Assembly (NCBI RefSeq): GCF_024746795.1
Contig: NZ_CP080524.1
Location: 2,520,001 to 2,584,000 of the forward strand
Length of the DNA: 64,000 nt
Direction of reading: 5' to 3'
DNA from: Mesorhizobium sp. AR10
GTDB lineage: Bacteria > Pseudomonadota > Alphaproteobacteria > Rhizobiales > Rhizobiaceae
A program made the translations under genes and the position numbers. Shown here in pieces: positions 1 to 64,000 of the stretch (position 1 is its first letter; every line of letters begins with the position of its first letter). Below the pieces are notes generated by a model that worked only from the letters and a program-made list of their open reading frames with translations, ran no database searches and was not told where the DNA came from.

Positions 1-16
1 TTGAAGCCGGCAGGTG

Positions 17-325
17 TCAGTCGCTTTTGACGGCGGGCAGGCCGAAGCCGCCGACGGGGTTGGTCTCGACCTGGAATTCAAAGCCGGCGATGATGGGTCG
101 CGCCTTGGCGATCGCCGCCTGGACTTCGGGCAGTTGCAGAGAGGCCTTGTGGCTCTCGGCGTTGGTCCACACTTCGGTCACCCAGATCGCGTCGACGTCC
201 GCCGGGTCCTTGGCGATGACATAGCTCAGGCAGCCCGGCAGGGCGCCGGTGCTGGTGAGCAGGACGTCCATGATCGCGTCACGCTGGCCGCGCGTCGCCC
301 GCATCTTGCCGATCAGTCCGTACAT
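17..325 (-). CDS. ABM-domain (putative quinol) monooxygenase
   Basis: A 102-residue protein of the antibiotic-biosynthesis-monooxygenase fold, a small dimeric ferredoxin-like domain that oxidises quinols or small aromatics without a cofactor. It starts MYGLIGKMRATRGQRD and carries the family pattern of a first strand (GLIGKM), a helix, then the central CLSYVIAKDPADVDAIWVTE strand pair. The ATG is preceded by a good ribosome site (AAGGGAGA on the minus strand). It is the last visible gene of a three-gene minus-strand unit, 51 bases after the SDR gene, so it probably acts in the same redox or detoxification step. The substrate cannot be told from sequence. Confidence 0.85.
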   Translation of the reverse strand: MYGLIGKMRATRGQRDAIMDVLLTSTGALPGCLSYVIAKDPADVDAIWVTEVWTNAESHKASLQLPEVQAAIAKARPIIAGFEFQVETNPVGGFGLPAVKSD

Positions 326-376
326 TCCCTTTGTCTCCCTTCAGGGTTGCGCGAACAGCAGTATGCAGGTCGTCGC

Positions 377-1222
377 TCAAGGCATCAACTGGCCGCCATT
401 GACCTCGATCACCTGGCCGGTGATGTAGCCGCTCAGAAGATCCGACGAGAGGAACAGATAGGCGCCGACGCAATCCTCGGCCGTGCCGGCGCGCCCTTGA
501 GGAATGGTGGCGATCATGCCTTTCATCTGCTCGTCGGTCGAATAGCGTTCGTGGAAGGGTGTCGCGATGGTGCCCGGCGCCACGGCGTTGACGCGGATGC
601 CGAAGCCGATCAGTTCCTTGGCCATGCCGCGGGTCACATTGGAGACGAAGGCCTTGGCCGAGCCATAGAGCCCGGCGCCGCCACCGGCGCCGTTGCGCGC
701 GGCGATCGACGAGGTGTTGACGATGAAGCCGCCCTGCTTCTTCAGCCACGGGATAGCCTTGCGCGAGGCGGTGAGCACGGAGCGGGCGTTGAGGTCCATC
801 ACCGCGTCGTAGTGCGCCTCTGTCTGCTCGGCATAGGGCACACGGCCGAGCATGCCGCCGGCATTGTTGACCAGCCCGTCGAGCCGCCCGAATTTTTCAG
901 CACTTTCCTCGACGACGCGCTCGACATCGGCGGCCACCGAAAAATCACCCTTTGTGAGGAACACCTCGCTACCTTGGTCGCGAATGGTTTTGGCCAGTTT
1001 TTCGGCCGCCTCGCGGCTTGAATTGTAATGCAGCGTAACAAGGCATTTCTGTGCGGCATAGGCCAGCGCGAGTGCCGCCCCGATGCCGGTGGATGCACCG
1101 GTGACCAGCACCGCCTTGCCGGCGAGGTCAGGGATGACAAGGTCGGTCGCGGTAGCTGGCACGTCAAATTCCTCCGGGATTTCTGCCCGCCCTTCGTAGG
1201 CCCTTGCCGCCTGCGCTTTCAA
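377..1222 (-). CDS. SDR-family oxidoreductase
   Basis: Short-chain dehydrogenase/reductase with an N-terminal Rossmann fold. Visible motifs are the cofactor loop TGASTGIG (about residues 42-49), the NNAGG motif near 119-123, the catalytic Ser (NTSS), the YGSAKAF segment carrying the catalytic Tyr-x-x-x-Lys, and the C-terminal VIEVNGGQLMP typical of FabG-like members. The frame opens with TTG at 1222, three bases after the stop of the DsrE-like gene. About 30 residues precede the Rossmann core, so a slightly later GTG start is possible. It is co-transcribed with the DsrE-like gene upstream and the ABM protein downstream. It is probably an NAD(P)-dependent ketone or alcohol oxidoreductase of unknown substrate. 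Confidence 0.88.
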   Translation of the reverse strand: MKAQAARAYEGRAEIPEEFDVPATATDLVIPDLAGKAVLVTGASTGIGAALALAYAAQKCLVTLHYNSSREAAEKLAKTIRDQGSEVFLTKGDFSVAADVERVVEESAEKFGRLDGLVNNAGGMLGRVPYAEQTEAHYDAVMDLNARSVLTASRKAIPWLKKQGGFIVNTSSIAARNGAGGGAGLYGSAKAFVSNVTRGMAKELIGFGIRVNAVAPGTIATPFHERYSTDEQMKGMIATIPQGRAGTAEDCVGAYLFLSSDLLSGYITGQVIEVNGGQLMP

Positions 1223-1225
1223 GCC

Positions 1226-1663
1226 CTAGGGCCTGAGATAGACATAGCCCTGGCGCTGCAGTTCGGCGAGCTTGACGACGCCGCCCTTGTCGGCGGCGTG
1301 GAAGCCCTCGAGCAGGTCGGTGAGCGCGATATCCATGCCGTGCATGGTGTTGGTGCAGGCGTGCGGGCTGAGACCGCCCTCGACAAGGCCGGCGAAACGC
1401 CCGGAAATGGCTGCCGATATGCCCTTCGACTTGAAGGCGGCGAGAGCGGGGCCATGCACGACCAGCGCGATGTCGACATTGCCGCCGGTCCCTTCATAGT
1501 GGTTCTTGATGTTGCCGAGCACGAAATTGACCTTGTCGACATCGCTCAGGTGATAGGCAACCTTCTGCTTCTCCTCTTCCACGGTCGCCGCCTTGGCCTG
1601 GCGCAGCCCGAAAAGACCGGCGGCTCCGGCAAGACCCACGCGGAAAATGTCGCGGCGTTGCAT
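1226..1663 (-). CDS. Tat-exported DsrE/DsrF-like protein
   Basis: A 145-residue protein starting MQRRDIFRVGLAGAAGLFGL, a twin-arginine signal ending near QAKAAT. The mature part (VAYHLSDVDKVNFVLGNIKNH, then DIALVVHGPAL and CTNTMHGMD) matches the DsrE-like sulfur-relay fold and keeps one conserved Cys in the ACTNTM segment. The reading frame extends further upstream, but the chosen ATG gives a clean Tat signal. It is the first gene of the operon with the SDR and ABM genes. A periplasmic DsrE-like protein could handle sulfur or act as a small redox partner; the exact role is unknown. Confidence 0.8.
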   Translation of the reverse strand: MQRRDIFRVGLAGAAGLFGLRQAKAATVEEEKQKVAYHLSDVDKVNFVLGNIKNHYEGTGGNVDIALVVHGPALAAFKSKGISAAISGRFAGLVEGGLSPHACTNTMHGMDIALTDLLEGFHAADKGGVVKLAELQRQGYVYLRP

Positions 1664-1762
1664 GACTTCATCCTCCGGTTCCGGCCCTTGCAAATTGCGT
1701 GGCCTCGGCCTCAATCCTAGCATAAATTGAGGCGACGTCCTGTCGGTGCGAGGAGAGGTCAC

Positions 1763-2842
1763 ATGCCGTTGAAGACAATGGTGGGCGCCGTTGCCCTGCT
1801 TGCGTCACTTGCCGGCACGGCCTTCGCCGGCGACACGCCCAAGCTCACCGAACTCAGCCCCGACGGCAAGGATGCCTGTTTCGGCCGTGTCTATGACGCT
1901 GCGCATCTCAAGGCGCATCCGAAGCAGAAGGTGGCGCGGATATTCTTCTTCTACGGCTACGACCCGGTCAGCCGGCCCAACGAAGAACCGGGGCCGGGCG
2001 CCGATACATCCTACAACGCCTTCATCGCCACCACGGTGCGCGGCGCCAAGGCGCCTGAATGGGCCGGCGGCTGGTGCAATCACGAGTCCGAGGACGGCAA
2101 GACCGGCCCGATCCATTGCGGCATGGATTGCGACCGCACCATGGCTTCGTTGAAGGTCGACGAGAAGGGCCGGTTGATCGTCAACGATGTCTCGCCTGAT
2201 CTTTATCTCGACGCGGGTTCGGAAGACGAACTTGGCGAGGCTGAATATGACAGGCAGGCGCTCGGCAAGGAGGATGACAATTTCCGCCTCGACCCGATGC
2301 CGGCCGCAACCTGCAAGGCGGAGTTCGCGCGAGTCGACCCGATCGACCCGGCGCTTGGCCCGCCATTGCGCGAGCGGCTGAAGCCGGACCAGGCCTTCTG
2401 CTACGGGCGCGACTACGATGCCGCGCATCTCGGCTCGCATCCCGACCAGGTGACGCAATCCATCCGGGTTTTCCGTGCGCCGGTCGAACTGGCGTCCTTT
2501 GCCGCTGGCGGTGATACCGCCAATTGGCCGGACGGGGCCGATCTCACTATCTCAGTCACCACGCGCCAGAAGGCGAGCAAGGTCACGCAGACCTATTCCT
2601 GCCAGGGCGAGGGCGACCAGTGGCGCTGCGCGGCGAGTGCGAAGATGAGTGATTTGTCCTGCGACATCACCCAGAAGGAAGTCTTCTTGCGTCGCGGCGC
2701 CAATGGCACGATGATGCTGGCCAACCCCAACAGCAGCCTGCCGATCGTCGACCTGTGTTCGAAGGCCGCCGACGGCGAGACCATATCCGACGACAAGATC
2801 TATCGCCTGAACCCGATGCCGCAATCCGCTTGCGCGCCCTAA
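1763..2842 (+). CDS. Exported protein with two related tandem domains
   Basis: A 359-residue protein of unknown function. The ATG at 1763 follows the ribosome site GGAGAGG and begins a Sec signal (MPLKTMVGAVALLASLAGTAFA). The mature protein has two similar halves: the first opens DACFGRVYDAAHLKAHPKQKV and the second QAFCYGRDYDAAHLGSHPDQV, about 180 residues apart. Each half ends with a Leu-x-Pro-Met-Pro-x-x-x-Cys motif (LDPMPAATC and LNPMPQSAC). Paired cysteines suggest disulfides in the periplasm. It is divergent from the DsrE-like gene, about 100 bases apart. No catalytic motif was recognised. Confidence 0.8.
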   Translation: MPLKTMVGAVALLASLAGTAFAGDTPKLTELSPDGKDACFGRVYDAAHLKAHPKQKVARIFFFYGYDPVSRPNEEPGPGADTSYNAFIATTVRGAKAPEWAGGWCNHESEDGKTGPIHCGMDCDRTMASLKVDEKGRLIVNDVSPDLYLDAGSEDELGEAEYDRQALGKEDDNFRLDPMPAATCKAEFARVDPIDPALGPPLRERLKPDQAFCYGRDYDAAHLGSHPDQVTQSIRVFRAPVELASFAAGGDTANWPDGADLTISVTTRQKASKVTQTYSCQGEGDQWRCAASAKMSDLSCDITQKEVFLRRGANGTMMLANPNSSLPIVDLCSKAADGETISDDKIYRLNPMPQSACAP

Positions 2843-2861
2843 AATTTGGTATCGCGCCGTC

Positions 2862-2890
2862 TTGTTTATGCCGCTAGAGTGATATATATT
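2862..2890 (+). promoter_or_regulatory. Predicted vapBC promoter (-35/-10)
   Basis: TTGTTT at 2862-2867 and TATATT at 2885-2890 are separated by exactly 17 bases, a good sigma-70-type promoter placed about 30 bases before the GTG start of the antitoxin gene. The -10 element lies inside the inverted repeat annotated next, as expected for an autorepressed toxin-antitoxin operon. Predicted by eye only. Confidence 0.55.
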
Positions 2891-2904
2891 TTTGGTATGT
2901 ATCA
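2880..2904. promoter_or_regulatory. Candidate VapBC operator (inverted repeat)
   Basis: TGATATATA at 2880-2888 and TATGTATCA at 2896-2904 form an inverted repeat matching at 8 of 9 positions with a 7-base spacer. It covers the predicted -10 box. VapB antitoxins with an AbrB-type fold normally bind such palindromes in their own promoter, alone or as a VapBC complex. Confidence 0.55.
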
Positions 2905-2921
2905 TCGAGGAGTTGGACACT

Positions 2922-3155
2922 GTGGAAAAGGCAAAGGTGTTCTGGTCTGGCCGCTCGCAGGCGGTGCGCCTGCCCAAGGAATTTCGTTTTGAAAGCGAGG
3001 AGGTTTCAATCCGCCGTCACGGCCAGAGCGTAATTCTCGAGCCGCTTGCGCAGGACTGGGCTTGGCTCGACCAGGTGACTGGAACGCTCGATGACGATTT
3101 CGCCAAGGCGGCGCTTGAACGACCGGGCGAGCAGGATCGACCTGCTTTTGGATGA
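2922..3155 (+). CDS. vapB: VapB-type antitoxin (AbrB/SpoVT fold)
   Basis: A 77-residue antitoxin. The GTG at 2922 lies 9 bases after GAGGAG and gives the classical start VEKAKVFWSGRSQAVRLPKE, a swapped-hairpin AbrB-like DNA-binding domain (SGRSQAVRLP). The C-terminal third (about residues 45-77) is acidic and should wrap around the toxin. The longer frame opened by ATG at 2892 would overlap the operator, so it was not chosen. It is followed 9 bases later by vapC. Its product should neutralise VapC and repress the operon. Confidence 0.88.
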   Translation: MEKAKVFWSGRSQAVRLPKEFRFESEEVSIRRHGQSVILEPLAQDWAWLDQVTGTLDDDFAKAALERPGEQDRPAFG

Positions 3156-3164
3156 CGTCTTCAA

Positions 3165-3551
3165 GTGATCTATTTGCTCGACACCAATGCCGTCATCGCG
3201 ATCATGAAAGGCGATGCGGATTTGCTGGCGCGGCTCAAGCACCACAGGCCTCAGGATTTTGCGCTTTCGGCCATTGTTGTGCACGAACTCTACTATGGTG
3301 CTGAAAAGAGCCAGCGGAAGGCCGACAATCTGGCGCGCATAGAAGCGCTGCAGTTTCCGGTCCTCGAATTCGACCGGGAAGATGCGAGACATGCCGGCGA
3401 GATTCTGGCGACACTTGCGACATCTGGGACACCGATTGGCCCGTATGACGCTTTGGTCGGCGGTCAGGCTCGTGCCCGAAACCTCACGCTGATGACTCGC
3501 AATGTCCGAGAATTCGCGCGGATCAAAGATCTCACAATCGAGACGTGGTGA
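3165..3551 (+). CDS. vapC: VapC-type PIN-domain ribonuclease toxin
   Basis: A 128-residue PIN-domain protein, the toxin of the pair. The acidic metal-binding residues are visible: D6 in LLDTN, E41 in VVHELYYGAEKS, D95 in GPYDALVGG, followed by the TRNVREF motif near 111-117. PIN toxins cleave structured RNA, often tRNA or rRNA, in a Mg-dependent way. The start is GTG at 3165, just after the vapB stop, so the two are translationally close. All catalytic positions are present, so the toxin is probably functional. It is convergent with the CDF transporter gene. Confidence 0.9.
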   Translation: MIYLLDTNAVIAIMKGDADLLARLKHHRPQDFALSAIVVHELYYGAEKSQRKADNLARIEALQFPVLEFDREDARHAGEILATLATSGTPIGPYDALVGGQARARNLTLMTRNVREFARIKDLTIETW

Positions 3552-3557
3552 GCGACC

Positions 3558-4505
3558 TCACGCGAACGGTACGGCCGTCGTGCCCTTGGGCAGTTTGGCC
3601 TCGTCGTCCGGCTCGACATGGATGGTGACGCGCACCGAGGGGATTTCGGCCCTCAATGCGTCCTCGATTCGGTCGCAGATGACATGGCTGGCGCCGACCG
3701 TCATGTCGGCATCGACGACCAGGTGGAACTCGATGAAGGTGGCGCGGCCCGCGATGCGCGTCTTCAGGTCATGGACCTCCAGCGCACCCTTGCAATTGGC
3801 CGAGATGGTGTCGCGGATGTGCATGTGTTCCTGCGTGTCGACGGCGCGGTCCATCAGCCCGTTCATCGACGAGCCGATCACGTGCCAGCCTTGCCACAGG
3901 ATGTTCAGTGCCACGATGACGGCAAGCGCCGGGTCGAGTATCTGCCAGCCGGTCAGCACGGCGCCGGCCAGGCCGGCGAAGACGCCGATCGAGGTCACCA
4001 CATCGGTCATGATGTGCTTGCCGTCGGCGACCAGAGCCGGCGATTTTTGGGCACGGCCGGCGCGGATCAGCCTCCAGGCCCAGAAGGCATTGATGATCGT
4101 CGCGACGCCGTTGACGGCAAGGCCGGTCCAAGGCTGCTCGAGCGGGGCTGGATTCCGCCAGGCCCACCAGACCTCGTTCAGGATCAGAAGGGCTGCCAGC
4201 ACGATCAGCACGCCCTCCAGCACGGCTGAAAAGTACTCGGCCTTGTGATGGCCGAAAGGGTGGTCCTGGTCGGCCGGCTTGTAGCTGACCTGGATCGCCC
4301 AATAGGCGGCGGCCGAGGCAATGACGTTGACGATCGATTCCAGTGCGTCCGAGTAGAGCGCGACGGAACCGGTGACGTACCAGGCGATGAGCTTCAGGCC
4401 GAGCACCACGCAAGCGACGACGATCGACCAGAAGGCGAGGCTGGCGACCTTCTTCTTCGCGGCGGCTTTTGCCGCGATCGCCGTCAGGTTTTCCGTTGCG
4501 GCCAT
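3558..4505 (-). CDS. Cation diffusion facilitator (CDF) metal transporter
   Basis: A 315-residue inner-membrane metal/proton antiporter of the FieF/YiiP type with six predicted membrane segments and a cytoplasmic C-terminal domain (from about 205) that dimerises. The TM5 half of the metal site is H166-x-x-x-D170 (KHIMTD). The TM2 half reads E56-x-x-x-N60 (LESIVN), where FieF has D-x-x-x-D, which may shift metal preference. The interfacial His cluster is DHPFGHHKAEYFS (81-93). Its ATG is only 5 bases after the trpE(G) stop, so it is probably expressed from the trp leader promoter. The metal substrate is unknown. Confidence 0.9.
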   Translation of the reverse strand: MAATENLTAIAAKAAAKKKVASLAFWSIVVACVVLGLKLIAWYVTGSVALYSDALESIVNVIASAAAYWAIQVSYKPADQDHPFGHHKAEYFSAVLEGVLIVLAALLILNEVWWAWRNPAPLEQPWTGLAVNGVATIINAFWAWRLIRAGRAQKSPALVADGKHIMTDVVTSIGVFAGLAGAVLTGWQILDPALAVIVALNILWQGWHVIGSSMNGLMDRAVDTQEHMHIRDTISANCKGALEVHDLKTRIAGRATFIEFHLVVDADMTVGASHVICDRIEDALRAEIPSVRVTIHVEPDDEAKLPKGTTAVPFA

Positions 4506-4510
4506 CGTGG

Positions 4511-6700
4511 CTATGCGGCCTTTTCCTTGGCCTTGCGCGGCAGGTGCGCAACGATGTTCTCGATAATGCGCATGCCGGCATTGTGGCCGAGCGTCATGAT
4601 CGACTCCGGATGGAACTGCACCGCGGCGATCGGCTCCTTGCGGTGCTCGAAGGCCATGATGACGCCGTCCTCGGTCTCGGCGGTGACGATGAAGTCGTCA
4701 GGCAGCCGCACCGGATCGGCGAAGATCGAGTGGTAGCGGCCGACGGTCACTTCCTTGGGCAGGCCGGAAAAGATGATGCCCGGCTTCGACACGCGGATGC
4801 GCGACGGCTTGCCGTGCATCGGCACGTGCAATTGGCGCAGCTCGCCGCCATAGGCTTCGGCCAGCGCCTGCAGGCCAAGGCAGACGCCGAAGATCGGCAG
4901 GTCGCGGGCACGGGCCTTCTTGATGGTGGCGGCGCAATCGAAGTCCTTCGGCGTGCCGGGCCCGGGCGACAGCACGACGAGGTCGGGCTTCAACCGGTCG
5001 AAGACCTCCTCCGGCACCGGCGTGCGCACGGTCGAGACATTGGCGCCGGTCTGGCGGAAATAGTTGGCGAGCGTATGGACGAAACTGTCCTCGTGATCGA
5101 CCAGAAGGATGTTGACGCCGTCGCCGACGCGCGCGGTGGTGCGTTCGGCACCAGCGGCATTTCCGGTCTTGGCGTCGCGGATGGCGGAGAGCATGGCGGA
5201 TGCCTTCAATTCGGTTTCGGCTTCTTCTTCCTCGGGAATGCTGTCGAAGAGCAATGTGGCGCCGGCGCGTACCTCGGCGATGCCGTCCTTGATGCGGATG
5301 GTGCGAAGCGTCAGGCCGGTGTTCATGTCACCGTTGAAATTGACCATGCCGATCGCCCCGCCATACCAGGCGCGCGGGCTCTTTTCGTTCTGCTCGATGA
5401 AGCGCATGGCCCATAATTTGGGCGCTCCGGTGACGGTCACCGCCCAGGCGTGCGACAGGAAGGCGTCGAAGGCGTCCATGCCTTCGCGCAGCCGCCCCTC
5501 GATATGGTCGACGGTGTGGATCAGGCGCGAATACATCTCGATCTGGCGGCGGCCGATAACGCGCACCGAGCCCGGCTCGCAGACCCTCGACTTGTCATTG
5601 CGGTCGACATCCGAACACATGGTCAGCTCGGATTCGTCCTTCTTCGAATTGAGCAATTTCAGGATCTGCTCGCTGTCGGAAATGGCGTCGTCACCACGCT
5701 TGATGGTGCCGGAGATCGGGCAGGTCTCGACCCGGCGGCCGTTGACGCGCACGAACATTTCCGGCGAGGCGCCGATCAGGTACTCGCCTTCGCCGAGATT
5801 GATGAAGAAGGAATAGGGCGAGGGATTGATGGTCTTCAGCTTGCGCGAAATGTCGGAGGGCGGCGTCTCGCAGCGCTCGTAGAACATCTGGCCGGGCACC
5901 ACTTCGAACAGATCGCCGCGCTTGAAACTCTCCATCGCCTTGCGCACAAGGCTGGCATATTCACCGGGCTCATGGTCGCCGCGCGGCGGGATGCGGTCGG
6001 CGGTCTGGAACGGCTCGACGATTTCGTCGCGCGGCAGGCCTTGCGTCGAAAACCCGTCGCCGGAGTAGTCGTAGCGGTCGGTCCAGGCCTTGGTCGAATA
6101 GTGGTCGACGACCAGTATCTCGTCGGGGAGGAACAGCACGAGATCGCGCTGGCTTTGCTTGCGCTCGAGCTTGTAGTCGACCGGATCGAACTGGAAGGCG
6201 AGATCATAGCCGAAGGCACCGTAGAGCCCGAGATTGGCGTCTTCCGCCGTCTTGAACCGAGCGGTGATGGCGCGCAGCACGGTGAATACGGAGGGGACGC
6301 GGCTGCGTTCCTCTTCGGTGAAGACACGGCCCGGCTTGGCGACATCGAGGAGGATGAGTTTTTTCGACGTCTCGGCGATCGTCACATCGGCAAGATCGTC
6401 AAGCGCCTTGCCGATCACCGGCAAAAGCACCTCGCCACGGCTGTTCAACGCCTCGATGCGCATGGCGCGGCCGCGCGCTGAAATCACCAGCGGCGGGTCG
6501 ATGATGGCGGTGTCCCAGCGCGTGTAGCGGCCGGGATATTCGTAATTCGAGGAAAATACCGCACCACGGCGCGAGTTCAGCCCGTCGATATAGGTGTCGA
6601 TCGCGCCCTCGTAGGGTCGGTCGTGGCGCTCGCGGGTAATCGTCACGCCACCCGCGGTGACGAAGCGTTCCGCCCCGTTCTCCAGAATTATCGTCGTCAT
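4511..6700 (-). CDS. trpE(G): Fused anthranilate synthase TrpE(G)
   Basis: A 729-residue bifunctional anthranilate synthase (chorismate + glutamine to anthranilate), the first step of tryptophan synthesis, with both subunits in one chain as known from rhizobia. Residues about 1-510 are the TrpE chorismate-binding part (early segment [15 protein letters not shown]; later [22 protein letters not shown] cut here to its core, and [11 protein letters not shown]). Residues about 530-720 are a class I glutamine amidotransferase with the Cys in [10 protein letters not shown] and the His-x-Glu in FHPESIM. ATG at 6700 fits the rhizobial family start ([11 protein letters not shown]); an in-frame ATG at 6712 is an alternative. 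It is controlled by the upstream trpL attenuator and is followed by the CDF gene. Confidence 0.95.
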
Positions 6701-6763
6701 TGCCGTCTCCATCAGCGTCTTGGCATTTCTGCTTCTTGGGGCCACGGACCCGGGAATGGCTTG

Positions 6764-6801
6764 AAAAAACAAATGGCCGCCCGGACATTCCGTTGCGGCC
6801 A
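6764..6801 (-). terminator. trp attenuator terminator (3:4 hairpin)
   Basis: On the minus strand TGGCCGC (6795-6801) pairs with GCGGCCA (6774-6780), with an extra CGGA/TCCG pairing inside, followed by the T-rich run TTTGTTTTTT (6764-6773). This is an intrinsic terminator between trpL and trpE(G). An upstream copy of GCGGCC (6833-6838) can pair with the same 5' arm and so form the antiterminator. The loop, stem and U-tract all fit ribosome-mediated attenuation. Confidence 0.88.
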
Positions 6802-6840
6802 CCTTCTATTTTCACGCGCACGCGTTCGAACAGGCCGCTG

Positions 6841-6885
6841 TCAGCGAGCCCACCACCAAATGGTCTTGATCGAGCGCATGTTCAT
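6841..6885 (-). CDS. trpL: trp operon leader peptide TrpL
   Basis: A 14-residue leader peptide, MNMRSIKTIWWWAR, with three consecutive Trp codons (TGG TGG TGG) and a TGA stop. It has the same length and the same C-terminus as the S. meliloti peptide, recalled as ending SIWWWAR. Stalling at the Trp codons when charged tRNA-Trp is scarce would free segment 2 to pair with segment 3 and let transcription reach trpE(G). There is no ribosome site before the ATG, and a -10-like element sits 8 bases upstream, so it is probably translated from a leaderless mRNA. Confidence 0.9.
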   Translation of the reverse strand: MNMRSIKTIWWWAR

Positions 6886-6893
6886 GGCGAAAT

Positions 6894-6921
6894 CCATAGC
6901 TGCGAAAGACCCGATGCGCAA
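6894..6921 (-). promoter_or_regulatory. trpL: Predicted trpL promoter
   Basis: On the minus strand TTGCGC (6916-6921) and CTATGG (6894-6899) are separated by 16 bases. The -10-like element ends 8 bases before the trpL ATG, which would place the transcription start at or beside the A of the start codon, as reported for rhizobial trpL. The hexamers are weak matches, so this call rests mainly on position. Confidence 0.45.
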
Positions 6922-7036
6922 CAGGTTTGAAAAGCCTGTCCAGTGGCTGCCGCTTCTACACCTCATGGCACATCGCCAAGGCTGGCAGCCCCGCCTACTC
7001 TAGACATCCAACAGCAGGAAGACGCGAGAGACACAA

Positions 7037-7807
7037 ATGACCCAGCAAATCGACCGCGCGCGGGCGTTCCATGCCCTTCACGTCAAGGGCGATCCAATCG
7101 TTCTCTACAACGCATGGGATCCGGGCAGTGCAAAGATCGTCGAGAAAGCAGGGGCGAAGGCCATTGCCACGGGAAGTTGGCCGGTCGCGGCAGCATTCGG
7201 TTTCGCTGACGGCGAGAAAATTCCGCTAGAGCTGGCGCTGGACAACATCAAGCGCATCGTGGCGGCGGTCGACCTGCCGGTGACCATGGATCTCGAGGGC
7301 GGTTATGGTGTCGCTCCCGACATCGTCGCTCGCACCGTGACGCTCGCCGTGCAGGCCGGCGCCATCGGCTTCAATTTCGAGGATCAGATCGTTGGCGGCA
7401 GTGGCCTGCACGACATCGCGGTGCAGGTGAAACGCATCGAAGCCGCGGCCGCGGCTGTGAAAGCCTCCGGCATACCGGCGTTCATCAACGCACGAACCGA
7501 CCTCTTCCTCAAAGCGAAGCCGGACACTCACGACAAGGCTTTGGTCGACCAGGCCATAGAGAGGGCGCACGCCTATGAGAAGGCCGGAGCGCACGGTTTC
7601 TTTGCAGCGGGTCTCGGTGACGAGGGCCTGATCGAGACACTTTGCAAGTCGATCAAGCTGCCAGTCAACATCATTGCGCTGGCGCATGTGCCGCCACGGC
7701 AGCGCCTGGCGGAACTGGGCGTTGCCCGCGTCAGCCACGGCCCTGTACCTTACCGGCAGATGGCCGAATGGCTAGAAGCCAAGGCGCGTCAGGCTATCTC
7801 AGGTTAG
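7037..7807 (+). CDS. Isocitrate lyase/PEP mutase family protein
   Basis: A 256-residue TIM-barrel protein of the PEP mutase/isocitrate lyase superfamily, which breaks or rearranges C-C or P-C bonds of 2-oxo acids using Mg. Motifs seen: LYNAWDPGSAKIVEKAG at the N-terminus, the metal-binding strand MDLEGGYG (about 87-94), GFNFEDQ (about 113-119) and INARTDLF (about 152-159). The KKCGH signature of true isocitrate lyase is absent, so it belongs to the PEP-mutase-like or 2-methylisocitrate lyase-like branch. ATG 7037 follows AGGAAG at a somewhat long distance. It stands alone; the substrate is unknown. Confidence 0.88.
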   Translation: MTQQIDRARAFHALHVKGDPIVLYNAWDPGSAKIVEKAGAKAIATGSWPVAAAFGFADGEKIPLELALDNIKRIVAAVDLPVTMDLEGGYGVAPDIVARTVTLAVQAGAIGFNFEDQIVGGSGLHDIAVQVKRIEAAAAAVKASGIPAFINARTDLFLKAKPDTHDKALVDQAIERAHAYEKAGAHGFFAAGLGDEGLIETLCKSIKLPVNIIALAHVPPRQRLAELGVARVSHGPVPYRQMAEWLEAKARQAISG

Positions 7808-7822
7808 CCCAGCAAGCCTGCC

Positions 7823-8878
7823 TCAATCCTCCAGCGTGCCGGATCTGGCGTCGCTGCTCTTGCTGTCGCCGACCAGCTTCAGCAGGTCTTCACCGGCGCG
7901 GATGATGCGGCGCGAACGTCGGGTCAGGATGAGGCCAGCCTGCGGCGCAAATACCTCGGTGCGGCCGCCGGCTTCACCTGGCGAGTGGACGATAGTGGCC
8001 AGCCGCGCGCCCTTGGCGACGCGGTCGCCGGGCTTCACGTCGTAGAGGACGGCGCCACCGCGAGGCGCAGGCATCATGTCGATGTTTTCCAGTGGTGCGA
8101 CGGTGCCGGCAAAGCCGCCGGGCGCGGGCAGGACCGGATCCAGGATCACGCCGCGCGCCACCAGCAGCCGGTAGAGCCCTTCGGCATCGGAGCCGGCGAG
8201 AGCGCCATCGATATCGAGTATGCCGCGATATTCAACCGTGGTGGCGACGCGACGGTCGAGCTTGGCCACCTCGGCGGGCACGTTCTGGTAGGGCATGATC
8301 GAGGCGCCCTCGAAGGTGCCGTCGGTATCTTCGCTCCACAGCACCACCGCATCGACGCCCATGGCAGCCGCGCAGTCCGCCATGGCCGGCCACAGGCTGG
8401 TGTGAATATAGAGATAAGCCAGTCCCTCGTCGTCGCAGTGCAGGTCGAGCACGATGTCGTGGCCGAGCGAAAGCTGGACCAGCCGTGTCTTCAGCCGCTG
8501 GTCGACGGTACCGAACGTGATGTCGGGCAAGAGCGCGGTGTCGGGCGCGGCAAGCAGCGGGAAGCCACGGTTGAAATTGGTGCGCGTGCCCAAGTGGAAG
8601 CGGCCCTGATGCTCGCCGAAATGGTATTGCGCACGGCCGATCGGGTTGGCCCATGGCACGATGGTGATATTGCCCTTGATGCGGCCTTCAGCCTCGGCCT
8701 TGGCCAGCATTGGCATCAGCGCATCGATGGCAACGACGCCCGGCAGTTCGCCGGCATGGAGTGCCGCCTGCAGATAGGCCGAAGGGGCAGCCTTATCCGT
8801 GCCCGCGAAGCGGAACAGCGGAAATTCGTAGGAAACGCCTTCACTTTCGCCGGCGATGCGCTCGATCGATTTCTGCAT
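7823..8878 (-). CDS. Succinylglutamate desuccinylase/aspartoacylase-family protein
   Basis: A 351-residue zinc-dependent deacylase of the AstE/AspA (M14-like) group. The zinc site HAGELPG (His and Glu) lies near residues 40-46, and DLHCDDEG follows near 145. The C-terminal beta domain (GGAVLYDVKPGDRVAKG) resembles a biotinyl-like fold common in this subgroup. ATG 8878 is preceded by GGAGA at a good distance, better than the ATG ten codons upstream. Family members remove acyl groups from N-acyl amino acids in the cytoplasm. It is next to an MFS exporter in the same direction, which might move a related compound. Confidence 0.85.
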   Translation of the reverse strand: MQKSIERIAGESEGVSYEFPLFRFAGTDKAAPSAYLQAALHAGELPGVVAIDALMPMLAKAEAEGRIKGNITIVPWANPIGRAQYHFGEHQGRFHLGTRTNFNRGFPLLAAPDTALLPDITFGTVDQRLKTRLVQLSLGHDIVLDLHCDDEGLAYLYIHTSLWPAMADCAAAMGVDAVVLWSEDTDGTFEGASIMPYQNVPAEVAKLDRRVATTVEYRGILDIDGALAGSDAEGLYRLLVARGVILDPVLPAPGGFAGTVAPLENIDMMPAPRGGAVLYDVKPGDRVAKGARLATIVHSPGEAGGRTEVFAPQAGLILTRRSRRIIRAGEDLLKLVGDSKSSDARSGTLED

Positions 8879-8964
8879 GGGATGTCTCCGAAAATCTGCG
8901 GAAGACATGCATCTTTGCCGCTACGCTGTCGATTGGTCCAGCTTCCGGGCGCTATGGGCGCAAG

Positions 8965-10143
8965 CTACTCGGCGGGAGCCTGGAGGGTCGCAACCGGCAC
9001 CGTGCGATCCAGCGCCTGTGACATCACGGCGATGGCGACGGCCAACAGAGCGAGGGCTGCACCGACAAACGGCAGATTGGCATAGGACACGCCCCAGGAG
9101 AGCGCGATGCCGCCTATCCAGGCGCCGCTGGCATTGCCGATATTGAAGGCGCCCTGGTTCAGCGTGGCGGCGAGGTTTGGCGCCTCGGCCGCCGCCTCGA
9201 CGACGCGGATCTGCAGCGGCGGCACGACGACGAAGACGAGCAGGCCCCACAGGAAGACCATGGCGATCGCCACAACTGCGATGGCGCCGAATTGGGCGAA
9301 GCCAAGCAACAGCAGCGCCAGCATCAGCAGCGTGCCGATCACGGTCGGCATCAGCTTCCAGTCGGCCAGCCTGCCACCGATGATGTTGCCGATGGTCATG
9401 CCGCCGCCGAACAAAAGCAGCACCCAGGTTACGGCCGCTGTCGACAGGCCGGACACGTCGGTCAGGTAAGGCTTTATGTAGGTGAAGACGGTGAACAGGC
9501 TGGCTGATGCCGTTGCCGAGATCAGCATGGCCAGCCACACCTGCAGCTTGCCCAGCACGCGCACTTCTCCGAGCAGGCCACCGCCGCTTGGCTCTGCGAC
9601 ATCAGATGGCACCAGCCAGGCGATTGCCGCGACCGAGATGAGGCCGATGCCGACCACGGCGACGAAGGTGGCGCGCCAGCCGTAGGCTTCACCAAGCGCG
9701 GTGCCGCCGGGAACGCCAAGGATGTTGGACAGCGTCAATCCGGCAAACATCAGCGCCATGGCACTGGCCCGCTTGTTGCGCGGTACCAGGCTGGCGGCGA
9801 CCACCGAGCCGATGCCGAAGAAGGCGCCGTGGCCGAAGGCCGTAAAGACGCGGGCGGCCATCAGCGTCCAGTAATTTGGCGCGATGGCACAGAACAGATT
9901 GCCGATGACGAACAGGGTTGCCAGACCGATCAGCACCGGCTTGCGCGGCAGGCGCGCCGTGGCCACCGCGACGATCGGAGCGCCGAAGACGACGCCGAGC
10001 GCATAGCCTGTGACCAGCAGGCCGGCGGAAGGGATCGAGACGCCAAGATCGCCGGCGATTTCGGGCAACAGCCCCATGATGACGAATTCGGTGGTGCCGA
10101 TGCAGAATGACGCAATGGCAAGCGCTAGGATCGGCAGGGGCAT
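8965..10143 (-). CDS. MFS exporter (AraJ/YdhP-like)
   Basis: A 392-residue major-facilitator protein with twelve hydrophobic segments. It starts MPLPILALAIASFCIGTTEF and carries the drug/sugar exporter pattern GLLPEIAGDLGVSIPSAGLLV and, after TM2, the loop motif ATARLPRKPVLIG. These are features of the DHA1/AraJ group that exports sugars, purines or drugs. The frame is open for 28 more codons upstream, but the chosen ATG gives a typical N-terminus; no strong ribosome site is seen. The substrate is unknown. It lies downstream of the flavin reductase and upstream of the deacylase, both on the same strand. Confidence 0.87.
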   Translation of the reverse strand: MPLPILALAIASFCIGTTEFVIMGLLPEIAGDLGVSIPSAGLLVTGYALGVVFGAPIVAVATARLPRKPVLIGLATLFVIGNLFCAIAPNYWTLMAARVFTAFGHGAFFGIGSVVAASLVPRNKRASAMALMFAGLTLSNILGVPGGTALGEAYGWRATFVAVVGIGLISVAAIAWLVPSDVAEPSGGGLLGEVRVLGKLQVWLAMLISATASASLFTVFTYIKPYLTDVSGLSTAAVTWVLLLFGGGMTIGNIIGGRLADWKLMPTVIGTLLMLALLLLGFAQFGAIAVVAIAMVFLWGLLVFVVVPPLQIRVVEAAAEAPNLAATLNQGAFNIGNASGAWIGGIALSWGVSYANLPFVGAALALLAVAIAVMSQALDRTVPVATLQAPAE

Positions 10144-10291
10144 GGGACGTCCGGACTGAATCGGTTCAAAGCTGAGACTGTCTGGAGATGCGTGGCGTGC
10201 GCAATCGCCATTGTTGCAATGCAGCATTGCAGAAAGTGAAGAGCTAACGGAAGTGCGGCGCCGAAACGCTCTTGGGCAGCTTCGAACCGTG

Positions 10292-11668
10292 CTATTCGAG
10301 CGGCTTCAATTCCTGGGCGATGGTCGGCAGAAGTTCAGAGACGTTGGGGTGGATGTGCGTGGCGCGAGCCAGCGTGTCGACGGGCGCCTTGGCATACATC
10401 AGGTCGAGCACGCAGTGTATCGCCTCGTCGCCGCCCGGGCCGAGCACCGAGCAACCGAGAATCTGTCTGGTGTCGGCGTCGACCAGGATTTTCATGAAGC
10501 CTTGCGTTTCGCCTTTTTCGACAGCGCGGCCGACGCGGGTCATCGGCCGCTGGCCGACAAGTGCGCGACGGCCTGATTTTTTCACCGCAGCCTCGGTCAT
10601 GCCGCAGCGGCCAAGCGGCGGATCGATGTAGAGCGCATAGGCCTCGATGCGGTCGCTTACCTTGCGCGGGTCATTGTCGAGCAGATTGGCGGCGACGATC
10701 TCGTAGTCATTGTAGGAGGTGTGGGTGAAGGCGCCTTTGCCGTTGCAGTCGCCCATCGCCCAGATGCCGGGCACTGTGGTGCGCAGCTGATCGTCGACGA
10801 CAACGAAGCCGCGCTTGTCGACCTCGACGCCGGCTTTGTCGAGGCCGAGATCGTCGGTGTTGGGCGTCCGGCCCAGCGCCAGCAGCACATGCGAGCCGAC
10901 CGCCGGCGCCTTGCCGGCCGAAATGGTCACGGCAATATCGCTGCCCTGTCCGGCAAAGCCGATGTCGTCGGCGCCGACATGGACCGCTATGCCTTCGTTT
11001 TCGAGGATGGACAGGATGGCCGCTGAGACATCCTCATCTTCGCGGCCGGTCAGCCGCGGGCTCTTTTCGATAACGGTGACCTCGCTGCCGAAGCGGCGGA
11101 ACATCTGCGCGAATTCGAGCGAGATGTAGCTGCCGCCAACGACGACGAGATGGCGCGGCAGCACGTCGAGATCCATCATCGAAGAATTGGTGAGGTACGA
11201 AATGTCGTTGATGCCGGGCAGGTCGGGCACCGAGGCGCGGCCGCCGGTGTTGAGGAATATCCGCTCGGCGGTCAGCAGGTCATCGCCCACACGCACCGTG
11301 TTGGCAGATTCGAAACGCGCATGGCCGCGATAGAGCGTGCATTTGTCCATGCTGGCGATCCAGGTCTCCAGCCCGGTGCGGGAAGCGCCCGACACCTTGT
11401 CCTTGCGCGCCTTGATTGCTTTGTAATCGACACCGACGGGACCGCCGAGCGTCACGCCGTAGTCGGCGGCGCGGCGGGCGAGATGCGCGGCATAGGCGCT
11501 TGCCACCATCGTCTTGGTCGGGATGCAGCCGGTGTTGACGCAGGTGCCGCCGACCAGCTTGCGCTCGACCAGCGCCACGCTCATGCCGGCCGCGTTCAGC
11601 CGGCCGGCGAGCGGAGTACCGGCCTGTCCGGCGCCGATGATGATGGCGTCGAAGGTCTTTGCCGTCAT
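10292..11668 (-). CDS. FAD-dependent pyridine-nucleotide disulfide oxidoreductase (MerA-like)
   Basis: A 458-residue class I flavin disulfide reductase resembling mercuric reductase or dihydrolipoamide dehydrogenase but without the N-terminal heavy-metal domain. Motifs: FAD loop IIGAGQAGTPLAGRL (about 10-24), redox pair GGTCVNTGCIPTKT (about 41-54), NAD(P) loop VVGGSYISLEFAQ (about 175-187), second FAD motif GIWAMGDCNG, and the C-terminal dimer-partner base HIHPNVSE. The C-terminal vicinal Cys pair of MerA is absent, so it is not a mercury reductase. Its ATG overlaps the stop of the DUF4126 gene by four bases, so the two are co-translated. The physiological disulfide is unknown. Confidence 0.88.
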   Translation of the reverse strand: MTAKTFDAIIIGAGQAGTPLAGRLNAAGMSVALVERKLVGGTCVNTGCIPTKTMVASAYAAHLARRAADYGVTLGGPVGVDYKAIKARKDKVSGASRTGLETWIASMDKCTLYRGHARFESANTVRVGDDLLTAERIFLNTGGRASVPDLPGINDISYLTNSSMMDLDVLPRHLVVVGGSYISLEFAQMFRRFGSEVTVIEKSPRLTGREDEDVSAAILSILENEGIAVHVGADDIGFAGQGSDIAVTISAGKAPAVGSHVLLALGRTPNTDDLGLDKAGVEVDKRGFVVVDDQLRTTVPGIWAMGDCNGKGAFTHTSYNDYEIVAANLLDNDPRKVSDRIEAYALYIDPPLGRCGMTEAAVKKSGRRALVGQRPMTRVGRAVEKGETQGFMKILVDADTRQILGCSVLGPGGDEAIHCVLDLMYAKAPVDTLARATHIHPNVSELLPTIAQELKPLE

Positions 11669-12126
11669 GCCACGGCCGCCACGATGAGCAGGCCGCCGAT
11701 GATCGCCACCGCGTCCTCGATGAAGGCGGCGGGCGGATCCTTGCCGAACGCAGCGGCCAGCCGGCCGCGCACTTCGGCGCCGCCATACGTGCCGATCACC
11801 GCGCCGGTGGCGCCGGCGATGAGCCCGCCGATGGTGGCGTCACCGGTCGCTCCAATCACCGCACCGGCGAAGGCGCCGGCGATGACACGTGCACCGAATT
11901 GCTGCGGCACCTTGCGGCTCGGTGTCGATGGCAACTGGTCAGTGACCAGTTCGACGATGGCCAGGATGGTGAAGATGCCAACGGCGATCCAATGGCCCAT
12001 GAAACTGGCCCATGTGCCGGCGACCGGCAACCAGCCGAGCCAGGCGCCCCAGGCGACCGCGGCAGGCGCCGTCATGGCGCGCAGGCCGGCGATGACGCCG
12101 ATCAGAAGTGCAAGAAGGTACAGCAT
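11665..12126 (-). CDS. DUF4126 membrane protein
   Basis: A 153-residue integral membrane protein with about four hydrophobic segments, rich in Ala and Gly (for example MLYLLALLIGVIAGLRAMTA and AGAFAGAVIGATGDATIGG). It matches DUF4126, a family without assigned function. ATG 12126 follows GAGGG at eight bases; the open frame runs 42 codons further upstream but lacks a start with a ribosome site. It overlaps the flavin reductase by four bases (ATGA), which suggests a shared membrane or redox role. Confidence 0.82.
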   Translation of the reverse strand: MLYLLALLIGVIAGLRAMTAPAAVAWGAWLGWLPVAGTWASFMGHWIAVGIFTILAIVELVTDQLPSTPSRKVPQQFGARVIAGAFAGAVIGATGDATIGGLIAGATGAVIGTYGGAEVRGRLAAAFGKDPPAAFIEDAVAIIGGLLIVAAVA

Positions 12127-12281
12127 GATTGATCCCTCGATGGCAGGCCCGGGACAGGCCCACGAGGGCAGGCTAGCATAGGTCCGGCGTTTGACCAGAG
12201 TCGCTGCTGGCGCTTCTTGCACCGGGCGCATTGTACTTTGGTAAACAGTCAAAACACGACGAAGGGATGGGAGGCGCTGTC

Positions 12282-12839
12282 ATGGCCGGAAGCGAACGCA
12301 CAAAGATGGCCGCAGGCGAGTGGTACACTTGCCTTGATGCGGAGCTGGAGGCGCTGCGTGTGATCGCGCGGGACGCGGTGTTCGAGCATAATTCTGTGCC
12401 ACCCCGGCAACGTGGCAACGTTGGGCCTGCCCTGAAATCACTCCTCGGCGCTGCGGGCGAGGGCGCGCGGATCGAGGCGCCGTTCCACTGTGCCTACGGC
12501 TTCAACATCTTTCTCGGCGAGGGCACCTTTCTCAATGCCGCCTGCACCATCCTCGATACGGCAGCGGTGCATATCGGCAAGCGGACGCTGCTCGGTCCCA
12601 ATGTGCAAATCTACTGTGCGGAGCATCATAAGGAGGCTGCGGGTCGGCAGGCGGGGCTGGAGATCGGCAGGCCAGTCGAGATTGGTGACAATGTCTGGAT
12701 CGGCGGCAGCGCCATCATTCTGGGCGGTGTCAGCATCGGCGAGGGCGCCATCATCGGTGCGGGTGCCGTGGTGACGCGCGACGTGCCGGCAAACACCACG
12801 GTCGTCGGCAACCCGGCACGACCGGTCAAGCGTGGCTGA
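12282..12839 (+). CDS. Sugar O-acetyltransferase (maltose/galactoside acetyltransferase family)
   Basis: A 185-residue left-handed beta-helix acetyltransferase of the LacA/Maa/NodL type, which uses acetyl-CoA. The N-terminal helices (KMAAGEWYTCLDAELEALR) match the maltose acetyltransferase lead domain. The hexapeptide repeats run from about 55 to 180 (IGDNVWIGGSAIILGGVSIG), and the catalytic His is in the YCAEHHKE segment. The ATG at 12282 is seven bases after GGGAGG; two upstream ATGs are less well placed. The acceptor sugar is unknown. NodL is a member of this family, but nothing nearby suggests nodulation genes. Confidence 0.88.
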   Translation: MAGSERTKMAAGEWYTCLDAELEALRVIARDAVFEHNSVPPRQRGNVGPALKSLLGAAGEGARIEAPFHCAYGFNIFLGEGTFLNAACTILDTAAVHIGKRTLLGPNVQIYCAEHHKEAAGRQAGLEIGRPVEIGDNVWIGGSAIILGGVSIGEGAIIGAGAVVTRDVPANTTVVGNPARPVKRG

Positions 12840-12861
12840 AAAATCATTAATCCTGGCTGGC

Positions 12862-13848
12862 TCAGCGCGAAGTGGCCTGCTCATGCTGACGAACGCTCTT
12901 CGAGAATTCGCGCCGATACTGCATCGGCGAGGTCCTCAGCCGCGCCGCGAAATGCTGGCGCAGCGAGGTGGCGCTGCCGAACCCGGCCTCGAAGGCCACC
13001 GCGTCCATCGATTTTTCCGTTGCTTCGAGCAGCCGCTGCGCCAGTGCGACGCGCTGGTCGGTCAGCCAATCGCCGAAACTGGTGCCGATCGTTTTCTGAA
13101 AGCGGCGCGTGAACGTCCGTCGGGTCAGGCCGGCTGCATCGGCGACGCGATCCAGGCTATGTGTTTCGCCGAGCGTTCTGCGCACCATGTCGAGGGCTTG
13201 TGTGAATCGGTCTGGATCCTGCACCCTGGCGATCGGACGTTCGATGAATTGCGCTTGCCCGCCCTGCCGATGCGGCGATAGGACGATCTCCCGGGCGAGG
13301 CGAAGTGCTGCTTCCGCTCCGTAACGGGCACGCACGAGGTGGAGACAGCAGTCGAGCCCGGCTGCGACGCCGGCAGATGTCATGATATCGCCGTCGTCGA
13401 CGTAAAGCACCTCGGCGTCGACGACGACGTCGGGATAGAGCGCCTGCAATTGTTCGGTGTAGGCCCAGTGCGTCGCGGCTCGCCGCCCCGAAAGCAGCCC
13501 GGTCGCCGCAATGGCAAAGGTTCCGAGGCACAGTCCGACAATCAACGCGCCGTTGCGGTGCGCCCGCCGCAGCGCCTCTACCAGAGATGCAGGCGCCGGT
13601 TCGTCGAGATCTCGCCAGCTTGGAACGATCACTATGTCGGCGTCGTCGAGGCTGCCAAGTCCATGAGGTGCGGTCACGGTCGACCCGGCTTCGGTATGGA
13701 TCGGCCCGTCATCGATCGTACAGATGCGGAAGTCGAAGCGCGGTAGACCGAGAGCGGTACGGTCCTCGCCGAATACCAGGCATGGCACGGAGAGATGGAA
13801 CGGGCTGATGCCATCGAAGGCGATGGCGGCAACAATCGGATCGGCCAT
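12862..13848 (-). CDS. GlxA-family AraC-type transcriptional regulator
   Basis: A 328-residue regulator with an N-terminal DJ-1/PfpI-like amidase-fold domain (about 5-190; strand-elbow segment LIVGLCLGTFAIAATGLLSG) and a C-terminal AraC-type double helix-turn-helix (about 215-320; TRRTFTRRFQKTIG and AVAFEAGFGSATSLRQHF). The ATG at 13848 opens right at the conserved start MADPIVAAIAFDG. It is divergent from the cysteine-hydrolase gene, with three TTGGGACA-type elements between them, so it most likely controls that gene and itself. The ligand is unknown; members of this family often sense amino-acid or betaine-like compounds. Confidence 0.9.
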   Translation of the reverse strand: MADPIVAAIAFDGISPFHLSVPCLVFGEDRTALGLPRFDFRICTIDDGPIHTEAGSTVTAPHGLGSLDDADIVIVPSWRDLDEPAPASLVEALRRAHRNGALIVGLCLGTFAIAATGLLSGRRAATHWAYTEQLQALYPDVVVDAEVLYVDDGDIMTSAGVAAGLDCCLHLVRARYGAEAALRLAREIVLSPHRQGGQAQFIERPIARVQDPDRFTQALDMVRRTLGETHSLDRVADAAGLTRRTFTRRFQKTIGTSFGDWLTDQRVALAQRLLEATEKSMDAVAFEAGFGSATSLRQHFAARLRTSPMQYRREFSKSVRQHEQATSR

Positions 13849-13876
13849 GGGAGCACTAATAAGGGTTACACCGGAT

Positions 13877-13950
13877 TGTCCCAATCCTTTCGAACAATGT
13901 CAATTGGGACACTTTTGGTCGGCAAATTGCGGGCCTACCCCTTGGGACAG
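13877..13950. promoter_or_regulatory. Candidate operator cluster for the GlxA-type regulator
   Basis: The intergenic region holds TGTCCCAAT (13877-13885) and its exact inverse ATTGGGACA (13903-13911), separated by 17 bases, plus a third copy TTGGGACAG (13942-13950) in the same orientation as the second. The arms of the inverted pair are about 2.5 helical turns apart, and the third copy is 39 bases further on. AraC-family proteins usually bind such repeated half-sites. The third copy is 28 bases before the hydrolase ATG, near where a promoter would lie. Confidence 0.55.
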
Positions 13951-13977
13951 TCAATTCAAGACTGAAAGGAAACCACC

Positions 13978-14625
13978 ATGTCTGCACCAGCCAATACTCC
14001 GGCGCCGCGCCGCGCTCTCATCGTCGTCGATGTCCAGAACGACTATGATGGCGGCAATCTTGCGATCAAGCATCCGCTGTTTCGCGACAGCGTCGTCAAC
14101 GTGGCACGAGCCATGGACGCGGCCGCCGAGGCCGGCGTCAAGGTCGTGGTTATCAAGCAGCTGGCACCCGAGACGTCGCCGGTCTTCGCCAGGGGCAGCC
14201 ATGGCGCCGAACTGCATCCCGAGATCGCCAGGCGAAGCCGCGACCACTATGTCGAAAAGACTTTGCCGAGCGCCTTCACCGGCACGGATCTGGAGGACTG
14301 GTTGCGCGCCAACGCCGTCGATACGATCACTGTCGTTGGCTACATGACGCATAATTGCGATCTGTCGACGATCATCCACGCCGTGCATATGGGCTTTGCG
14401 GTGGAGTTCCTGTCCGACGCCACCGGCTCGCTGCCCTACGCCAACAGCGCCGGCTATGCCTCGGCCGAGGAGATCCACCGCGTGGTGACCATCATCCTGC
14501 AGTCGCGCTTCGCGGCGGTTCTCAAGACCGCCGAATGGATCGATTGCCTCAAGACCGGCGCTCTGCCCGAACGCGACACAATCTATGCGTCCAACCAGCG
14601 TGCGCTGGCACGCAACGCGGCATAG
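13978..14625 (+). CDS. Isochorismatase-like cysteine hydrolase
   Basis: A 215-residue protein of the isochorismatase superfamily (nicotinamidase/carbamoylsarcosine amidase type). The Asp-Lys-Cys triad is visible: D18 in LIVVDVQND, the Lys in HYVEKTLPSAF, and the Cys in GYMTHNCDLST. The usual context of the catalytic Cys is M-x-x-C-V or similar; here it is HNCD, which fits a subgroup of uncertain substrate. ATG 13978 follows AAAGGA. It is divergently transcribed from the GlxA-type regulator. It probably hydrolyses an amide or related C-N bond. Confidence 0.87.
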   Translation: MSAPANTPAPRRALIVVDVQNDYDGGNLAIKHPLFRDSVVNVARAMDAAAEAGVKVVVIKQLAPETSPVFARGSHGAELHPEIARRSRDHYVEKTLPSAFTGTDLEDWLRANAVDTITVVGYMTHNCDLSTIIHAVHMGFAVEFLSDATGSLPYANSAGYASAEEIHRVVTIILQSRFAAVLKTAEWIDCLKTGALPERDTIYASNQRALARNAA

Positions 14626-14647
14626 GCAAATTTACCCCTGGGAAGGC

Positions 14648-14676
14648 AAAAGGGCGGCCATTGGCCGCCCTTTCTA
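14648..14676. terminator. Bidirectional intrinsic terminator
   Basis: AAAGGGCGGCC (14649-14659) and GGCCGCCCTTT (14663-14673) form an 11-bp perfect stem with a 3-base loop. Runs of A on the left and T on the right let it work on both strands. It lies between the convergent hydrolase gene and the formate-THF ligase gene. Confidence 0.85.
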
Positions 14677-14699
14677 GTTTCGCAACGATTTCGAAATTC

Positions 14700-16379
14700 T
14701 CAGAACAGGCCTTCGATCTGGCCCGCGTCGTTAAGGAAGATCTTTTCCGACGACGGCTTGCTTGGCAGGCCGGGCATGGTCATGACCTCGCCGCAGATGA
14801 TGACGACGAAGCCGGCGCCGGCCGATAGCCTGACCTCGCGCACCGGCACGGTATGGCCGGTCGGCGCGCCGCGCAGGTTCGGGTCGGTCGAGAAGGAGTA
14901 CTGCGTCTTGGCCATGCATACCGGCAGGTGGCCGTAGCCGGCCTGTTCCCAGGCGTGCAGCTGGTCGCGGACCGACTTGTCGGCGATCGCCTCGTCGCCA
15001 CGATAGATGCGCTTGACGATGGTGTTGACCTTTTCGAACAGCGGCATGGCGTCGGGATAGAGCGGCGAGAACTGCGATGCGCCCGATTCAGCGATCTCGA
15101 CGACCTTGCGCGCCAGTTCCTCGATGCCGGCAGAGCCCTTGGCCCAATGCTTGCACAGGATGGCCTCGGCGCCGAGCGAGGCGACGAAATCCTTCATCGC
15201 CTGGATTTCGACCTCGGTATCGGTGGTGAAGTGGTTGATCGCCACCACCGCCGGCACGCCGAACTGCTTCACGTTCTCGATATGGCGGCCAAGATTGGCG
15301 CAGCCCTTCTTGACCGCTTCGACATTTTCCTTGCCGAGGTCTTCCTTCTTGACGCCGCCATTCATCTTCATGGCGCGCACGGTGGCGACGATGACCGCGG
15401 CTGCTGGCTTCAGGCCGGCCTTGCGGCACTTGATGTCGAAGAATTTTTCAGCACCGAGATCGGCGCCGAAACCAGCCTCGGTGACGACGTAGTCGGCGAG
15501 CTTCAGCGCCGTCGTGGTGGCGACGACCGAGTTGCAGCCATGGGCGATGTTGGCGAACGGGCCGCCATGAACGAAGGCCGGGTTGTTTTCCAGTGTTTGC
15601 ACGAGGTTGGGCTGCATGGCGTCCTTCAACAGCACGGCCATGGCGCCGTCGGCCTTGAGGTCACGGGCGAACACCGGCGACTTGTCGCGGCGGTAGGCGA
15701 CGATGATGTCGCCGAGGCGCTTTTCCAGGTCCTTCAGGTCGGTGGACAGACACAGGATCGCCATGACTTCCGAGGCGACGGTGATGTCGAAGCCGCCTTC
15801 GCGCGGAAAGCCGTTGGCGACGCCGCCGAGCGAGCAGATGATCTCGCGCAGCGCCCGGTCGTTCATGTCCATGACGCGGCGCCAGACGACGCGGCGGGTG
15901 TCGATGCCGAGCTCGTTGCCCCAGTAGATGTGATTGTCGATCAGCGCCGAAAGCAGATTGTGCGCGGTTGTGATGGCGTGGAAATCGCCGGTGAAGTGGA
16001 GGTTCATGTCCTCCATCGGCACGACTTGTGCATAGCCGCCGCCGGCAGCACCGCCTTTGACGCCGAAATTCGGTCCGAGCGAGGCCTCGCGGATGCAGAC
16101 GATCGCCTTCTTGCCGATGCGGTTGAGACCGTCGCCCAGGCCCACCGTCGTTGTAGTCTTGCCTTCACCGGCAGGCGTCGGGTTGATTGCGGTGACGAGG
16201 ATCAGCTTGCCGTCCTTGTTGCCCTTGACCGACTTGATGAATTCGGCTGAAATTTTCGCCTTGTCGTGGCCGTAGGGCAAAAGGTGCTCGGTCGGGATGC
16301 CGATCTTGGCGCCGATCTCCTGGATCTGCTTCTTCTTGGCGCCGCGCGCGATCTCGATGTCGGACTTCACTTCGGCCAT
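14700..16379 (-). CDS. fhs: Formate-tetrahydrofolate ligase
   Basis: A 559-residue enzyme that makes 10-formyl-THF from formate, THF and ATP in one-carbon metabolism. The length matches the family. The ATP loop is [15 protein letters not shown] (about 66-80), and other conserved blocks are [18 protein letters not shown] (about 117-134) and the C-terminal [16 protein letters not shown] 16379 gives the family start [17 protein letters not shown]; the frame is open 20 codons upstream without a better start. It stands alone, ends at the terminator before 14676, and has a 431-base upstream region. Confidence 0.96.
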
Positions 16380-16699
16380 GACGGCTTTCCTCTGTATTGG
16401 ACGATGGAGGGGACGGTTTGTGGTCGCAAGCTGGTTCAAAGCGGCCCGGCACGGCAGGCGCGGGCACGTTCTAACCCCGTCGCTGCCATGGCGTCAACTT
16501 GCATGCAACTATGTTTCCTATGAAGAAAAAGGTTCTTGCTGCCGGCCGACCTGTTCTCGGGCCTTTTTCGTACCGGCTGTTGCGGCGTATAGAAGCCAGA
16601 GCGGACGCCGTTCCGCCGTCTCAAAACAGCCGCACAATGCACGGAATGCGACAGAGGCAACGGCGCAGATCAGCCATTGCCGTCGCTGCGAACCGATCG
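16380..16699. other. Intergenic region upstream of fhs
   Basis: About 320 bases without a supported gene. It must hold the fhs promoter on the minus strand. No convincing hairpin, riboswitch or tRNA was seen. The remainder of the gap up to 16810 is the in-frame duplicated tail of the DUF2333 gene, described separately. Confidence 0.5.
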
Positions 16700-16810
16700 C
16701 TACTGGGTCAGCACGTTGCGGATCTCGACCATGTTCGAACGTACCCGCAGCACGTAAAACCCATCGTCAGATGCGGCGATCCTTGCAGCGGTGCCGGCGC
16801 GGTTGCAAGC
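16700..16810 (-). pseudogene. Duplicated 3' end of the DUF2333 gene, in frame after its stop
   Basis: Directly after the TGA of the DUF2333 gene, the same reading frame continues for 36 sense codons to a TAG at 16700-16702. Its end reads GFYVLRVRSNMVEIRNVLTQ, against GFYMLRVRSNLVEVRSVLDR at the end of the upstream gene: 14 of 20 residues are identical. It is therefore a diverged second copy of the C-terminal motif. It has no start codon of its own. It may be a relic of recombination with a paralog, or a segment reached only by stop-codon readthrough. Confidence 0.65.
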
Positions 16811-17932
16811 TCAGCGGTCGAGAACCGATCGGACCTCAACGAGATTGGAGCGGACACGCAGCATGTAGAATCCCATGGTGGTCAAGTGGGAGGGCATGAT
16901 CCAACCGTCCTCCCGACCATTGGAGATGATGAGGGGCCGAATTTTCAGTGCCGCCTGAAATTGCTGGTCGAGCTGGTCCCAGAGCGGACCGAGCCCGCGA
17001 GTGTCGATAACGGCCTTGAAATCAGAGCGCGTGGCTTTCAGGATTCCGTAGTAGCCGTAGAGCTGTCCGTAGGCGAACCAAAATCGGTCGTCCGCGCGCG
17101 TATCGAACCAGCCATTGTTGTTTGTCTGCGACTGTCTGCTGAGGATATCCGATGTCGAACCGATATCACTGGCTATACGGTCGACGAACTTCGCCAGATT
17201 GTCGGCGCGGGCGTTGAACACCACCTCGCATTTCAACAGGCGGTCGTTGAAGGTGCGAAGCGACGTGATGCCTGTGCGGTAGAAGCTGGGGCTTGGCGTC
17301 TTGGGGCCGAATGGCCTAAGGCCGAAATACCACGTTTCCTCGTCGAATTCGACCGCGCCTCTTGCATCCTGCAGGTTCTGATCGATCTGACTGGTGCCGC
17401 GTACTCGGCCGATCGTGTCAACCAATTCGACCGCGGTGCGTCGAACAGCCTGGTGTACGCCGCGCTGGAAAGCCGCCTTGTTGTCCAGGAATGGTGTATG
17501 ATCCCAGTCCATTCCGAAGAGCCCTAGCTTGTACAGGATCATCGACGAGATCCAGGCGTTTTGATTGACGTTGAAGTCGATCAAATCCGCCGCAACCGTC
17601 ACGATACCAGACTTGGTACATGTCTTGACCTGGCCTTCCGCGCCTTCGTCGGTGACTTGCTCGCCGGATCCGGCCGGCGGCGCGAATGTATAAGCATCCG
17701 CATAGGCAGGATTGAAGTTCTTCCAATATTGCGTGTTCCAGAAGAAATAGGCGTATAGTCCGACCAAGATTACGAGCGCTGTACCGAGCACCGCCTTCAG
17801 GATCCAGCCGCGCTGCGTATACCAGCGCCCGGCCCACAGGAACGGCCACAGGATCACGCCAACAAGGAGGCCAATGCCGCGGCCGATCCACTGGAAAATC
17901 CGGGTGAAGAAGTTCACGATCGGATCAAGCAT
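16811..17932 (-). CDS. DUF2333 family membrane-anchored protein
   Basis: A 373-residue protein. The N-terminal 60 residues contain two hydrophobic segments (IGLLVGVILWPFLWAG and AVLGTALVILVGLYAYFFW), then a soluble, probably periplasmic domain of about 300 residues. The features fit DUF2333, which has no known function. Conserved-looking segments are NQNAWISSMILYKLGLFGMDWD and RFWFAYGQLYGYYGILKA. It is the last gene of a five-gene operon, 12 bases after the 434-residue protein. The C-terminal motif GFYMLRVRSN recurs just past the stop codon. It may be the membrane or envelope component of the system. Confidence 0.82.
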   Translation of the reverse strand: MLDPIVNFFTRIFQWIGRGIGLLVGVILWPFLWAGRWYTQRGWILKAVLGTALVILVGLYAYFFWNTQYWKNFNPAYADAYTFAPPAGSGEQVTDEGAEGQVKTCTKSGIVTVAADLIDFNVNQNAWISSMILYKLGLFGMDWDHTPFLDNKAAFQRGVHQAVRRTAVELVDTIGRVRGTSQIDQNLQDARGAVEFDEETWYFGLRPFGPKTPSPSFYRTGITSLRTFNDRLLKCEVVFNARADNLAKFVDRIASDIGSTSDILSRQSQTNNNGWFDTRADDRFWFAYGQLYGYYGILKATRSDFKAVIDTRGLGPLWDQLDQQFQAALKIRPLIISNGREDGWIMPSHLTTMGFYMLRVRSNLVEVRSVLDR

Positions 17933-17944
17933 GGCGATATCCCC

Positions 17945-19249
17945 TCAGTCAGTCAGGCCATAGAGGCGCGTGCGAAACGCTACCTTGTCTTTCAGATATG
18001 TGGTTTTCAGAACGTCCACAACATGCGATCGCCAGGCGTCGCTGAAGCCGTCATAGTCCTTGTAGAAGCCCGGCTTGTTGAAGACGTAGCGCGAGACGAA
18101 GTCCTGCGGCACGAAATCCGAGATCAGCTGGTTGGTGAGCCAAGCGTCGGGATGGTCGGGCTTGGCCCGGATCACCAGGAAGCGCTGCTGCGGAAATACG
18201 TCCTCGATCTTGAGATGGCCGAGCTGGGCGATCTCGCGCTTGGCGGCATTGAGGAAGGGAAAATTGCCGTCCCTGGTGATCAGGTCGGCATGGCCGTGGA
18301 TCCAGGTCTGCAGCCAGACCTTGTCGACGTCGGTCAGATTGCGGTCGGGTTCCGAGTCGCGGATCAGCGCGCGCACCACCATTTCGGCGCGATGCTCGAG
18401 ATAGCCCGATGTCTCGATCCACGAGGCGCGCGGCAGTTCGATGCGGCCGGTGGCAGCGAGGAACTTGAACACCTTGTCGGCATCATTGATCGAGAGGTAG
18501 CTCACCTGCCACGGCCGCGAGCGGCGGAAGCCCGGGGCTGCCGGGTCGCTGATCACCGTCGTCATGTCCGGATCGACGAAGACGTAGAGGCCGCCGAAAT
18601 GGCTGGTCCAGTAGGCGTTGTGGCGGAAGATCACCTGATCCGGCACCAGCGCGTTCTCGCGGATGTCGCCACAGATCTTTGCCAGCTCCACCATGCGGGT
18701 GAGCATGGCGCTGTCGCGCCAGGCATCGGGTTCCTGCTTCAGCCGGTTGACGAGCTTGCCGAGTTCGGCCGCTTTGCCCAGCACGTCCTCCGCCGACAGC
18801 ACCTTGAACTCGACCTGGTTGATCGACAGCAGGTCCTCGATGTCGTTGACCTTGGGGACTGAATCCTCGATCTCGCCGTAGATGACATCCTTGATGGTCA
18901 GCGCATCGATGGCGCGCTGGTTCTTCGACATGAACTCGAACATCAGCTGCGAGGTGTTGGAGAAGGCGGTGTGCACCACCGGCAGGTCGATCTGCGACGG
19001 CGTCAGGATGATGAAGCGGCGGTTGACCTCGTTGGGATCGAGATAGGCGTAGTCGCCGCATTCGTCGGCCACCTGCGGTGAGAAGCCGGTGCGGTCGATC
19101 TCGAAGCTGTTCAGCTTCGTAGGCTTCAGCCCGAAGGCGACCATCGCCTTGTTGTAGCGCTGGATGAGGTGCGGTTCGTCAACCGTAAGCAGCCGGCCGT
19201 AGATCAGCTCATTGTCGCGCAGCAGATCGGGTTTCCTGGCGGGGCTCAT
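17945..19249 (-). CDS. Conserved protein of unknown function (possibly DUF6638)
   Basis: A 434-residue soluble protein, MSPARKPDLLRDNELIYGRLL. There is no signal peptide, membrane segment or catalytic motif that I recognise. Notable segments are FSPQVADECGDYAYLDPNE (about 56-74), QVIFRHNAYWTSHFGGLYVF (about 206-225) and LQTWIHGHADLITRDGNFP (about 314-332). I have a weak memory that rhizobial homologs are filed under DUF6638. It lies 9 bases after the AAA+ ATPase stop and 12 before DUF2333, so it is very likely part of the same complex or pathway, perhaps as an ATPase substrate or adaptor. Confidence 0.78.
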   Translation of the reverse strand: MSPARKPDLLRDNELIYGRLLTVDEPHLIQRYNKAMVAFGLKPTKLNSFEIDRTGFSPQVADECGDYAYLDPNEVNRRFIILTPSQIDLPVVHTAFSNTSQLMFEFMSKNQRAIDALTIKDVIYGEIEDSVPKVNDIEDLLSINQVEFKVLSAEDVLGKAAELGKLVNRLKQEPDAWRDSAMLTRMVELAKICGDIRENALVPDQVIFRHNAYWTSHFGGLYVFVDPDMTTVISDPAAPGFRRSRPWQVSYLSINDADKVFKFLAATGRIELPRASWIETSGYLEHRAEMVVRALIRDSEPDRNLTDVDKVWLQTWIHGHADLITRDGNFPFLNAAKREIAQLGHLKIEDVFPQQRFLVIRAKPDHPDAWLTNQLISDFVPQDFVSRYVFNKPGFYKDYDGFSDAWRSHVVDVLKTTYLKDKVAFRTRLYGLTD

Positions 19250-19258
19250 CGCGTGCCT

Positions 19259-21169
19259 TTACGCATTCCAATTCCCCTTGGCCTTCATCTCCTCGATCTC
19301 GCGCACCGCGCGGTCACGCAGGCGGGTGTCGCGGATCATCTTGGTGACGGCTGAGTCGTCGGACTTGTCGGAATAGCGGAACTCTGAGTCGGCGTAGCGG
19401 TTGATCTCCTGCATGACCATGTCCATCGAGAACGGCCCGCGCAGTTCCTCGATCATCGCTTTCTTGTCGTCGTAGCCCTTGTGCATGAAGACTTCCGGCT
19501 TCTCGAACCACTCGTCCGGCAGCTCGATGTCCATGGCGCGCATCTTGATGGCGTCGGTGACGTTCTTGATGGCGCGGCCGGTGAAGCGCGGTTCGGCATC
19601 CTTGATCATGTGCAGATAGGTGCCGACGTCGGCCATCGATTTCGGTGCGCCATTGTCCTTCATGTAGCGCTCGTAAACCTTCATCAGCCCGTCTTCCTGA
19701 GGCTTTTCATGCTCCTCATAAGCCTCCATCACAGCGCGCTGGATTTCCTGGGCGGCATAGAGCTTGTGGTCGCCGAGCGGGATCTTGTGGTTTTTTCCAG
19801 CGAGCAGGACAAAGATGTCGATGTAGTCGTCGCGGCTCTGCGGCCCGTCGACCAGCCAGCGGGCGCCGGCGCGCTGGCGTAGCGCGTCGTCGACGTTTTC
19901 GGGATAGTTGGAGAACATGCCGAACGAGCAGTTGCCGCGCACTACGGTGCCGGCACCGGCAAAGGCGTCCATCAAGACGCCGGTGATTTCCTGCTGGCCG
20001 GCAGAGGCGCGGTCATCGGAGCGTCTGGCAGCCACCTGGTCGATGTCGTCGACAGTGCCGAAGCCGATGACGCGCGGGTTGAGAACATTGTTGATGAACT
20101 GGCGACAGTTCTGGCCGGATTTGCCTTGATAGGACGAGATCTGGTCGACGCCGAAATTCTCGTAAGCAAAGGGATAGCCGGCGACCTGGCAATAATTGTT
20201 GACGAGACCGGCAATCATCTGGATCAGCGTCGTCTTGCCGGTGCCGGGCGCGCCGTCGCCGATGAAGGTGAACAGGAAGCCGCCAAGCTCGACGAAAGGG
20301 TTCAGCTCGCGCTCGAAGTCGTAAGCCATCAGCATCTTGGCCAGCTTCACCGACTGGTACTTGGCGATGTGGTTACCGACGACCTCTTCCGGATTCTTGA
20401 AGGTCATCACCAGCGGCTTCGAGCGCTTGCCCGGCGCGACATCGAAGCCGTCGAGGATAAAATCATCCACGTCGATGCGGATATGCGCGTTCTCGAACGG
20501 TCCGATGCCGTCGAAGCGGCCCTTTCGCGCCAGCAGCCCGTCGATGGCAACGCGCGCGAAAGCGCGCGCCCGCGTCATCAGGTCGGCGTCGTCAGCCGAG
20601 CCTGATATCGCCTTGTCGAGGCCTGCTATTATGGACTTCACCGCATCCTGCGGCGTGTCGAACAGGAAGTCCGGCTCCGCCGTATCGTTCGGTGCCTCGC
20701 CGTCGCTGTCGATCAGCTGGAATAGATACGAGGCGAAGCTGAAGGCCGAAATGTAAGCCGAAGCTGACAGAAGCTTCTTGAAGGTGGCGGCCTCGTCGCC
20801 TTCGAGCGGCGCGCGGGTGTTCTTGGCCTGCAGGCTTTCTAGGTCCGAACCTTCGGCGAAGACGTCTGATATGGCCAGCGCGATCGCCAGCCCGCGCCGG
20901 GCGCGAAACAGCAGCGTGTGCTGCGGAATGGTCAGCAACTGGTCGTCGGGATGGACGGCGGCGACGGTCTTGGAAAGCTCGACCTCGCGCGTGCGGCGCA
21001 CCGAGCCGACCGAGACCGTCGAGACGAAGCGGCGGTTGGTGCCGGCAAGCGCGGTGCCGGATTCGCGTGACGGGTCTTCCAGCACGACGATGCGGGTGAT
21101 GAAGCTCTGCGCGCTGGCGCGGTGCTTTTCGATTGCCGCTTCCGAAATCGTGGTCAGGCCGGTGTCCAT
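19259..21169 (-). CDS. AAA+ ATPase of the five-gene operon
   Basis: A 636-residue ATPase. Residues about 1-280 are an N-terminal domain without recognised motifs. The AAA+ module follows: Walker A GAPGTGKTT (near 305-313), Walker B-like VIGFGTVDDID (near 365-375), a sensor-like segment GNCSFGMFSNYPENVDDAL, and an arginine-finger candidate RQRAGARW (near 430). The rest is a C-terminal lid and tail. Such proteins form ring motors that remodel protein partners. It is the third gene in transcription order, 24 bases after the 381-residue protein. The domain order does not match ClpX, FtsH, MoxR or Lon, and the operon partners are unusual for those classes. Confidence 0.88.
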   Translation of the reverse strand: MDTGLTTISEAAIEKHRASAQSFITRIVVLEDPSRESGTALAGTNRRFVSTVSVGSVRRTREVELSKTVAAVHPDDQLLTIPQHTLLFRARRGLAIALAISDVFAEGSDLESLQAKNTRAPLEGDEAATFKKLLSASAYISAFSFASYLFQLIDSDGEAPNDTAEPDFLFDTPQDAVKSIIAGLDKAISGSADDADLMTRARAFARVAIDGLLARKGRFDGIGPFENAHIRIDVDDFILDGFDVAPGKRSKPLVMTFKNPEEVVGNHIAKYQSVKLAKMLMAYDFERELNPFVELGGFLFTFIGDGAPGTGKTTLIQMIAGLVNNYCQVAGYPFAYENFGVDQISSYQGKSGQNCRQFINNVLNPRVIGFGTVDDIDQVAARRSDDRASAGQQEITGVLMDAFAGAGTVVRGNCSFGMFSNYPENVDDALRQRAGARWLVDGPQSRDDYIDIFVLLAGKNHKIPLGDHKLYAAQEIQRAVMEAYEEHEKPQEDGLMKVYERYMKDNGAPKSMADVGTYLHMIKDAEPRFTGRAIKNVTDAIKMRAMDIELPDEWFEKPEVFMHKGYDDKKAMIEELRGPFSMDMVMQEINRYADSEFRYSDKSDDSAVTKMIRDTRLRDRAVREIEEMKAKGNWNA

Positions 21170-21193
21170 GAAGGATGCTCCGTGGTTTGACGG

Positions 21194-22339
21194 TCAGACG
21201 TCGCTGATGACCTGTCCCTTGGACAGGATGTGGACCTTGTAGCCCGAAAAAATCTTCTGCGCCTCGCCGGCGGCGTAGAGCGCCTGATAGGCCTCGTGCG
21301 GGATCAAAGCGTGGTTCTCGTAGCTCGACACACCCTGGCGCGCGGCCTCCAGATCGTCGGTGTTGATGAAGAACTCCTGCGTCGTCTTCTCGCTTGAAAA
21401 CAGCCCCTTGCGGCCGGGCTTTTCCGCCTTCGAATAGACTTCCTGGATGGTCCAGGTCAGCAACCAGGCGTTTTCCGGCTTGCGCACCTTGGCCAGCACT
21501 TCCGCCACCGTCGAATTGTTGTCGGTAATCCCGGCCGAATAGAAGGGGCCGAGCACGACGCGGCGTAGCTGCTTGGGATGCAGCGGCTCGAAATCCTTGT
21601 CGAGGTTCACCGCGATGGTCGCCGGCGACAGCGTGTAGGCGGAATTCTTCTCGGCGAAATCGTCGAAGCGGTGGGCAAGCTCGGGGTTGAGCAAGCCGTC
21701 GACCGGCAGCGGAATGTCGACCTTGTCGTTGAGTTTGCCGCTGCTGTCGACGAGCTGCCGGATCATGTCTTCGGAGGAATCCTCCACCGTCACCATGTAG
21801 ACCAGCGGCAGGTTGGCGCTGCCGTCGAAGGTGGCCCAGTGAACCAGATAATAGGGCCGCCCCGTCTTCGGATTGACCGAGACTTTTGCCGTCTGCGGCA
21901 GCGAGAACGGACCGAAGGTCGTCTCGCTCTTGACGCCCTCCAGATAGAGCCGCTCGGCCATCGATTTCTGCAGCGCCTCTGGAAATTCCTTGTGGCGCAG
22001 GATGAAGTCGGCCATTTCCTCGCGCAACTCGCCGGCGAGTGGGATGTTGGCGAGGCGGCTGTCGGCCTGGCGGCGGTCGTTTTCCAGTTCGAGCAGGTTC
22101 TGGAAGACTGGAAAGCCGCTCTCGGCGCGCGAAATGCGGAATGTCTCCATGAAGCCGAGGCGGTTGCGCCAGCAGGAAAAGGACTTGTCCAGCCGGGCAA
22201 TGTACTCGGCGACGATCTTGGCGACGATGCCGTGCCGGTAGAGCGGCGAGCGGTCGTCGCGCATGAACACTTCGAGGCCGCTGAGTGCCGCCGAAATTGC
22301 CGAGAAATAGCGCGCCGCCGCTTCGTTTTCGGGGGTCAT
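21194..22339 (-). CDS. Conserved protein of unknown function, operon gene 2
   Basis: A 381-residue soluble protein beginning MTPENEAAARYFSAISAALSGLEVF. The first 140 residues look helical; a beta-rich middle follows (TAKVSVNPKTGRPYYLVHWATF is one segment, about 150-171), then a C-terminal part with RRVVLGPFYSAGITDNNST and GLFSSEKTTQEFFINTDDL. No signal peptide, membrane segment or catalytic signature was recognised. It is 46 bases after the coiled-coil gene and 24 before the ATPase gene. It may be an adaptor between the coiled-coil protein and the ATPase; this is inference from position. Confidence 0.75.
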   Translation of the reverse strand: MTPENEAAARYFSAISAALSGLEVFMRDDRSPLYRHGIVAKIVAEYIARLDKSFSCWRNRLGFMETFRISRAESGFPVFQNLLELENDRRQADSRLANIPLAGELREEMADFILRHKEFPEALQKSMAERLYLEGVKSETTFGPFSLPQTAKVSVNPKTGRPYYLVHWATFDGSANLPLVYMVTVEDSSEDMIRQLVDSSGKLNDKVDIPLPVDGLLNPELAHRFDDFAEKNSAYTLSPATIAVNLDKDFEPLHPKQLRRVVLGPFYSAGITDNNSTVAEVLAKVRKPENAWLLTWTIQEVYSKAEKPGRKGLFSSEKTTQEFFINTDDLEAARQGVSSYENHALIPHEAYQALYAAGEAQKIFSGYKVHILSKGQVISDV

Positions 22340-22385
22340 GCTTGTGCTCTGAGGATGGCCATGGATGCGAGCGGTGGCTGCACCC

Positions 22386-23474
22386 TTACGACTGCACGTA
22401 ATTTGCCGAATTGTGCTTCTTCAGCACCTCGTCGAAGCGGCGGGCAAAGGCATCGTCGGCCAGCTTCTTGCGACGCTGGATGTCGGCGGTGGCCACCATG
22501 TTCTTCTCGTGCATTTCGAGAAGGTCGCCAATGTGCTTCTGCGAGGCCGCACCGATGCCGGCCATGGTCTCTTCGGCGGTGTTGTCGACTTGGCTGCCCA
22601 GCGTGTTGATCTTGTGGGCGACGTCCTGCTGGGCGGCGGTCTTCAAGCTGTCTTCCAGGGCCTTGTAGAGCACGATGCGCTGTTCGGTATCGATGGTCAG
22701 CTTGTTGATCAGCGTCGACTGCGCAGCGATCTGGTTGTTGAGCGAATCGACGAAGGTCTGGAACATCGAGGTGTAGCGTTCCAGCGTCTGGCTTTCGGCC
22801 AGCAGTTCCTGTTCCTTGGCCTGCTTCTCGTTGTACTCGGTGGCCAGTTTAGAGCGCTCGCCTTCAAGCTGGGTGCGCTCCTTCTGACTGGTCGAGGCAG
22901 CGATCTTGTTCTCGATGTCGAGCAGCATCGGATTGAGCTCCTCGATGCGCTTTTGCACGGTCTCGAGGTTGGACATGGTGGTCTTGCGGCGCTCGATCAC
23001 CTGCGAAAGGCTGGTTTCGGAGGTCTTGTAGCGCTGGTCGAGAACCTCCTTCTGCGCCTTGAGGATGCCGACGATTGTGTCGGACTTCACCAGAAGTTCC
23101 TGCAGATTGCCGGCCAGCGACATGTTGCGGACGCGGTCAGTACGCATGCGCTGCTTGCTCTGAGCGGAGAACATGCCGACGAAGCTCTCCCAGCCGGTGT
23201 AGTTCTTCATGCTCTCGAATTCGGCGCCGAAGACGTTGGTGGCATCCTCCAGCCCGATGATCAGGTCGGCGATGTTGCCTTCCATCACCTTCTGCTGTTT
23301 CAGCACGTCCTCGATGCGGGCGTTTTCGATGTCGAAATTGGCGTCGCCGATCTTCTTGTCGGCGGTGGCGAGGGTGTCGAGCACGGTGCCGGACTGCTCG
23401 ATCTTCGTGCGCATGTCCTGCACGACCTGCTTGGTCTTGGCAATTTCGGCATCGAAATTCTGCAATGTCGCCAT
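22386..23474 (-). CDS. Coiled-coil protein, first gene of the five-gene operon
   Basis: A 362-residue, strongly helical protein rich in Lys, Glu and Gln without signal or membrane segments. Long heptad-like stretches cover about 1-75 and 115-300 (for example KAQKEVLDQRYKTSETSLSQ and LEGERSKLATEYNEKQAKEQ). Its helical layout and its C-terminal part (ALEDSLKTAAQQDVAHKINTL) are reminiscent of TelA toxic-anion-resistance proteins, but I cannot confirm homology. ATG 23474 follows GGGAGG at about seven bases. It opens the operon and has a promoter candidate 48 bases upstream. It probably forms filaments or a scaffold acted on by the AAA+ protein. Confidence 0.8.
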   Translation of the reverse strand: MATLQNFDAEIAKTKQVVQDMRTKIEQSGTVLDTLATADKKIGDANFDIENARIEDVLKQQKVMEGNIADLIIGLEDATNVFGAEFESMKNYTGWESFVGMFSAQSKQRMRTDRVRNMSLAGNLQELLVKSDTIVGILKAQKEVLDQRYKTSETSLSQVIERRKTTMSNLETVQKRIEELNPMLLDIENKIAASTSQKERTQLEGERSKLATEYNEKQAKEQELLAESQTLERYTSMFQTFVDSLNNQIAAQSTLINKLTIDTEQRIVLYKALEDSLKTAAQQDVAHKINTLGSQVDNTAEETMAGIGAASQKHIGDLLEMHEKNMVATADIQRRKKLADDAFARRFDEVLKKHNSANYVQS

Positions 23475-23521
23475 TAGGGGCCTCCCGCTTCGGCATCAGT
23501 TTCGTGTCGCAAACCGCGGCG

Positions 23522-23550
23522 AATATATGTGGGGCATCCGGGGATTGAAA
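23522..23550 (-). promoter_or_regulatory. Candidate promoter of the five-gene operon
   Basis: On the minus strand a -10-like TATATT (23522-23527) lies 17 bases after TTTCAA (23545-23550), 46 bases before the first ATG. The -10 is good and the -35 weak. Further upstream, TCCACT (23591-23596) and AGTGGA (23607-23612) form a perfect 6-bp inverted repeat with a 10-base spacer, a possible regulator site. Confidence 0.4.
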
Positions 23551-23714
23551 GACGCAAGACATCAGAGGGCACGAAAACAAAAGAATTCGCTCCACTCTTG
23601 AAACATAGTGGAACCGTGTTCATGGCGCGATTGGCGGATCGATCCGTTGGCTTTGGCCTGAAACTCGACTTTTGGGCAACCGGGATAATTGCGGGCGTAC
23701 TGGAACCAATGCGT

Positions 23715-24104
23715 TCAGGGCTTCGGATCGGCCTTCAGATAGGCAATGACGTTGGCAATGTCGTCGTCGCTGGTCAGGCCGGTGAAGGCCATCCTGTTGC
23801 CGGGGACCTTTAGCTTGGGAGCCCTTAGATATGCGGTGAGGTTCGCCTCGTCCCAGACAAGGCCGGCGGCGCCCGCATCCTTCATGGCTTGTGAATAGTG
23901 GCTGAGGAAGCTTTCGGCGGTACCGGCGGTGCGGCCGACGACACCCATCAGATGCGGGCCGATCTTGTCGCGGTCGGTCGCTGCTTCATGGCAAGCCATG
24001 CATCTGTTGAAGACCTTCTTGCCGAGTGCAGCGTCGCCGTCGGCATGCGCGGCAAGGATGCCGGCAAAGAAAAAGACACCGGCAGACGAGACGGCTCGAA
24101 ACAT
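23715..24104 (-). CDS. Small exported c-type cytochrome
   Basis: A 129-residue class I cytochrome c. It starts MFRAVSSAGVFFFAGILAAHA, a Sec signal. One heme site CMACH is seen near residues 35-39, and the distal Met ligand is probably in the GNRMAFTGL segment near 101, a typical cytochrome c2 arrangement. The ATG at 24104 is chosen over the frame opening at 24137 because it starts the signal peptide. It is a periplasmic electron carrier, possibly between the bc1 complex and an oxidase. It stands between the five-gene operon and a glycosyltransferase, without clear linkage to either. Confidence 0.88.
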   Translation of the reverse strand: MFRAVSSAGVFFFAGILAAHADGDAALGKKVFNRCMACHEAATDRDKIGPHLMGVVGRTAGTAESFLSHYSQAMKDAGAAGLVWDEANLTAYLRAPKLKVPGNRMAFTGLTSDDDIANVIAYLKADPKP

Positions 24105-24193
24105 GGCTGACTCCGACGAGTTCTGGCTGGAGCGCAAAATAGGATCCAGCCCTTAACAAACGCCGCATGATGGCGGGATTGCGGAGCAGTTCC

Positions 24194-25378
24194 TCAAGCG
24201 CGCCGGCGCGCTGTTATTTCTGTGACCGCTTGCCGGGTCGCCATTTCGATTGCCGCTGACGAATGCCTGTCGCGCACGAAGGCCCTGCCGGCACTGGCCA
24301 TCTCGGCGGCCGCTTCCGGTCGGGCGGCGAGGGCAACGATTTTCGTGGCCAGCTCGCCGGCATCGCTGCCGGACAGGAAATGCCTGTCGGCTTGCAGGCC
24401 GAGCCCTTCGACAGCCTTTTCGGTGGCGCAAACGACCAGCCCTGCCGCCATGGCTTCGAGCACCTTGATGCGGGTCCCGCCTCCGAATCTGAGCGGGATC
24501 GGTGCATAGCCGGCGGCGGCGAGCAGGTCCAGCAGGCGCGGTGGGTTTTCGACGAGATGCAGCCCGTGTGCCGTGCAGAGCTGGCGCACGATGTCGCGTG
24601 GGTTCTTGCCGGCGACGGTCATCGACCAGGGGCGCCCGGACGCTTTGAGGCGGGGCACCATCTTGCGGCCGATCTGCTTGACGGCGTCGATGTTGGGGAA
24701 ATAGCCGAGGTGGCCGATGAAGCAGAGACGGATGTCTTCGTATCGCTGGACGGCAATCGGCAGGGAAAGCACGGTTTCATCGGGGATGGGATTGGCGATC
24801 ACCCTGATGTCGCCGGCAGGCCCCATCGCCAGCAGCATTTCCCTGTCTGTTTCCGAACAGACCCAGACCTGGTCCGCCGCCTTCGCGGCAAGGATGTCCG
24901 CCTCGCGCGCCTGCGCCATCCTGCGCCGGTGCTCGCGAAAGCTTCGCAACCGCTGCCAGAGGGGGAGTGACCCGATACGGTCCGCCACCGTGCGTGAATC
25001 GATGTTGTGCAGGTCGATGACGGTGCGCGCGTCATGCCTGGGCACCAACGCCAGCAGCTGCGACAGCGCGATGTCTTCGACGACGACGAGATCGGGAGCG
25101 AAGCTCTTCCAGAGCGAATCCGCTTCAGCCAACTCGTCGGCGGGGATCATGTGCAGCGTCGGATGGGCGCTGCGCCCTTGCCAGGAGCCACGGCCGCGGG
25201 CTGCCTCGATGATCTGGTGACGGACATTCGGCGGAGGGAACGGCGCCGGCGCGCCGGTAAAGCTCACCGTCAGAACCTCACCGATCACCGAGAGCGCCCG
25301 CGCATTGGCGGCGTTCCTGATCTCGCCGCCGGATACCGGCGGAAACGGACAGTCGATCGTGAACTGCAGGATTTTCAT
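24194..25378 (-). CDS. Glycosyltransferase (GT-B fold, group 1/4 type)
   Basis: A 394-residue protein with two Rossmann-like halves. The N-terminus MKILQFTIDCPFPPVSGGEIR carries the glycine-rich acceptor loop of GT-B enzymes. The C-terminal donor-binding half has PLRFGGGTRIKVLEAMAAGL with the conserved E-x-x-x-x-x-x-E-like region of GT4/GT1 families. No membrane segment is seen. It probably adds a sugar to a cell-envelope or exopolysaccharide intermediate, but there are no polysaccharide genes around it, so the product is unknown. It is followed by a cytochrome gene and preceded by tdk on the same strand. Confidence 0.85.
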   Translation of the reverse strand: MKILQFTIDCPFPPVSGGEIRNAANARALSVIGEVLTVSFTGAPAPFPPPNVRHQIIEAARGRGSWQGRSAHPTLHMIPADELAEADSLWKSFAPDLVVVEDIALSQLLALVPRHDARTVIDLHNIDSRTVADRIGSLPLWQRLRSFREHRRRMAQAREADILAAKAADQVWVCSETDREMLLAMGPAGDIRVIANPIPDETVLSLPIAVQRYEDIRLCFIGHLGYFPNIDAVKQIGRKMVPRLKASGRPWSMTVAGKNPRDIVRQLCTAHGLHLVENPPRLLDLLAAAGYAPIPLRFGGGTRIKVLEAMAAGLVVCATEKAVEGLGLQADRHFLSGSDAGELATKIVALAARPEAAAEMASAGRAFVRDRHSSAAIEMATRQAVTEITARRRA

Positions 25379-25444
25379 TTTCGGCCCCCATCCGGATCGT
25401 AGCTGGGCGCAGATGAAACCGGAATAGGTGGTGGTCAGGCCGTT

Positions 25445-26056
25445 TCAGGCTTTGATAAAGCCGATGAAATCGCCGGGCGCGGCGCGGCCCATTTCTTCTT
25501 CCCAGTGGCGGCGGCAGAGCGAAACGTAGACGTCCTTGCCGATCGCCACCTGTTCGCCTTGCCTGGCCACCTTGCCGTCCTGGCCAAGGCGTACGACCAT
25601 CGTCGCCTTGCGGCCGCAGCGGCAGATGGTGCGTACCTCGCGCAGATCGTCGGCGATCGCCAGCAATGCGCGCGAACCGGAAAACAGCTTGCCCAGAAAA
25701 TCGGTACGCAGGCCGTAGCACATCACCGGGATGTTCAGCCGATCGGCAATGCGGGCGAGCTGCCAGACCTGCTCCTCTTCGAGGAACTGCGCCTCGTCGA
25801 CGAAGACGCAATGCACCGTCGTGTGATTGTGACGCTCGGCGACGCGGGCGAACAGATCATCGCCCTCGCGAAACATCTCGGCTTCCGCCTCCAGGCCAAT
25901 GCGCGACGAGATCAGCCCGGTATCGCCGTTGCGATAGTGGCCGGCGACGAACAGCATCGTCGCCATGCCGCGCTCGCGATAGTTGTAGGACGCCTGCAGC
26001 AGCATCGTCGTCTTGCCGGCGTTCATCGTCGCATAATGGAAATACAGTTTGGCCAT
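25445..26056 (-). CDS. tdk: Thymidine kinase
   Basis: A 203-residue type II thymidine kinase, which phosphorylates thymidine with ATP in nucleotide salvage. It starts MAKLYFHYATMNAGKTTMLL with the P-loop at about residues 10-17. Walker-B-like FVDEAQFL follows near 88-95, and the zinc-binding positions are seen as TICRCGRK and SLCRRHWEE. Length and motifs match the family. It stands alone on the minus strand and is divergent from choX, 237 bases away. Confidence 0.95.
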   Translation of the reverse strand: MAKLYFHYATMNAGKTTMLLQASYNYRERGMATMLFVAGHYRNGDTGLISSRIGLEAEAEMFREGDDLFARVAERHNHTTVHCVFVDEAQFLEEEQVWQLARIADRLNIPVMCYGLRTDFLGKLFSGSRALLAIADDLREVRTICRCGRKATMVVRLGQDGKVARQGEQVAIGKDVYVSLCRRHWEEEMGRAAPGDFIGFIKA

Positions 26057-26293
26057 GCCGTCCTTTTAAGCCCAGTTATCGTCGTGCGGGGAGGGGCCTC
26101 CAGTCCCATTCCACCAAAAAAGCCGCCTTCCATCAAAAAAGCGGCAGGCGTGTCGCTGATCGGCCAGCGCGCGCCGTTGATCGTGATTGCCTTAGTGCTT
26201 GAAACCGCACCAGAATGGTGTTTGGCTGACGAAACAAGGCGGACAGAGAAACCGTAACTTCGCCTCGCCAAGAATCAGAATGGGAGAATTTTT

Positions 26294-27229
26294 ATGTCGC
26301 GTGTGAATTCCTTCGTCGCCGGCCTCGGCCTGGCGGCTATCCTATCCACGAGCGCTGCCTTCGCCGGCGACCCGGAAAGCTGCAAGGCGGTGCGTCTTTC
26401 CGATGTCGGCTGGACCGACATCCAGGCGACGACCGGTATCGCTTCGGTGCTGCTCACCGCGCTCGGCTACGAGCCGCAGGTGATCCAGCTGTCGGTTCCG
26501 GTGACGATGGCGTCGCTGAAGAACAAGGACCTCGACGTCTTCCTCGGCAACTGGATGCCGTCGATGACCGCCGACATCAAGGATTACACCGCCGACGGCT
26601 CGGTCGAGACCATCAGCGAGAACCTCAGCGGCGCCGGCTACGGCATCGTTGTGCCGACCTATGTTGCGGACGCCGGCGTCAAGACGCTGACCGACCTCGG
26701 CAAGTTCAAGGACAAGTTCGACGGCAAGATCTACGGCATCGAGGCCGGCAACGACGGCAACCGCATCATCCTCGACATGATCAAGAACCCGAAGGACAAT
26801 CTCGAAGGCTTCGAACTGGTCGAGTCCTCGGAAGCCGGCATGCTGACCCAGGCAGAGCAGTCGATCAAGAACAATGAATGGATCGCCTTCCTCGGCTGGA
26901 CACCGCATCCGGTGATGGGCGCCATGAAGATCACCTATCTCGACGGCATGGGCGACAGCGGCTTCGGCGCTGCCACCGTGCATACCAATGTGCGCAAGGG
27001 CTACACCACCGAGTGCCCGAATGCCGGCAAGTTCATCGCCAATCTGAAGTTCAATCTCGACATGGAAGGCGAGATGATGGACGCGATCCTGAAGGGCGGC
27101 GACGCCAATACGGTCGCAACCGACTGGCTGAAGAAGCACCCGGATGCGATCGCTCCATGGATTGCCGGCGTGACCACCTTCGATGGCGGCGACGCGGCAG
27201 CGGCGGTCAAGACCGCGCTCGGAAGCTGA
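26294..27229 (+). CDS. choX: Choline ABC transporter substrate-binding protein
   Basis: A 311-residue periplasmic binding protein with a Sec signal ending FAGDPESC. It matches ChoX of rhizobia. Aromatic residues of the choline cage are visible in SDVGWTDIQ, LGNWMPSM, GAGYGIVVP and FLGWTPHPV. ChoX binds choline with high affinity for the ChoWV importer, feeding glycine-betaine synthesis or growth on choline. ATG 26294 follows GGGAGAATTTTT. It is followed by a hairpin and then choW, so ChoX can be made in excess over the permease. No bet genes lie in this window. Confidence 0.95.
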   Translation: MSRVNSFVAGLGLAAILSTSAAFAGDPESCKAVRLSDVGWTDIQATTGIASVLLTALGYEPQVIQLSVPVTMASLKNKDLDVFLGNWMPSMTADIKDYTADGSVETISENLSGAGYGIVVPTYVADAGVKTLTDLGKFKDKFDGKIYGIEAGNDGNRIILDMIKNPKDNLEGFELVESSEAGMLTQAEQSIKNNEWIAFLGWTPHPVMGAMKITYLDGMGDSGFGAATVHTNVRKGYTTECPNAGKFIANLKFNLDMEGEMMDAILKGGDANTVATDWLKKHPDAIAPWIAGVTTFDGGDAAAAVKTALGS

Positions 27230-27259
27230 GCCGACTGAATTCGGCAAGGCCGAACCAGG

Positions 27260-27294
27260 AAGGGCAGCCATCTTAGAAAAGGCTGCCCTTTTTC
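27260..27294 (+). terminator. Intercistronic hairpin between choX and choW
   Basis: AAGGGCAGCC (27260-27269) pairs with GGCTGCCCTT (27281-27290), followed by a run of T (27289-27293). It works as a strong or partial terminator. It would cut part of the transcripts after choX, giving more binding protein than permease, and protect the choX mRNA 3' end. Confidence 0.8.
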
Positions 27295-27349
27295 ATATCC
27301 TGTGACAAGATGACCGTCCGGCAAGGTGGCGCAGCCAAAGAGGGGCAAG

Positions 27350-28204
27350 ATGGATCCAATTTCGAAATTTCTGGTCGCCTACAAGATCCCCATAGGTCCA
27401 TGGGGGAAGGCCTTCTTCGGCTTTCTTACCGACAATTTCGATACCGTCTTCAGGGCCTTTTCCAACAGCCTCAATTTCTTGCTCGACGGGATCGTCGACG
27501 GACTTCTGCTGTTGCCACCCGTCCTTCTCATCGCGCTGATTGCGCTGCTCGCCTATTTCCTGCAGCGCTCCAAGGGACTGGCCCTGGCCGTCTTCATCGG
27601 GCTGCTGTTCATTCTCAACCAGAATCTGTGGAAGCAGACGGTGGAGACGCTTGTGCTGGTGGTTGCCGCCGCCGCCGCCTCGATGGCCATCGGCGTGCCT
27701 CTCGGCATCTGGGCCGCGCACAAGCCGAAGGTCTACCGCATCATGCTGCCGGTGCTCGACCTGATGCAGACGCTGCCGACCTTCGTCTACCTGATCCCGG
27801 TGCTGACGCTGTTCGGGCTTGGCAACGCGCCCGGCCTCATCGTCACCATCATCTTCGTCATTCCGACCTCGGTCCGGCTCACGCATCTCGGCGTCACATC
27901 GGTGCCGAAATCCATCGTCGAGGCCGGTGAGGCGTTCGGTGCCACCAAAAGACAGCTGCTGTGGAAGGTCGAGTTGCCTTCGGCGCTGCCGACCATCATG
28001 GCGGGCCTCACCCAGTCGATCATGCTGTCGCTGTCGATGGTGGTGTTCGCGGCCCTCATCGGCGCCGGCGGCCTCGGCACCGAAATCAACCGGGCGTTGG
28101 GCTCGCGCAGGATCGACCTCGGGCTTGAGGCCGGCCTCGCCATCGTCGTGCTCGCCATCGTACTCGACCGAATGACGCGTATTGGCGTTGGAGGCAAGAA
28201 ATGA
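27350..28204 (+). CDS. choW: Choline ABC transporter permease
   Basis: A 284-residue inner-membrane permease of the ProW/OpuAB type with about six membrane segments. The cytoplasmic coupling loop with the EAA motif reads VEAGEAFGATKRQLLWKVEL, close to the C-terminus. The start ATG at 27350 follows GAGGGGCAAG; the ATG 24 bases upstream lacks a ribosome site. It overlaps choV by four bases (ATGA). With ChoV it forms the choline importer. Confidence 0.95.
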   Translation: MDPISKFLVAYKIPIGPWGKAFFGFLTDNFDTVFRAFSNSLNFLLDGIVDGLLLLPPVLLIALIALLAYFLQRSKGLALAVFIGLLFILNQNLWKQTVETLVLVVAAAAASMAIGVPLGIWAAHKPKVYRIMLPVLDLMQTLPTFVYLIPVLTLFGLGNAPGLIVTIIFVIPTSVRLTHLGVTSVPKSIVEAGEAFGATKRQLLWKVELPSALPTIMAGLTQSIMLSLSMVVFAALIGAGGLGTEINRALGSRRIDLGLEAGLAIVVLAIVLDRMTRIGVGGKK

Positions 28205-29382
28205 CCGTCGCCGTTGATTTCAGAAATGTCGATATCGTCTTTGGCACCGACCAGGCCGGTTCGCTGGCGCTGATCGATAGCGGCGCCACCCGCGCCGAAA
28301 TCCTCGAAAAAACCGGCAATGTCCTAGGCTGCGCCGGCGCCAGCCTGACCGTGCATGAGGGCGAGATTTCGGTCCTCATGGGTCTATCCGGTTCGGGCAA
28401 GTCGACGCTGCTCAGGGCCGTCAACCGGCTGAACGTCGTTTCGCGCGGCCAGGTTCTGGTCAAGGACGGCGACGGCACGGTCGATGTCGTCACCTGCGAT
28501 GAGGTGACGTTGAGAAGGCTGCGGCAGAAGCAGGTCGCCATGGTGTTCCAGCAGTTCGGGCTGCTGCCGTGGCGCACGGTGGAGGAGAATGTCGGTCTCG
28601 GCCTCGAACTCGCCGGCGTGCCGGAAGCCGAGCGCAAGGAGCGCGTGCAGCGCCAGCTCAAGCTGGTCAATCTCGACCCGTGGTCGAAGAAGTATGCCCA
28701 CGAGCTTTCCGGCGGCATGCAGCAGCGCGTCGGCCTGGCGCGGGCCTTTGCCACCGAGGCGCCGATCCTGTTGATGGATGAGCCGTTCTCGGCGCTCGAT
28801 CCGCTGATCCGGACGAAACTGCAGGACGAGTTGCTGCAGCTGCAGGCGGAGCTGAAGAAGACCATCATCTTCGTCAGCCACGACCTCGAGGAGGCGCTGA
28901 AGATCGGCACCCACATCACCATCATGGAGGGTGGACGCATCGTGCAGACCGGCGCGCCGGAAGACATCGTGCTGCGCCCCGCCAACGATTACGTCCGCGA
29001 CTTCATCGCCAACGTTAATCCGTTGTCGGTGCTGACGGCCTGGAACGTGATGCGCGACCGTCGCGACCTCGACCAGGGCAAGGATGGCTGGGTGTGGCTC
29101 GACCGGCGCAAGACGACACGCTTCAAGATCGACGAGCATGGGCTGGTGGCGGCGGCCGAGCGCGACGGCAAGCCGGCAGTGTGGGTGTCCTGCGCTGACG
29201 TCGAGGGCCAGCCGGAGGAGACGGCGCAAGTGTTCTGGGCCAACCCCGGCACTTCGCTGAAAACCGTGATGCTGGCCATGCACCGTTCTCAGACAGCGCC
29301 GGTAGCGCTGTTCGACGACCAGTCGCGCTTCGTCGGCGCGATCGGGATACGCGATGTGCTGAGCGCGGTATTGCGGCGGTAA
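28201..29382 (+). CDS. choV: Choline ABC transporter ATP-binding protein
   Basis: A 393-residue ATPase of the glycine-betaine/choline (ProV) group. Motifs: Walker A GLSGSGKSTLL (about 61-71), Q-loop VFQQFGLLPWRT, signature LSGGMQQRVGLARA, Walker B ILLMDEPFSALD, then His-switch IFVSHDLEEAL. A C-terminal part of about 120 residues replaces or resembles the CBS region of ProV, which in relatives senses osmolarity or ionic strength. Its start overlaps choW. It completes the choXWV operon. The next gene is convergent. Confidence 0.95.
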   Translation: MTVAVDFRNVDIVFGTDQAGSLALIDSGATRAEILEKTGNVLGCAGASLTVHEGEISVLMGLSGSGKSTLLRAVNRLNVVSRGQVLVKDGDGTVDVVTCDEVTLRRLRQKQVAMVFQQFGLLPWRTVEENVGLGLELAGVPEAERKERVQRQLKLVNLDPWSKKYAHELSGGMQQRVGLARAFATEAPILLMDEPFSALDPLIRTKLQDELLQLQAELKKTIIFVSHDLEEALKIGTHITIMEGGRIVQTGAPEDIVLRPANDYVRDFIANVNPLSVLTAWNVMRDRRDLDQGKDGWVWLDRRKTTRFKIDEHGLVAAAERDGKPAVWVSCADVEGQPEETAQVFWANPGTSLKTVMLAMHRSQTAPVALFDDQSRFVGAIGIRDVLSAVLRR

Positions 29383-29428
29383 ATGCCTTGCCTGTTCGAT
29401 AGCCCATGATCGACAAGTCGATCGGGGA

Positions 29429-31492
29429 TCAGTTCAGGCCGATGCGTTTGGCACCGAGCTTGAACAGGGCCGCGGCGTCCGACTCGAAACGGAAAGTGCC
29501 GATGAAGTCGTCGGAACGGTAGTCCGGAAGCGTCCTGCGGATGGCGGCGGCGAAGGTGCGGGCCTCGTCAAGCCGCCCTGCCAGCGCCAGGCAATGGGCA
29601 GCGATCGCCAGGATGATGGCGTGGGCGTTGGGCCGGGCGGCGGCCTTCAGAGCCCATTCGGCGGCCTCCTCGAACTGGCCGAGGCGGACATGGGCCATGG
29701 CGCGCGCGCCCAGCATGCCGAACAGCAGCGGATCGAACGGGCTCAGATGGCGCGAATGGTCGGATGAGCCGATCGCAGCCTGCGGATCGCCTGACTGGGA
29801 ATGCACAAACGACAGCGCGTAGTGACCGAGCGCAAAGTTCGGGCTCAGATCCACCGCCCTTTCCAGTTCCATCAAAGACCCATCCCGCTCGCCGCGCAGC
29901 CACAGTGCCCGGCCCATGGCCCAGTGCGCTGCCGGATTGTGATCGTCGATGAGAAGGCTTTGGCCGGCGGTCTCGAAGGCCATGGCGGTTTCCTGGTCGC
30001 GGTCTCCCCAACGCTGGAAGGCGTTCTGCCAATGGGTGAAGGAGAGGCCGGCATGGGCGCGTGCAAAGGTGGGATCGAGTTGTACGGCCACGCCGAAGAA
30101 ATGCCGCGCCAGTTCGTTTTCCGTCCGGGTGAAGCGATACATGTGCCAGAGGCCGCGATGGTAGGCCTCCCAGGCGTTCAAGGAATTTGGCGTTTTCAGC
30201 ATGGCACGATTGCGCTCGACCGTTTCGATCTCGGTCGAGATAGACGAGACGATGCTGTTGCCGATATCGTCGAGGACAATAAAAATGTCGTCGGGCTTGC
30301 GTTCGAACGTCTCGGCCCAGACGATCCTGGCCGTGCGCACTTCGACCAGCTCGACTGTGACAATGATGCGACCGGTCAGGCTGCGCACGGTTCCGGTGGC
30401 GACGTAGTCGACATTCAGCCTGCGTCCGGCATCCTCCGGCGCGATGTTTTTTTCCGCCAGCGCAAAGACCGACCCGCGCGCGATGACAAAGAAGTCCCTG
30501 AGCTTGGCCAGGCGGGTGATGATGTCGTGGGTCAGGCCATCAGCCAGACCGCCGCGAACGCCGTCGATGCCGGCGTCTTCGACAAATGGCATCACCGCGA
30601 GCGACGCGTGGTGGTTTTCGGCCGGGCTGGCATCGGCCGGGCTGGCATCGGCAGGTGGGAGCGCTATGGCGGATGCTACGGACAGAGTTGTTGCCGGTGG
30701 CGTCCAGAGCGAGGTAGCTGGCCGTTCGCTGCGGATGGCATTCCATGCCGCGCGAACAGGCGCGAAATCCAGATCCTCGGACTCAAAGAGCTGGGCTGCA
30801 GCCGCAACATGCTCTTCGCAGGCGCCGATCTGACCGCGCTGCGCAAGCCTTGTCAGAAGAGCAACATGGGCGCGGCCGTCGAACGGGGCGAGTTCCAGCC
30901 ATTTTTCGAGATGCGCAGACGCCTCGTCGGAACCCGCCGGGAGATTGGTGACGAGATGTTCCAGTATGGCGGCGTGGCAAGACCGCAAACGGCGGCGCTG
31001 AGCGGTCACCCAGCTGTTGAAATGCGGGCTGCGCTCGATCTCCAACCCATCAAGGAAATCGCCGACGAACAGTCCGGAAAGCGCTTGCAGCCGCTCGAGA
31101 TCGAGCGTCTCGATTCCCTTCGTCGTAGCCAAGTTGATATCAACGGCATCGACAAAAACGTCATTCAGATCAAGCGCGACCGTGTCGCCCGATGTCTCGA
31201 TCCTGCAGCGTTCCGGTTCGTCGAGAACGCCCCGAAGCTTGCTCAGGCACCAGCGAAGCTCGCCTCTCGGGTCGTTCGGTACGTCCCACAGCAGCTCGCA
31301 CAGGCGGCTGCGCCCAACGGGATGCGGGGCGAGCGCCAGATAGGCAAAGAGAGCGCGCAGCTTGCGCGACTTCGGCAGCGTGACCGTGGCGCCGTTGCGG
31401 ACGATCGCCAGCGGTCCGAGCAGACGCACGGAAAGACCCGTCTTTCCGCTATCCGGACTCGATTCCACGTGCGTTTCCACGCCTGCTCCCAC
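29429..31492 (-). CDS. SARP-like regulator with TolB-like and TPR domains
   Basis: A 687-residue transcription factor. Residues about 20-115 are an OmpR-like winged helix (LPKSRKLRALFAYLALAPHP), about 115-260 the bacterial transcriptional activation (BTAD) helical domain, then a linker with PADASPADASPAE, then about 295-420 a TolB/FlgO-like domain (SLAVMPFVEDAGIDGVRGGL), and C-terminal TPR-like helices to the end. There is no receiver domain or membrane segment. Such proteins often control adjacent secondary-metabolism or envelope genes. It is divergent from the cysteine-synthase-like gene, 190 bases away, and is its likely regulator. A 15-bp direct repeat encodes the linker. Confidence 0.85.
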   Translation of the reverse strand: MGAGVETHVESSPDSGKTGLSVRLLGPLAIVRNGATVTLPKSRKLRALFAYLALAPHPVGRSRLCELLWDVPNDPRGELRWCLSKLRGVLDEPERCRIETSGDTVALDLNDVFVDAVDINLATTKGIETLDLERLQALSGLFVGDFLDGLEIERSPHFNSWVTAQRRRLRSCHAAILEHLVTNLPAGSDEASAHLEKWLELAPFDGRAHVALLTRLAQRGQIGACEEHVAAAAQLFESEDLDFAPVRAAWNAIRSERPATSLWTPPATTLSVASAIALPPADASPADASPAENHHASLAVMPFVEDAGIDGVRGGLADGLTHDIITRLAKLRDFFVIARGSVFALAEKNIAPEDAGRRLNVDYVATGTVRSLTGRIIVTVELVEVRTARIVWAETFERKPDDIFIVLDDIGNSIVSSISTEIETVERNRAMLKTPNSLNAWEAYHRGLWHMYRFTRTENELARHFFGVAVQLDPTFARAHAGLSFTHWQNAFQRWGDRDQETAMAFETAGQSLLIDDHNPAAHWAMGRALWLRGERDGSLMELERAVDLSPNFALGHYALSFVHSQSGDPQAAIGSSDHSRHLSPFDPLLFGMLGARAMAHVRLGQFEEAAEWALKAAARPNAHAIILAIAAHCLALAGRLDEARTFAAAIRRTLPDYRSDDFIGTFRFESDAAALFKLGAKRIGLN

Positions 31493-31638
31493 GCTGGCCA
31501 GTCGGCAGATATTTTATCACCGAAAGCGACAGGGCGCATCGGGCAACGAATTTTCGTGCCGGATGCTGCCTTCGCCGCATTGACGGCAAGTCCAGCTACA
31601 GTACGGCGCCAAGGTGTCGAAACCTCGCCGCCCAAACC

Positions 31639-31655
31639 GCCGGTTTGTAACCGGC
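31639..31655. promoter_or_regulatory. Palindrome upstream of the cysteine-synthase-like gene
   Basis: GCCGGTT (31639-31645), a TGT spacer and AACCGGC (31649-31655) form a perfect 7-bp inverted repeat. It lies 27 bases before the ATG at 31683, in the divergent region shared with the SARP-like regulator. It may be a regulator site or a 5'-UTR hairpin; sequence alone cannot decide. Confidence 0.45.
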
Positions 31656-31682
31656 TCGTGATAACAAATGAGGAGAGCAGAC

Positions 31683-32765
31683 ATGTTGCACCAGCAAAAG
31701 ATCAGAACCACCGCCGGCCGAGGCCGCCTGTTCGACAGCATTCTCGACACCGTTGGCGATACGCCGGTGATCCGCGTCAACAATCTCGGCCCGCAGCATG
31801 CGACGATCTACGTCAAGGCCGAATTCTTCAATCCGGCCGCGTCGGTCAAGGATCGGCTGGCGCTCAACATCATCGAGGAAGGCGAACGCAGCGGCGCCTT
31901 GAAGCCGGGCCAGACCGTCGTCGAGGCAACCAGCGGCAACACCGGCATCGGCCTTGCCATGGTCTGTGCGCAGAAGGGCTATCCGCTGGTGGTGACCATG
32001 GCCGACAGCTTTTCTATAGAACGCCGCAAGCTGATGCGCATGCTGGGCGCCAAGGTGGTGCTGACGCCGCGGGCCCAGAAGGGGTTCGGCATGTACAAGA
32101 AGGCGGTGGAATTGGCCGAAGCCAATGGCTGGTTCCTTGCTCGCCAGTTCGAGACCAAGGCCAATGCTGCCATTCACGAGGCGACGACTGCACGCGAGAT
32201 CATCAATGATTTCGCCGGATCGCGGCTCGACTGCTTCGTCACCGGCTATGGAACCGGCGGCACCGTTGTCGGCGTGGCGCGTGTGCTGCGACGTGAGCGG
32301 CCCGAGACCCGGATCGTGCTGACCGAACCGGCCAACGCCCAGCTCATCAGCAGCGGCAAGGCTCAGGAGCGCGGCGCCGGTGGCGCGCCTTCCGCCAGCC
32401 ATCCGGCCTTCGAGCCGCATCCGATCCAGGGCTGGACCCCGGATTTCATTCCCAACGTGTTGCAGGAGGCGATCGATACCAGCCTCTATGACGAAGTGAT
32501 GCCGATTGCCGGACCGGAAGGCATGAAATGGGCCAAGGCACTGGCGCAGAAGGAGGGCATTTTCACCGGCATTTCCGGCGGTGCCACCTTCGCGGTAGCG
32601 CGGCAGATCGCAGAAAAGTCACCCGCCGGCTCGGTCATCCTGTGCATGCTCCCCGACACCGGCGAGCGTTACATGACGACGCCGCTGTTCGACGGCATCG
32701 AAGCCGAGATGGACGCGGAGGAGGCTGAGCTGTCGCGTTCGACGCCCGGCTGCCAGTTCGAGTAG
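31683..32765 (+). CDS. Cysteine synthase-like PLP enzyme
   Basis: A 360-residue fold-type II PLP enzyme of the CysK/CBS family. PLP-lysine motif NPAASVKDRLAL, the carboxylate-binding loop EATSGNTGIGLAM, the phosphate loop VTGYGTGGTVVGV and FTGISGGATFAVA are present. It catalyses beta-replacement of O-acetylserine-like substrates; the true nucleophile may be sulfide or another group. ATG 31683 follows AGGAGAG. It is longer than CysK (about 310) by N- and C-terminal extensions. It is followed 19 bases later by a PLP decarboxylase and preceded by the divergent SARP-like regulator, so a dedicated biosynthetic role is possible. Confidence 0.87.
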   Translation: MLHQQKIRTTAGRGRLFDSILDTVGDTPVIRVNNLGPQHATIYVKAEFFNPAASVKDRLALNIIEEGERSGALKPGQTVVEATSGNTGIGLAMVCAQKGYPLVVTMADSFSIERRKLMRMLGAKVVLTPRAQKGFGMYKKAVELAEANGWFLARQFETKANAAIHEATTAREIINDFAGSRLDCFVTGYGTGGTVVGVARVLRRERPETRIVLTEPANAQLISSGKAQERGAGGAPSASHPAFEPHPIQGWTPDFIPNVLQEAIDTSLYDEVMPIAGPEGMKWAKALAQKEGIFTGISGGATFAVARQIAEKSPAGSVILCMLPDTGERYMTTPLFDGIEAEMDAEEAELSRSTPGCQFE

Positions 32766-32784
32766 CGCAAAGCGGGAGACGGTC

Positions 32785-34275
32785 ATGGACGCGATGCCAA
32801 AATCCTTCGGCACGACCGCCGAGGAAACGCTCGATCCGGTCAACTGGGCCGATATCCAGGCCCTGTCGCACCGGGTCATCGACGATGCCGTCGATTATCT
32901 GCGCGATGTCCGTGACCGCCCTGTCTGGCGGGAGATGCCAGCGGAGGTGAGAGATTTCTTCGCGACACCCCTGCCGCGATCGCCAGCGCCGCTTGCCGCT
33001 GTCTATGGCGAGGTCTCGCGGACCGTGATGTCCTATCCGATGGGCAACATCCATCCGCGCTTCTGGTCCTGGTACATGGGGTCGAGCAATTTCACCGGCG
33101 CCCTCGGCGATTTCCTGGCGGCAATACAGGGCTCGAATCTCGGTGGCGGCAACCATGCCGCCGGGCTGATGGACAGCCAGGTGGTCGACTGGTGCAAGGA
33201 GATGCTGGGCTTCCCCGCCTCGGCCAGCGGTACGCTGGTCAGCGGCGGCTCGATGGCCAACATCATCGGCCTGACCGTGGCGCGCAACGCCAAGGCAGGC
33301 ATCGACGTGCGCGAAGAGGGCGTTGCGGCAATAGACAAGCCGCTGCGCTTCTATGGCTCGGACCAACTTCACTCCTGCCACCGCAAGGCGATGGAGGCGC
33401 TTGGCCTGGGAAACCGGGCGCTGCGCCGCATTCCGACCGATGGCGGACTGCGGATCGACATCGCCGCCTTGCGGGCAGCGATCGCGGAGGACCGCGCGGC
33501 GGGCTTCCGGCCGGCCTGCGTCATTGGCACGGCAGGCACGGTGAACACCGGGGCGATCGATGATTTGCAGGCGCTTGCCAAGCTGGCGCACGAGGAAGAC
33601 CTCTGGTTCCATGTCGATGGCTGCATCGGCGCGCTGATCGCCATTTCGCCGGAGAATGCGCATCGCGTTAAGGGTATAGAATGGGCGGATTCCATCGCGC
33701 TCGATCCGCACAAATGGTTGCACGCGCCATTCGAGGTCGGCTGCGCCCTGGTCAGGGATGCCTCAGCACATCGCAAAACCTTTGCGGTGACGCCGGAATA
33801 TCTGGAATCGACACCGCGCGGCCTCGCATCGGGGCAGTGGCTGCATGATTACGGCCTGCAGACGTCGCGTGGTTTTCGCGCACTCAAGGTGTGGATGGCT
33901 CTGAGGGAACATGGCATCGAGAAGTTTGGGCGCCTGATCGACCAGAACATCGCGCAAGGACATTATCTCAGCGCTCTGATCGAGGCCGAACCAATGCTGG
34001 AGCTGACGGCACCGACCAACATCAACATCGTCTGCTTTCGCTACCGGCCGATCGGGATGGCGGATGGGGAGCTGAAGGCGCTCAACACCGAGATCATGCT
34101 GAGGCTACAGGAAGAGGGAATCGCGGCCATTTCCGATACGACGGTGCACGGCCAGCACTGCCTGCGGGTGGCGATCAACAATCACCGGACCCGGCGCGAG
34201 GATCTCGACATGCTCGTCGAGCAAACATTGCGTCTCGGCGTCTTGCTGGAACCATCACCGCAGGTTGGTGTGTAA
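32785..34275 (+). CDS. Group II pyridoxal-dependent decarboxylase
   Basis: A 496-residue PLP enzyme of the aromatic-amino-acid/glutamate decarboxylase family. The PLP lysine is in SIALDPHKWLHAPFEVG, the Asp that binds the pyridine nitrogen in FHVDGCIGA, and a His stacking site near GSDQLHSCHRKA. It probably removes the alpha-carboxylate from an L-amino acid. It is in one operon with the cysteine-synthase-like gene (19-base gap) and followed 14 bases later by the hydrolase remnant. The substrate is unknown; a product of the upstream enzyme is one option. Confidence 0.9.
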   Translation: MDAMPKSFGTTAEETLDPVNWADIQALSHRVIDDAVDYLRDVRDRPVWREMPAEVRDFFATPLPRSPAPLAAVYGEVSRTVMSYPMGNIHPRFWSWYMGSSNFTGALGDFLAAIQGSNLGGGNHAAGLMDSQVVDWCKEMLGFPASASGTLVSGGSMANIIGLTVARNAKAGIDVREEGVAAIDKPLRFYGSDQLHSCHRKAMEALGLGNRALRRIPTDGGLRIDIAALRAAIAEDRAAGFRPACVIGTAGTVNTGAIDDLQALAKLAHEEDLWFHVDGCIGALIAISPENAHRVKGIEWADSIALDPHKWLHAPFEVGCALVRDASAHRKTFAVTPEYLESTPRGLASGQWLHDYGLQTSRGFRALKVWMALREHGIEKFGRLIDQNIAQGHYLSALIEAEPMLELTAPTNINIVCFRYRPIGMADGELKALNTEIMLRLQEEGIAAISDTTVHGQHCLRVAINNHRTRREDLDMLVEQTLRLGVLLEPSPQVGV

Positions 34276-34289
34276 GGGGGGCGAGCGGA

Positions 34290-35104
34290 ATGTCGTCGAT
34301 TGACTACGTGGAAACAGGCAGTGGGCCTGCCGTGCTGTTCGTCCCGGGATCCTTCAGCACGCATGCGGCCTGGCGGCCGATCCAGAAGCTTCTGCCTGCA
34401 GCCTATCGGATGGTTGGCACCAGCCTTTGCGGCTATGGCGCGACCCCGGAGACCCGCACGCGCAACGATTTCGGCATGCAGCATGAGCTGCGGATCATCG
34501 AGCACGCGGCGCGTCGCATCGGCGGCCCGGTTCATCTGGTCGGACATTCCTTCGGCGGGACTGTCGCACTGGCGGCAGCCCTGGCAAATTCCATCAATAT
34601 GCGAGCCTGTCGCTTTTCGAGGCAAATCCCCTCGCGCTCCTCAAGGGACTGCCGAGGCAAGGTCTCTATAAGGACGTGCTGAGGCTGAGCCGGGAGTTCG
34701 GCGCGGCAGTCGATGCCGACGCCGATGCAGCCGGTATCATCATCGACTTCTGGGGAGGTCGAGGCACCTTTGCGAAGCTTCCCGAAATCGTGCGGAGCCA
34801 TTGTCGCGAGACAGCCCCGGCAAATGTGATCGACTGGCTGACGGATTTCAGTTTCGAGGCTGCCCTCCGAGACTACAGCGCCCTCGACATCCCGGTTCTG
34901 CTCATCAGAGGCGGGTTGGCCAATCCGGCCATGGTGGCGATGACCGACATGCTGCAACAAGCCTTGCCGCATGTGCATAGCGCGGTGGTTGAGGACGCCG
35001 GCCATTTCCTCATTGCGACCCATGCGCAAAAATGTGCCGCGCTGCTGACACGGTTCCTGACGATTGCAGATGCGGAGCTGCCGGAAGCCGCGATGGTTGC
35101 CTAG
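34290..35104 (+). pseudogene. Alpha/beta hydrolase gene with a frameshift
   Basis: The first half (ATG 34290, with AAGGGGGG upstream) encodes MSSIDYVETGSGPAVLFVPG and the nucleophile elbow GHSFGGTVALAAALA near residues 90-104. The frame then goes wrong and ends at 34682. The second half continues in another frame from about 34585 (YASLSLFEANPLALLKGLPR) to 35104 with the catalytic His region VEDAGHFLIATH. Joining the two gives a normal hydrolase of about 270 residues. The break lies near 34585, where a 4-base loss at a GGC repeat would explain it. It is either a recent pseudogene or a sequencing error. Confidence 0.75.
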
Positions 35105-35202
35105 AGCGGTTTGGCTTTTGATAGACACGCCTAACCGCTCTAACTCTTTGTTTTTTCGCAATTCTGAGTGGAAACCACTGCGCACTATTCCTAGAATGCT
35201 CT
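35103..35202. repeat. Rhizobial-type intergenic repeat with terminator-like hairpin
   Basis: The stretch begins with AGAGCGGTT (35103-35111), which pairs with AACCGCTCT (35133-35141), followed by a T-rich run TTTGTTTTTT. It continues with TCTGAGTGGAAACCACTGCG and ends in AGAATGCTCTA. I recall closely similar sequences repeated in Mesorhizobium and Rhizobium intergenic regions. It may end transcription from the hydrolase side. Confidence 0.6.
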
Positions 35203-35581
35203 AATCTTGGCTGGCGGGGAGCGGCGCGCCGGGAAGATAGAGAATGATCGGGCGAATCTCGTAGACGGCGCTGGGATTGACTCGCCGGAGGTCGCGCGCG
35301 GCCGCTATGGCCTCCTCGCGCGTGGCGCAATCGAGGACATATAACCCCAGCAACTGCTCCTTGGTTTCGGCAAAGGGACCGTCGATCACCATGCCGTCGC
35401 CCGGGCCGCGCAGCGTAACGGCTTCCGCGGTCGCGCCCAGCCTGGCGGCCGGGCCGAGGGTGCCCTCCTGGACCAACCGGTCATTGACTTTGAGCAAGTC
35501 GGTCATCAGCGCCGCATCCTCCTGTGGTGTCCAGGACGCGACTGTCTCTTCGACGTGATAGGCCAGGATGGCGTAGAACAT
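35201..35581 (-). CDS. YciI/DGPF-domain protein
   Basis: A 126-residue protein of the YCII-related family, a small ferredoxin-like fold (MFYAILAYHVEETVASWTPQ at the start). The name-giving motif DGPFAETKEQLLGLYVLDC is seen, followed by the acidic/Ala-rich helix ATREEAIAAARD. The ATG at 35581 follows GAGGAG. Members often accompany extracytoplasmic-function sigma factors or take part in degradation pathways, but the function is usually unknown. No sigma-factor gene is adjacent here. It lies upstream of a repeat and downstream (minus strand) of the sensor kinase gene. Confidence 0.85.
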   Translation of the reverse strand: MFYAILAYHVEETVASWTPQEDAALMTDLLKVNDRLVQEGTLGPAARLGATAEAVTLRGPGDGMVIDGPFAETKEQLLGLYVLDCATREEAIAAARDLRRVNPSAVYEIRPIILYLPGAPLPASQD

Positions 35582-35672
35582 GCGACGTTCTCCTCGTGCT
35601 GCACGACGCAATATCGCAAGGATGCGTTGGCCGATCCAGCCCCAGCGCCCATCGAGGCGGTGCTCTGCTGCC

Positions 35673-37082
35673 TCAAGCTGCCAATGGCAGGCGCAATTCC
35701 GTCATCAGGCCACCGTCGGGATGATTGGACAGGCTGACCTCGCCGCCGACGCCGCGGGCGATGTTGCGGGCGATGGTCAGGCCGAGGCCAAGGCCGCCGG
35801 TCTGACGGTTGCGGGACTGTTCCAGGCGCACGAAAGAGCCGAACACCGTGTCGAGCTGGGCTTGCGGTATGCCAGGCCCTTCGTCGCGGATGGCCAGCGT
35901 GATCGTCTGCTCCGACCGACGCAGGCTGAGATGCGCCTTCTTGCCGTAGGTTACGGCATTCTGGACGAGATTGGTGACGCAGCGCTTCAGCGCAACCGGC
36001 CGCGCAATGCAGATCAGGCCGCGCGAGCGGGTGTCTTCATTGTCGAACGAGACATTCTCGAAGCCGTCGGCGATTGATTCCACCAGTGACCAGAAATCGA
36101 TCCTTTCGCTTTTCTCCTCGGTCACCTCAAAGGTGGCGAAGTCGATGACGGAGCTGGCGATGTCTTCGATGTCCGCGAGGTCGTGGGCGAGCGCCTCGCG
36201 CGCCGTCGATTTCCGCAGCAGTTCGAGGCGCAGCCGCATCCGGGTCAGCGGCGTGCGCAGGTCATGGGCGAGCGCCGCGGCAAGGTGCTCGCGATCCTCG
36301 ACATAGTCGCGCAACCGGAGCTGCATGGCATTGACCGCCTTGGCCGCGGCGCGGATCTCGCGGCTGCCGGTCTCGGCGATCGGCGGGCTCTTCAAATCGT
36401 TGCCGATCCGCTTCACGGCGGTTTCCATCATCCGGTAGGGCGCGGTCAGCCGGCGCAGCGACCAGATCGACATGACCACCACCAGACCGGCGATCAAGGC
36501 ATAGAGCGGCAGGCTGTCGAAGCTCAATATGGGGCCGACCGGCGTGTTCGGCTCGGTGAAGTTCAGCCATTGGCCGTCGGCGAAGCGTAGCGAAGCCGTC
36601 AGCTTGTCGCTCTGGGCGAAATCGGCCGCCAACACCAGAAGGTCGCGTTCGACCTGGCCGATATCGGGGCCTTCGACCGCGCCTCCGGCATCGTCGGCTT
36701 CGCGCGTTGCCGGGTCGCGCCCGACCCGCGCATCGGTGATGCCGAATTTCGACAGCCGCCCGACCAGTATGTCTTCCAGTTCGGCCAGCTCGTCATCGCC
36801 TGCAATCGATGAAGTGACCGCAGGCGTGTCCGAAACAGTGAGCGCGTAGGTGGCGTTGAACAGACCGGACGCGGTGGCTTTGCGTTCTTCGGGCGTGGCG
36901 TCATGCATCAACTGCACCAGCGAGAAGGCGCGGTCGTTGAGCCGGTAGAGATCGACCACGTCGTTGGCTGCAGCGCGGTCGTGCGAGACGATGTAGAGGG
37001 TCGCGACCTGACTGATCAGCAGGCCGGCAATGACGATGAGCAACACCCAGACGGGCAGGGTTTGCGGCAGGAAGCGTCTCAT
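35673..37082 (-). CDS. Sensor histidine kinase (EnvZ/RstB type)
   Basis: A 469-residue inner-membrane kinase. TM1 is near 10-32 (VWVLLIVIAGLLISQVATLY), a periplasmic sensing region spans about 33-190, TM2 is near 191-208, then HAMP and the DHp helix with the phospho-His H273 in ALAHDLRTPLTRMRLRLELL. The ATP site has the N-box NLVQNAVTYG and glycine loops DEGPGIP and GGLGLGLTIAR. The start overlaps the response-regulator stop by four bases (ATGA), so the pair is co-translated. All key residues are present. The signal is unknown. Confidence 0.93.
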   Translation of the reverse strand: MRRFLPQTLPVWVLLIVIAGLLISQVATLYIVSHDRAAANDVVDLYRLNDRAFSLVQLMHDATPEERKATASGLFNATYALTVSDTPAVTSSIAGDDELAELEDILVGRLSKFGITDARVGRDPATREADDAGGAVEGPDIGQVERDLLVLAADFAQSDKLTASLRFADGQWLNFTEPNTPVGPILSFDSLPLYALIAGLVVVMSIWSLRRLTAPYRMMETAVKRIGNDLKSPPIAETGSREIRAAAKAVNAMQLRLRDYVEDREHLAAALAHDLRTPLTRMRLRLELLRKSTAREALAHDLADIEDIASSVIDFATFEVTEEKSERIDFWSLVESIADGFENVSFDNEDTRSRGLICIARPVALKRCVTNLVQNAVTYGKKAHLSLRRSEQTITLAIRDEGPGIPQAQLDTVFGSFVRLEQSRNRQTGGLGLGLTIARNIARGVGGEVSLSNHPDGGLMTELRLPLAA

Positions 37083-37822
37083 TCGGACGTTGTCTCGGGG
37101 AGGAACTGATAGCCGCCGCTGCGCACGGTCAGGATCAGTTTCGGCGTTTTCGGGTCGTCTTCCATCTTGCGCCGCAGCCGGCTGACCAGAATATCGATGC
37201 TGCGGTCGAAGCTGTAGTCGCTGTCACCTCCGGACAGTTCGATGAGTTGGTCACGGGTGAGCACGCGCTGCGCACTCTTGACGAAAGTCTGCAACAGGTT
37301 GAACTCCGCCATCGTCAGCTCGACCCTGACGTCGCCGGGCGCCATCAGCCGGCGGCGCGAGCAGTCCATCGTCCAGCCGGCGAAATGATAGATCTGCCGT
37401 GTGCTAGGCCGCCGCGGCTCGGCGGCGCCGTTGCGCCTCAGCACGGCGCGAATCCGGGCCAGCAGCTCGCGTGGGTCAAAGGGTTTCGGCACATAGTCGT
37501 CGGCGCCCATCTCCAGACCCACGACGCGGTCGGTCGTCTCGGTGACCGCGGTCAGCATGATGATCGGCGTCGAATAATTCGCCCGAATATCGCGGCACAG
37601 CTCCAACCCGCTCTTCCCCGGCAGCATCACGTCGAGGACGACAAGATCGACCTGTGCCCGCCGGAGGATGGCTTCCATCTCGACGCCGTCGGCGGCAACC
37701 GAAGTGTGCAACCCGCGCTTCTGGAAGAATTCCTGCAGCAGGTCGCGGATGCCCTTGTCGTCGTCGACGATCAGTATGTGTGCGTCGGATTTCACGGGAA
37801 TCCTGTCATTGTTGATGGCCAA
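37079..37822 (-). CDS. OmpR-family response regulator
   Basis: A 247-residue regulator. The receiver (about 15-130) has the acidic pocket D20-D22, phospho-Asp D64 in VVLDVMLPG, Thr/Ala switch and K113 in VPKPFDP. The C-terminal winged helix (about 145-240) carries TMAEFNLLQTF and RSIDILVSRLRRKMEDDP. It is the partner of the kinase downstream. The region between it and the divergent exported-protein gene has an 11-bp-spaced direct repeat that could be its binding site, so autoregulation and control of those genes are likely. Confidence 0.93.
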   Translation of the reverse strand: MAINNDRIPVKSDAHILIVDDDKGIRDLLQEFFQKRGLHTSVAADGVEMEAILRRAQVDLVVLDVMLPGKSGLELCRDIRANYSTPIIMLTAVTETTDRVVGLEMGADDYVPKPFDPRELLARIRAVLRRNGAAEPRRPSTRQIYHFAGWTMDCSRRRLMAPGDVRVELTMAEFNLLQTFVKSAQRVLTRDQLIELSGGDSDYSFDRSIDILVSRLRRKMEDDPKTPKLILTVRSGGYQFLPETTSE

Positions 37823-37905
37823 GCCTGCGTTCGGGCGTCACCCTCACGATAGAATTCTGGCCACATGTTGGCCAGCGGCGATGATGGGTTCCGGAGCCGA
37901 TTTCT

Positions 37906-37925
37906 CAGAAACAATCCAGAAACAA
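37906..37925. promoter_or_regulatory. Candidate response-regulator direct repeat
   Basis: CAGAAACAA occurs at 37906-37914 and again at 37917-37925, an 11-base period, typical of tandem binding by OmpR-family regulators. A little further, TCGGGA (37937-37942) and TCCCGA (37948-37953) form an inverted repeat. Both lie between the divergent response-regulator gene and the exported-protein genes. Confidence 0.5.
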
Positions 37926-38032
37926 AATTCTACAGTCGGGAAAAACTCCCGAAAAAAAACAAAGGCATAAGTGGTGTCGTGGCGGTCAGGTCATCGGCTG
38001 CGACGCTAGCTTCGGGATTTACGGACAAACCA

Positions 38033-38332
38033 ATGCAAAGGTTCTCGATCAGCTTGATGGGTGCGTTGCTCGGCATTTCGCTCGTCACGGCCGCGGTCGA
38101 ACAGTCGGACGCAAAGGTGGCGCTCACCCGGAGCGAGCGTTGCAGCAGTCTCAGCCACCAATTTGATGAAGCCCTCGAAACCCACGCCACGGCAACGCAG
38201 GTCACCGCGGCAAAGGCACTTCAAAGAAAGGGCAACCGGTTCTGCGCCAACAAGAAACAGGCACAGGGACTCCGGATGCTCGCAAACGCTTTGAAGCTGC
38301 TTGGAGTGACACCGATCGACCCGGTTCAGTGA
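38033..38332 (+). CDS. Small exported protein of unknown function
   Basis: A 99-residue protein. The ATG at 38033 opens a signal peptide (MQRFSISLMGALLGISLVTA). The mature part of about 75 residues is helical, with two cysteines (RSERCSSLSHQF and NRFCANKKQ) that could form one disulfide. The open frame runs 56 codons further upstream, but that stretch has no protein-like character. It is 38 bases ahead of the Asr-like gene and likely co-transcribed, under the divergent two-component system. Not recognised. Confidence 0.65.
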   Translation: MQRFSISLMGALLGISLVTAAVEQSDAKVALTRSERCSSLSHQFDEALETHATATQVTAAKALQRKGNRFCANKKQAQGLRMLANALKLLGVTPIDPVQ

Positions 38333-38370
38333 CACTCAAAAACCGACCCGCATAAAAAGGAAATGAAACC

Positions 38371-38619
38371 ATGAAAAAGTCCATCCTCTCCGCACTCGGT
38401 CTCGCCGTCGCTCTCGCTTTCTCGATGCCGGCTCTCGGCAACGCAGCTACCACCACGACGACCGCTGCTCCCGCTGCCGCCACGACGGCCGCTCCGGCTG
38501 TGAAGACTGCTCCGAAGAAGGTCACTGCCAAGAAGAGCGTCAAGGCTGCCTGCAAGGTGTCCAAGACGCACAAGTGCCCGGTGAAGCACACCACCAAGAA
38601 GACCGCTCCCAAGGCCTGA
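38371..38619 (+). CDS. Asr-like exported Lys/Ala/Thr-rich protein
   Basis: An 82-residue protein: a signal peptide (MKKSILSALGLAVALAFSMP) and a mature tail of Ala, Thr, Pro and Lys (TTTTTAAPAAATTAAPAVKT, then KKVTAKKSVKAA), predicted disordered and very basic. Composition and layout resemble the acid-shock protein Asr of enterobacteria, but it also has two cysteines (ACKVSKTHKC), which Asr lacks. Homology is uncertain because of low complexity. The ATG follows AAGGAAA. It is followed by a strong terminator, and the nearby kinase/regulator pair may control it. Confidence 0.75.
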   Translation: MKKSILSALGLAVALAFSMPALGNAATTTTTAAPAAATTAAPAVKTAPKKVTAKKSVKAACKVSKTHKCPVKHTTKKTAPKA

Positions 38620-38648
38620 TCCAGGCTGACATAGCAAGCCTGTATGAC

Positions 38649-38684
38649 AAGGCCGCTCCAGCCGCAGTTTGGTGGAGCGGCCTT
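38649..38684 (+). terminator. Intrinsic terminator after the Asr-like gene
   Basis: AAGGCCGCTCCA (38649-38660) and TGGAGCGGCCTT (38673-38684) form a perfect 12-bp stem with a 12-base loop, 30 bases after the stop codon. There is no long T-run, so it may act partly as a 3'-end stabiliser. Confidence 0.7.
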
Positions 38685-38757
38685 GCCGTATCGTTCGGTT
38701 CATTGGCCGTGGTGATCCTTAACCCGATCGCAACTCCGGCCCGGTAGGACAATCCGC

Positions 38758-39117
38758 ATGAAGAAGCGGCTTTCGTCCATTCTGCGCTCAATGGCCATCG
38801 GCGGCCTTGTGGTCTCCGCGGTGGCCAAGCTGTTGATCCAGTTCACCGCCAGCCCGGTACCCGATCCCGCCAGCGGGCGGACCGAACCTTCACTGTTCGC
38901 GCCGGCGGTATCCACCGACTGGGACTACATCACGCCGGGGCAAACCTGGGTGCTCATCGTGCTTACCGGCTCAGTGCTGGTCTGCTTCGTCGCCTGGCTG
39001 GTCGTCGCATGGATGGAACGCCGGGTGGATGCGGATGGATCCAGGCCGGATGCGCCATCGGTCGGCACCTCACGGCAATTGCAGGCCCGCCGCATCTTCG
39101 GCCGCCAGGGCCGTTGA
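38758..39117 (+). CDS. Small membrane protein of unknown function
   Basis: A 119-residue protein with two hydrophobic segments: near 10-30 (SMAIGGLVVSAVAKLLIQF) and near 62-86 (TWVLIVLTGSVLVCFVAWLV). Between them is a short Pro-rich loop, and the C-terminal 30 residues are basic. The ATG at 38758 has no strong ribosome site. It follows the Asr-like gene after a terminator and precedes clpS. Not recognised. Confidence 0.6.
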   Translation: MKKRLSSILRSMAIGGLVVSAVAKLLIQFTASPVPDPASGRTEPSLFAPAVSTDWDYITPGQTWVLIVLTGSVLVCFVAWLVVAWMERRVDADGSRPDAPSVGTSRQLQARRIFGRQGR

Positions 39118-39255
39118 ACGGCGGTCGACAGTCCCCACATAGATTTGAATGGCCGCACCACCGGGAAGCCGGTTTGCGCGCGGATCGAAAATGGACGACC
39201 GCTTTCGCCCGTGACAAGATGAAAGCGAAATTGTCGCGTGAAATTGCCGGTTCCG

Positions 39256-39561
39256 ATGCCTGAAATCACCACAAAACCTCAAACCAAAACGCAACCGAAG
39301 ACCGAACGGCCGAAGCTCTACAAGGTCATCCTCGTCAATGACGATTTTACGCCGCGCGAATTCGTGGTGACGGTGCTGAAGGGCGAGTTCAAGCTGAACG
39401 AAGACCAGGCGCATCGGGTGATGATCACCGCGCACCGGCGCGGCGTCTGCGTTGTCGCCGTCTTCACCAGGGACGTCGCCGAAACCAAGGCGATGCGGGC
39501 GACCGATGCCGGCAAGGCCAAAGGCTATCCGCTAATGTTCACGACAGAGCCGGAGGAGTGA
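39256..39561 (+). CDS. clpS: Clp protease adaptor ClpS
   Basis: A 101-residue N-recognin that delivers proteins with destabilising N-terminal residues to ClpAP. The core LYKVILVNDDFTPREFVV and the binding segment MITAHRRGVCVVAVFTRDVAE are clear. The first 25 residues are a flexible Lys/Thr/Pro-rich tail, as in the family. The ATG at 39256 is taken; a GTG at 39238 in frame is an alternative. Rhizobia often have two ClpS copies; this one is not next to clpA here. Confidence 0.93.
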   Translation: MPEITTKPQTKTQPKTERPKLYKVILVNDDFTPREFVVTVLKGEFKLNEDQAHRVMITAHRRGVCVVAVFTRDVAETKAMRATDAGKAKGYPLMFTTEPEE

Positions 39562-39566
39562 GGAGC

Positions 39567-41654
39567 TTACCGCCCCTCGCGGTACCACATCGATCCCATC
39601 GCCAGCAGCAACAGGCCGAGGCCGAGGAAGCCGCCGAACAGCGGCACGCGCGAGACGGCTTTGAGAACGCTGTCGTCGGTGGTGCGCAACCCGATCCAGT
39701 CGCTGCCGGCGGCCGCGCCGGCGGTGCGAACCGGCACGATGGAGGGCAGCGTCACCCCGCTGGTGAAGCCGCCAAGAGCCGATGATTGAGCCAGCCGGCG
39801 CACGCCGCCGCCGGTGGCTTCAGCCGGCGCTTTCAGCCGGCCCTCTGTGGAGATGACGTCGGAGAATTCCGGCGCGTTGACCGGACCGACATGGGCTAAG
39901 GCCGTCAGATCGCCATTGCCGATCTGGTAGAGGCCGATCTCGCTGGTCTCGATGCTGCCCAGGAAGACACCGGGTTCGGATTTTTCGAGCCTGACGATCA
40001 GCGCCTTGCCGGACGGCGTGATGACCTGCGCCGGGCCGGGATCGTCGCTCATCGTCTGGCGGCGGATTTCCAGCATCATGCCGCGGCCGTCGGCGGTCAG
40101 CCGCTCCTCTTCGAGTTCGGGTTCCTTCATCAGCCAATGGGCGATGCGCCGGTAGAGCTGGACATGCGGACCGCCACCCTCGAAGCCGCGCGCCCACAGC
40201 CAGCCCTGGTCGGAGAGCAGCATGCCGACACGGCCTTCGCCCTTGCGGTCGAGCAGCAGCAGCGGCCGGTTGTCGGCGCCCTTCATCACCACCTCGCCCT
40301 CGGGATTCTGGACGCCGATGGTGCGGAACCAGCGGCTCCAGTGCGGCGGCTCGGTCGCCGAGCCGTCGAGCCCACGCGTCACCGGATGACGCTGGCCGAG
40401 ATCGGTGAGGCGCGGATAGAAAGCCTTGTCGATGACTTCGCCGGTCGGCATCGCCGGCAGCGCCGACATCAGCGGCGTGCGGGCGATCGAGCTTTCGCCG
40501 GCATATTCGGGGCCTGCGGCGATCAGCAGCGCGCCGCCCTTTTCGACGTATTCGGAGATGTAGTCGTAGTAGAGGATCGGCAGCACGTCGCGGTGCTGGT
40601 AGCGATCGAAGATGATCAGGTCGAAATCCTTGATCTTCTCGACGAACAGTTCACGCGTCGGGAAGGCGATCAGCGACAATTCGTTGATTGGCGTGCCATC
40701 CTGCTTTTCGGGGGGGCGCAAAATGGTGAAATGGACAAGATCGACCGAGGCGTCTGATTTCAGCAGGTTGCGCCAGGTGCGCTCGCCGGCGTGCGGCTCG
40801 CCGGAGACAAGCAGCACGCGCAAATTCTCGCGGATGCCGTCGATCAAGGCGATGGCGCGGTTGTTGGCGTCGGTCAGTTCATCGGGCTCTCGGTCTATAG
40901 CGAGTTCGACAATGTTGCGGCCAGCGCCGGGAATCGTCACCTGCAGCGGCATCGCCTTGCCGATGGTGGCCTCTTCGACAGCGACCTGCTCGCCATTGAC
41001 CGAGACGCGGACGTCGACAGGGCCGGTTTCATTGTCGGTGGCGATGACGCGGTAGGTCATGTCGAGCGGCTTGCCGACCAGGCCGAAGCGCGGCGCGTTT
41101 TCGAAACGGATGCGGCGATCCTTTTCGTGGTCGTTGCCGGTGATCAGCGCATGCAGCGGGGCATTGAAGTCGGGCGCGCCGGCCGGCGCGTCATGCACTT
41201 CGCCATCGGTGATCATGATGGCGCCGCCGATACGCGAAGGCGGCACGTCGCGGAACGCGCCTTCAAGCGCGCCGAAAAGCCGCGTGTCGGTGCGCTCCTC
41301 GGCGGCTTCGGACTGGCCGGCCTCGACGACACGCACGTCAAACTGCTTGAAACGGCCAAGGCGTTGCTGGAGCCCGGCAAGGGCTTCGTCGGTCTGTTTG
41401 GTGCGCTCGCCGATGTCCTGGCTCTGGCTGCGGTCGACGATGACGGCGACGACGCTTTTCAGCGCCTCACGCTCCTCATTGAGGAAGACCGGGTTGAGCA
41501 GGGCGGCGCCCAGTGCGAGCAGCGCAGCGAGACGGAAGATCGCGCCGCGTTGGCGAAACCACAGGCCGACCAGTGCCAGCAATGCCAGCGGCACCAGCAC
41601 AATAGCGAGCAGCGGCCAGGAGATGAGCGGTTCGAACGAGAGCGACCAGTTCAT
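39567..41654 (-). CDS. Large membrane protein of the MoxR/DUF58 operon
   Basis: A 695-residue protein with two N-terminal membrane segments (SWPLLAIVLVPLALLALVGL and IFRLAALLALGAALLNPVFL) and one at the C-terminus (GGFLGLGLLLLAMGSMWYR). Between them is a periplasmic or cytoplasmic beta-rich part with a vWA-like start (SVVAVIVDRSQSQ) and a glutamine-amidotransferase-like region (LLIAAGPEYAGESSIARTPL). No catalytic Cys triad was confirmed. Co-transcribed with DUF4159, DUF58 and MoxR. Its ribosome site is formed by a palindromic repeat (see 41660-41682). Function unknown. Confidence 0.83.
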   Translation of the reverse strand: MNWSLSFEPLISWPLLAIVLVPLALLALVGLWFRQRGAIFRLAALLALGAALLNPVFLNEEREALKSVVAVIVDRSQSQDIGERTKQTDEALAGLQQRLGRFKQFDVRVVEAGQSEAAEERTDTRLFGALEGAFRDVPPSRIGGAIMITDGEVHDAPAGAPDFNAPLHALITGNDHEKDRRIRFENAPRFGLVGKPLDMTYRVIATDNETGPVDVRVSVNGEQVAVEEATIGKAMPLQVTIPGAGRNIVELAIDREPDELTDANNRAIALIDGIRENLRVLLVSGEPHAGERTWRNLLKSDASVDLVHFTILRPPEKQDGTPINELSLIAFPTRELFVEKIKDFDLIIFDRYQHRDVLPILYYDYISEYVEKGGALLIAAGPEYAGESSIARTPLMSALPAMPTGEVIDKAFYPRLTDLGQRHPVTRGLDGSATEPPHWSRWFRTIGVQNPEGEVVMKGADNRPLLLLDRKGEGRVGMLLSDQGWLWARGFEGGGPHVQLYRRIAHWLMKEPELEEERLTADGRGMMLEIRRQTMSDDPGPAQVITPSGKALIVRLEKSEPGVFLGSIETSEIGLYQIGNGDLTALAHVGPVNAPEFSDVISTEGRLKAPAEATGGGVRRLAQSSALGGFTSGVTLPSIVPVRTAGAAAGSDWIGLRTTDDSVLKAVSRVPLFGGFLGLGLLLLAMGSMWYREGR

Positions 41655-41659
41655 GCCTC

Positions 41660-41682
41660 ATCCTCCCCCTTGTGGGGAGGAT
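41660..41682 (-). repeat. Palindromic repeat containing the Shine-Dalgarno of the 695-residue gene
   Basis: On the minus strand ATCCTCCCC pairs with GGGGAGGAT around a 5-base loop (9-bp perfect stem). The right arm contains GGGGAGGAT, the best ribosome site for the ATG at 41654. Such CCTCCCC/GGGGAGG palindromes are common rhizobial intergenic repeats. Here it could lower translation by hiding the site. Confidence 0.6.
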
Positions 41683-41717
41683 CGTTCCGGGCAGGGAGTG
41701 CAACAAAGAGCATCATC

Positions 41718-44540
41718 CTACTGCCCCAGCCGTTCGAGCAGCACGGGGACGTGCACCTGGTCGGATTTGTAGTTGCCGGTCAGCATGTACATCATGATGT
41801 TGACGCCGGCGCGCAGCGCATAGATGCGCTGCATCGGGTCCGATGGCACGGTCGGCAGCAGCGGGTCGCCGTTCTCGTCGACCGCCCAGGCGCCGGCGAA
41901 ATCATTGGCGGTGATCATGATCGGCGAAACGCCGTCGCCGACACGCACCGGGCGGTTTTCGGCGTTGCTGGCTTCGAGCGACGCCTCCACCCAGAGTGGG
42001 CTGCCAGCAAAGCGGCCGGGAAACTCAGGCAAGATGAAGAACGACTTGGTCAGCACGTGGTCAGACGGCACCGGTTCCAGCGGCGGCACGTTGAGATTGC
42101 CCAGGATGTCGCGCAGCCGCTCCGTGGCAGGGCTGGTCGAATCGGCGCCGATGCCGTTGGCGAACTGGTCGCGGGTGTCGAACAGAACCGTACCGCCCTG
42201 CTGCATATAGGCGTCGATACGGGCGATCGCGGCTTGGGTCGGCATCGGGGCCGCAGGGTCGATCGGCCAGTAAATCAGCGGGTAGAAGGACAATTCGTCC
42301 TTGGAAATATCGACGCCGGCAGGCGCTCCCGGTTCGAGCGCGGTCTTTTCGATCAGGAAGCGGGTCAGGCCTTCGAGGCCGGCACGGCTGATCGAATCGA
42401 CACCAGGCTCGCCGGTCAGCACATAGCCGATGCGGGTCTTTGAGATGTCCTCGATCGCGGCGGCATCGCCAGGCTTGGCGTCGTCGGCGCGGGCGAAGTC
42501 GGCATGGCCGAACAGCGCGCCGAATGCGATCAAAAGGGTTGCGGCGGTTGCAGCAGCGCGGGCGCGGCGCGGCCGGCGCGACAACAGGCCTCCCATCCAG
42601 AACACGGCCAGCGTGTCGAGCACCATCAGCACGAGAGCCGTCGTGACCAGCGGACCTTTCAGGTTGCGCGATTCGTCGAAGGCATACTGGACGGTGGTGA
42701 CAGGCACGATGAATTGCGGGCGGACCAGCGGCACGAAGGCGCTGCCGGCTTCGAGCAGATTATGGGCGAAGACGCCGGTTTCGGAGCCGTACAGGCCGGG
42801 CGGGTTCTCGAACGTCACCGGCAGCGGGCCAGCGCCTGGCACCAGCGGCCTTGCATCCGGCGTTGGCGGCACCAGAGTGGCGTCGGCTGATATCATCCGA
42901 TAGGGCGCCAGCGAGGTGGCGGCGGCTTCGGCATTGGCGACCGCCGCACCCTGGTTGCGCGATATCTGCACGATGCGGCGCAGCATCTCGACGAAGCTGC
43001 CGGAGATCGGCAGGTTCGACCACGTAGCCTCGGGCGTGACATGGAACAGGACCAGCGTGCCCTTGCCCTTCTTCAACCCGGTGACCAGCGGGGTGCCGTC
43101 AGCAAGCGTGGCCCAGGTGCGCTCGACGATGTCAGGCGTCGGCTCGGCCAGCACCTGCCTGGTGACGGTGACTTCGGCAGGCGGGGCGAGATCGGCAAAG
43201 GGACCGTTCTTCGGGAATTCGGTGACCGGCTGCGGCGTGGTCCACGACAACGCACCGCCGAGGGAGCGCTCGCCGGTGCGCAGCCGGACCGGCAGCAGAT
43301 CGTCGTCATTGCCGGCGGCGGCCAGCCGCGAACCGGCAAAACGCACCAGCGTGCCGCCATTGTCGACCCAGTCGACCAGCCTTTGCCGAACCTGTTCGGG
43401 AATGGTGCCGACATCGGCCATAACGATCATCGCCGGCTTCTGCTCAAGGAGCTGCGGGATGGCGTCGGCGAGGTCGGCGCTCGACGGTTCGACCAGATCG
43501 GCGAAAGGCTGCAGCGCGCGGCGGATATAGTAGAGCGGCGACAGCAGCGGCTGCGCCTGGTCGGCCTCGGACTGGGACAGCAGGCCGACGCGGCGACGCT
43601 TGGAGCTCTCGTCGAGCACACGCACTGCACCCGCATGGCGCTCGCTGTCGAGGGCGATCGAGGCGAAGTCGTTGCGCAGTTCGAACGGCACGGCCATGGT
43701 GCCGGTGGCGGTGGATTCGCCCGGTGAGAAGGTCAGCGTCGCGTCGGCAATGCGGCGGCCCTTGTCGTCGAAGGCGCCCGCGGTCACTTGCGCCGGTGCC
43801 GGGTCGCCGGGTGCGCGGATGGCGGTCAGCGCGAAGCCGTCCACCTCGTTTTCGGCGCTGGTCAGGCCGGTGAGGGAAAGACGGTCGGAAACGGCCCAGA
43901 CGACGCGCGCGGCGTTTTTCGACAGGAGCGTGTTGAAGGCGGCTTCGTCGCCTTGCGCCGCCATACCATCGGCGAGCACGGCGACGCTGGCGCCGGGCAA
44001 GGACTCCAGTGCTGCCGCGACGCGGGCATAGACGGCGGGTCGGTCGGTCGGGATCGGCCGCGGCTTTGCCGCGCGCAGCCGGTCGAGCGCGGCAGCGGCA
44101 TCGAAGGGGCCGATCTCGGCATTGGGCTTTTCGGCGGTGAAGGCGATGATCACCGGAACGCCGTTCGAACCGGCATCGGCGATCAGCCGCTCGGCGGTGG
44201 CGACGCGCTTGTCCCAGTCGGCGGCACTTGCCCAGTCATTGTCCATGACCAGCGCAAGAGCAGCCCCTTCGGCCGGCAGCTTTTCGCGCGGATTGAACAC
44301 AGGTTCTGCAAGGGCGGCGACAATGAGGGCCGCCATCAGCAGCCTGAGCAGTGTCAGCCACCATGGACTCTGCTGTGGCGTCTCTTCGCGCTTCAGCACG
44401 CGGGCCAGGATCTTCAGCGGCGGAAATACCTCGCTCTGCGGCTTGGGCGGGGTTAGCCGCAGCAGCCACCAGATCACCGGCAGCGCCAGCAGGCCCCACA
44501 GCACCATGGGAGCACCGAAAGAGAGCGGCAGCCAGCTCAT
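41718..44540 (-). CDS. DUF4159/BatA-like membrane protein
   Basis: A 940-residue protein. The N-terminus has the BatA-type double membrane anchor (MSWLPLSFGAPMVLWGLLAL and SPWWLTLLRLLMAALIVAAL). A vWA-like region follows (ALALVMDNDW, near 100-110), a long middle part, a membrane segment near 690-710 and the C-terminal DUF4159 domain of about 210 residues (FYPLIYWPIDPAAPMPTQAA). The vWA metal motif D-x-S-x-S is not conserved (DNDWAS). ATG 44540 overlaps the DUF58 stop by four bases. It is part of a MoxR-driven envelope or metal-insertion operon of unknown substrate. Confidence 0.87.
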   Translation of the reverse strand: MSWLPLSFGAPMVLWGLLALPVIWWLLRLTPPKPQSEVFPPLKILARVLKREETPQQSPWWLTLLRLLMAALIVAALAEPVFNPREKLPAEGAALALVMDNDWASAADWDKRVATAERLIADAGSNGVPVIIAFTAEKPNAEIGPFDAAAALDRLRAAKPRPIPTDRPAVYARVAAALESLPGASVAVLADGMAAQGDEAAFNTLLSKNAARVVWAVSDRLSLTGLTSAENEVDGFALTAIRAPGDPAPAQVTAGAFDDKGRRIADATLTFSPGESTATGTMAVPFELRNDFASIALDSERHAGAVRVLDESSKRRRVGLLSQSEADQAQPLLSPLYYIRRALQPFADLVEPSSADLADAIPQLLEQKPAMIVMADVGTIPEQVRQRLVDWVDNGGTLVRFAGSRLAAAGNDDDLLPVRLRTGERSLGGALSWTTPQPVTEFPKNGPFADLAPPAEVTVTRQVLAEPTPDIVERTWATLADGTPLVTGLKKGKGTLVLFHVTPEATWSNLPISGSFVEMLRRIVQISRNQGAAVANAEAAATSLAPYRMISADATLVPPTPDARPLVPGAGPLPVTFENPPGLYGSETGVFAHNLLEAGSAFVPLVRPQFIVPVTTVQYAFDESRNLKGPLVTTALVLMVLDTLAVFWMGGLLSRRPRRARAAATAATLLIAFGALFGHADFARADDAKPGDAAAIEDISKTRIGYVLTGEPGVDSISRAGLEGLTRFLIEKTALEPGAPAGVDISKDELSFYPLIYWPIDPAAPMPTQAAIARIDAYMQQGGTVLFDTRDQFANGIGADSTSPATERLRDILGNLNVPPLEPVPSDHVLTKSFFILPEFPGRFAGSPLWVEASLEASNAENRPVRVGDGVSPIMITANDFAGAWAVDENGDPLLPTVPSDPMQRIYALRAGVNIMMYMLTGNYKSDQVHVPVLLERLGQ

Positions 44541-45523
44541 GCGCTGACCTTTCCTGGCTGATCGCCAGCGGTCGGCCCGGCATGACCTGCGGTCAGCCCG
44601 GCATGACCGCCACCTGCGGTCAGCCCGGCATAGCCGCCATCGGCGGTCATTGCCATGTGAATGCGCACCAGCGCCTCGGAGGCCAGACGATCGGTGTGGT
44701 TGACCGTGAAGCTCCATCCAAGCCGCTTGCACCAGCTGGCCAATTCCCCGCGGCGGGCGGTATAAAGCAGGCGATAGTCATCGCCCAGCATTTCGGCGCG
44801 GCCGGCGGTCAGCTTGTCGCCGGTCTCGGGATCGGTGAATTCGGTGCGACCGGCATAGGGAAAGCTTTCCTCGGCCGGGTCAGCGACCTCGATCAAATGG
44901 GCGCGCACCCCGTGGCGGGCGAGCACGTCGAGCCAGGCCATGGTGTCTTCGACCGGGTCGAGGAAATCGCTGACGATGACGATGTCGCAGAAGCGGCGGA
45001 TGCTGGTCAGGTCGGGCTTGGCGGGCAGGTCGGTGGCGTGGGTGAGTTGGGCCGCGATGCGCTCGGCGCCGTTGCGGGCGGTGAACGGATCGGTCAGGCC
45101 CGGCCAGGCGATGCGTTCGCCACTGCGCGACAGAAGCTCGGCCATGGCCAGCGCAAGCACCAGCGCGCGCGATTCCTTCGAAACGCTGGCGCCGGTCGAC
45201 TTGTAGAGCATGGAAGGCGAGGGGTCGGCCCATAGCCATACCGTGTGGGCGGCCTCCCATTCTCGGTCGCGGACATAGGTGTGGTCGTCGCGGGCCGAGC
45301 GGCGCCAGTCGATGCGCGAGGAATCGCCTTCGACATAGGGTCGGAACTGCCAGAAATTCTCGCCGATGCCGCGCTTGCGGCGGCCATGCCAGCCGGCGAT
45401 CACCGTGTTGACGAGGCGCCGGGCTTCGACCAGCAGGTCCGGCACCAGCGAGGCCCGCAACCGGCCACGGGCGAGCGCGTCGCGCGTCGCTGCCGGTGCC
45501 TGGACCTCGCCTATACGCGCCAT
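44537..45523 (-). CDS. DUF58 domain protein
   Basis: A 328-residue cytoplasmic protein. The DUF58 signature G-x-G-x-x-F-x-x-x-R-x-Y-x-x-G-D is seen as GIGENFWQFRPYVEGDSSRI (about 52-71), followed by IDWRRSARDDHTYVRD and a vWA-like Rossmann part. The last 35 residues are low-complexity repeats (AGLTAGGGHAGLTAGHAGPT), encoded by three 18-bp DNA repeats. It is coupled to MoxR upstream (stop and start share one base at 45523) and DUF4159 downstream (four-base overlap). DUF58 proteins typically act with MoxR ATPases. Confidence 0.92.
   Translation of the reverse strand: MARIGEVQAPAATRDALARGRLRASLVPDLLVEARRLVNTVIAGWHGRRKRGIGENFWQFRPYVEGDSSRIDWRRSARDDHTYVRDREWEAAHTVWLWADPSPSMLYKSTGASVSKESRALVLALAMAELLSRSGERIAWPGLTDPFTARNGAERIAAQLTHATDLPAKPDLTSIRRFCDIVIVSDFLDPVEDTMAWLDVLARHGVRAHLIEVADPAEESFPYAGRTEFTDPETGDKLTAGRAEMLGDDYRLLYTARRGELASWCKRLGWSFTVNHTDRLASEALVRIHMAMTADGGYAGLTAGGGHAGLTAGHAGPTAGDQPGKVSA
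44570..44635. repeat. Three copies of an 18-bp repeat in the DUF58 gene
   Basis: GGTCGGCCCGGCATGACC (44570-44587), GGTCAGCCCGGCATGACC (44591-44608) and GGTCAGCCCGGCATAGCC (44618-44635). They lie at the end of the DUF58 gene and encode the C-terminal Gly/Ala/Thr repeats. Confidence 0.85.
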
Positions 45524-46527
45524 CAGATGCCTTTTGCCAGTTTCGCCACCACGTCACGTACGGTTGTGCCCTCGGCGCGGGCGGCAAAGGTCAGCGCCAT
45601 GCGGTGCTGCAGCACTGGCTCGGCCAGCGCGCGGATGTCGTCGACCGACGGCGCCAGTCGTCCATCATACAGGGCGCGTGCGCGGGCGCATAGTGTCAGC
45701 GCCTGGCTGGCGCGCGGGCCCGGCCCCCAGGCGACATGCTTGTCGGTCTCGGCATTGCCCTGGCCCGGGCGCGCCGAGCGCACCAGCTTGAGGATCGCCT
45801 CGACAACGCTTTCCGGCACCGGCATGCGGCGGATCAGGGTCTGGATCTCCTTTAACCGCGCCGGCTGCAGCACGTTTTCGGCCTTGGCGTCCTCGATGCC
45901 GGTGGTTTCCAGCAGGATGCGGCGCTCCGCCTCGATTTCCGGATAGAGGATGTCGACCTGCATTAGGAAGCGGTCGAGCTGCGCCTCCGGCAGCGGATAG
46001 GTACCCTCCTGCTCTAGCGGGTTCTGCGTCGCCAGCACGTGGAAGGGCGCCGGCAGGTCGTGGCGGGCGCCGGCAATGGTGACGTGGTATTCCTGCATTG
46101 CCTGCAGCAGCGCCGACTGGGTGCGCGGCGAGGCGCGGTTGATCTCGTCGGCCATCAGCAATTGCGCGAAGATCGGCCCGGAGATGAAGCGGAAGGAGCG
46201 CTTGCCGAATTCGTCCTGTTCCATCACCTCGGAACCGAGAATATCCGACGGCATGAGGTCGGGCGTGAACTGGATGCGTCGGGAATCGAGACCGAGCACG
46301 ATGCCCAGCGTCTCGACCAGCTTGGTCTTGGCGAGACCCGGTACGCCGACCAGCAGCGCATGGCCACCGGCCAGCAACGCCACCAGCGTGCGCTCGACGA
46401 CGCTTTCCTGGCCGAAGATGACGCGGCCAACGCCGTCGCGGACCCTGGAAATGTCGGCCAGCGCCTTCTCGGCCTGTGCGATCATGTCCTTCTCGCTGAT
46501 CGGGCTTTCCTTGATCATCACGCTCAT
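45523..46527 (-). CDS. MoxR family AAA+ ATPase
   Basis: A 334-residue MoxR-type ATPase. Walker A is GVPGLAKTKLVE (about 61-72), Walker B LLMADEINRASP (about 122-133), sensor ATQNPLEQEGTYPLPEAQLDRF (its core near 165-185) with the arginine finger. ATG 46527 follows AAGGA. It is the first gene of the four-gene operon MoxR-DUF58-DUF4159-membrane protein. MoxR proteins act as chaperones for vWA-domain partners in metal insertion or envelope assembly. Confidence 0.94.
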   Translation of the reverse strand: MSVMIKESPISEKDMIAQAEKALADISRVRDGVGRVIFGQESVVERTLVALLAGGHALLVGVPGLAKTKLVETLGIVLGLDSRRIQFTPDLMPSDILGSEVMEQDEFGKRSFRFISGPIFAQLLMADEINRASPRTQSALLQAMQEYHVTIAGARHDLPAPFHVLATQNPLEQEGTYPLPEAQLDRFLMQVDILYPEIEAERRILLETTGIEDAKAENVLQPARLKEIQTLIRRMPVPESVVEAILKLVRSARPGQGNAETDKHVAWGPGPRASQALTLCARARALYDGRLAPSVDDIRALAEPVLQHRMALTFAARAEGTTVRDVVAKLAKGI

Positions 46528-46673
46528 GTCGTATCGATCCTTGTGGTTGGAAATACCGGCTTGCACCATCAGTGCCGCAGAATGCCGCGATTCGGCCTCG
46601 CGTGGCGCCTGCATTTCAACTTAAATCACAGACTTAGGCTGACAAGCGGAACAACAGTGACTATTTCGTGACC

Positions 46674-47318
46674 ATGACGGAACGATCCGAACACAACCGG
46701 GCCGAACACAGCCGGGAAAGCCTGACCGCCGCCACCGAGGCGCGCGGACTGGAAGCGCTGGTCTCGCGCGCGACCCGCGCCGGCAAGGGGCCTGCCCCGG
46801 TGGAGCGCTGGAATCCGGACTTCTGCGGCGATCTCGATATGGAGATCAAACAGGATGGCACCTGGTTCTACCTGGGTACGCCGATCGGCCGCATGCCGCT
46901 GGTGCAGCTGTTTTCCACGGTGCTGCGCAAGGACGCCGATGGCAAGACCTATCTGGTGACGCCGGTCGAAAGGGTTGGCATCCGCGTCGTCGACGCGCCC
47001 TTCACCGCCGTCGAGATGGATGTGTCCGGCACCGGCGACAGGCAGGTCATCACCTTTCGTACAAATGTCGGCGATTTGGTCGAGGCCGGACCGGACAATC
47101 CGCTGCGCTTCGTCGACGAGGACGCAACCGGCGGCCTGAAACCCTATGTTCTGGTGCGCGGGCGGCTGGAAGCGTTGGTGGCGCGGCCGGTGATGTATGA
47201 GCTGGTCGCACATGGCGAGGAAATTGAAGTCGGCGGCAGAAAGATGTTTGCCGTGCGCTCGAAGGGCGCGGTCTATCCGATCATGCCGGCCGAGAAACTG
47301 AAGCAGTTGAGCGCGTGA
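46674..47318 (+). CDS. DUF1285 protein
   Basis: A 214-residue soluble protein of the DUF1285 family, whose solved members have two small beta domains and no known enzyme activity. The motifs ERWNPDFCGDLDMEIKQDG (about 45-63) and TWFYLGTPIGRMPLVQLFST, then YLVTPVERVGIRVVDAPF, are conserved-looking. The ATG at 46674 is preferred; GTG at 46668 is also in frame. It overlaps the Nudix gene by one base and is divergent from MoxR, a gene order common in Rhizobiales. Confidence 0.87.
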   Translation: MTERSEHNRAEHSRESLTAATEARGLEALVSRATRAGKGPAPVERWNPDFCGDLDMEIKQDGTWFYLGTPIGRMPLVQLFSTVLRKDADGKTYLVTPVERVGIRVVDAPFTAVEMDVSGTGDRQVITFRTNVGDLVEAGPDNPLRFVDEDATGGLKPYVLVRGRLEALVARPVMYELVAHGEEIEVGGRKMFAVRSKGAVYPIMPAEKLKQLSA

Positions 47319-47950
47319 TGGACAGCGTGACGCCGCCGCCGTTTTCAGCCGCGGATTTTCGTGCGCGCGTCGCGGCGCAGGCTGAAATGCATGACGGCGA
47401 CGACTATGGCGACCATCGCTTCAATCCCGACCATCCGCGTTTGAAGCAGCTTAAGACGCTGCGCAATGCCGCTGTGCTCATTCCGGTTGTCGATCACGGA
47501 CGCGATGCGACGGTCCTTTTGACCAAACGGGCGGAAAAGCTGCGCAGCCATTCGGGGCAGGTGGCTTTCCCAGGCGGCACGATCGATCCGACCGATGCGA
47601 CGCCTGAAGCGGCGGCACTGCGCGAAACCTTCGAAGAGATCGGGCTCGGCGAGGATCTCATCGAGATCATCGGCCGCATGCCCGACTATGTCGCCGGCAG
47701 CGGCTACCGCATCGCACCGGTGCTGGGAATGGTGCAGCCGGGTTTTTCGCTGACGCTGAGTGCCGAAGAAGTCGACGCCGCCTTCGAAGTGCCGCTGCGC
47801 TTCCTGATGGACCCCGCCAACCATGCCAGGGACAGCCGCATGTGGAACGACCTCGAATGGTTCTTCTATGACATGCCTTATGGCGGCCAGCGCATCTGGG
47901 GCGTCACCGCCGGCATTATTCGTACGCTTTATGAAAGACTTTACACGTGA
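47318..47950 (+). CDS. CoA pyrophosphatase-type Nudix hydrolase
   Basis: A 210-residue Nudix enzyme. The box runs GGTIDPTDATPEAAALRETF followed by EEIGL (about 86-110), with the upstream UPF0035 pattern LRSHSGQVAFPGG that marks CoA-cleaving members (NudL/PCD1 type). It should split CoA or its derivatives to 4'-phosphopantetheine and ADP. The ATG overlaps the previous stop by one base and its stop overlaps the cca start by four. It sits between DUF1285 and the CCA-adding enzyme in an operon. Confidence 0.9.
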   Translation: MDSVTPPPFSAADFRARVAAQAEMHDGDDYGDHRFNPDHPRLKQLKTLRNAAVLIPVVDHGRDATVLLTKRAEKLRSHSGQVAFPGGTIDPTDATPEAAALRETFEEIGLGEDLIEIIGRMPDYVAGSGYRIAPVLGMVQPGFSLTLSAEEVDAAFEVPLRFLMDPANHARDSRMWNDLEWFFYDMPYGGQRIWGVTAGIIRTLYERLYT

Positions 47951-49215
47951 GCGGTCCGGTGTCGCTCGCGGGCAGGGCCGACTGGCTCGGCGAAAAGCAC
48001 CTGCAGCGCCTGCTTGCAGTGCTGGCGGCTGGCGGCGAGGCGGCGCGTGTCGCCGGCGGCGCGGTGCGCAACACGCTGATCGGCCAGCCGGTCGCTGATA
48101 TCGACATCGCCACCACTTGCCTGCCCGAGGAAACCATCCGCCGCGCCGAAGCAGCGGGCTTCAAGGCGGTGCCGACCGGTATCGAGCACGGCACCATCAC
48201 CGTGATCGCGGGCGGCAAGCCCTATGAAATTACCACTTTACGCGCTGACATCGAGACCGACGGGCGCCGCGCCAAGGTTTCGTTCGGACGCGACTGGAAG
48301 GCCGATGCGGAACGGCGCGACTTCACCATCAACGCGCTTTATGCCGAAGCCGACGGGACGGTCGTCGATCTGGTCGGCGGCATCGCCGACATCGAAGCGC
48401 GCCGGCTGCGGTTTATCGGCGACCCGGAAGCGCGCATCCGCGAGGACTATCTGCGCATCCTGAGGTTCTTCCGTTTCTTTGCATGGTATGGCGACGGCCG
48501 GCCTGACGCCGAAGGGCTGAAGGCCTGCGCCCGGCTGAAGGAAGGGCTCGGCCAACTTTCGGCAGAGCGTGTCTGGTCCGAACTGAAGAAGCTTTTGTCG
48601 GCGCCCGATCCATCGCGCGCCTTGCTGTGGATGCGCCAGGCCAGCGTGCTGACCAGCGTTTTGCCTGAAAGCGAGAAATGGGGCATCGATGCCATTCATG
48701 GGCTGGCCAGGACCGAGAAGGATCTGGTCTGGACGCCGGACCCGCTGCTCAGGCTGGAGGCCATCGTGCCGCCGGATGCCGCGCGGATGAAGACGCTGGC
48801 TGAACGGCTGAAATTCTCCACCAGCGAAGCCGATCGCCTGCGGCACTGGGCGCTGACGGCTGCCGTCGAACCCAAGACGAGCGAAGGGGAACTGGCCAAA
48901 AAACTCTATCTTGGCGATCGACAGGGTTTTGCCGATCGCCTTCGGCTGTCGCTGGCTTCGGCACGGGCGCGGGCCGTCGAGGACAATGACGCGCTGTTGG
49001 ACGCCGGCGGTTTTTCGCGCCTGCTTGCCTTTGCCACAAAATGGGAAAAGCCAGTGTTTCCGCTCAAGGGCGCCGATCTGACGGCGCTCGGCGCAGCGCC
49101 GGGCCCGAAGCTCGGCGCCATCCTGAAAAACCTTGAAAAGGAATGGATTGCGGCCGGTTTTGCGCCGGATCGCAGCGCGCTGCTGGAGCGCGCCACAGAG
49201 GCCTTGAAAGTCTGA
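47947..49215 (+). CDS. cca: CCA tRNA nucleotidyltransferase
   Basis: A 422-residue class II CCA-adding enzyme that completes or repairs the tRNA 3' end. The polymerase-beta site is VAGGAVRNTLIG with the metal-binding DIDIATT (about 31-59); RRDFTINALY (about 120-129) and the RNA-binding IREDYLRILRFFRFF follow. The C-terminal helical body runs to the end. The start GTG overlaps the Nudix stop (GTGA). The length fits the family. Confidence 0.94.
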   Translation: MSGPVSLAGRADWLGEKHLQRLLAVLAAGGEAARVAGGAVRNTLIGQPVADIDIATTCLPEETIRRAEAAGFKAVPTGIEHGTITVIAGGKPYEITTLRADIETDGRRAKVSFGRDWKADAERRDFTINALYAEADGTVVDLVGGIADIEARRLRFIGDPEARIREDYLRILRFFRFFAWYGDGRPDAEGLKACARLKEGLGQLSAERVWSELKKLLSAPDPSRALLWMRQASVLTSVLPESEKWGIDAIHGLARTEKDLVWTPDPLLRLEAIVPPDAARMKTLAERLKFSTSEADRLRHWALTAAVEPKTSEGELAKKLYLGDRQGFADRLRLSLASARARAVEDNDALLDAGGFSRLLAFATKWEKPVFPLKGADLTALGAAPGPKLGAILKNLEKEWIAAGFAPDRSALLERATEALKV

Positions 49216-49218
49216 GGG

Positions 49219-49404
49219 CTACGCCGCGTCGCGAACCTTTTCGATGCGCGAACGGATCGCCTCGATCATCGTCTCGCGGATGACCGCTTCGCCATGCGTC
49301 TCACGCATGTGCTCGACAGCACGGCGCATGACTTCTGCTTCCTCGCTGGCACGCGTGTGCCACTCACAACCGGGAACGAGCGAGCCACAGTGAAATTCCT
49401 TCAT
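49219..49404 (-). CDS. DUF1059 small protein
   Basis: A 61-residue protein with the DUF1059 pattern: MKEFHCGSLVPGCEWHTRAS, two Cys and a His likely binding a metal, then a helical tail (VMRRAVEHMRETHGE). The ATG at 49404 follows AAGGA; the frame continues 22 codons upstream without a better start. Convergent with cca. Function unknown. Confidence 0.82.
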   Translation of the reverse strand: MKEFHCGSLVPGCEWHTRASEEAEVMRRAVEHMRETHGEAVIRETMIEAIRSRIEKVRDAA

Positions 49405-49563
49405 CGGATTTTTCCTTTTTCCTCCTCGGAGCGCCGCACCCATTCGCGCAGGCAACAGGCACTCCGGCATTTTGTTCGGCGCATGATCGGGTCACGCACT
49501 GGGGGAACAAGCATAACACGATTGATTGGTTTTGGTTGCGCCAGAAAGCCAGCCAAGACCAAA

Positions 49564-49637
49564 AAGGCGGAGCAGCGCTGCTCCGCCTTCTTACGCTACC
49601 CCGGAACAAGACCGGATATCGTCTGGTCTTGTTCCGG
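49564..49637 (-). terminator. Two adjacent hairpins ending the DUF1344 gene
   Basis: AAGGCGGAGCAGC (49564-49576) pairs with GCTGCTCCGCCTT (49577-49589), and CCGGAACAAGACC (49601-49613) pairs with GGTCTTGTTCCGG (49625-49637). On the minus strand the first is followed by TTTTTGG, a T-run fitting termination of the DUF1344 gene at 49649. Both are perfect 13-bp palindromes. Confidence 0.75.
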
Positions 49638-49648
49638 CGGGCAGGCCA

Positions 49649-49909
49649 TCACTTCACGATCTTGACTGCTTCGGCAATTTTGTTCTTGCCGCTCATGTCC
49701 CACGAAACGCGGACCTTTTCGCCGGCCTTCAGGCCAGGATCCTTGAAGGTCTTGGGCAGCGTAAAGGTAGATCCGTCATCCAGAACAAGGCTGAGCGCCG
49801 TTCCGTCAAAGGTCTTGACCGTGCCGGTGGTGTGCTTGACCGCGGCGAATGCAGCGGTGCCAGAGGCGAGAACAGCAGCGGCGGCTGCCGTCATAATAAG
49901 CTTGCGCAT
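49649..49909 (-). CDS. Exported DUF1344 protein
   Basis: An 86-residue protein: a Sec signal (MRKLIMTAAAAAVLASGTAA) and a small beta-barrel-like domain of about 60 residues with TGTVKTFDGTALSLVLDDGS and FTLPKTFKDPGLKAGEKVRV, typical of DUF1344. The ATG follows AGGAGAG. It ends before two hairpins. Periplasmic, function unknown. Confidence 0.83.
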   Translation of the reverse strand: MRKLIMTAAAAAVLASGTAAFAAVKHTTGTVKTFDGTALSLVLDDGSTFTLPKTFKDPGLKAGEKVRVSWDMSGKNKIAEAVKIVK

Positions 49910-50155
49910 GGCAGGCTCTCCTGGAAAATGAGGGCACCCGTTTGGGAAGGTGCCCCACTCAATTATGGGCCGTCCGGTCGCGTCGGGTCGCGGTTCGGGG
50001 GTAGTGAACCGCCGGCGTTTCCCGGCCCGGCAACGACAAATAATCCTGTTATTTCAATTGCCTATTAGACGAAAAAGATATTTTGGGTGCCACATTGCCG
50101 GCCGCATTCGGCCGATTGGGACCTGATTGCGGTTCACAGCCCGCTCACCAGAATT

Positions 50156-51070
50156 TTATGGCCATCTTACCTCGGGCGGCAGGCTGGACAGGATCGAGGC
50201 GACATTGCCGCCGGTCTTCAGTCCGAAGATGGTGCCGCGATCGTGAAGCAAGTTGAATTCGACGTAGCGGCCACGGCGAATGAGCTGTTCGTCGCGGTCG
50301 CCATCGGTCCAGTTGTCGTTGAAGTTGGCCCGCACCAGATGGCCGTAGACGACGAGAAAAGCGCGCCCGACATCCTGGACGAAGTTGAAATCAGCGTTCC
50401 AGCCGCCCTTGTCTTCGTCCGAATGCAGCCAGTCGAAGAAGATACCGCCGGTGCCGCGCGGCTCGCTGCGATGCGGCAGATAGAAATACTCGTCGCACCA
50501 GGCCTTGAATTTCGGATGGTCGGCGACATCAGCGTTCTTCTCGCAAGCGAATTGCATGGCCCGGTGAAAGGCGACCGTATCGGGATCGTCCTGGACGCGG
50601 CGGCGGCCGAGCACCGGCGTCAGGTCGGCGCCGCCACCGAACCACTGGCGCGAGGTGACGACCATGCGGGTGTTCATGTGCACGGCCGGCACATTGGGGT
50701 TCCATGGATGGGCGATCAGCGAAATGCCGCTCGCCCAGAAACTTGGGTCTTCCTCGGCGCCGGGCATCTGCTTCCTGAACTCAGGCGAGAACTCGCCATA
50801 GACCGTCGAGGTGTGAACGCCGACCTTTTCGAAGACACGGCCATGCATCATCGACATCGTGCCGCCGCCGCCCTTGCCGGCGTCGCGCTCCCAAGGCGTC
50901 TTTTCGAAGTGGCCGGGCGACCATGAGGCCAGCGGCCCCTGCAGGTCCTGCTCGATCTGCTCGAAGGCGGCGCAGATGCGCTCGCGCAGCGTCTCGAACC
51001 ACAGCCGCGCCTTCATCTTCTTCTGTTCGATGTCGGCCGGCAGCCCCGCCGGTATTTCGGGTCGTTCCAA
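50156..51070 (-). CDS. hemF: Oxygen-dependent coproporphyrinogen III oxidase
   Basis: A 304-residue enzyme that decarboxylates coproporphyrinogen III to protoporphyrinogen IX with O2, in heme synthesis. Conserved blocks: [20 protein letters not shown] (about 73-92), [20 protein letters not shown] (about 145-155) and [13 protein letters not shown]. The start is TTG at 51070 with GGAGA upstream, giving [14 protein letters not shown], the family-like N-terminus; an ATG further in (KKMKARLW) is an alternative. The frame stays open far upstream, but that stretch is antisense to the small gene at 51155. Divergent from that gene. Confidence 0.93.
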
Positions 51071-51154
51071 ATGCTGTCTCCGGTTGCGGGCGTGCCCGAC
51101 AAATGACTCGTCTTTTCCGGGCGCGATCCCTAATCTCTTAAGGGCAAGGGTCAA

Positions 51155-51430
51155 GTGAATAAGGGTTCTTTCGTGCGCACCCCGGCAAGACCATCGCTGG
51201 ATGGGCTGAAAAAAAGGCTCGACAAAAGCCGTGCCGAGCGCGAGCGCATGCCGCGCGACGGCTTCCTGCGCGAGACCTTCGTGCTGCCGCGTTCCGATGC
51301 GCGCCTCAAGGCGAAGGAATGGTTCGAGCGCTTTCCCAAGCAAGCCTACTGGACCGAGATCGAAAGCTGGTTCGAACGGCCGGGCGATGTGATCGAGTTC
51401 ACGATCAGGCGGCTGCCGGCGGCGGATTAA
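51155..51430 (+). CDS. Conserved small protein of unknown function
   Basis: A 91-residue, basic, helical protein ([20 protein letters not shown], then a Lys/Arg/Glu-rich middle). It has the C-terminal motif [20 protein letters not shown], which I recognise only as common in Rhizobiales proteins of unknown role. It starts with GTG at 51155. Its stop overlaps the 3' end of soxR by four bases on the opposite strand. Confidence 0.72.
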
Positions 51431-51873
51431 CGCTCGACCACCAGCCTTCTCGCCCCGGTCCCTTCCTTTGCCAGCCGGTCCCCCTTGTTGCGCAGTGGGC
51501 ATTTGTCGATCGACATGCAGCCGCAGCCGATGCAGTCGGTCAGCCCGTCGCGCAGTTTCTTCAACTGGATGATCTTCTGATCGAGCTCGTCGCGCCATGC
51601 CGTCGACAGCAGGTTCCAATCCTCTCGCGTCGGCGTGCGGCCTTCAGGCAATGATTGAAGTGCGGCACCAATCTCGGCCAGCGAGATGCCGACCTCCTGC
51701 GCTACCCTGATGATCGCCACCCGTCTCAGCACGTCGCGGCCGTAGCGGCGCTGGTTGCCTGATGTGCGGTGGCTGCGGATCAGCCCGCGCGCCTCATAGA
51801 AGTGCAGTGCCGATACCGCCACGCCGCTGCGCATGGCCACCTGGCCGACCGTCAATTCCGTAACTGGAGCCAT
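51427..51873 (-). CDS. soxR: Redox-sensitive transcriptional activator SoxR
   Basis: A 148-residue MerR-family regulator. The N-terminal winged helix (about 8-75; [20 protein letters not shown]) is followed by a dimer helix and the [2Fe-2S] cluster site C114-x2-C117-x-C119-x5-C125 ([13 protein letters not shown]), with the same spacing as the enterobacterial protein. It activates target promoters when the cluster is oxidised by redox-cycling compounds. The ATG at 51873 is chosen over 51897. A SoxR box lies just before it, so it controls itself. No soxS gene is seen. Confidence 0.94.
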
Positions 51874-51891
51874 TTCGTATTTTCCGCTTGA

Positions 51892-51909
51892 CCTCAAGTT
51901 AAGTTGAGC
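51892..51909. promoter_or_regulatory. SoxR box
   Basis: CCTCAAGTTAAGTTGAGC at 51892-51909 matches the SoxR operator consensus CCTCAAGTTAACTTGAGG at 16 of 18 positions. It is 18 bases upstream of the soxR ATG. Autoregulation is the simplest reading. No candidate target gene begins close by in the plus direction. Confidence 0.8.
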
Positions 51910-52040
51910 TTGTAGCGATGAAACCCTGGATTTGCAAACCGCAAGAGAAGGCGATGTGTGCCTGGGTGAGAATGACGGGAGAGCGTGCCATTGTCGGCGG
52001 GAACGGGGCGCTGATGCCGGCGCCGGCCGATCGGCAAATG

Positions 52041-52499
52041 CTATCGGAGCTGCCGGATCGCTTCGCCCGCCACCATGGCAACGGAAAGCGCGACGTTGAT
52101 GCTGCGCGCGCCGGGCTGCATCGGGATGGTCAGCCGCGCATTGGCCGCCTCGTGGACAGGGTCCGGCACGCCTGCGGATTCACGGCCGAACAAAAGAACG
52201 TCACCGGGGACGAAAGCAAAGTCCGTGTAGGCGATCGCGGCTTTGGTCGACAGCAGCACCAGCCGCCGCGCGTTGGTTTTGCGCCAATCCTCGAAGGCGT
52301 GCCAGTCGACATGCCGGGTCAGATCAGCCATTTCGAGGTAGTCCATGCCGGCCCGTTTCAGCGTCCGGTCGGAGAGCGGGAAGCCGGCCGGTTCGATGAT
52401 GTCGACACCGAGACCGAGGCAAGCGGCGAAGCGCAGGATTGTTCCGGTATTACCGGCAATATCCGGCTGGTAGAGCGCGATGCGGAGACGATCGTTCAT
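52041..52499 (-). CDS. trmL: tRNA (cytidine34-2'-O)-methyltransferase TrmL
   Basis: A 152-residue SPOUT methyltransferase that methylates the wobble ribose of tRNA-Leu. Motifs: [20 protein letters not shown] (about 9-28), [15 protein letters not shown] (about 98-112) and the knot segment [18 protein letters not shown] (about 124-141). The length is that of the family. Minus strand, upstream of soxR. Confidence 0.93.
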
Positions 52500-52920
52500 T
52501 TCCGCGTCCTTCTAATAAGTGGCAGATCGGCCACAGGGATCTCGCGGTTTTGGAAATTCCTGGACTGGCGGGTGGCCATTTTCTGCGAAATCGATTATAC
52601 GGCCAGCATTGTCAACCCAAACCGATGGAGGGGTAATTCATGATGACCATGCACATCCAGCGCCCCTCCCGTGGGCTTACCTGCCTGCCGGCGGTTTCGG
52701 TACGACAATTCTCCTGAACTTTTAGACCTAGTCGCACCGATTCCCAGCCGAAACATTTTTCGGTCTTCGAAGGGATCCTGCGATGTTTTTCAAGCTGTCG
52801 AAGGGGCTGAACGCCCCACCCGAACACGCCTCGACCGATGTTCCCCCTGCCGCCGGTGCCATGCCCGCGGCCGGGTTTGATTCACCCTTTTATCTCTATT
52901 TTCACATGGAGGACGGACCG
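52500..52920. other. Intergenic region with a possible small leader ORF
   Basis: About 420 bases. It must hold the trmL promoter and the promoter of the ABC locus. A 25-codon ORF (52640-52717) is preceded by GGAGGGG and starts MMTMHIQRPSRGLTCLPAVS; it could be a leader peptide. The frame of the next gene is open from ATG 52783 (preceded by GAAGGGA), so the start at 52921 is only the better-supported choice. No tRNA or riboswitch was recognised. Confidence 0.4.
52640..52717 (+). CDS. Possible small leader ORF
   Basis: A 25-residue ORF with a strong ribosome site (GGAGGGG, 7 bases before ATG 52640) about 280 bases upstream of the ABC locus. It ends VRQFS and has one Cys and several Arg. There is no clear attenuator hairpin. 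Could be a translated leader or chance. Confidence 0.3.
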   Translation: MMTMHIQRPSRGLTCLPAVSVRQFS

Positions 52921-53298
52921 ATGTTCGATCCCTATAGAATACCGGGTTCAAGAAGCCTGCACGAGCGCAAGATGGCGACCTGGGCGCTGCTGATCGGCGA
53001 AACCTATTCGTCGGCGGTCCACGCCGAGACCCGCCGCCGTCCGCATCGCGGCATGCTGCCGGATGTCGATTTCTCGCGCGCGGTTCCCGACTACAGCCGG
53101 CCGTCGCTGGTGCGCCGGATCATCAGGCTGATCCGGCCGGGTGCGAAAATCCGCCTTGTCGACACAGCGGCGTCAGGATCGTCGAAAGAGCCTGTCGGCG
53201 AAATGCGTTCGACACCCTATATTGCGCGAAACGAAGCCAGCGACTCGGGTGATTCCGAGCCGTTTGGCGTCGAAGTCGTGCGATCCCGCGCCGCGTGA
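52921..53298 (+). CDS. Small protein of unknown function upstream of the ABC exporters
   Basis: A 125-residue hydrophilic protein. The ATG at 52921 follows GGAGG at eight bases and opens MFDPYRIPGSRSLHERKMAT; an upstream ATG at 52783 gives a 171-residue form. A short basic amphipathic helix lies near the middle (SLVRRIIRLIRPGAKIR). No domain recognised. Its stop overlaps the start of the first ABC gene (GTGA), so translational coupling suggests a role with the exporters. Confidence 0.6.
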   Translation: MFDPYRIPGSRSLHERKMATWALLIGETYSSAVHAETRRRPHRGMLPDVDFSRAVPDYSRPSLVRRIIRLIRPGAKIRLVDTAASGSSKEPVGEMRSTPYIARNEASDSGDSEPFGVEVVRSRAA

Positions 53299-55217
53299 GC
53301 GCTAACGAGCCTATCAAGAGTACCAAGACGATGTTTGCCTGGTTTGAAAAAAGGCTCGACCCGTTCCCAGCCGAGGAACCGGTCGAGCCGCCGAGGACGC
53401 TGATCGCCTTCTGCGTGCATTATACGCGTGGCGCGTGGCCCCACATCATCCTCGCCGCAGTGTTGATGTCGGCCATCGCCGCCACAGAGGTGTGGATGTT
53501 CGCCTTCCTCGGCAACATCGTCGACTGGCTTTCGGCGCAGAGCCGAGAGACTTTTCTGGCGAATGAGGGCTGGAGACTGGCGCGGATTGCGTTCATCGTG
53601 CTGGCTGCGCTGCCGGCCGGGGTGTTTCTTCATTCGCTGATCGCCCAGCAGACGCTGATGGGCAACTACCCCATGCGCATCCGCTGGCAGGTGCATCGCT
53701 ACCTGCTCAAGCAGTCCATGACCTTCTATCAGGACGAGTTCGCCGGGCGCATCGCCACAAAGCTGATGCAGACGGCGCTCGCCGTGCGCGAATGCGTCAT
53801 CAAGCTGATCGACGTGCTCAACTACGTCATCGTCTATTTCACCGGCATGCTGGTGATCGTCGGTTCTTCCGACTGGCGGCTGGCAGCGCCGCTTGTCGTC
53901 TGGCTCATCGGCTATATCGGGCTGCTGCGCTTCTTCATCCCACGGCTGGGCAAGGTTGGGGAGGAGCAGGCCAACGCACGCTCGACCATGACCGGCCGCG
54001 TCGTCGACAGCTACACCAACATCCAGACGGTCAAGCTGTTTTCCCACGCGCGTCGCGAGGCAACTTTCGCCAAGGAGGGCATGGCGGGCTTTCTCGGCAC
54101 GGTCTACCGCTCGATGCGGCTGGTGACCCAGCTCTACGGTGCGCTCTACCTTCTAAATTCGACGCTGCTTTTTGCGGTCGGCGCGCTGTCGATCTGGCTG
54201 TGGCTCGGCCAGTCGGTGACGATCGGCGCGGTTGCCGTCTCGATCGGCCTCGTGCTGCGCCTCTGGGGCATGTCGCAATGGATCATGTGGGAAATGTCGG
54301 GCCTGTTCGAGAACATCGGCACGGTCCAGGACGGCATCGGCTCGATCTCGATGCCCCGCCTCGTCGAGGACAGGCCGGGCGCCAAGGATATTGCAGTGAC
54401 CAGAGGCGAGATCCGCTTCGACGACATCCGCTTCCACTACGGCAGGCAGAAGGGTGTGATCGAGAGCCTGTCGCTGACGGTGAAGCCGGGCGAGAAGGTC
54501 GGCATCGTCGGCCGTTCTGGCGCCGGCAAGTCGACGCTGGTCAATCTTTTGTTGCGCTTCTACGATCTGGAAAGCGGACAGATCCTGATCGACGGCCAGG
54601 AGATCGCCTCGGTGACGCAGGATTCGCTGCGCGCCCAGATCGGCATGGTCACCCAGGACACCTCGCTGCTGCATCGGTCGGTGCGCGAGAACATCCTCTA
54701 TGGCCGGCCCGACGCCTCCGACGAGATGCTGGTCGAGGCGGCGCGCCGCGCCGAGGCGCTGGATTTCATCGCTGGACTTTCGGATGCCGGTGGCCGCAAA
54801 GCTTTCGAGGCTCATGTCGGCGACCGTGGCGTCAAATTGTCCGGTGGCCAGCGGCAACGCATCGCCATTGCCCGCGTCATGCTGAAGGACGCGCCGATCC
54901 TCATTCTCGACGAGGCGACGTCGGCGCTCGATTCCGAGGCCGAGGCAGCCATCCAGGAGAACCTCTACAAGCTGATGCAAGGCAAGACCGTGATCGCCAT
55001 TGCCCACCGGCTGTCGACCATCGCCGCGATGGACAGGCTCGTCGTCATGGACAAGGGCCGGGTCATCGAGGAAGGCTCGCATGAGCAACTCGTCGCCAGC
55101 GGCGGGCTCTATGCGCAGCTCTGGCAGCGCCAGTCGGGGGGCTTCCTGCTCGACGACGGGCCGGCCGACGCCGATGCCAAGGCGTCGGCCCCCGAATCCG
55201 AGATGGCCGCCGAGTAA
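53295..55217 (+). CDS. ABC exporter half-transporter 1
   Basis: A 640-residue type IV (MsbA-like) half-transporter with six membrane segments in about 30-330 and an ATPase domain after about 370. Walker A GRSGAGKSTL is near 405, signature LSGGQRQRIAIARV near 514, and Walker B ILILDEATSALDS near 534, all intact. The GTG start at 53295 overlaps the previous stop; an ATG 12 codons later (MFAWFEKRLD) is an alternative that matches the paralogs. It may homodimerise or pair with one of the next two. The substrate is unknown; lipid- or peptide-like molecules are typical. Confidence 0.9.
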   Translation: MSANEPIKSTKTMFAWFEKRLDPFPAEEPVEPPRTLIAFCVHYTRGAWPHIILAAVLMSAIAATEVWMFAFLGNIVDWLSAQSRETFLANEGWRLARIAFIVLAALPAGVFLHSLIAQQTLMGNYPMRIRWQVHRYLLKQSMTFYQDEFAGRIATKLMQTALAVRECVIKLIDVLNYVIVYFTGMLVIVGSSDWRLAAPLVVWLIGYIGLLRFFIPRLGKVGEEQANARSTMTGRVVDSYTNIQTVKLFSHARREATFAKEGMAGFLGTVYRSMRLVTQLYGALYLLNSTLLFAVGALSIWLWLGQSVTIGAVAVSIGLVLRLWGMSQWIMWEMSGLFENIGTVQDGIGSISMPRLVEDRPGAKDIAVTRGEIRFDDIRFHYGRQKGVIESLSLTVKPGEKVGIVGRSGAGKSTLVNLLLRFYDLESGQILIDGQEIASVTQDSLRAQIGMVTQDTSLLHRSVRENILYGRPDASDEMLVEAARRAEALDFIAGLSDAGGRKAFEAHVGDRGVKLSGGQRQRIAIARVMLKDAPILILDEATSALDSEAEAAIQENLYKLMQGKTVIAIAHRLSTIAAMDRLVVMDKGRVIEEGSHEQLVASGGLYAQLWQRQSGGFLLDDGPADADAKASAPESEMAAE

Positions 55218-55257
55218 CACTCTGCGCGGTTCGCGCACGGGTCCATTGGAACGAAGG

Positions 55258-55299
55258 ATTGCGGGAAATCCGATCCCGGGCGTAACCGCCTCCCGCAAT
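55258..55299 (+). other. Hairpin in the gap between ABC genes 1 and 2
   Basis: ATTGCGGGA (55258-55266) pairs with TCCCGCAAT (55291-55299), a 9-bp stem with a 24-base loop. There is no T-run, so it is more likely an mRNA-processing or stability element than a terminator. Confidence 0.4.
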
Positions 55300-55369
55300 T
55301 GAAACACAGTCGAAGCACAAACCGACACCAGACCAAGGGGCGGCCGGTTGTGGCGCCCACGAGAGAAAA

Positions 55370-57262
55370 ATGTTCGATCGCATGTTCGCCTGGTTTGAAA
55401 GCCGTTACTCGCCGGTGGCGCTCGCCGACGACCGGCAGCCGCCGATGGGGCTTTGGAAGTTCTACGGCTATTTCATCAGGCAGTTTCGCACCGCATATTT
55501 CTTGCGCATGGCGATCGTTGCCGTGGGCGCCATTGCGGACGCGATGCTGCCGATTTTTGTCGGTTTGATCGTGGGCATGCTTGCCGACGCAAAGCCCGGA
55601 CATTTTTTCGCGACACATGCGCCACTGCTGGCCACGATGGCTTTCGTCGTGCTGTTGCGTCCTCTCTTGATGGCAGTTGACGCGCTCATTCGCAATCACG
55701 CCATTGCGCCAAATCTCATCGACCTCGTGCGTTGGCAGAGCCATTGGCATGTCTCGCGCCAGGACTGGTCCTTCTTCCAGAACGACTTCGCGGGGCGCAT
55801 CGGGACCAAGGTCATGCAAAGCGGCGATTCGGTGGAGATGAGCGTCAACCTTTCTATCGACGCCGTCTGGTATGCGCTGGTCTTCGTCGCCGTGGCCATA
55901 GTGGTGCTGGCGCAGCTCGATCCGGTTCTGCTGGCGGCGGTGACTGTATGGCTGCTATTCTACTGCCTGCTCTTCCTGATTTCGATGCCGCGGATCACGC
56001 GGTGGTCGACTGTATTGTCGGAACGGTGGTCGGCGGTGAGCGGCCGCATGGTCGACAGCTATACCAACATTCTGACGCTCAAGACATTCTCGACCGGCGA
56101 ACATGAAGATAGATATGTCTCGCAAGCGGTGATCGAGCACGCCGACACGTTTTACCGACTGATGCGCGTTTTTACGCTCATGTGGTCAACGCTGTTCGTG
56201 CTGAACGCAGCGCTGCTTGTCACCATAAGCTGGCTCGCGCTCGCCGGTTGGAACGCCGGCCAGATGACGACCGCGGCCGTGGCAACCGCCATACCGTTCG
56301 CATTGCAGATCGCCAACATCTCAGGAAGGATACTCGATGTTGGCGCCAACGTTTTCCGGCAGATCGGTGTCGCCGGCAATTCAATGGCGACGATCGCGCG
56401 TCCAATCATCATGCAGGACAAGCCGGATGCGCCGGCCCTCGTTGTGAGCGCCGGCGGCATCGAATTCGACCGGGTGAACTTCAACTATTCACGCAAGGAC
56501 GGTAAAGGCGGCGTCATCGACAATCTGTCGATGAAAATCGCGCCGGGCGAACGCGTGGGTCTGATCGGGCGTTCCGGAGCCGGCAAGTCGACACTGGTCA
56601 ATCTAGTCTTGCGGCTATTCGATGTGCAGGACGGCAAGGTGTTGATCGACGGACAGGACATCCGCAACGTTTCGCAAGAGAGCGTTCGCGCGGCCATTGG
56701 TTTCGTCAATCAGGATACGTCGCTGCTGCACCGATCCGTTCGCGAGAATCTCAAATATGGGCGCCAGTCAGCCAGCGACGAAGCGATGTTCAGCGCTGCG
56801 AGGGCTGCCCAGATCGACGATGTGATCGCGGGATTGACCGATCTCAATGGTCGGAGCGGCTATGACGCGCTTGTCGGCGAACGTGGCGTAAAGTTGTCCG
56901 GCGGCCAGCGGCAACGCATAGCCATTGCCCGCGTCGTGCTGAAGGATGCGCCGATCCTCATTCTCGACGAGGCGACGTCGGCGCTCGATTCGGAAGTGGA
57001 AGCCGCTATCCAGGAGAACCTGTATAAGCTCATGCAAGGCAAGACCGTCATCGCCATCGCCCACCGGTTGTCGACCATCGCGGCGATGGACAGGCTCGTG
57101 GTTATGGACAAAGGTCGCATCGTCGAGGACGGCTCGCATGAGGAGTTGATCGTCAGAGGTGGGCTCTATGCCCAGCTCTGGCAGCGCCAGTCGGGCGGGT
57201 TCCTGATCGATGAAAAGCCGACCGCCGACGATCTGCCGGCAAAGGGTGAAGCCGCCGAATGA
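55370..57262 (+). CDS. ABC exporter half-transporter 2
   Basis: A 630-residue half-transporter of the same type: six membrane segments (about 30-325), then ATPase with Walker A GRSGAGKSTL near 399, LSGGQRQRIAIARV, and ILILDEATSALDS. It begins MFDRMFAWFESRYSPV, similar to the start of the first. The ATPase C-terminal third is strikingly similar at DNA level to that of gene 1 (54830-55140 vs 56885-57195), stronger than the membrane domains, which hints at gene conversion. Its stop overlaps gene 3 by four bases. Confidence 0.9.
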   Translation: MFDRMFAWFESRYSPVALADDRQPPMGLWKFYGYFIRQFRTAYFLRMAIVAVGAIADAMLPIFVGLIVGMLADAKPGHFFATHAPLLATMAFVVLLRPLLMAVDALIRNHAIAPNLIDLVRWQSHWHVSRQDWSFFQNDFAGRIGTKVMQSGDSVEMSVNLSIDAVWYALVFVAVAIVVLAQLDPVLLAAVTVWLLFYCLLFLISMPRITRWSTVLSERWSAVSGRMVDSYTNILTLKTFSTGEHEDRYVSQAVIEHADTFYRLMRVFTLMWSTLFVLNAALLVTISWLALAGWNAGQMTTAAVATAIPFALQIANISGRILDVGANVFRQIGVAGNSMATIARPIIMQDKPDAPALVVSAGGIEFDRVNFNYSRKDGKGGVIDNLSMKIAPGERVGLIGRSGAGKSTLVNLVLRLFDVQDGKVLIDGQDIRNVSQESVRAAIGFVNQDTSLLHRSVRENLKYGRQSASDEAMFSAARAAQIDDVIAGLTDLNGRSGYDALVGERGVKLSGGQRQRIAIARVVLKDAPILILDEATSALDSEVEAAIQENLYKLMQGKTVIAIAHRLSTIAAMDRLVVMDKGRIVEDGSHEELIVRGGLYAQLWQRQSGGFLIDEKPTADDLPAKGEAAE

Positions 57263-59142
57263 TGACAGCCGTCTATCGTTGGTTCGAGAACTGGGTCTAT
57301 CCGTTCCGGGAGCCCGCGAATCTTCGGCCACCTGCCAGTGTCGGCGGCTTCCTCTGGCATTATGTCGGGCAGGCGAAGGTCGCCTTCTTCGCCATGCTGG
57401 TCATTGGCGGTATCGCACCGCTGGTCGAAGCCGGCCTGTTCTATTTCGTTGGGCGGCTGGTCGACATTCTCGACCAGCTTCCCGCCGAACGCAGCTGGCA
57501 GGCCCTGTGGAGCGCTGCCGGCCCCGAGCTTGTCTTCATGGCCGCCGTGGTGCTGGTCATCCGCACCATTGTCGTTGGCCTATCGGCGCTGGTCGACGAG
57601 CAGACGATCACGCCAGGCTTCTACAATCTGGTGCGCTGGCAGGCGCACCGCCATGTCTCGCGCCAGTCCTATGCCTTCTTCCAGAACGATTTCGCCGGCC
57701 GCATCTCGACAAAGGTCTGGCAGGCGGGGCAAGCGACCGGCGACCTGATGGAAAGCTTCATCGAGGTCGTCTGGTTCATGGTCGTCTATACGGTGACGAC
57801 GCTGGCTCTGGTCGCCGGCCTCGATCTCAGGCTGGCGGTGCTGGTGGTGATCTGGATCACCGCCTTCGGCTGGCTGGCAAAACTCTATCTGCCGGCGATC
57901 CGCAAGCACGCCGAGGCAACCGCCGAGGCCGGTTCGATGATCACCGGCCGTATCGTCGATTCCTATTCGAACGTGCAGACGCTGAAACTGTTTTCCGCCG
58001 ATGGTGACGACCGTTACATCAGGAACGGCTTCGACATCTATCTCGACGCGCTGCGTCCGTTCACCCGCAGGCTGACCGGCGTGCGCATGGCACTGACGAC
58101 GCTGTCGGGCATCATGATCACGGCGATCGCCAGCTTTGCCATCTACCTCTGGGTCGAAGGCTCGATTACCGTCGGCGCCGTCGCCTTCACGCTGTCCCTG
58201 GTGTTACGGCTCAACATGCTGCTCGGGCGGTTGATGATGCAGCTCAACGGCATATTGCGAAACCTCGGCGTGTTGGAAAACTCCAAGGCGCTGATCTCGC
58301 AGCCGCTCGGCCTGATCGATGTGCCGGATGCCAAGCAGTTGGTGGTGACCGGTGGGCGTATCGAGGTCAAGAACGTCGAATTCCACTATGGCAAGGGATT
58401 CGGCGTGCTCAATGGCATCGATCTCGTCGTGCGGCCGGGCGAGAAGGTCGGGCTGGTCGGACCGTCCGGCGCCGGCAAGACGACGCTCGTCAATCTGATC
58501 TTGCGCCTCTACGACCTCGAGGGCGGAAAAATCACCATCGACGGGCAGGATGTCTCCAAAGTGACGCAGAATTCGCTGCGCGCCAATATCGGCGTCGTCA
58601 GCCAGGATACCGCACTTTTCCACCGCTCGCTTCGCGACAACATCAAGCTCGGCATGCCGGAAGCGACCGATAAGCAAGTGATCGCGGCGGCGAAGAAGGC
58701 CGAGGCGCACGACTTCATCCTCGGTCTGCGCGACAACCGCGACCGTGCCGGCTATGAGGCGTTTGTCGGCGAGCGCGGCGTCAAGCTGTCAGGCGGCCAG
58801 CGCCAGCGCGTGGCGATCGCCCGCGTCTTCCTCAAGGACGCGCCGATCCTGGTGCTGGACGAGGCGACTTCGGCGCTCGATTCCGACATCGAGGCGGCAA
58901 TCCAGGAGAACCTGACGCGATTGATGGAAAACAAGACGGTCATCGCCATCGCGCACCGACTGTCGACGATCGCAGCACTTGACCGCCTGGTGGTGCTCGA
59001 CGGCGGCCGCATCGTCGAACAAGGCACGCATGACGAGCTGGTGGCGCTCGACGGGCTCTATGCGCGGTTGTGGAAGCGGCAGTCCGGCGGGTTCCTCTAT
59101 CACGAGGACAGCGTGCTGGAAGAGACGAGACCGGCGGAGTAG
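57259..59142 (+). CDS. ABC exporter half-transporter 3
   Basis: A 627-residue half-transporter. It starts MMTAVYRWFENWVYPFREPA, in the same style as the other two. Six membrane segments, then the ATPase: Walker A GPSGAGKTTL near 400 (Thr in place of Ser), LSGGQRQRVAIARV and ILVLDEATSALDS. It is more diverged than genes 1 and 2 are from each other. With gene 2 (four-base overlap) it may form a heterodimer. It is followed 10 bases later by a small gene on the same strand. Confidence 0.9.
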   Translation: MMTAVYRWFENWVYPFREPANLRPPASVGGFLWHYVGQAKVAFFAMLVIGGIAPLVEAGLFYFVGRLVDILDQLPAERSWQALWSAAGPELVFMAAVVLVIRTIVVGLSALVDEQTITPGFYNLVRWQAHRHVSRQSYAFFQNDFAGRISTKVWQAGQATGDLMESFIEVVWFMVVYTVTTLALVAGLDLRLAVLVVIWITAFGWLAKLYLPAIRKHAEATAEAGSMITGRIVDSYSNVQTLKLFSADGDDRYIRNGFDIYLDALRPFTRRLTGVRMALTTLSGIMITAIASFAIYLWVEGSITVGAVAFTLSLVLRLNMLLGRLMMQLNGILRNLGVLENSKALISQPLGLIDVPDAKQLVVTGGRIEVKNVEFHYGKGFGVLNGIDLVVRPGEKVGLVGPSGAGKTTLVNLILRLYDLEGGKITIDGQDVSKVTQNSLRANIGVVSQDTALFHRSLRDNIKLGMPEATDKQVIAAAKKAEAHDFILGLRDNRDRAGYEAFVGERGVKLSGGQRQRVAIARVFLKDAPILVLDEATSALDSDIEAAIQENLTRLMENKTVIAIAHRLSTIAALDRLVVLDGGRIVEQGTHDELVALDGLYARLWKRQSGGFLYHEDSVLEETRPAE

Positions 59143-59152
59143 GGAGGCGATC

Positions 59153-59467
59153 ATGTCAGTGCGCATGCCGTCGAATTTCGGGAAATCCAGTGCACAGGAA
59201 ACCGCGCTTGACCTGCTCGGTCATGAAATCCTCGCCGAAAAGGCGGCAGCGCTCGGTCGCGCAGGCCAGCGCGTGGAGGAAACGCTGGCGAGATTGCGCG
59301 AGAATGGCGACGACGAGGAGCATCGACCGCGACTTCTCAGGGATGCCGCCGAGGCGGTCCACGGCTATTTCATCCAGCGCGAACTGTGTGGGCTGCGCAA
59401 GCACGAGGCGGCGATCCGGGAATACAACATCCCGAAGGCCGTGCTGGCACGGCTCGGTGCGAAATAG
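59153..59467 (+). CDS. Small helical protein (possibly DUF6665)
   Basis: A 104-residue protein starting MSVRMPSNFGKSSAQETALD at ATG 59153, after GGGAGG. It is helical, rich in Ala, Glu and Arg, with the motif YFIQRELCGLRKHEAAIREY near the C-terminus. I believe Rhizobiales homologs are filed as DUF6665, a family without function; this is from memory. It is probably co-transcribed with the third ABC gene. Confidence 0.7.
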   Translation: MSVRMPSNFGKSSAQETALDLLGHEILAEKAAALGRAGQRVEETLARLRENGDDEEHRPRLLRDAAEAVHGYFIQRELCGLRKHEAAIREYNIPKAVLARLGAK

Positions 59468-59477
59468 CGTTATCTCT

Positions 59478-59536
59478 TTGTTTGGTCATGATCTTTTCCG
59501 AACCGAAAGAGAGCGGAGCAAAAACGGTTCGGTCAC
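59478..59536. repeat. Short rhizobial-type intergenic repeat
   Basis: CATGATCTTTTCCGAACCG followed by CGGTTCGG forms a hairpin (CCGAACCG/CGGTTCGG, spacer of about 18 bases). The CATGATCTTTTCCGAA core recurs in Mesorhizobium intergenic regions as I recall. It lies between two convergent genes. Confidence 0.5.
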
Positions 59537-59877
59537 TCCAGCCATTCGGTGATGAAGCTGCCGTTCTCGTGAATATCCGTGGTCTCCAGCGGGCCTGGAC
59601 CGAGATTGGTGAATTTGTGCGGCGTGTTCGGTGGGACGATCAGGATCTGGCCGGCGGACGCCTCAATCTGCCGGTCGCCGACGGTGAACAGGCCGGTGCC
59701 CTGGCGGATGATGAAGATCTCGCTGTAGGGATGTGTGTGCAGGCGCGGGCCGCCGCCAATGCCAGGCAGATAGTTGAAGATCAGGCAGCTTTTGGAGCCG
59801 TAGGCGCCGCACTGCAGTTCGCCCTGCCAGCGGTCTGGCGCGTCGGCCCATGTGTCGCGTTCGATGATATGCGCCAT
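59533..59877 (-). CDS. Cupin-domain protein
   Basis: A 114-residue single cupin. The metal motif 1 is seen as GGGPRLHTHPYSEIFIIRQG (His-x-His and Glu), followed by GTGLFTVGD and motif 2 PPNTPHKFTNLG (His). All metal ligands are present, so a metal-binding, possibly dioxygenase- or sugar-binding-type fold is expected. The function is not known. Divergent from the petABC region. Confidence 0.88.
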   Translation of the reverse strand: MAHIIERDTWADAPDRWQGELQCGAYGSKSCLIFNYLPGIGGGPRLHTHPYSEIFIIRQGTGLFTVGDRQIEASAGQILIVPPNTPHKFTNLGPGPLETTDIHENGSFITEWLE

Positions 59878-60188
59878 GGGGTGGAAGATAGACCGAGCCC
59901 GCGACTGCTGTCGAGGCAGACGGCAGCGTTGGTTTGCGGCGGAACACCGGTCGTTTGCCGTGTTCGACGAGCATCCGGTGCCACTCCGCCCGATGCGGGT
60001 TTATGTCCCCGCGACAATCTGCCCTTGTGCCTTCACCCCGCTGGACAAAAACAGGCTTCACGCATAAACCGAAGTCCAAATGCCGGAGGAATTCGCTAGC
60101 CTGTTCGCCATGCGCTGTCGGGTCGGCGTGATTGAGCGGGAACAAGGCTCGACCGCCGGCACGGAAGAGGCGAAAGGATCAGGCACCC
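59878..60188. other. Intergenic region upstream of petA
   Basis: About 310 bases without a supported gene; it should hold the petABC promoter. A weak candidate is TGGACA (60042-60047) and TAAACC (60065-60070) with 17-base spacing. A TTG-initiated extension of petA from 60132 is possible but unlikely. Nothing else stands out. Confidence 0.4.
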
Positions 60189-60749
60189 GTGAGCGCAACC
60201 GACATCCAGGATCCCAACCGTCGTGATTTTCTCTATGTCGCCACCGGCATGGCCGCAGTGGTCGGCGCAGGGGCTGTCGCCTGGCCGTTCATCGACCAGA
60301 TGCGCCCCGATGCCTCGACGCTGGCGCTGGCCTCGGTCGAGGTCGACGTTGCCTCGCTCACGCCGGGAATGTCGCTGATCGTCAAATGGCGCGGCAAGCC
60401 GGTGGTCGTGCGCAACCGCACCGAGCAAGAGATGAAGGACGGCGAGGCGGTCAATCTCGCCGAACTCAAGGATCCGCTCGCCCGCAACGCCAACCTGCCT
60501 TCCGACGCGCCGGCGACGGACGCCAACCGCACCACGCCTGGCAAGGAAGCCTGGATGGTGATGGTCCAGGTCTGCACCCATCTGGGTTGTATTCCGCTCG
60601 GCCAGGAAGGCGAATTCGGCGGCTGGTTTTGCCCATGCCATGGCTCGGTATACGACACCGCCGGCCGCATCCGGCAGGGCCCGGCGCCCGAGAACATGGC
60701 GGTGCCGGTATTCAAATTCATTTCCGATACCAAAATCCTTATCGGTTGA
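60189..60749 (+). CDS. petA: Ubiquinol-cytochrome c reductase iron-sulfur subunit (Rieske)
   Basis: A 186-residue Rieske protein of the bc1 complex. It has a twin-arginine signal-anchor [20 protein letters not shown] and the [2Fe-2S] boxes CTHLGC and CPCHGS in the periplasmic head (near 130-155). GTG 60189 gives the typical rhizobial start (V)[13 protein letters not shown] after AAGGA; a TTG at 60132 is also open. First gene of petABC. It passes electrons from ubiquinol to cytochrome c1. Confidence 0.95.
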
Positions 60750-60765
60750 GGCAGGGGATATTTCG

Positions 60766-62070
60766 ATGAGCGAGGGACACTCGACCTACACGCCCAAGAC
60801 CGGTCTCGGACGCTGGTTCGACGCCCGCATGCCGCTGCCGCGGCTGGTCTATGACAGCTTCGTCGCCTATCCGGTGCCGCGCAACCTCAACTATGCGTGG
60901 ACCTTCGGCGGTATCCTGTCGATCATGCTGGTGGCGCAGATCCTGACCGGCATCGTGCTGGCCATGCACTATACGGCTGACAGCAATCTCGCCTTCGATT
61001 CGGTCGAAAAGATCATGCGCGACGTGAATTCGGGCTGGCTGTTGCGCTACCTGCATTCGAACGGCGCCTCGTTCTTCTTCGTCGCCGTCTACATCCACAT
61101 CTTCCGCGGCCTCTACTACGGCTCCTACAAGGCGCCGCGCGAGCTTCTGTGGATCCTCGGCTGCATCATCTATCTCCTGATGATGGCGACCGGCTTCATG
61201 GGCTATGTGCTGCCCTGGGGGCAGATGAGCTTCTGGGGCGCCACCGTCATCACCGGCTTCTTCACTGCCATTCCGCTGGTCGGCGAGTGGATCCAGCAGT
61301 TGCTGCTCGGCGGCTTTGCCGTCGACAACCCGACGCTGAACCGCTTCTTTGCGCTGCACTATCTGCTGCCGTTCATGATCGCCGGCGTCGTCGTGCTGCA
61401 CGTCTGGGCGTTGCATGTGGTCGGGCAGTCGAATCCCACCGGAATCGAGGTCAAGTCGAAGACCGACACCATCGCCTTCACCCCTTACGCGACCATCAAG
61501 GACGCGTTCGGCATGATCGTGTTCCTGTTCTTCTTCGCCTATTTCGTCTTCTACATGCCGAACTATCTCGGACATCCCGACAACTACATTGTCGCCAACC
61601 CGCTGAAGACGCCCGCCCACATCGTGCCGGAATGGTACTTCCTGCCCTTCTACGCGATCCTGCGCGCCATCACCTTCAACATCGGGCCGATCAACTCCAA
61701 GCTCGGCGGCGTGCTGTGCATGTTCGGCGCCATCGTCATGCTGTTCCTGGTGCCGTGGCTCGACACTTCGAAGGTGCGCTCGGCGGTCTACCGGCCCTGG
61801 TACAAGCTGTTCTTCTGGCTGTTCGCCGCAAATGCCATCTTCCTCGGCTGGCTGGGTTCGCAGCCGGCGGAAGGCAGCTTCGTGCTGATGGCGCAGATGG
61901 CAACCCTGTTCTACTTCGCCTTCTTCCTGATCGCGCTGCCGGTGCTTGGCCTGATCGAGACGCCGCGGCGGCTGCCGAATTCGATCACCGAGGCGGTGCT
62001 CGAGAAGAACAAGGGTGGCGGTGGCGGGCATCCGGCGAGCGCAACCGCGTCGCCGGAAACCAAGGGCTGA
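60766..62070 (+). CDS. petB: Cytochrome b of the bc1 complex
   Basis: A 434-residue integral membrane protein with about eight transmembrane helices. The family motifs are clear: [35 protein letters not shown] and the ubiquinol-oxidation motif [15 protein letters not shown]. The heme b-binding histidines lie in [20 protein letters not shown] and [20 protein letters not shown]. The ATG at 60766 is 16 bases after petA. It is not fused to petC, unlike Bradyrhizobium. Confidence 0.97.
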
Positions 62071-62098
62071 GCGGCAAGAGAATCTAAGGGGATTTGGC

Positions 62099-62971
62099 AT
62101 GAAGAAGATTCTCACCTCGCTGGCGCTGTTCGGCCTCGTGGTCGCCGGCACTGGGGCCTCAAGCACCGTAGCCTTCGCCGCCGAGGAGGCGCACAACGCG
62201 GCCGCGCCGACGCATTTCCCGATCCACGAGCCGAAGGAGATGGACTGGAGCTTCGCCGGGCCGTTCGGCACCTACGACAAGGCCCAGCTGCAGCGCGGCC
62301 TGAAGGTCTACAAGGAAGTCTGCGCGGCCTGCCATTCGATGAATTTGGTGGCGTTCCGGACGTTGGAAGACCTTGGCTATTCGGAAGCGCAGGTCAAGGC
62401 GCTATCTGCCGAATATACAGTGCAGGACGGACCGAACGACGCCGGCGACATGTTCGAACGCCCCGGCAAGCCGTCCGATCATTTCCCGGCACCGTTCCCC
62501 AACGAGCAGGCCGCCGCCGCTGCCAATGGCGGGGCTGCCCCGCCCGACATGTCGCTGCTGGCCAAGGCGCGCGGCGTCGTGCGCGGTTTTCCGCAGTTCG
62601 TCTTCGACATCTTCACGCAATATGCCCAGGGCGGTCCCGACTACATCCATTCGCTGCTGACCGGCTATGACGAGCAGCCGCCGGCGGGCATGGTGATACC
62701 GGAAGGCACGCACTACAATCCCTACTTCATGTCCGGTGTGTCGCTGACAATGCCCAAGCCGCTCTCCGACGGCCAGGTGACCTATGACGACGGCTCGCCG
62801 CAGACCGTCGACCAGTATTCCCGCGACGTGTCGGCCTTCCTGATGTGGGCGGCCGAGCCGCATATGGAAGACCGCAAGAAGACCGGTTTTCGCGTGCTGG
62901 TCTTCCTGCTGCTGTTCGGCGCGCTGGTCTATCTGACCAAGCGCAAGGTGTGGGCCGGCGTGGCGCACTGA
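62099..62971 (+). CDS. petC: Cytochrome c1 of the bc1 complex
   Basis: A 290-residue c-type cytochrome. Sec signal [20 protein letters not shown], heme site CAACH near 78-82 ([13 protein letters not shown]), the distal Met probably in the [11 protein letters not shown] segment, and a C-terminal anchor ([20 protein letters not shown]). Starts 28 bases after petB; terminator follows at 62998. It accepts electrons from the Rieske protein and gives them to soluble cytochrome c. Confidence 0.97.
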
Positions 62972-62997
62972 ACGGGTGCAAGGCACCGAAAATGCGA

Positions 62998-63024
62998 GGG
63001 CGCCGAAAGGCGCCCTTTTCTTTT
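62998..63024 (+). terminator. Terminator of petABC
   Basis: GGGCGCC (62998-63004), loop GAAA, GGCGCCC (63009-63015), then TTTTCTTTT (63016-63024). It is 27 bases after the petC stop and a textbook intrinsic terminator with a GNRA-type loop. Confidence 0.93.
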
Positions 63025-63069
63025 CGGCCGCTTACCGGCAAAACTGTACGGCAACGGAACCTCCGCCTC

Positions 63070-63615
63070 ATGAAACCTTCGCTCGAAGACACGCTGCTTG
63101 CCGCGATCCGCACTATTCCCGATTACCCGAAGCCCGGCATATTGTTTCGCGACATCACCACACTGCTTGGCAATGCGCGCGCTTTCCGCCGCGCCATCGA
63201 CGAACTGGTGCATCCCTATGCCGGCCAGAAGATCGACAAGATCGCCGGCATCGAGGCGCGCGGCTTCATCCTCGGCGGTGCTGTCGCCCACCAGCTTTCG
63301 GCTGGCTTCGTGCCGATCCGCAAGAAGGGCAAGCTGCCTTACGAGACAGTGCGCGTCGCCTACAGCCTGGAATACGGGCTGGACGAAATGGAGATGCACA
63401 AGGACGGCGTTGCTCCGGGCGAGAAGGTGATCCTCATCGACGACCTGATCGCCACCGGCGGCACGGCAGAGGCGGCGGTGAAGCTGTTGCGGCAGATCGG
63501 CGCCGATATCCTCGCAGCCTGCTTCGTCATCGACCTGCCGGATCTCGGTGGACGCAAGAAGCTGGAGGCGCTGGGTGTGCCGGTGAGGACGCTGATCGGG
63601 TTTGAGGGGCATTGA
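63070..63615 (+). CDS. apt: Adenine phosphoribosyltransferase
   Basis: A 181-residue purine salvage enzyme that makes AMP from adenine and PRPP. PRPP loop [16 protein letters not shown] (about 121-136), FRDITTLL near 26-33 and [17 protein letters not shown] near 59-75. ATG 63070; the length fits the family. It is separated from petC by a terminator, so it has its own promoter. Confidence 0.96.
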
Positions 63616-63627
63616 GGGAGGACACTC

Positions 63628-63776
63628 CCTCGCCCCGTTTACGGGGAGAGGGAAGCGAGCGAGCAACGCGAGCGAAGCAGGGTGAGGGGCAGCGCGACGT
63701 TGGGTACGAAACGCGGGCATTGGTGCCGCCCCTCATCCGCCCTTCGGGCACCTTCTCCCCGTGAACGGGGAGAAGG
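63628..63776. repeat. Rhizobial palindromic intergenic repeats
   Basis: Several palindromic units: CTCGCCCCGTTTACGGGGAG (near 63632-63651) and, further on, CGCCCTTCGGGC and CTTCTCCCCGTGAACGGGGA with its AAGG end. Such units are typical REP-like elements of Mesorhizobium and other Rhizobiales, often as clusters between convergent genes. Here the apt and MaoC-like genes converge. Confidence 0.8.
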
Positions 63777-63783
63777 AAGAAGT

Positions 63784-64000
63784 TCACTCCACCCTCACCA
63801 GGACAGCACTTTCGAACTCGATGACCTTCTCGCCGGTCGAATCGAAAGCCTCGGCGCGCAGCGAGAGCACTCGCCAGCCGGCGCGTGAGACCATGGGGCG
63901 GTGGGCAAGCGCCGTGCGGGTGAAGGTGACGGTTTCCCCGGCATAGACAGGCTTCAGCCATTTGAGGTTCTTGAATCCGGGGGAGGGGCCGAATTCGGGC
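63784..64000 (-). CDS. MaoC-like dehydratase, 3' end (cut by the window)
   Basis: The last 71 codons of a minus-strand gene, with no start in the window. The translation reads PEFGPSPGFKNLKWLKPVYA then GETVTFTRTALAHRPMVSRA, ending in EFESAVLVRVE. It matches the C-terminal half of hot-dog-fold MaoC family enzymes (enoyl-CoA hydratase-like), where the K-x-L-x-W-x-x-P-V-Y-x-G-E-x-V pattern is usual. The gene continues beyond base 64000. It was easy to miss because it lacks a start here. Confidence 0.78.
   Translation of the reverse strand, partial: PEFGPSPGFKNLKWLKPVYAGETVTFTRTALAHRPMVSRAGWRVLSLRAEAFDSTGEKVIEFESAVLVRVE

Follow-up and report, generated by a model that had tools for sequence, protein, structure and literature searches.

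A conserved AAA+ gene module in Mesorhizobium and its relatives, and a segment of its coiled-coil protein that is missing together with three of the module genes

Five minus-strand open reading frames, here called A to E, lie at positions 16811-23474 of the window, the 64,000-nucleotide stretch of Mesorhizobium sp. AR10 DNA analysed here, and reading the frames confirmed the intergenic spacing of 46, 24, 9 and 12 nt given in the initial annotation (Table 1). In a Pfam profile search, C matched AAA (PF00004; E 3.1e-10, 41.1 bits, cut-off 21.2), D matched DUF6638 (PF20343; E 1.7e-69, 235.2 bits, cut-off 27) and E matched DUF2333 (PF10095; E 1e-19, 71.2 bits, cut-off 22), while no Pfam family scored above its cut-off for A or B. 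C is indeed the only one of the five proteins with a clear activity, as had been proposed; a coiled-coil partner is present as well, in the form of A. The description of two further soluble proteins without recognised motifs fits B, but not D, which belongs to DUF6638. A Kyte-Doolittle scan found no hydrophobic segments in A-D and two in E, the DUF2333 protein that had been called "double-anchored"; both are close to the N-terminus rather than one at each end. The models of B and D are confident (mean pLDDT of 88.8 and 88.1, respectively), and structure comparison gave no clear relative of either among solved structures.

Table 1. Positions of the genes and features of the locus in the window
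Feature	Position	Strand	Description
Gene A	22386..23474	-	soluble coiled-coil protein of 362 aa; below cut-off for all Pfam families
A segment, residues 273-294	22593..22658	-	proposed engagement site; near-invariant with B-C-D, absent from nine genomes whose locus lacks B-C-D
Gene B	21194..22339	-	381-aa soluble protein; model with helical N-part and beta-rich C-part
B residues 156-343	21311..21874	-	weak likeness to tunnelling (T) fold; weak match only
Gene C	19259..21169	-	636-aa AAA+ ATPase; long N-terminal region without family match
Walker A of C, residues 304-313	20231..20260	-	GDGxPGTGKT
Pore-loop-1-like motif of C, residues 346-351	20117..20134	-	SYQGKS; Y347 and G349 invariant
Walker B region of C, residues 372-377	20039..20056	-	Asp-Asp at 374-375
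Second region of homology of C, residues 427-437	19859..19891	-	DDALRQRAGAR
C-D gap	19250..19258		9 nt in the window; -19 to 739 nt in three size classes (59 genomes of the genus)
Gene D	17945..19249	-	434-aa soluble protein; DUF6638 (PF20343)
Gene E	16811..17932	-	373-aa membrane-anchored DUF2333 protein (PF10095); adjoins the module in Rhizobiaceae
Hydrophobic stretch of E	17750..17887	-	two segments, residues 16-34 and 43-61

All 104 sequences compared of the motor protein C, two of them from repeat genomes, retain Walker A, Y347 and G349 of the pore loop, D374/D375, N421, R431, R433 and R437, and we take these residues to comprise the pore-loop aromatic, the sensor Asn and the arginines of the second region of homology (SRH). 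The Walker B motif usually ends in Asp-Glu; in C it reads Asp-Asp in every one of the 104 rows. In HMMER alignments the SYQG pore-loop motif falls on the matching stretch of i-AAA, AFG2 and Rpt AAA proteins of solved structure. C thus shares Walker A, the pore-loop aromatic, the sensor Asn and the SRH arginines with the classical AAA ATPases (i-AAA/FtsH-type, AFG2, Rpt/PAN), with katanin and Vps4/SKD1 being more distant, but it differs from them in its long N-terminal region without family match, in its Asp-Asp Walker B and in its own set of gene partners. A search for homologues of C returned 4067 proteins at E 0.001, among which there may be other AAA proteins; the best 112 listed are from Mesorhizobium where named, and are up to 96% identical.

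The order A-B-C-D is kept in 20/20 loci that were picked by a match to C or D, and in 77 of 84 further loci (L061-L144, the best 80 of at least 571 relatives plus four plasmid records, with two repeats of earlier genomes). A gene-order survey, which the initial annotation had suggested, thus finds the order conserved, Rhizobiaceae, Rhodobacteraceae, Halomonas and Vibrio included; names among the 84 loci also comprise Roseibium/Stappia, Aestuariispira, Sinorhizobium and Rhizobium. With s for a small two-TM protein and f for a DUF1523 protein, the patterns are A-B-C-D-s-f (67 loci), A-B-C-D-f (5), A-B-C-D (3) and A-B-C (2), and one locus each of A-B-C-D-DUF2333, A-B-C-D-s, B-C-D-s-f, C-D-s-f, B-C-D-f, A-B and C alone. 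The incomplete loci are mostly short stretches, with two exceptions on which tblastn agrees: L070, a metagenome bin with C alone within 21.9 kb, and L098, where A is absent and the N-terminal part of B was not found. As to the reach of the unit, C and D each occur in all 61 Mesorhizobium-genus genomes searched (D of G790 is split over two contigs), and D, as DUF6638, in 34 of 397 genomes across the phylum and in 38 of 80 genomes, sampled at one per genus, of a family that we infer to be Rhodobacteraceae. The presence of C and D throughout the genus, together with the recurrence of the gene order in other families, puts the locus beyond chance; A-B-C-D is a conserved unit that spans two classes.

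The gene that follows D is not constant. Among the 20 loci, DUF2333 follows D in the four from the Rhizobiaceae family, while the other 16 have a protein of the DUF1523 cluster (16/16) and the small two-TM protein (14/16). Two further records, from Vibrio, have mfd after D, and neither the two-TM protein nor DUF1523 was found in them. The same division is seen at the level of genomes, as every DUF6638-bearing genome of the window's family (12/12) has DUF2333 too and every one outside that family (22/22) has DUF1523; in the loci that were read, one or the other adjoins D. E and its counterparts elsewhere score above the Pfam cut-offs for DUF2333 and DUF1523 (PF07509), respectively; these are different families, and both also occur without the module (DUF2333 in 110/397 and DUF1523 in 46/397 genomes of the phylum, versus 34/397 for DUF6638). 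In 12 genomes of the presumed Rhodobacteraceae that lack DUF6638 and were fetched, A was not found and s stands with DUF1523 in nine; in three of these nine, s is preceded by a small three-TM protein resembling a frequent filler of the C-D gap. Since the membrane gene is exchangeable and is also found without the module, the proposed five-gene operon is better described as a four-gene module with a lineage-specific membrane neighbour: the claim of a single unit holds for A-B-C-D, but not for E. The wide distribution of DUF2333 and DUF1523 without the module also means that a membrane task is not proven by proximity. A passage in PMC5256989 terms DUF2333 uncharacterised.

We found no publication on the A-B-C-D unit within PubMed Central, the literature covered here, in line with the earlier remark that the gene order was not known as a described system. 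The AAA+ module is real and conserved, and apparently undescribed; it links proteins that have so far been listed only as DUFs or as hypothetical.

Nine Rhizobiaceae genomes lack B, C and D at the locus (G473, G621, G481, G633, G322, G380, G599, G807 and G891), where absence of B and C refers to the stretch fetched and absence of DUF6638 to the whole genome in seven and to the locus in G807 and G891; seven of the nine had been chosen for having DUF2333 without DUF6638. In all nine, a diverged A adjoins DUF2333 in the same direction at a distance of 85-238 nt, and in six of them the stretch also contains FTHFS, the gene found downstream in the window itself. None of the nine A proteins has the motif [SH]LKTA.QQ. 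A residue alignment for four of them shows 22-25 residues missing within 221-310, around residues 273-294 of the window's A; these four proteins are diverged throughout, also at residues 221-262, which are otherwise well conserved. Of 98 module loci with A, Vibrio included, 97 carry the motif and the 98th reads LRTAQQQ (the 98 are those of L041-L144 that have A, leaving out two repeat genomes). Among 37 further A-bearing rows of Rhizobiaceae (L183-L212, the best 30 of 95 genomes with a match to A, plus chosen stretches, with two genomes counted twice), 30 have the motif, and B was seen in 28 of these, the contig stopping at A in the other two; seven rows, from five genomes, lack the motif, and B occurs in none of the seven. 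Over 101 rows, conservation of A peaks at residues 221-262 (0.92) and 263-312 (0.89). The segment 273-294 is thus missing together with B-C-D in nine genomes, an observation that is new here.

In a DUF2333 tree, a single clade (support 0.917) holds all nine genomes and also L177, in which A was not found; it stands beside the module-bearing L050/L063 (support 0.994). Because the nine group together, the joint loss was probably a single event: most likely, the loss of B-C-D is derived and occurred only once, so that the clue it offers is suggestive and unreplicated. Based on the joint absence, we propose segment 273-294 as the site at which A is engaged; given how far the four aligned A proteins have diverged overall, relaxed constraint could explain the absence instead of a lost docking site. 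Genomes that naturally lack the motor genes, and with them a matching short piece of A, turn the question of the ATPase's target into one of direct binding.

We tentatively favour a reading in which A-B-C-D is a portable AAA+ module whose ATPase remodels A as its client through the segment around residues 273-294, beside a membrane protein; this is a real possibility, though short of a probable one. C would form a ring and pull or remodel its client by means of the aromatic pore loop, the motifs being observed and the ring and pulling suggested by the family. The joint absence suggests that the client is the coiled-coil protein A, gripped around residues 273-294, and B and D may be soluble co-factors, either as adaptor or as regulator. 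The module would work near a protein anchored in the membrane (in Rhizobiaceae DUF2333, elsewhere the two-TM protein and/or DUF1523), so that its likely task would be the ATP-driven turnover or rearrangement of an assembly of A at the inner membrane. A and DUF2333 can outlast the motor genes. The layout does suit an ATP-driven remodelling machine close to a membrane protein, in support of the earlier suggestion.

A more specific version, which we consider unlikely, is a machine of the ESCRT-III/Vps4 kind with an A that is unrelated to ESCRT-III: A would assemble at the inner membrane, a ring of C would extract it via 273-294, and different lineages would have coupled unrelated membrane proteins to the module. 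ESCRT-III/Vps4 and the PspA-AAA operons, as presented in a passage of PMC11237479, resemble the module in combining a coiled-coil protein, an AAA ATPase and membrane genes nearby, but no counterpart of B or D appears among the PspA-AAA operons in that passage. Sequence kinship of A itself to PspA/ESCRT-III (PF04012) was not found: there is no Pfam match, and hhalign with a set of eight PspA proteins gave 2.1% (E 0.023).

The persistence of A beside DUF2333 where B-C-D are gone, and the way in which the segment tracks the presence of B-C-D, would also fit an A that is an adaptor or scaffold rather than the client, bringing C via 273-294 to some other target such as a DUF2333/DUF1523 membrane complex. 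We regard this as rather doubtful: the membrane proteins next to the module come from two unrelated families, neither of which was found in the two Vibrio records, and a constant client such as A fits this better than a membrane target does. An assembly chaperone, in which C with B and D matures some other enzyme or complex with A as cofactor, would account for soluble co-factors around a single AAA ATPase and for the lack of any nuclease or protease family match; no constant enzyme neighbour was seen across the lineages, however, and we think this reading improbable. As to the kinship with TelA (toxic-anion, tellurite) systems raised in the initial annotation, A is likewise soluble, coiled-coil and of similar length, but the comparison did not bear the kinship out: hhalign gave 0.1% for A against a TelA profile (PF05816) built from only six sequences, A has no Pfam TelA match, and the window's genome contains no TelA-family match, which leaves a system of this type extremely unlikely.

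The gaps between the module genes vary in length to an unusual degree. Between close relatives, length differences above 100 nt were seen in 27/38 (A-B), 14/41 (B-C) and 24/38 (C-D) comparisons, versus 3/28 for D-s, 0/27 for s-f, 0/14 for D-f, 8/41 for the module edges and 26/214 for codirectional flanking neighbours; the 44 pairs, with C at least 90% identical, come from 34 loci and share loci, and are thus non-independent. The C-D gap is at least 250 nt long in 69/98 loci, with a GC content below that of the locus in 62 of the 69, and in the genus it falls into classes of up to 60 nt (19 genomes), 141-270 nt (20) and 523-739 nt (20), counted in 59 genomes after setting aside two of the 61 that have C and D on separate contigs. 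The gaps hold 60 ORFs in 33 clusters, with isolated Mrr-, DUF559- and AbiJ-type genes among them, and the strongest PADLOC matches (E 9.2e-33 and 1.6e-31) fall in this set.

Long, low-GC and diverse gaps of this kind would suit a defence-type system, with A-B-C-D as constant core and the genes in the A-B and C-D gaps as exchangeable effectors, but we consider such a system quite unlikely. C and D are universal in the genus as searched, unlike typical defence genes, and the window's own C-D gap is minimal. PADLOC matches show no clear excess in the gaps, with 20 families for 40 of the 60 gap ORFs versus 16 for 40 flanking genes (best E 1.7e-17), and among the core proteins and E, PADLOC gave no match for B, D and E and only weak ones for A and C (best TRIP13, E 3e-4, for C), which does not amount to membership of a defence system. 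We take the gap inserts to be passengers unless shown otherwise. In the one Mesorhizobium insert that was read, in L060, the DUF559 gene is flanked by inverted repeats, as in a mobile element.

At the loci L041-L144 from other genomes, the DNA between genes C (the AAA+ ATPase) and D (DUF6638) holds 60 ORFs that fall into 33 clusters and range from small three-TM proteins through Mrr, AbiJ and DUF559 types; in 62 of 69 cases, the GC content of this gap DNA is lower than that of the locus. Among 59 Mesorhizobium genomes, the C-D gap comes in three size classes, as if it were empty, held a repeat only, or held a repeat plus a gene, the insert sequence having been read in L060 only, where the inverted repeats are roughly 40 nt.

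Features of gene C and of the C-D gap
Feature	Position	Remark
Walker B of C	window 20039-20056	Asp-Asp
DUF559 endonuclease gene flanked by inverted repeats	L060:7900-8640	within C-D gap

The Walker B motif of AAA proteins is usually Asp-Glu; all 104 C sequences carry Asp-Asp. In a metagenome bin (L070), C is present while A (coiled coil), B (soluble protein) and D are absent within a 21.9-kb stretch.

In L227, L229 and L230, DUF1523 is grouped with a three-TM protein and the small two-TM protein in a set that stands on its own, and A-D are absent from the stretches bearing it. A Rhizobium leguminosarum plasmid (L064) carries A-B-C-D, with DUF2333 not detected there; this plasmid module could have been acquired by transfer.
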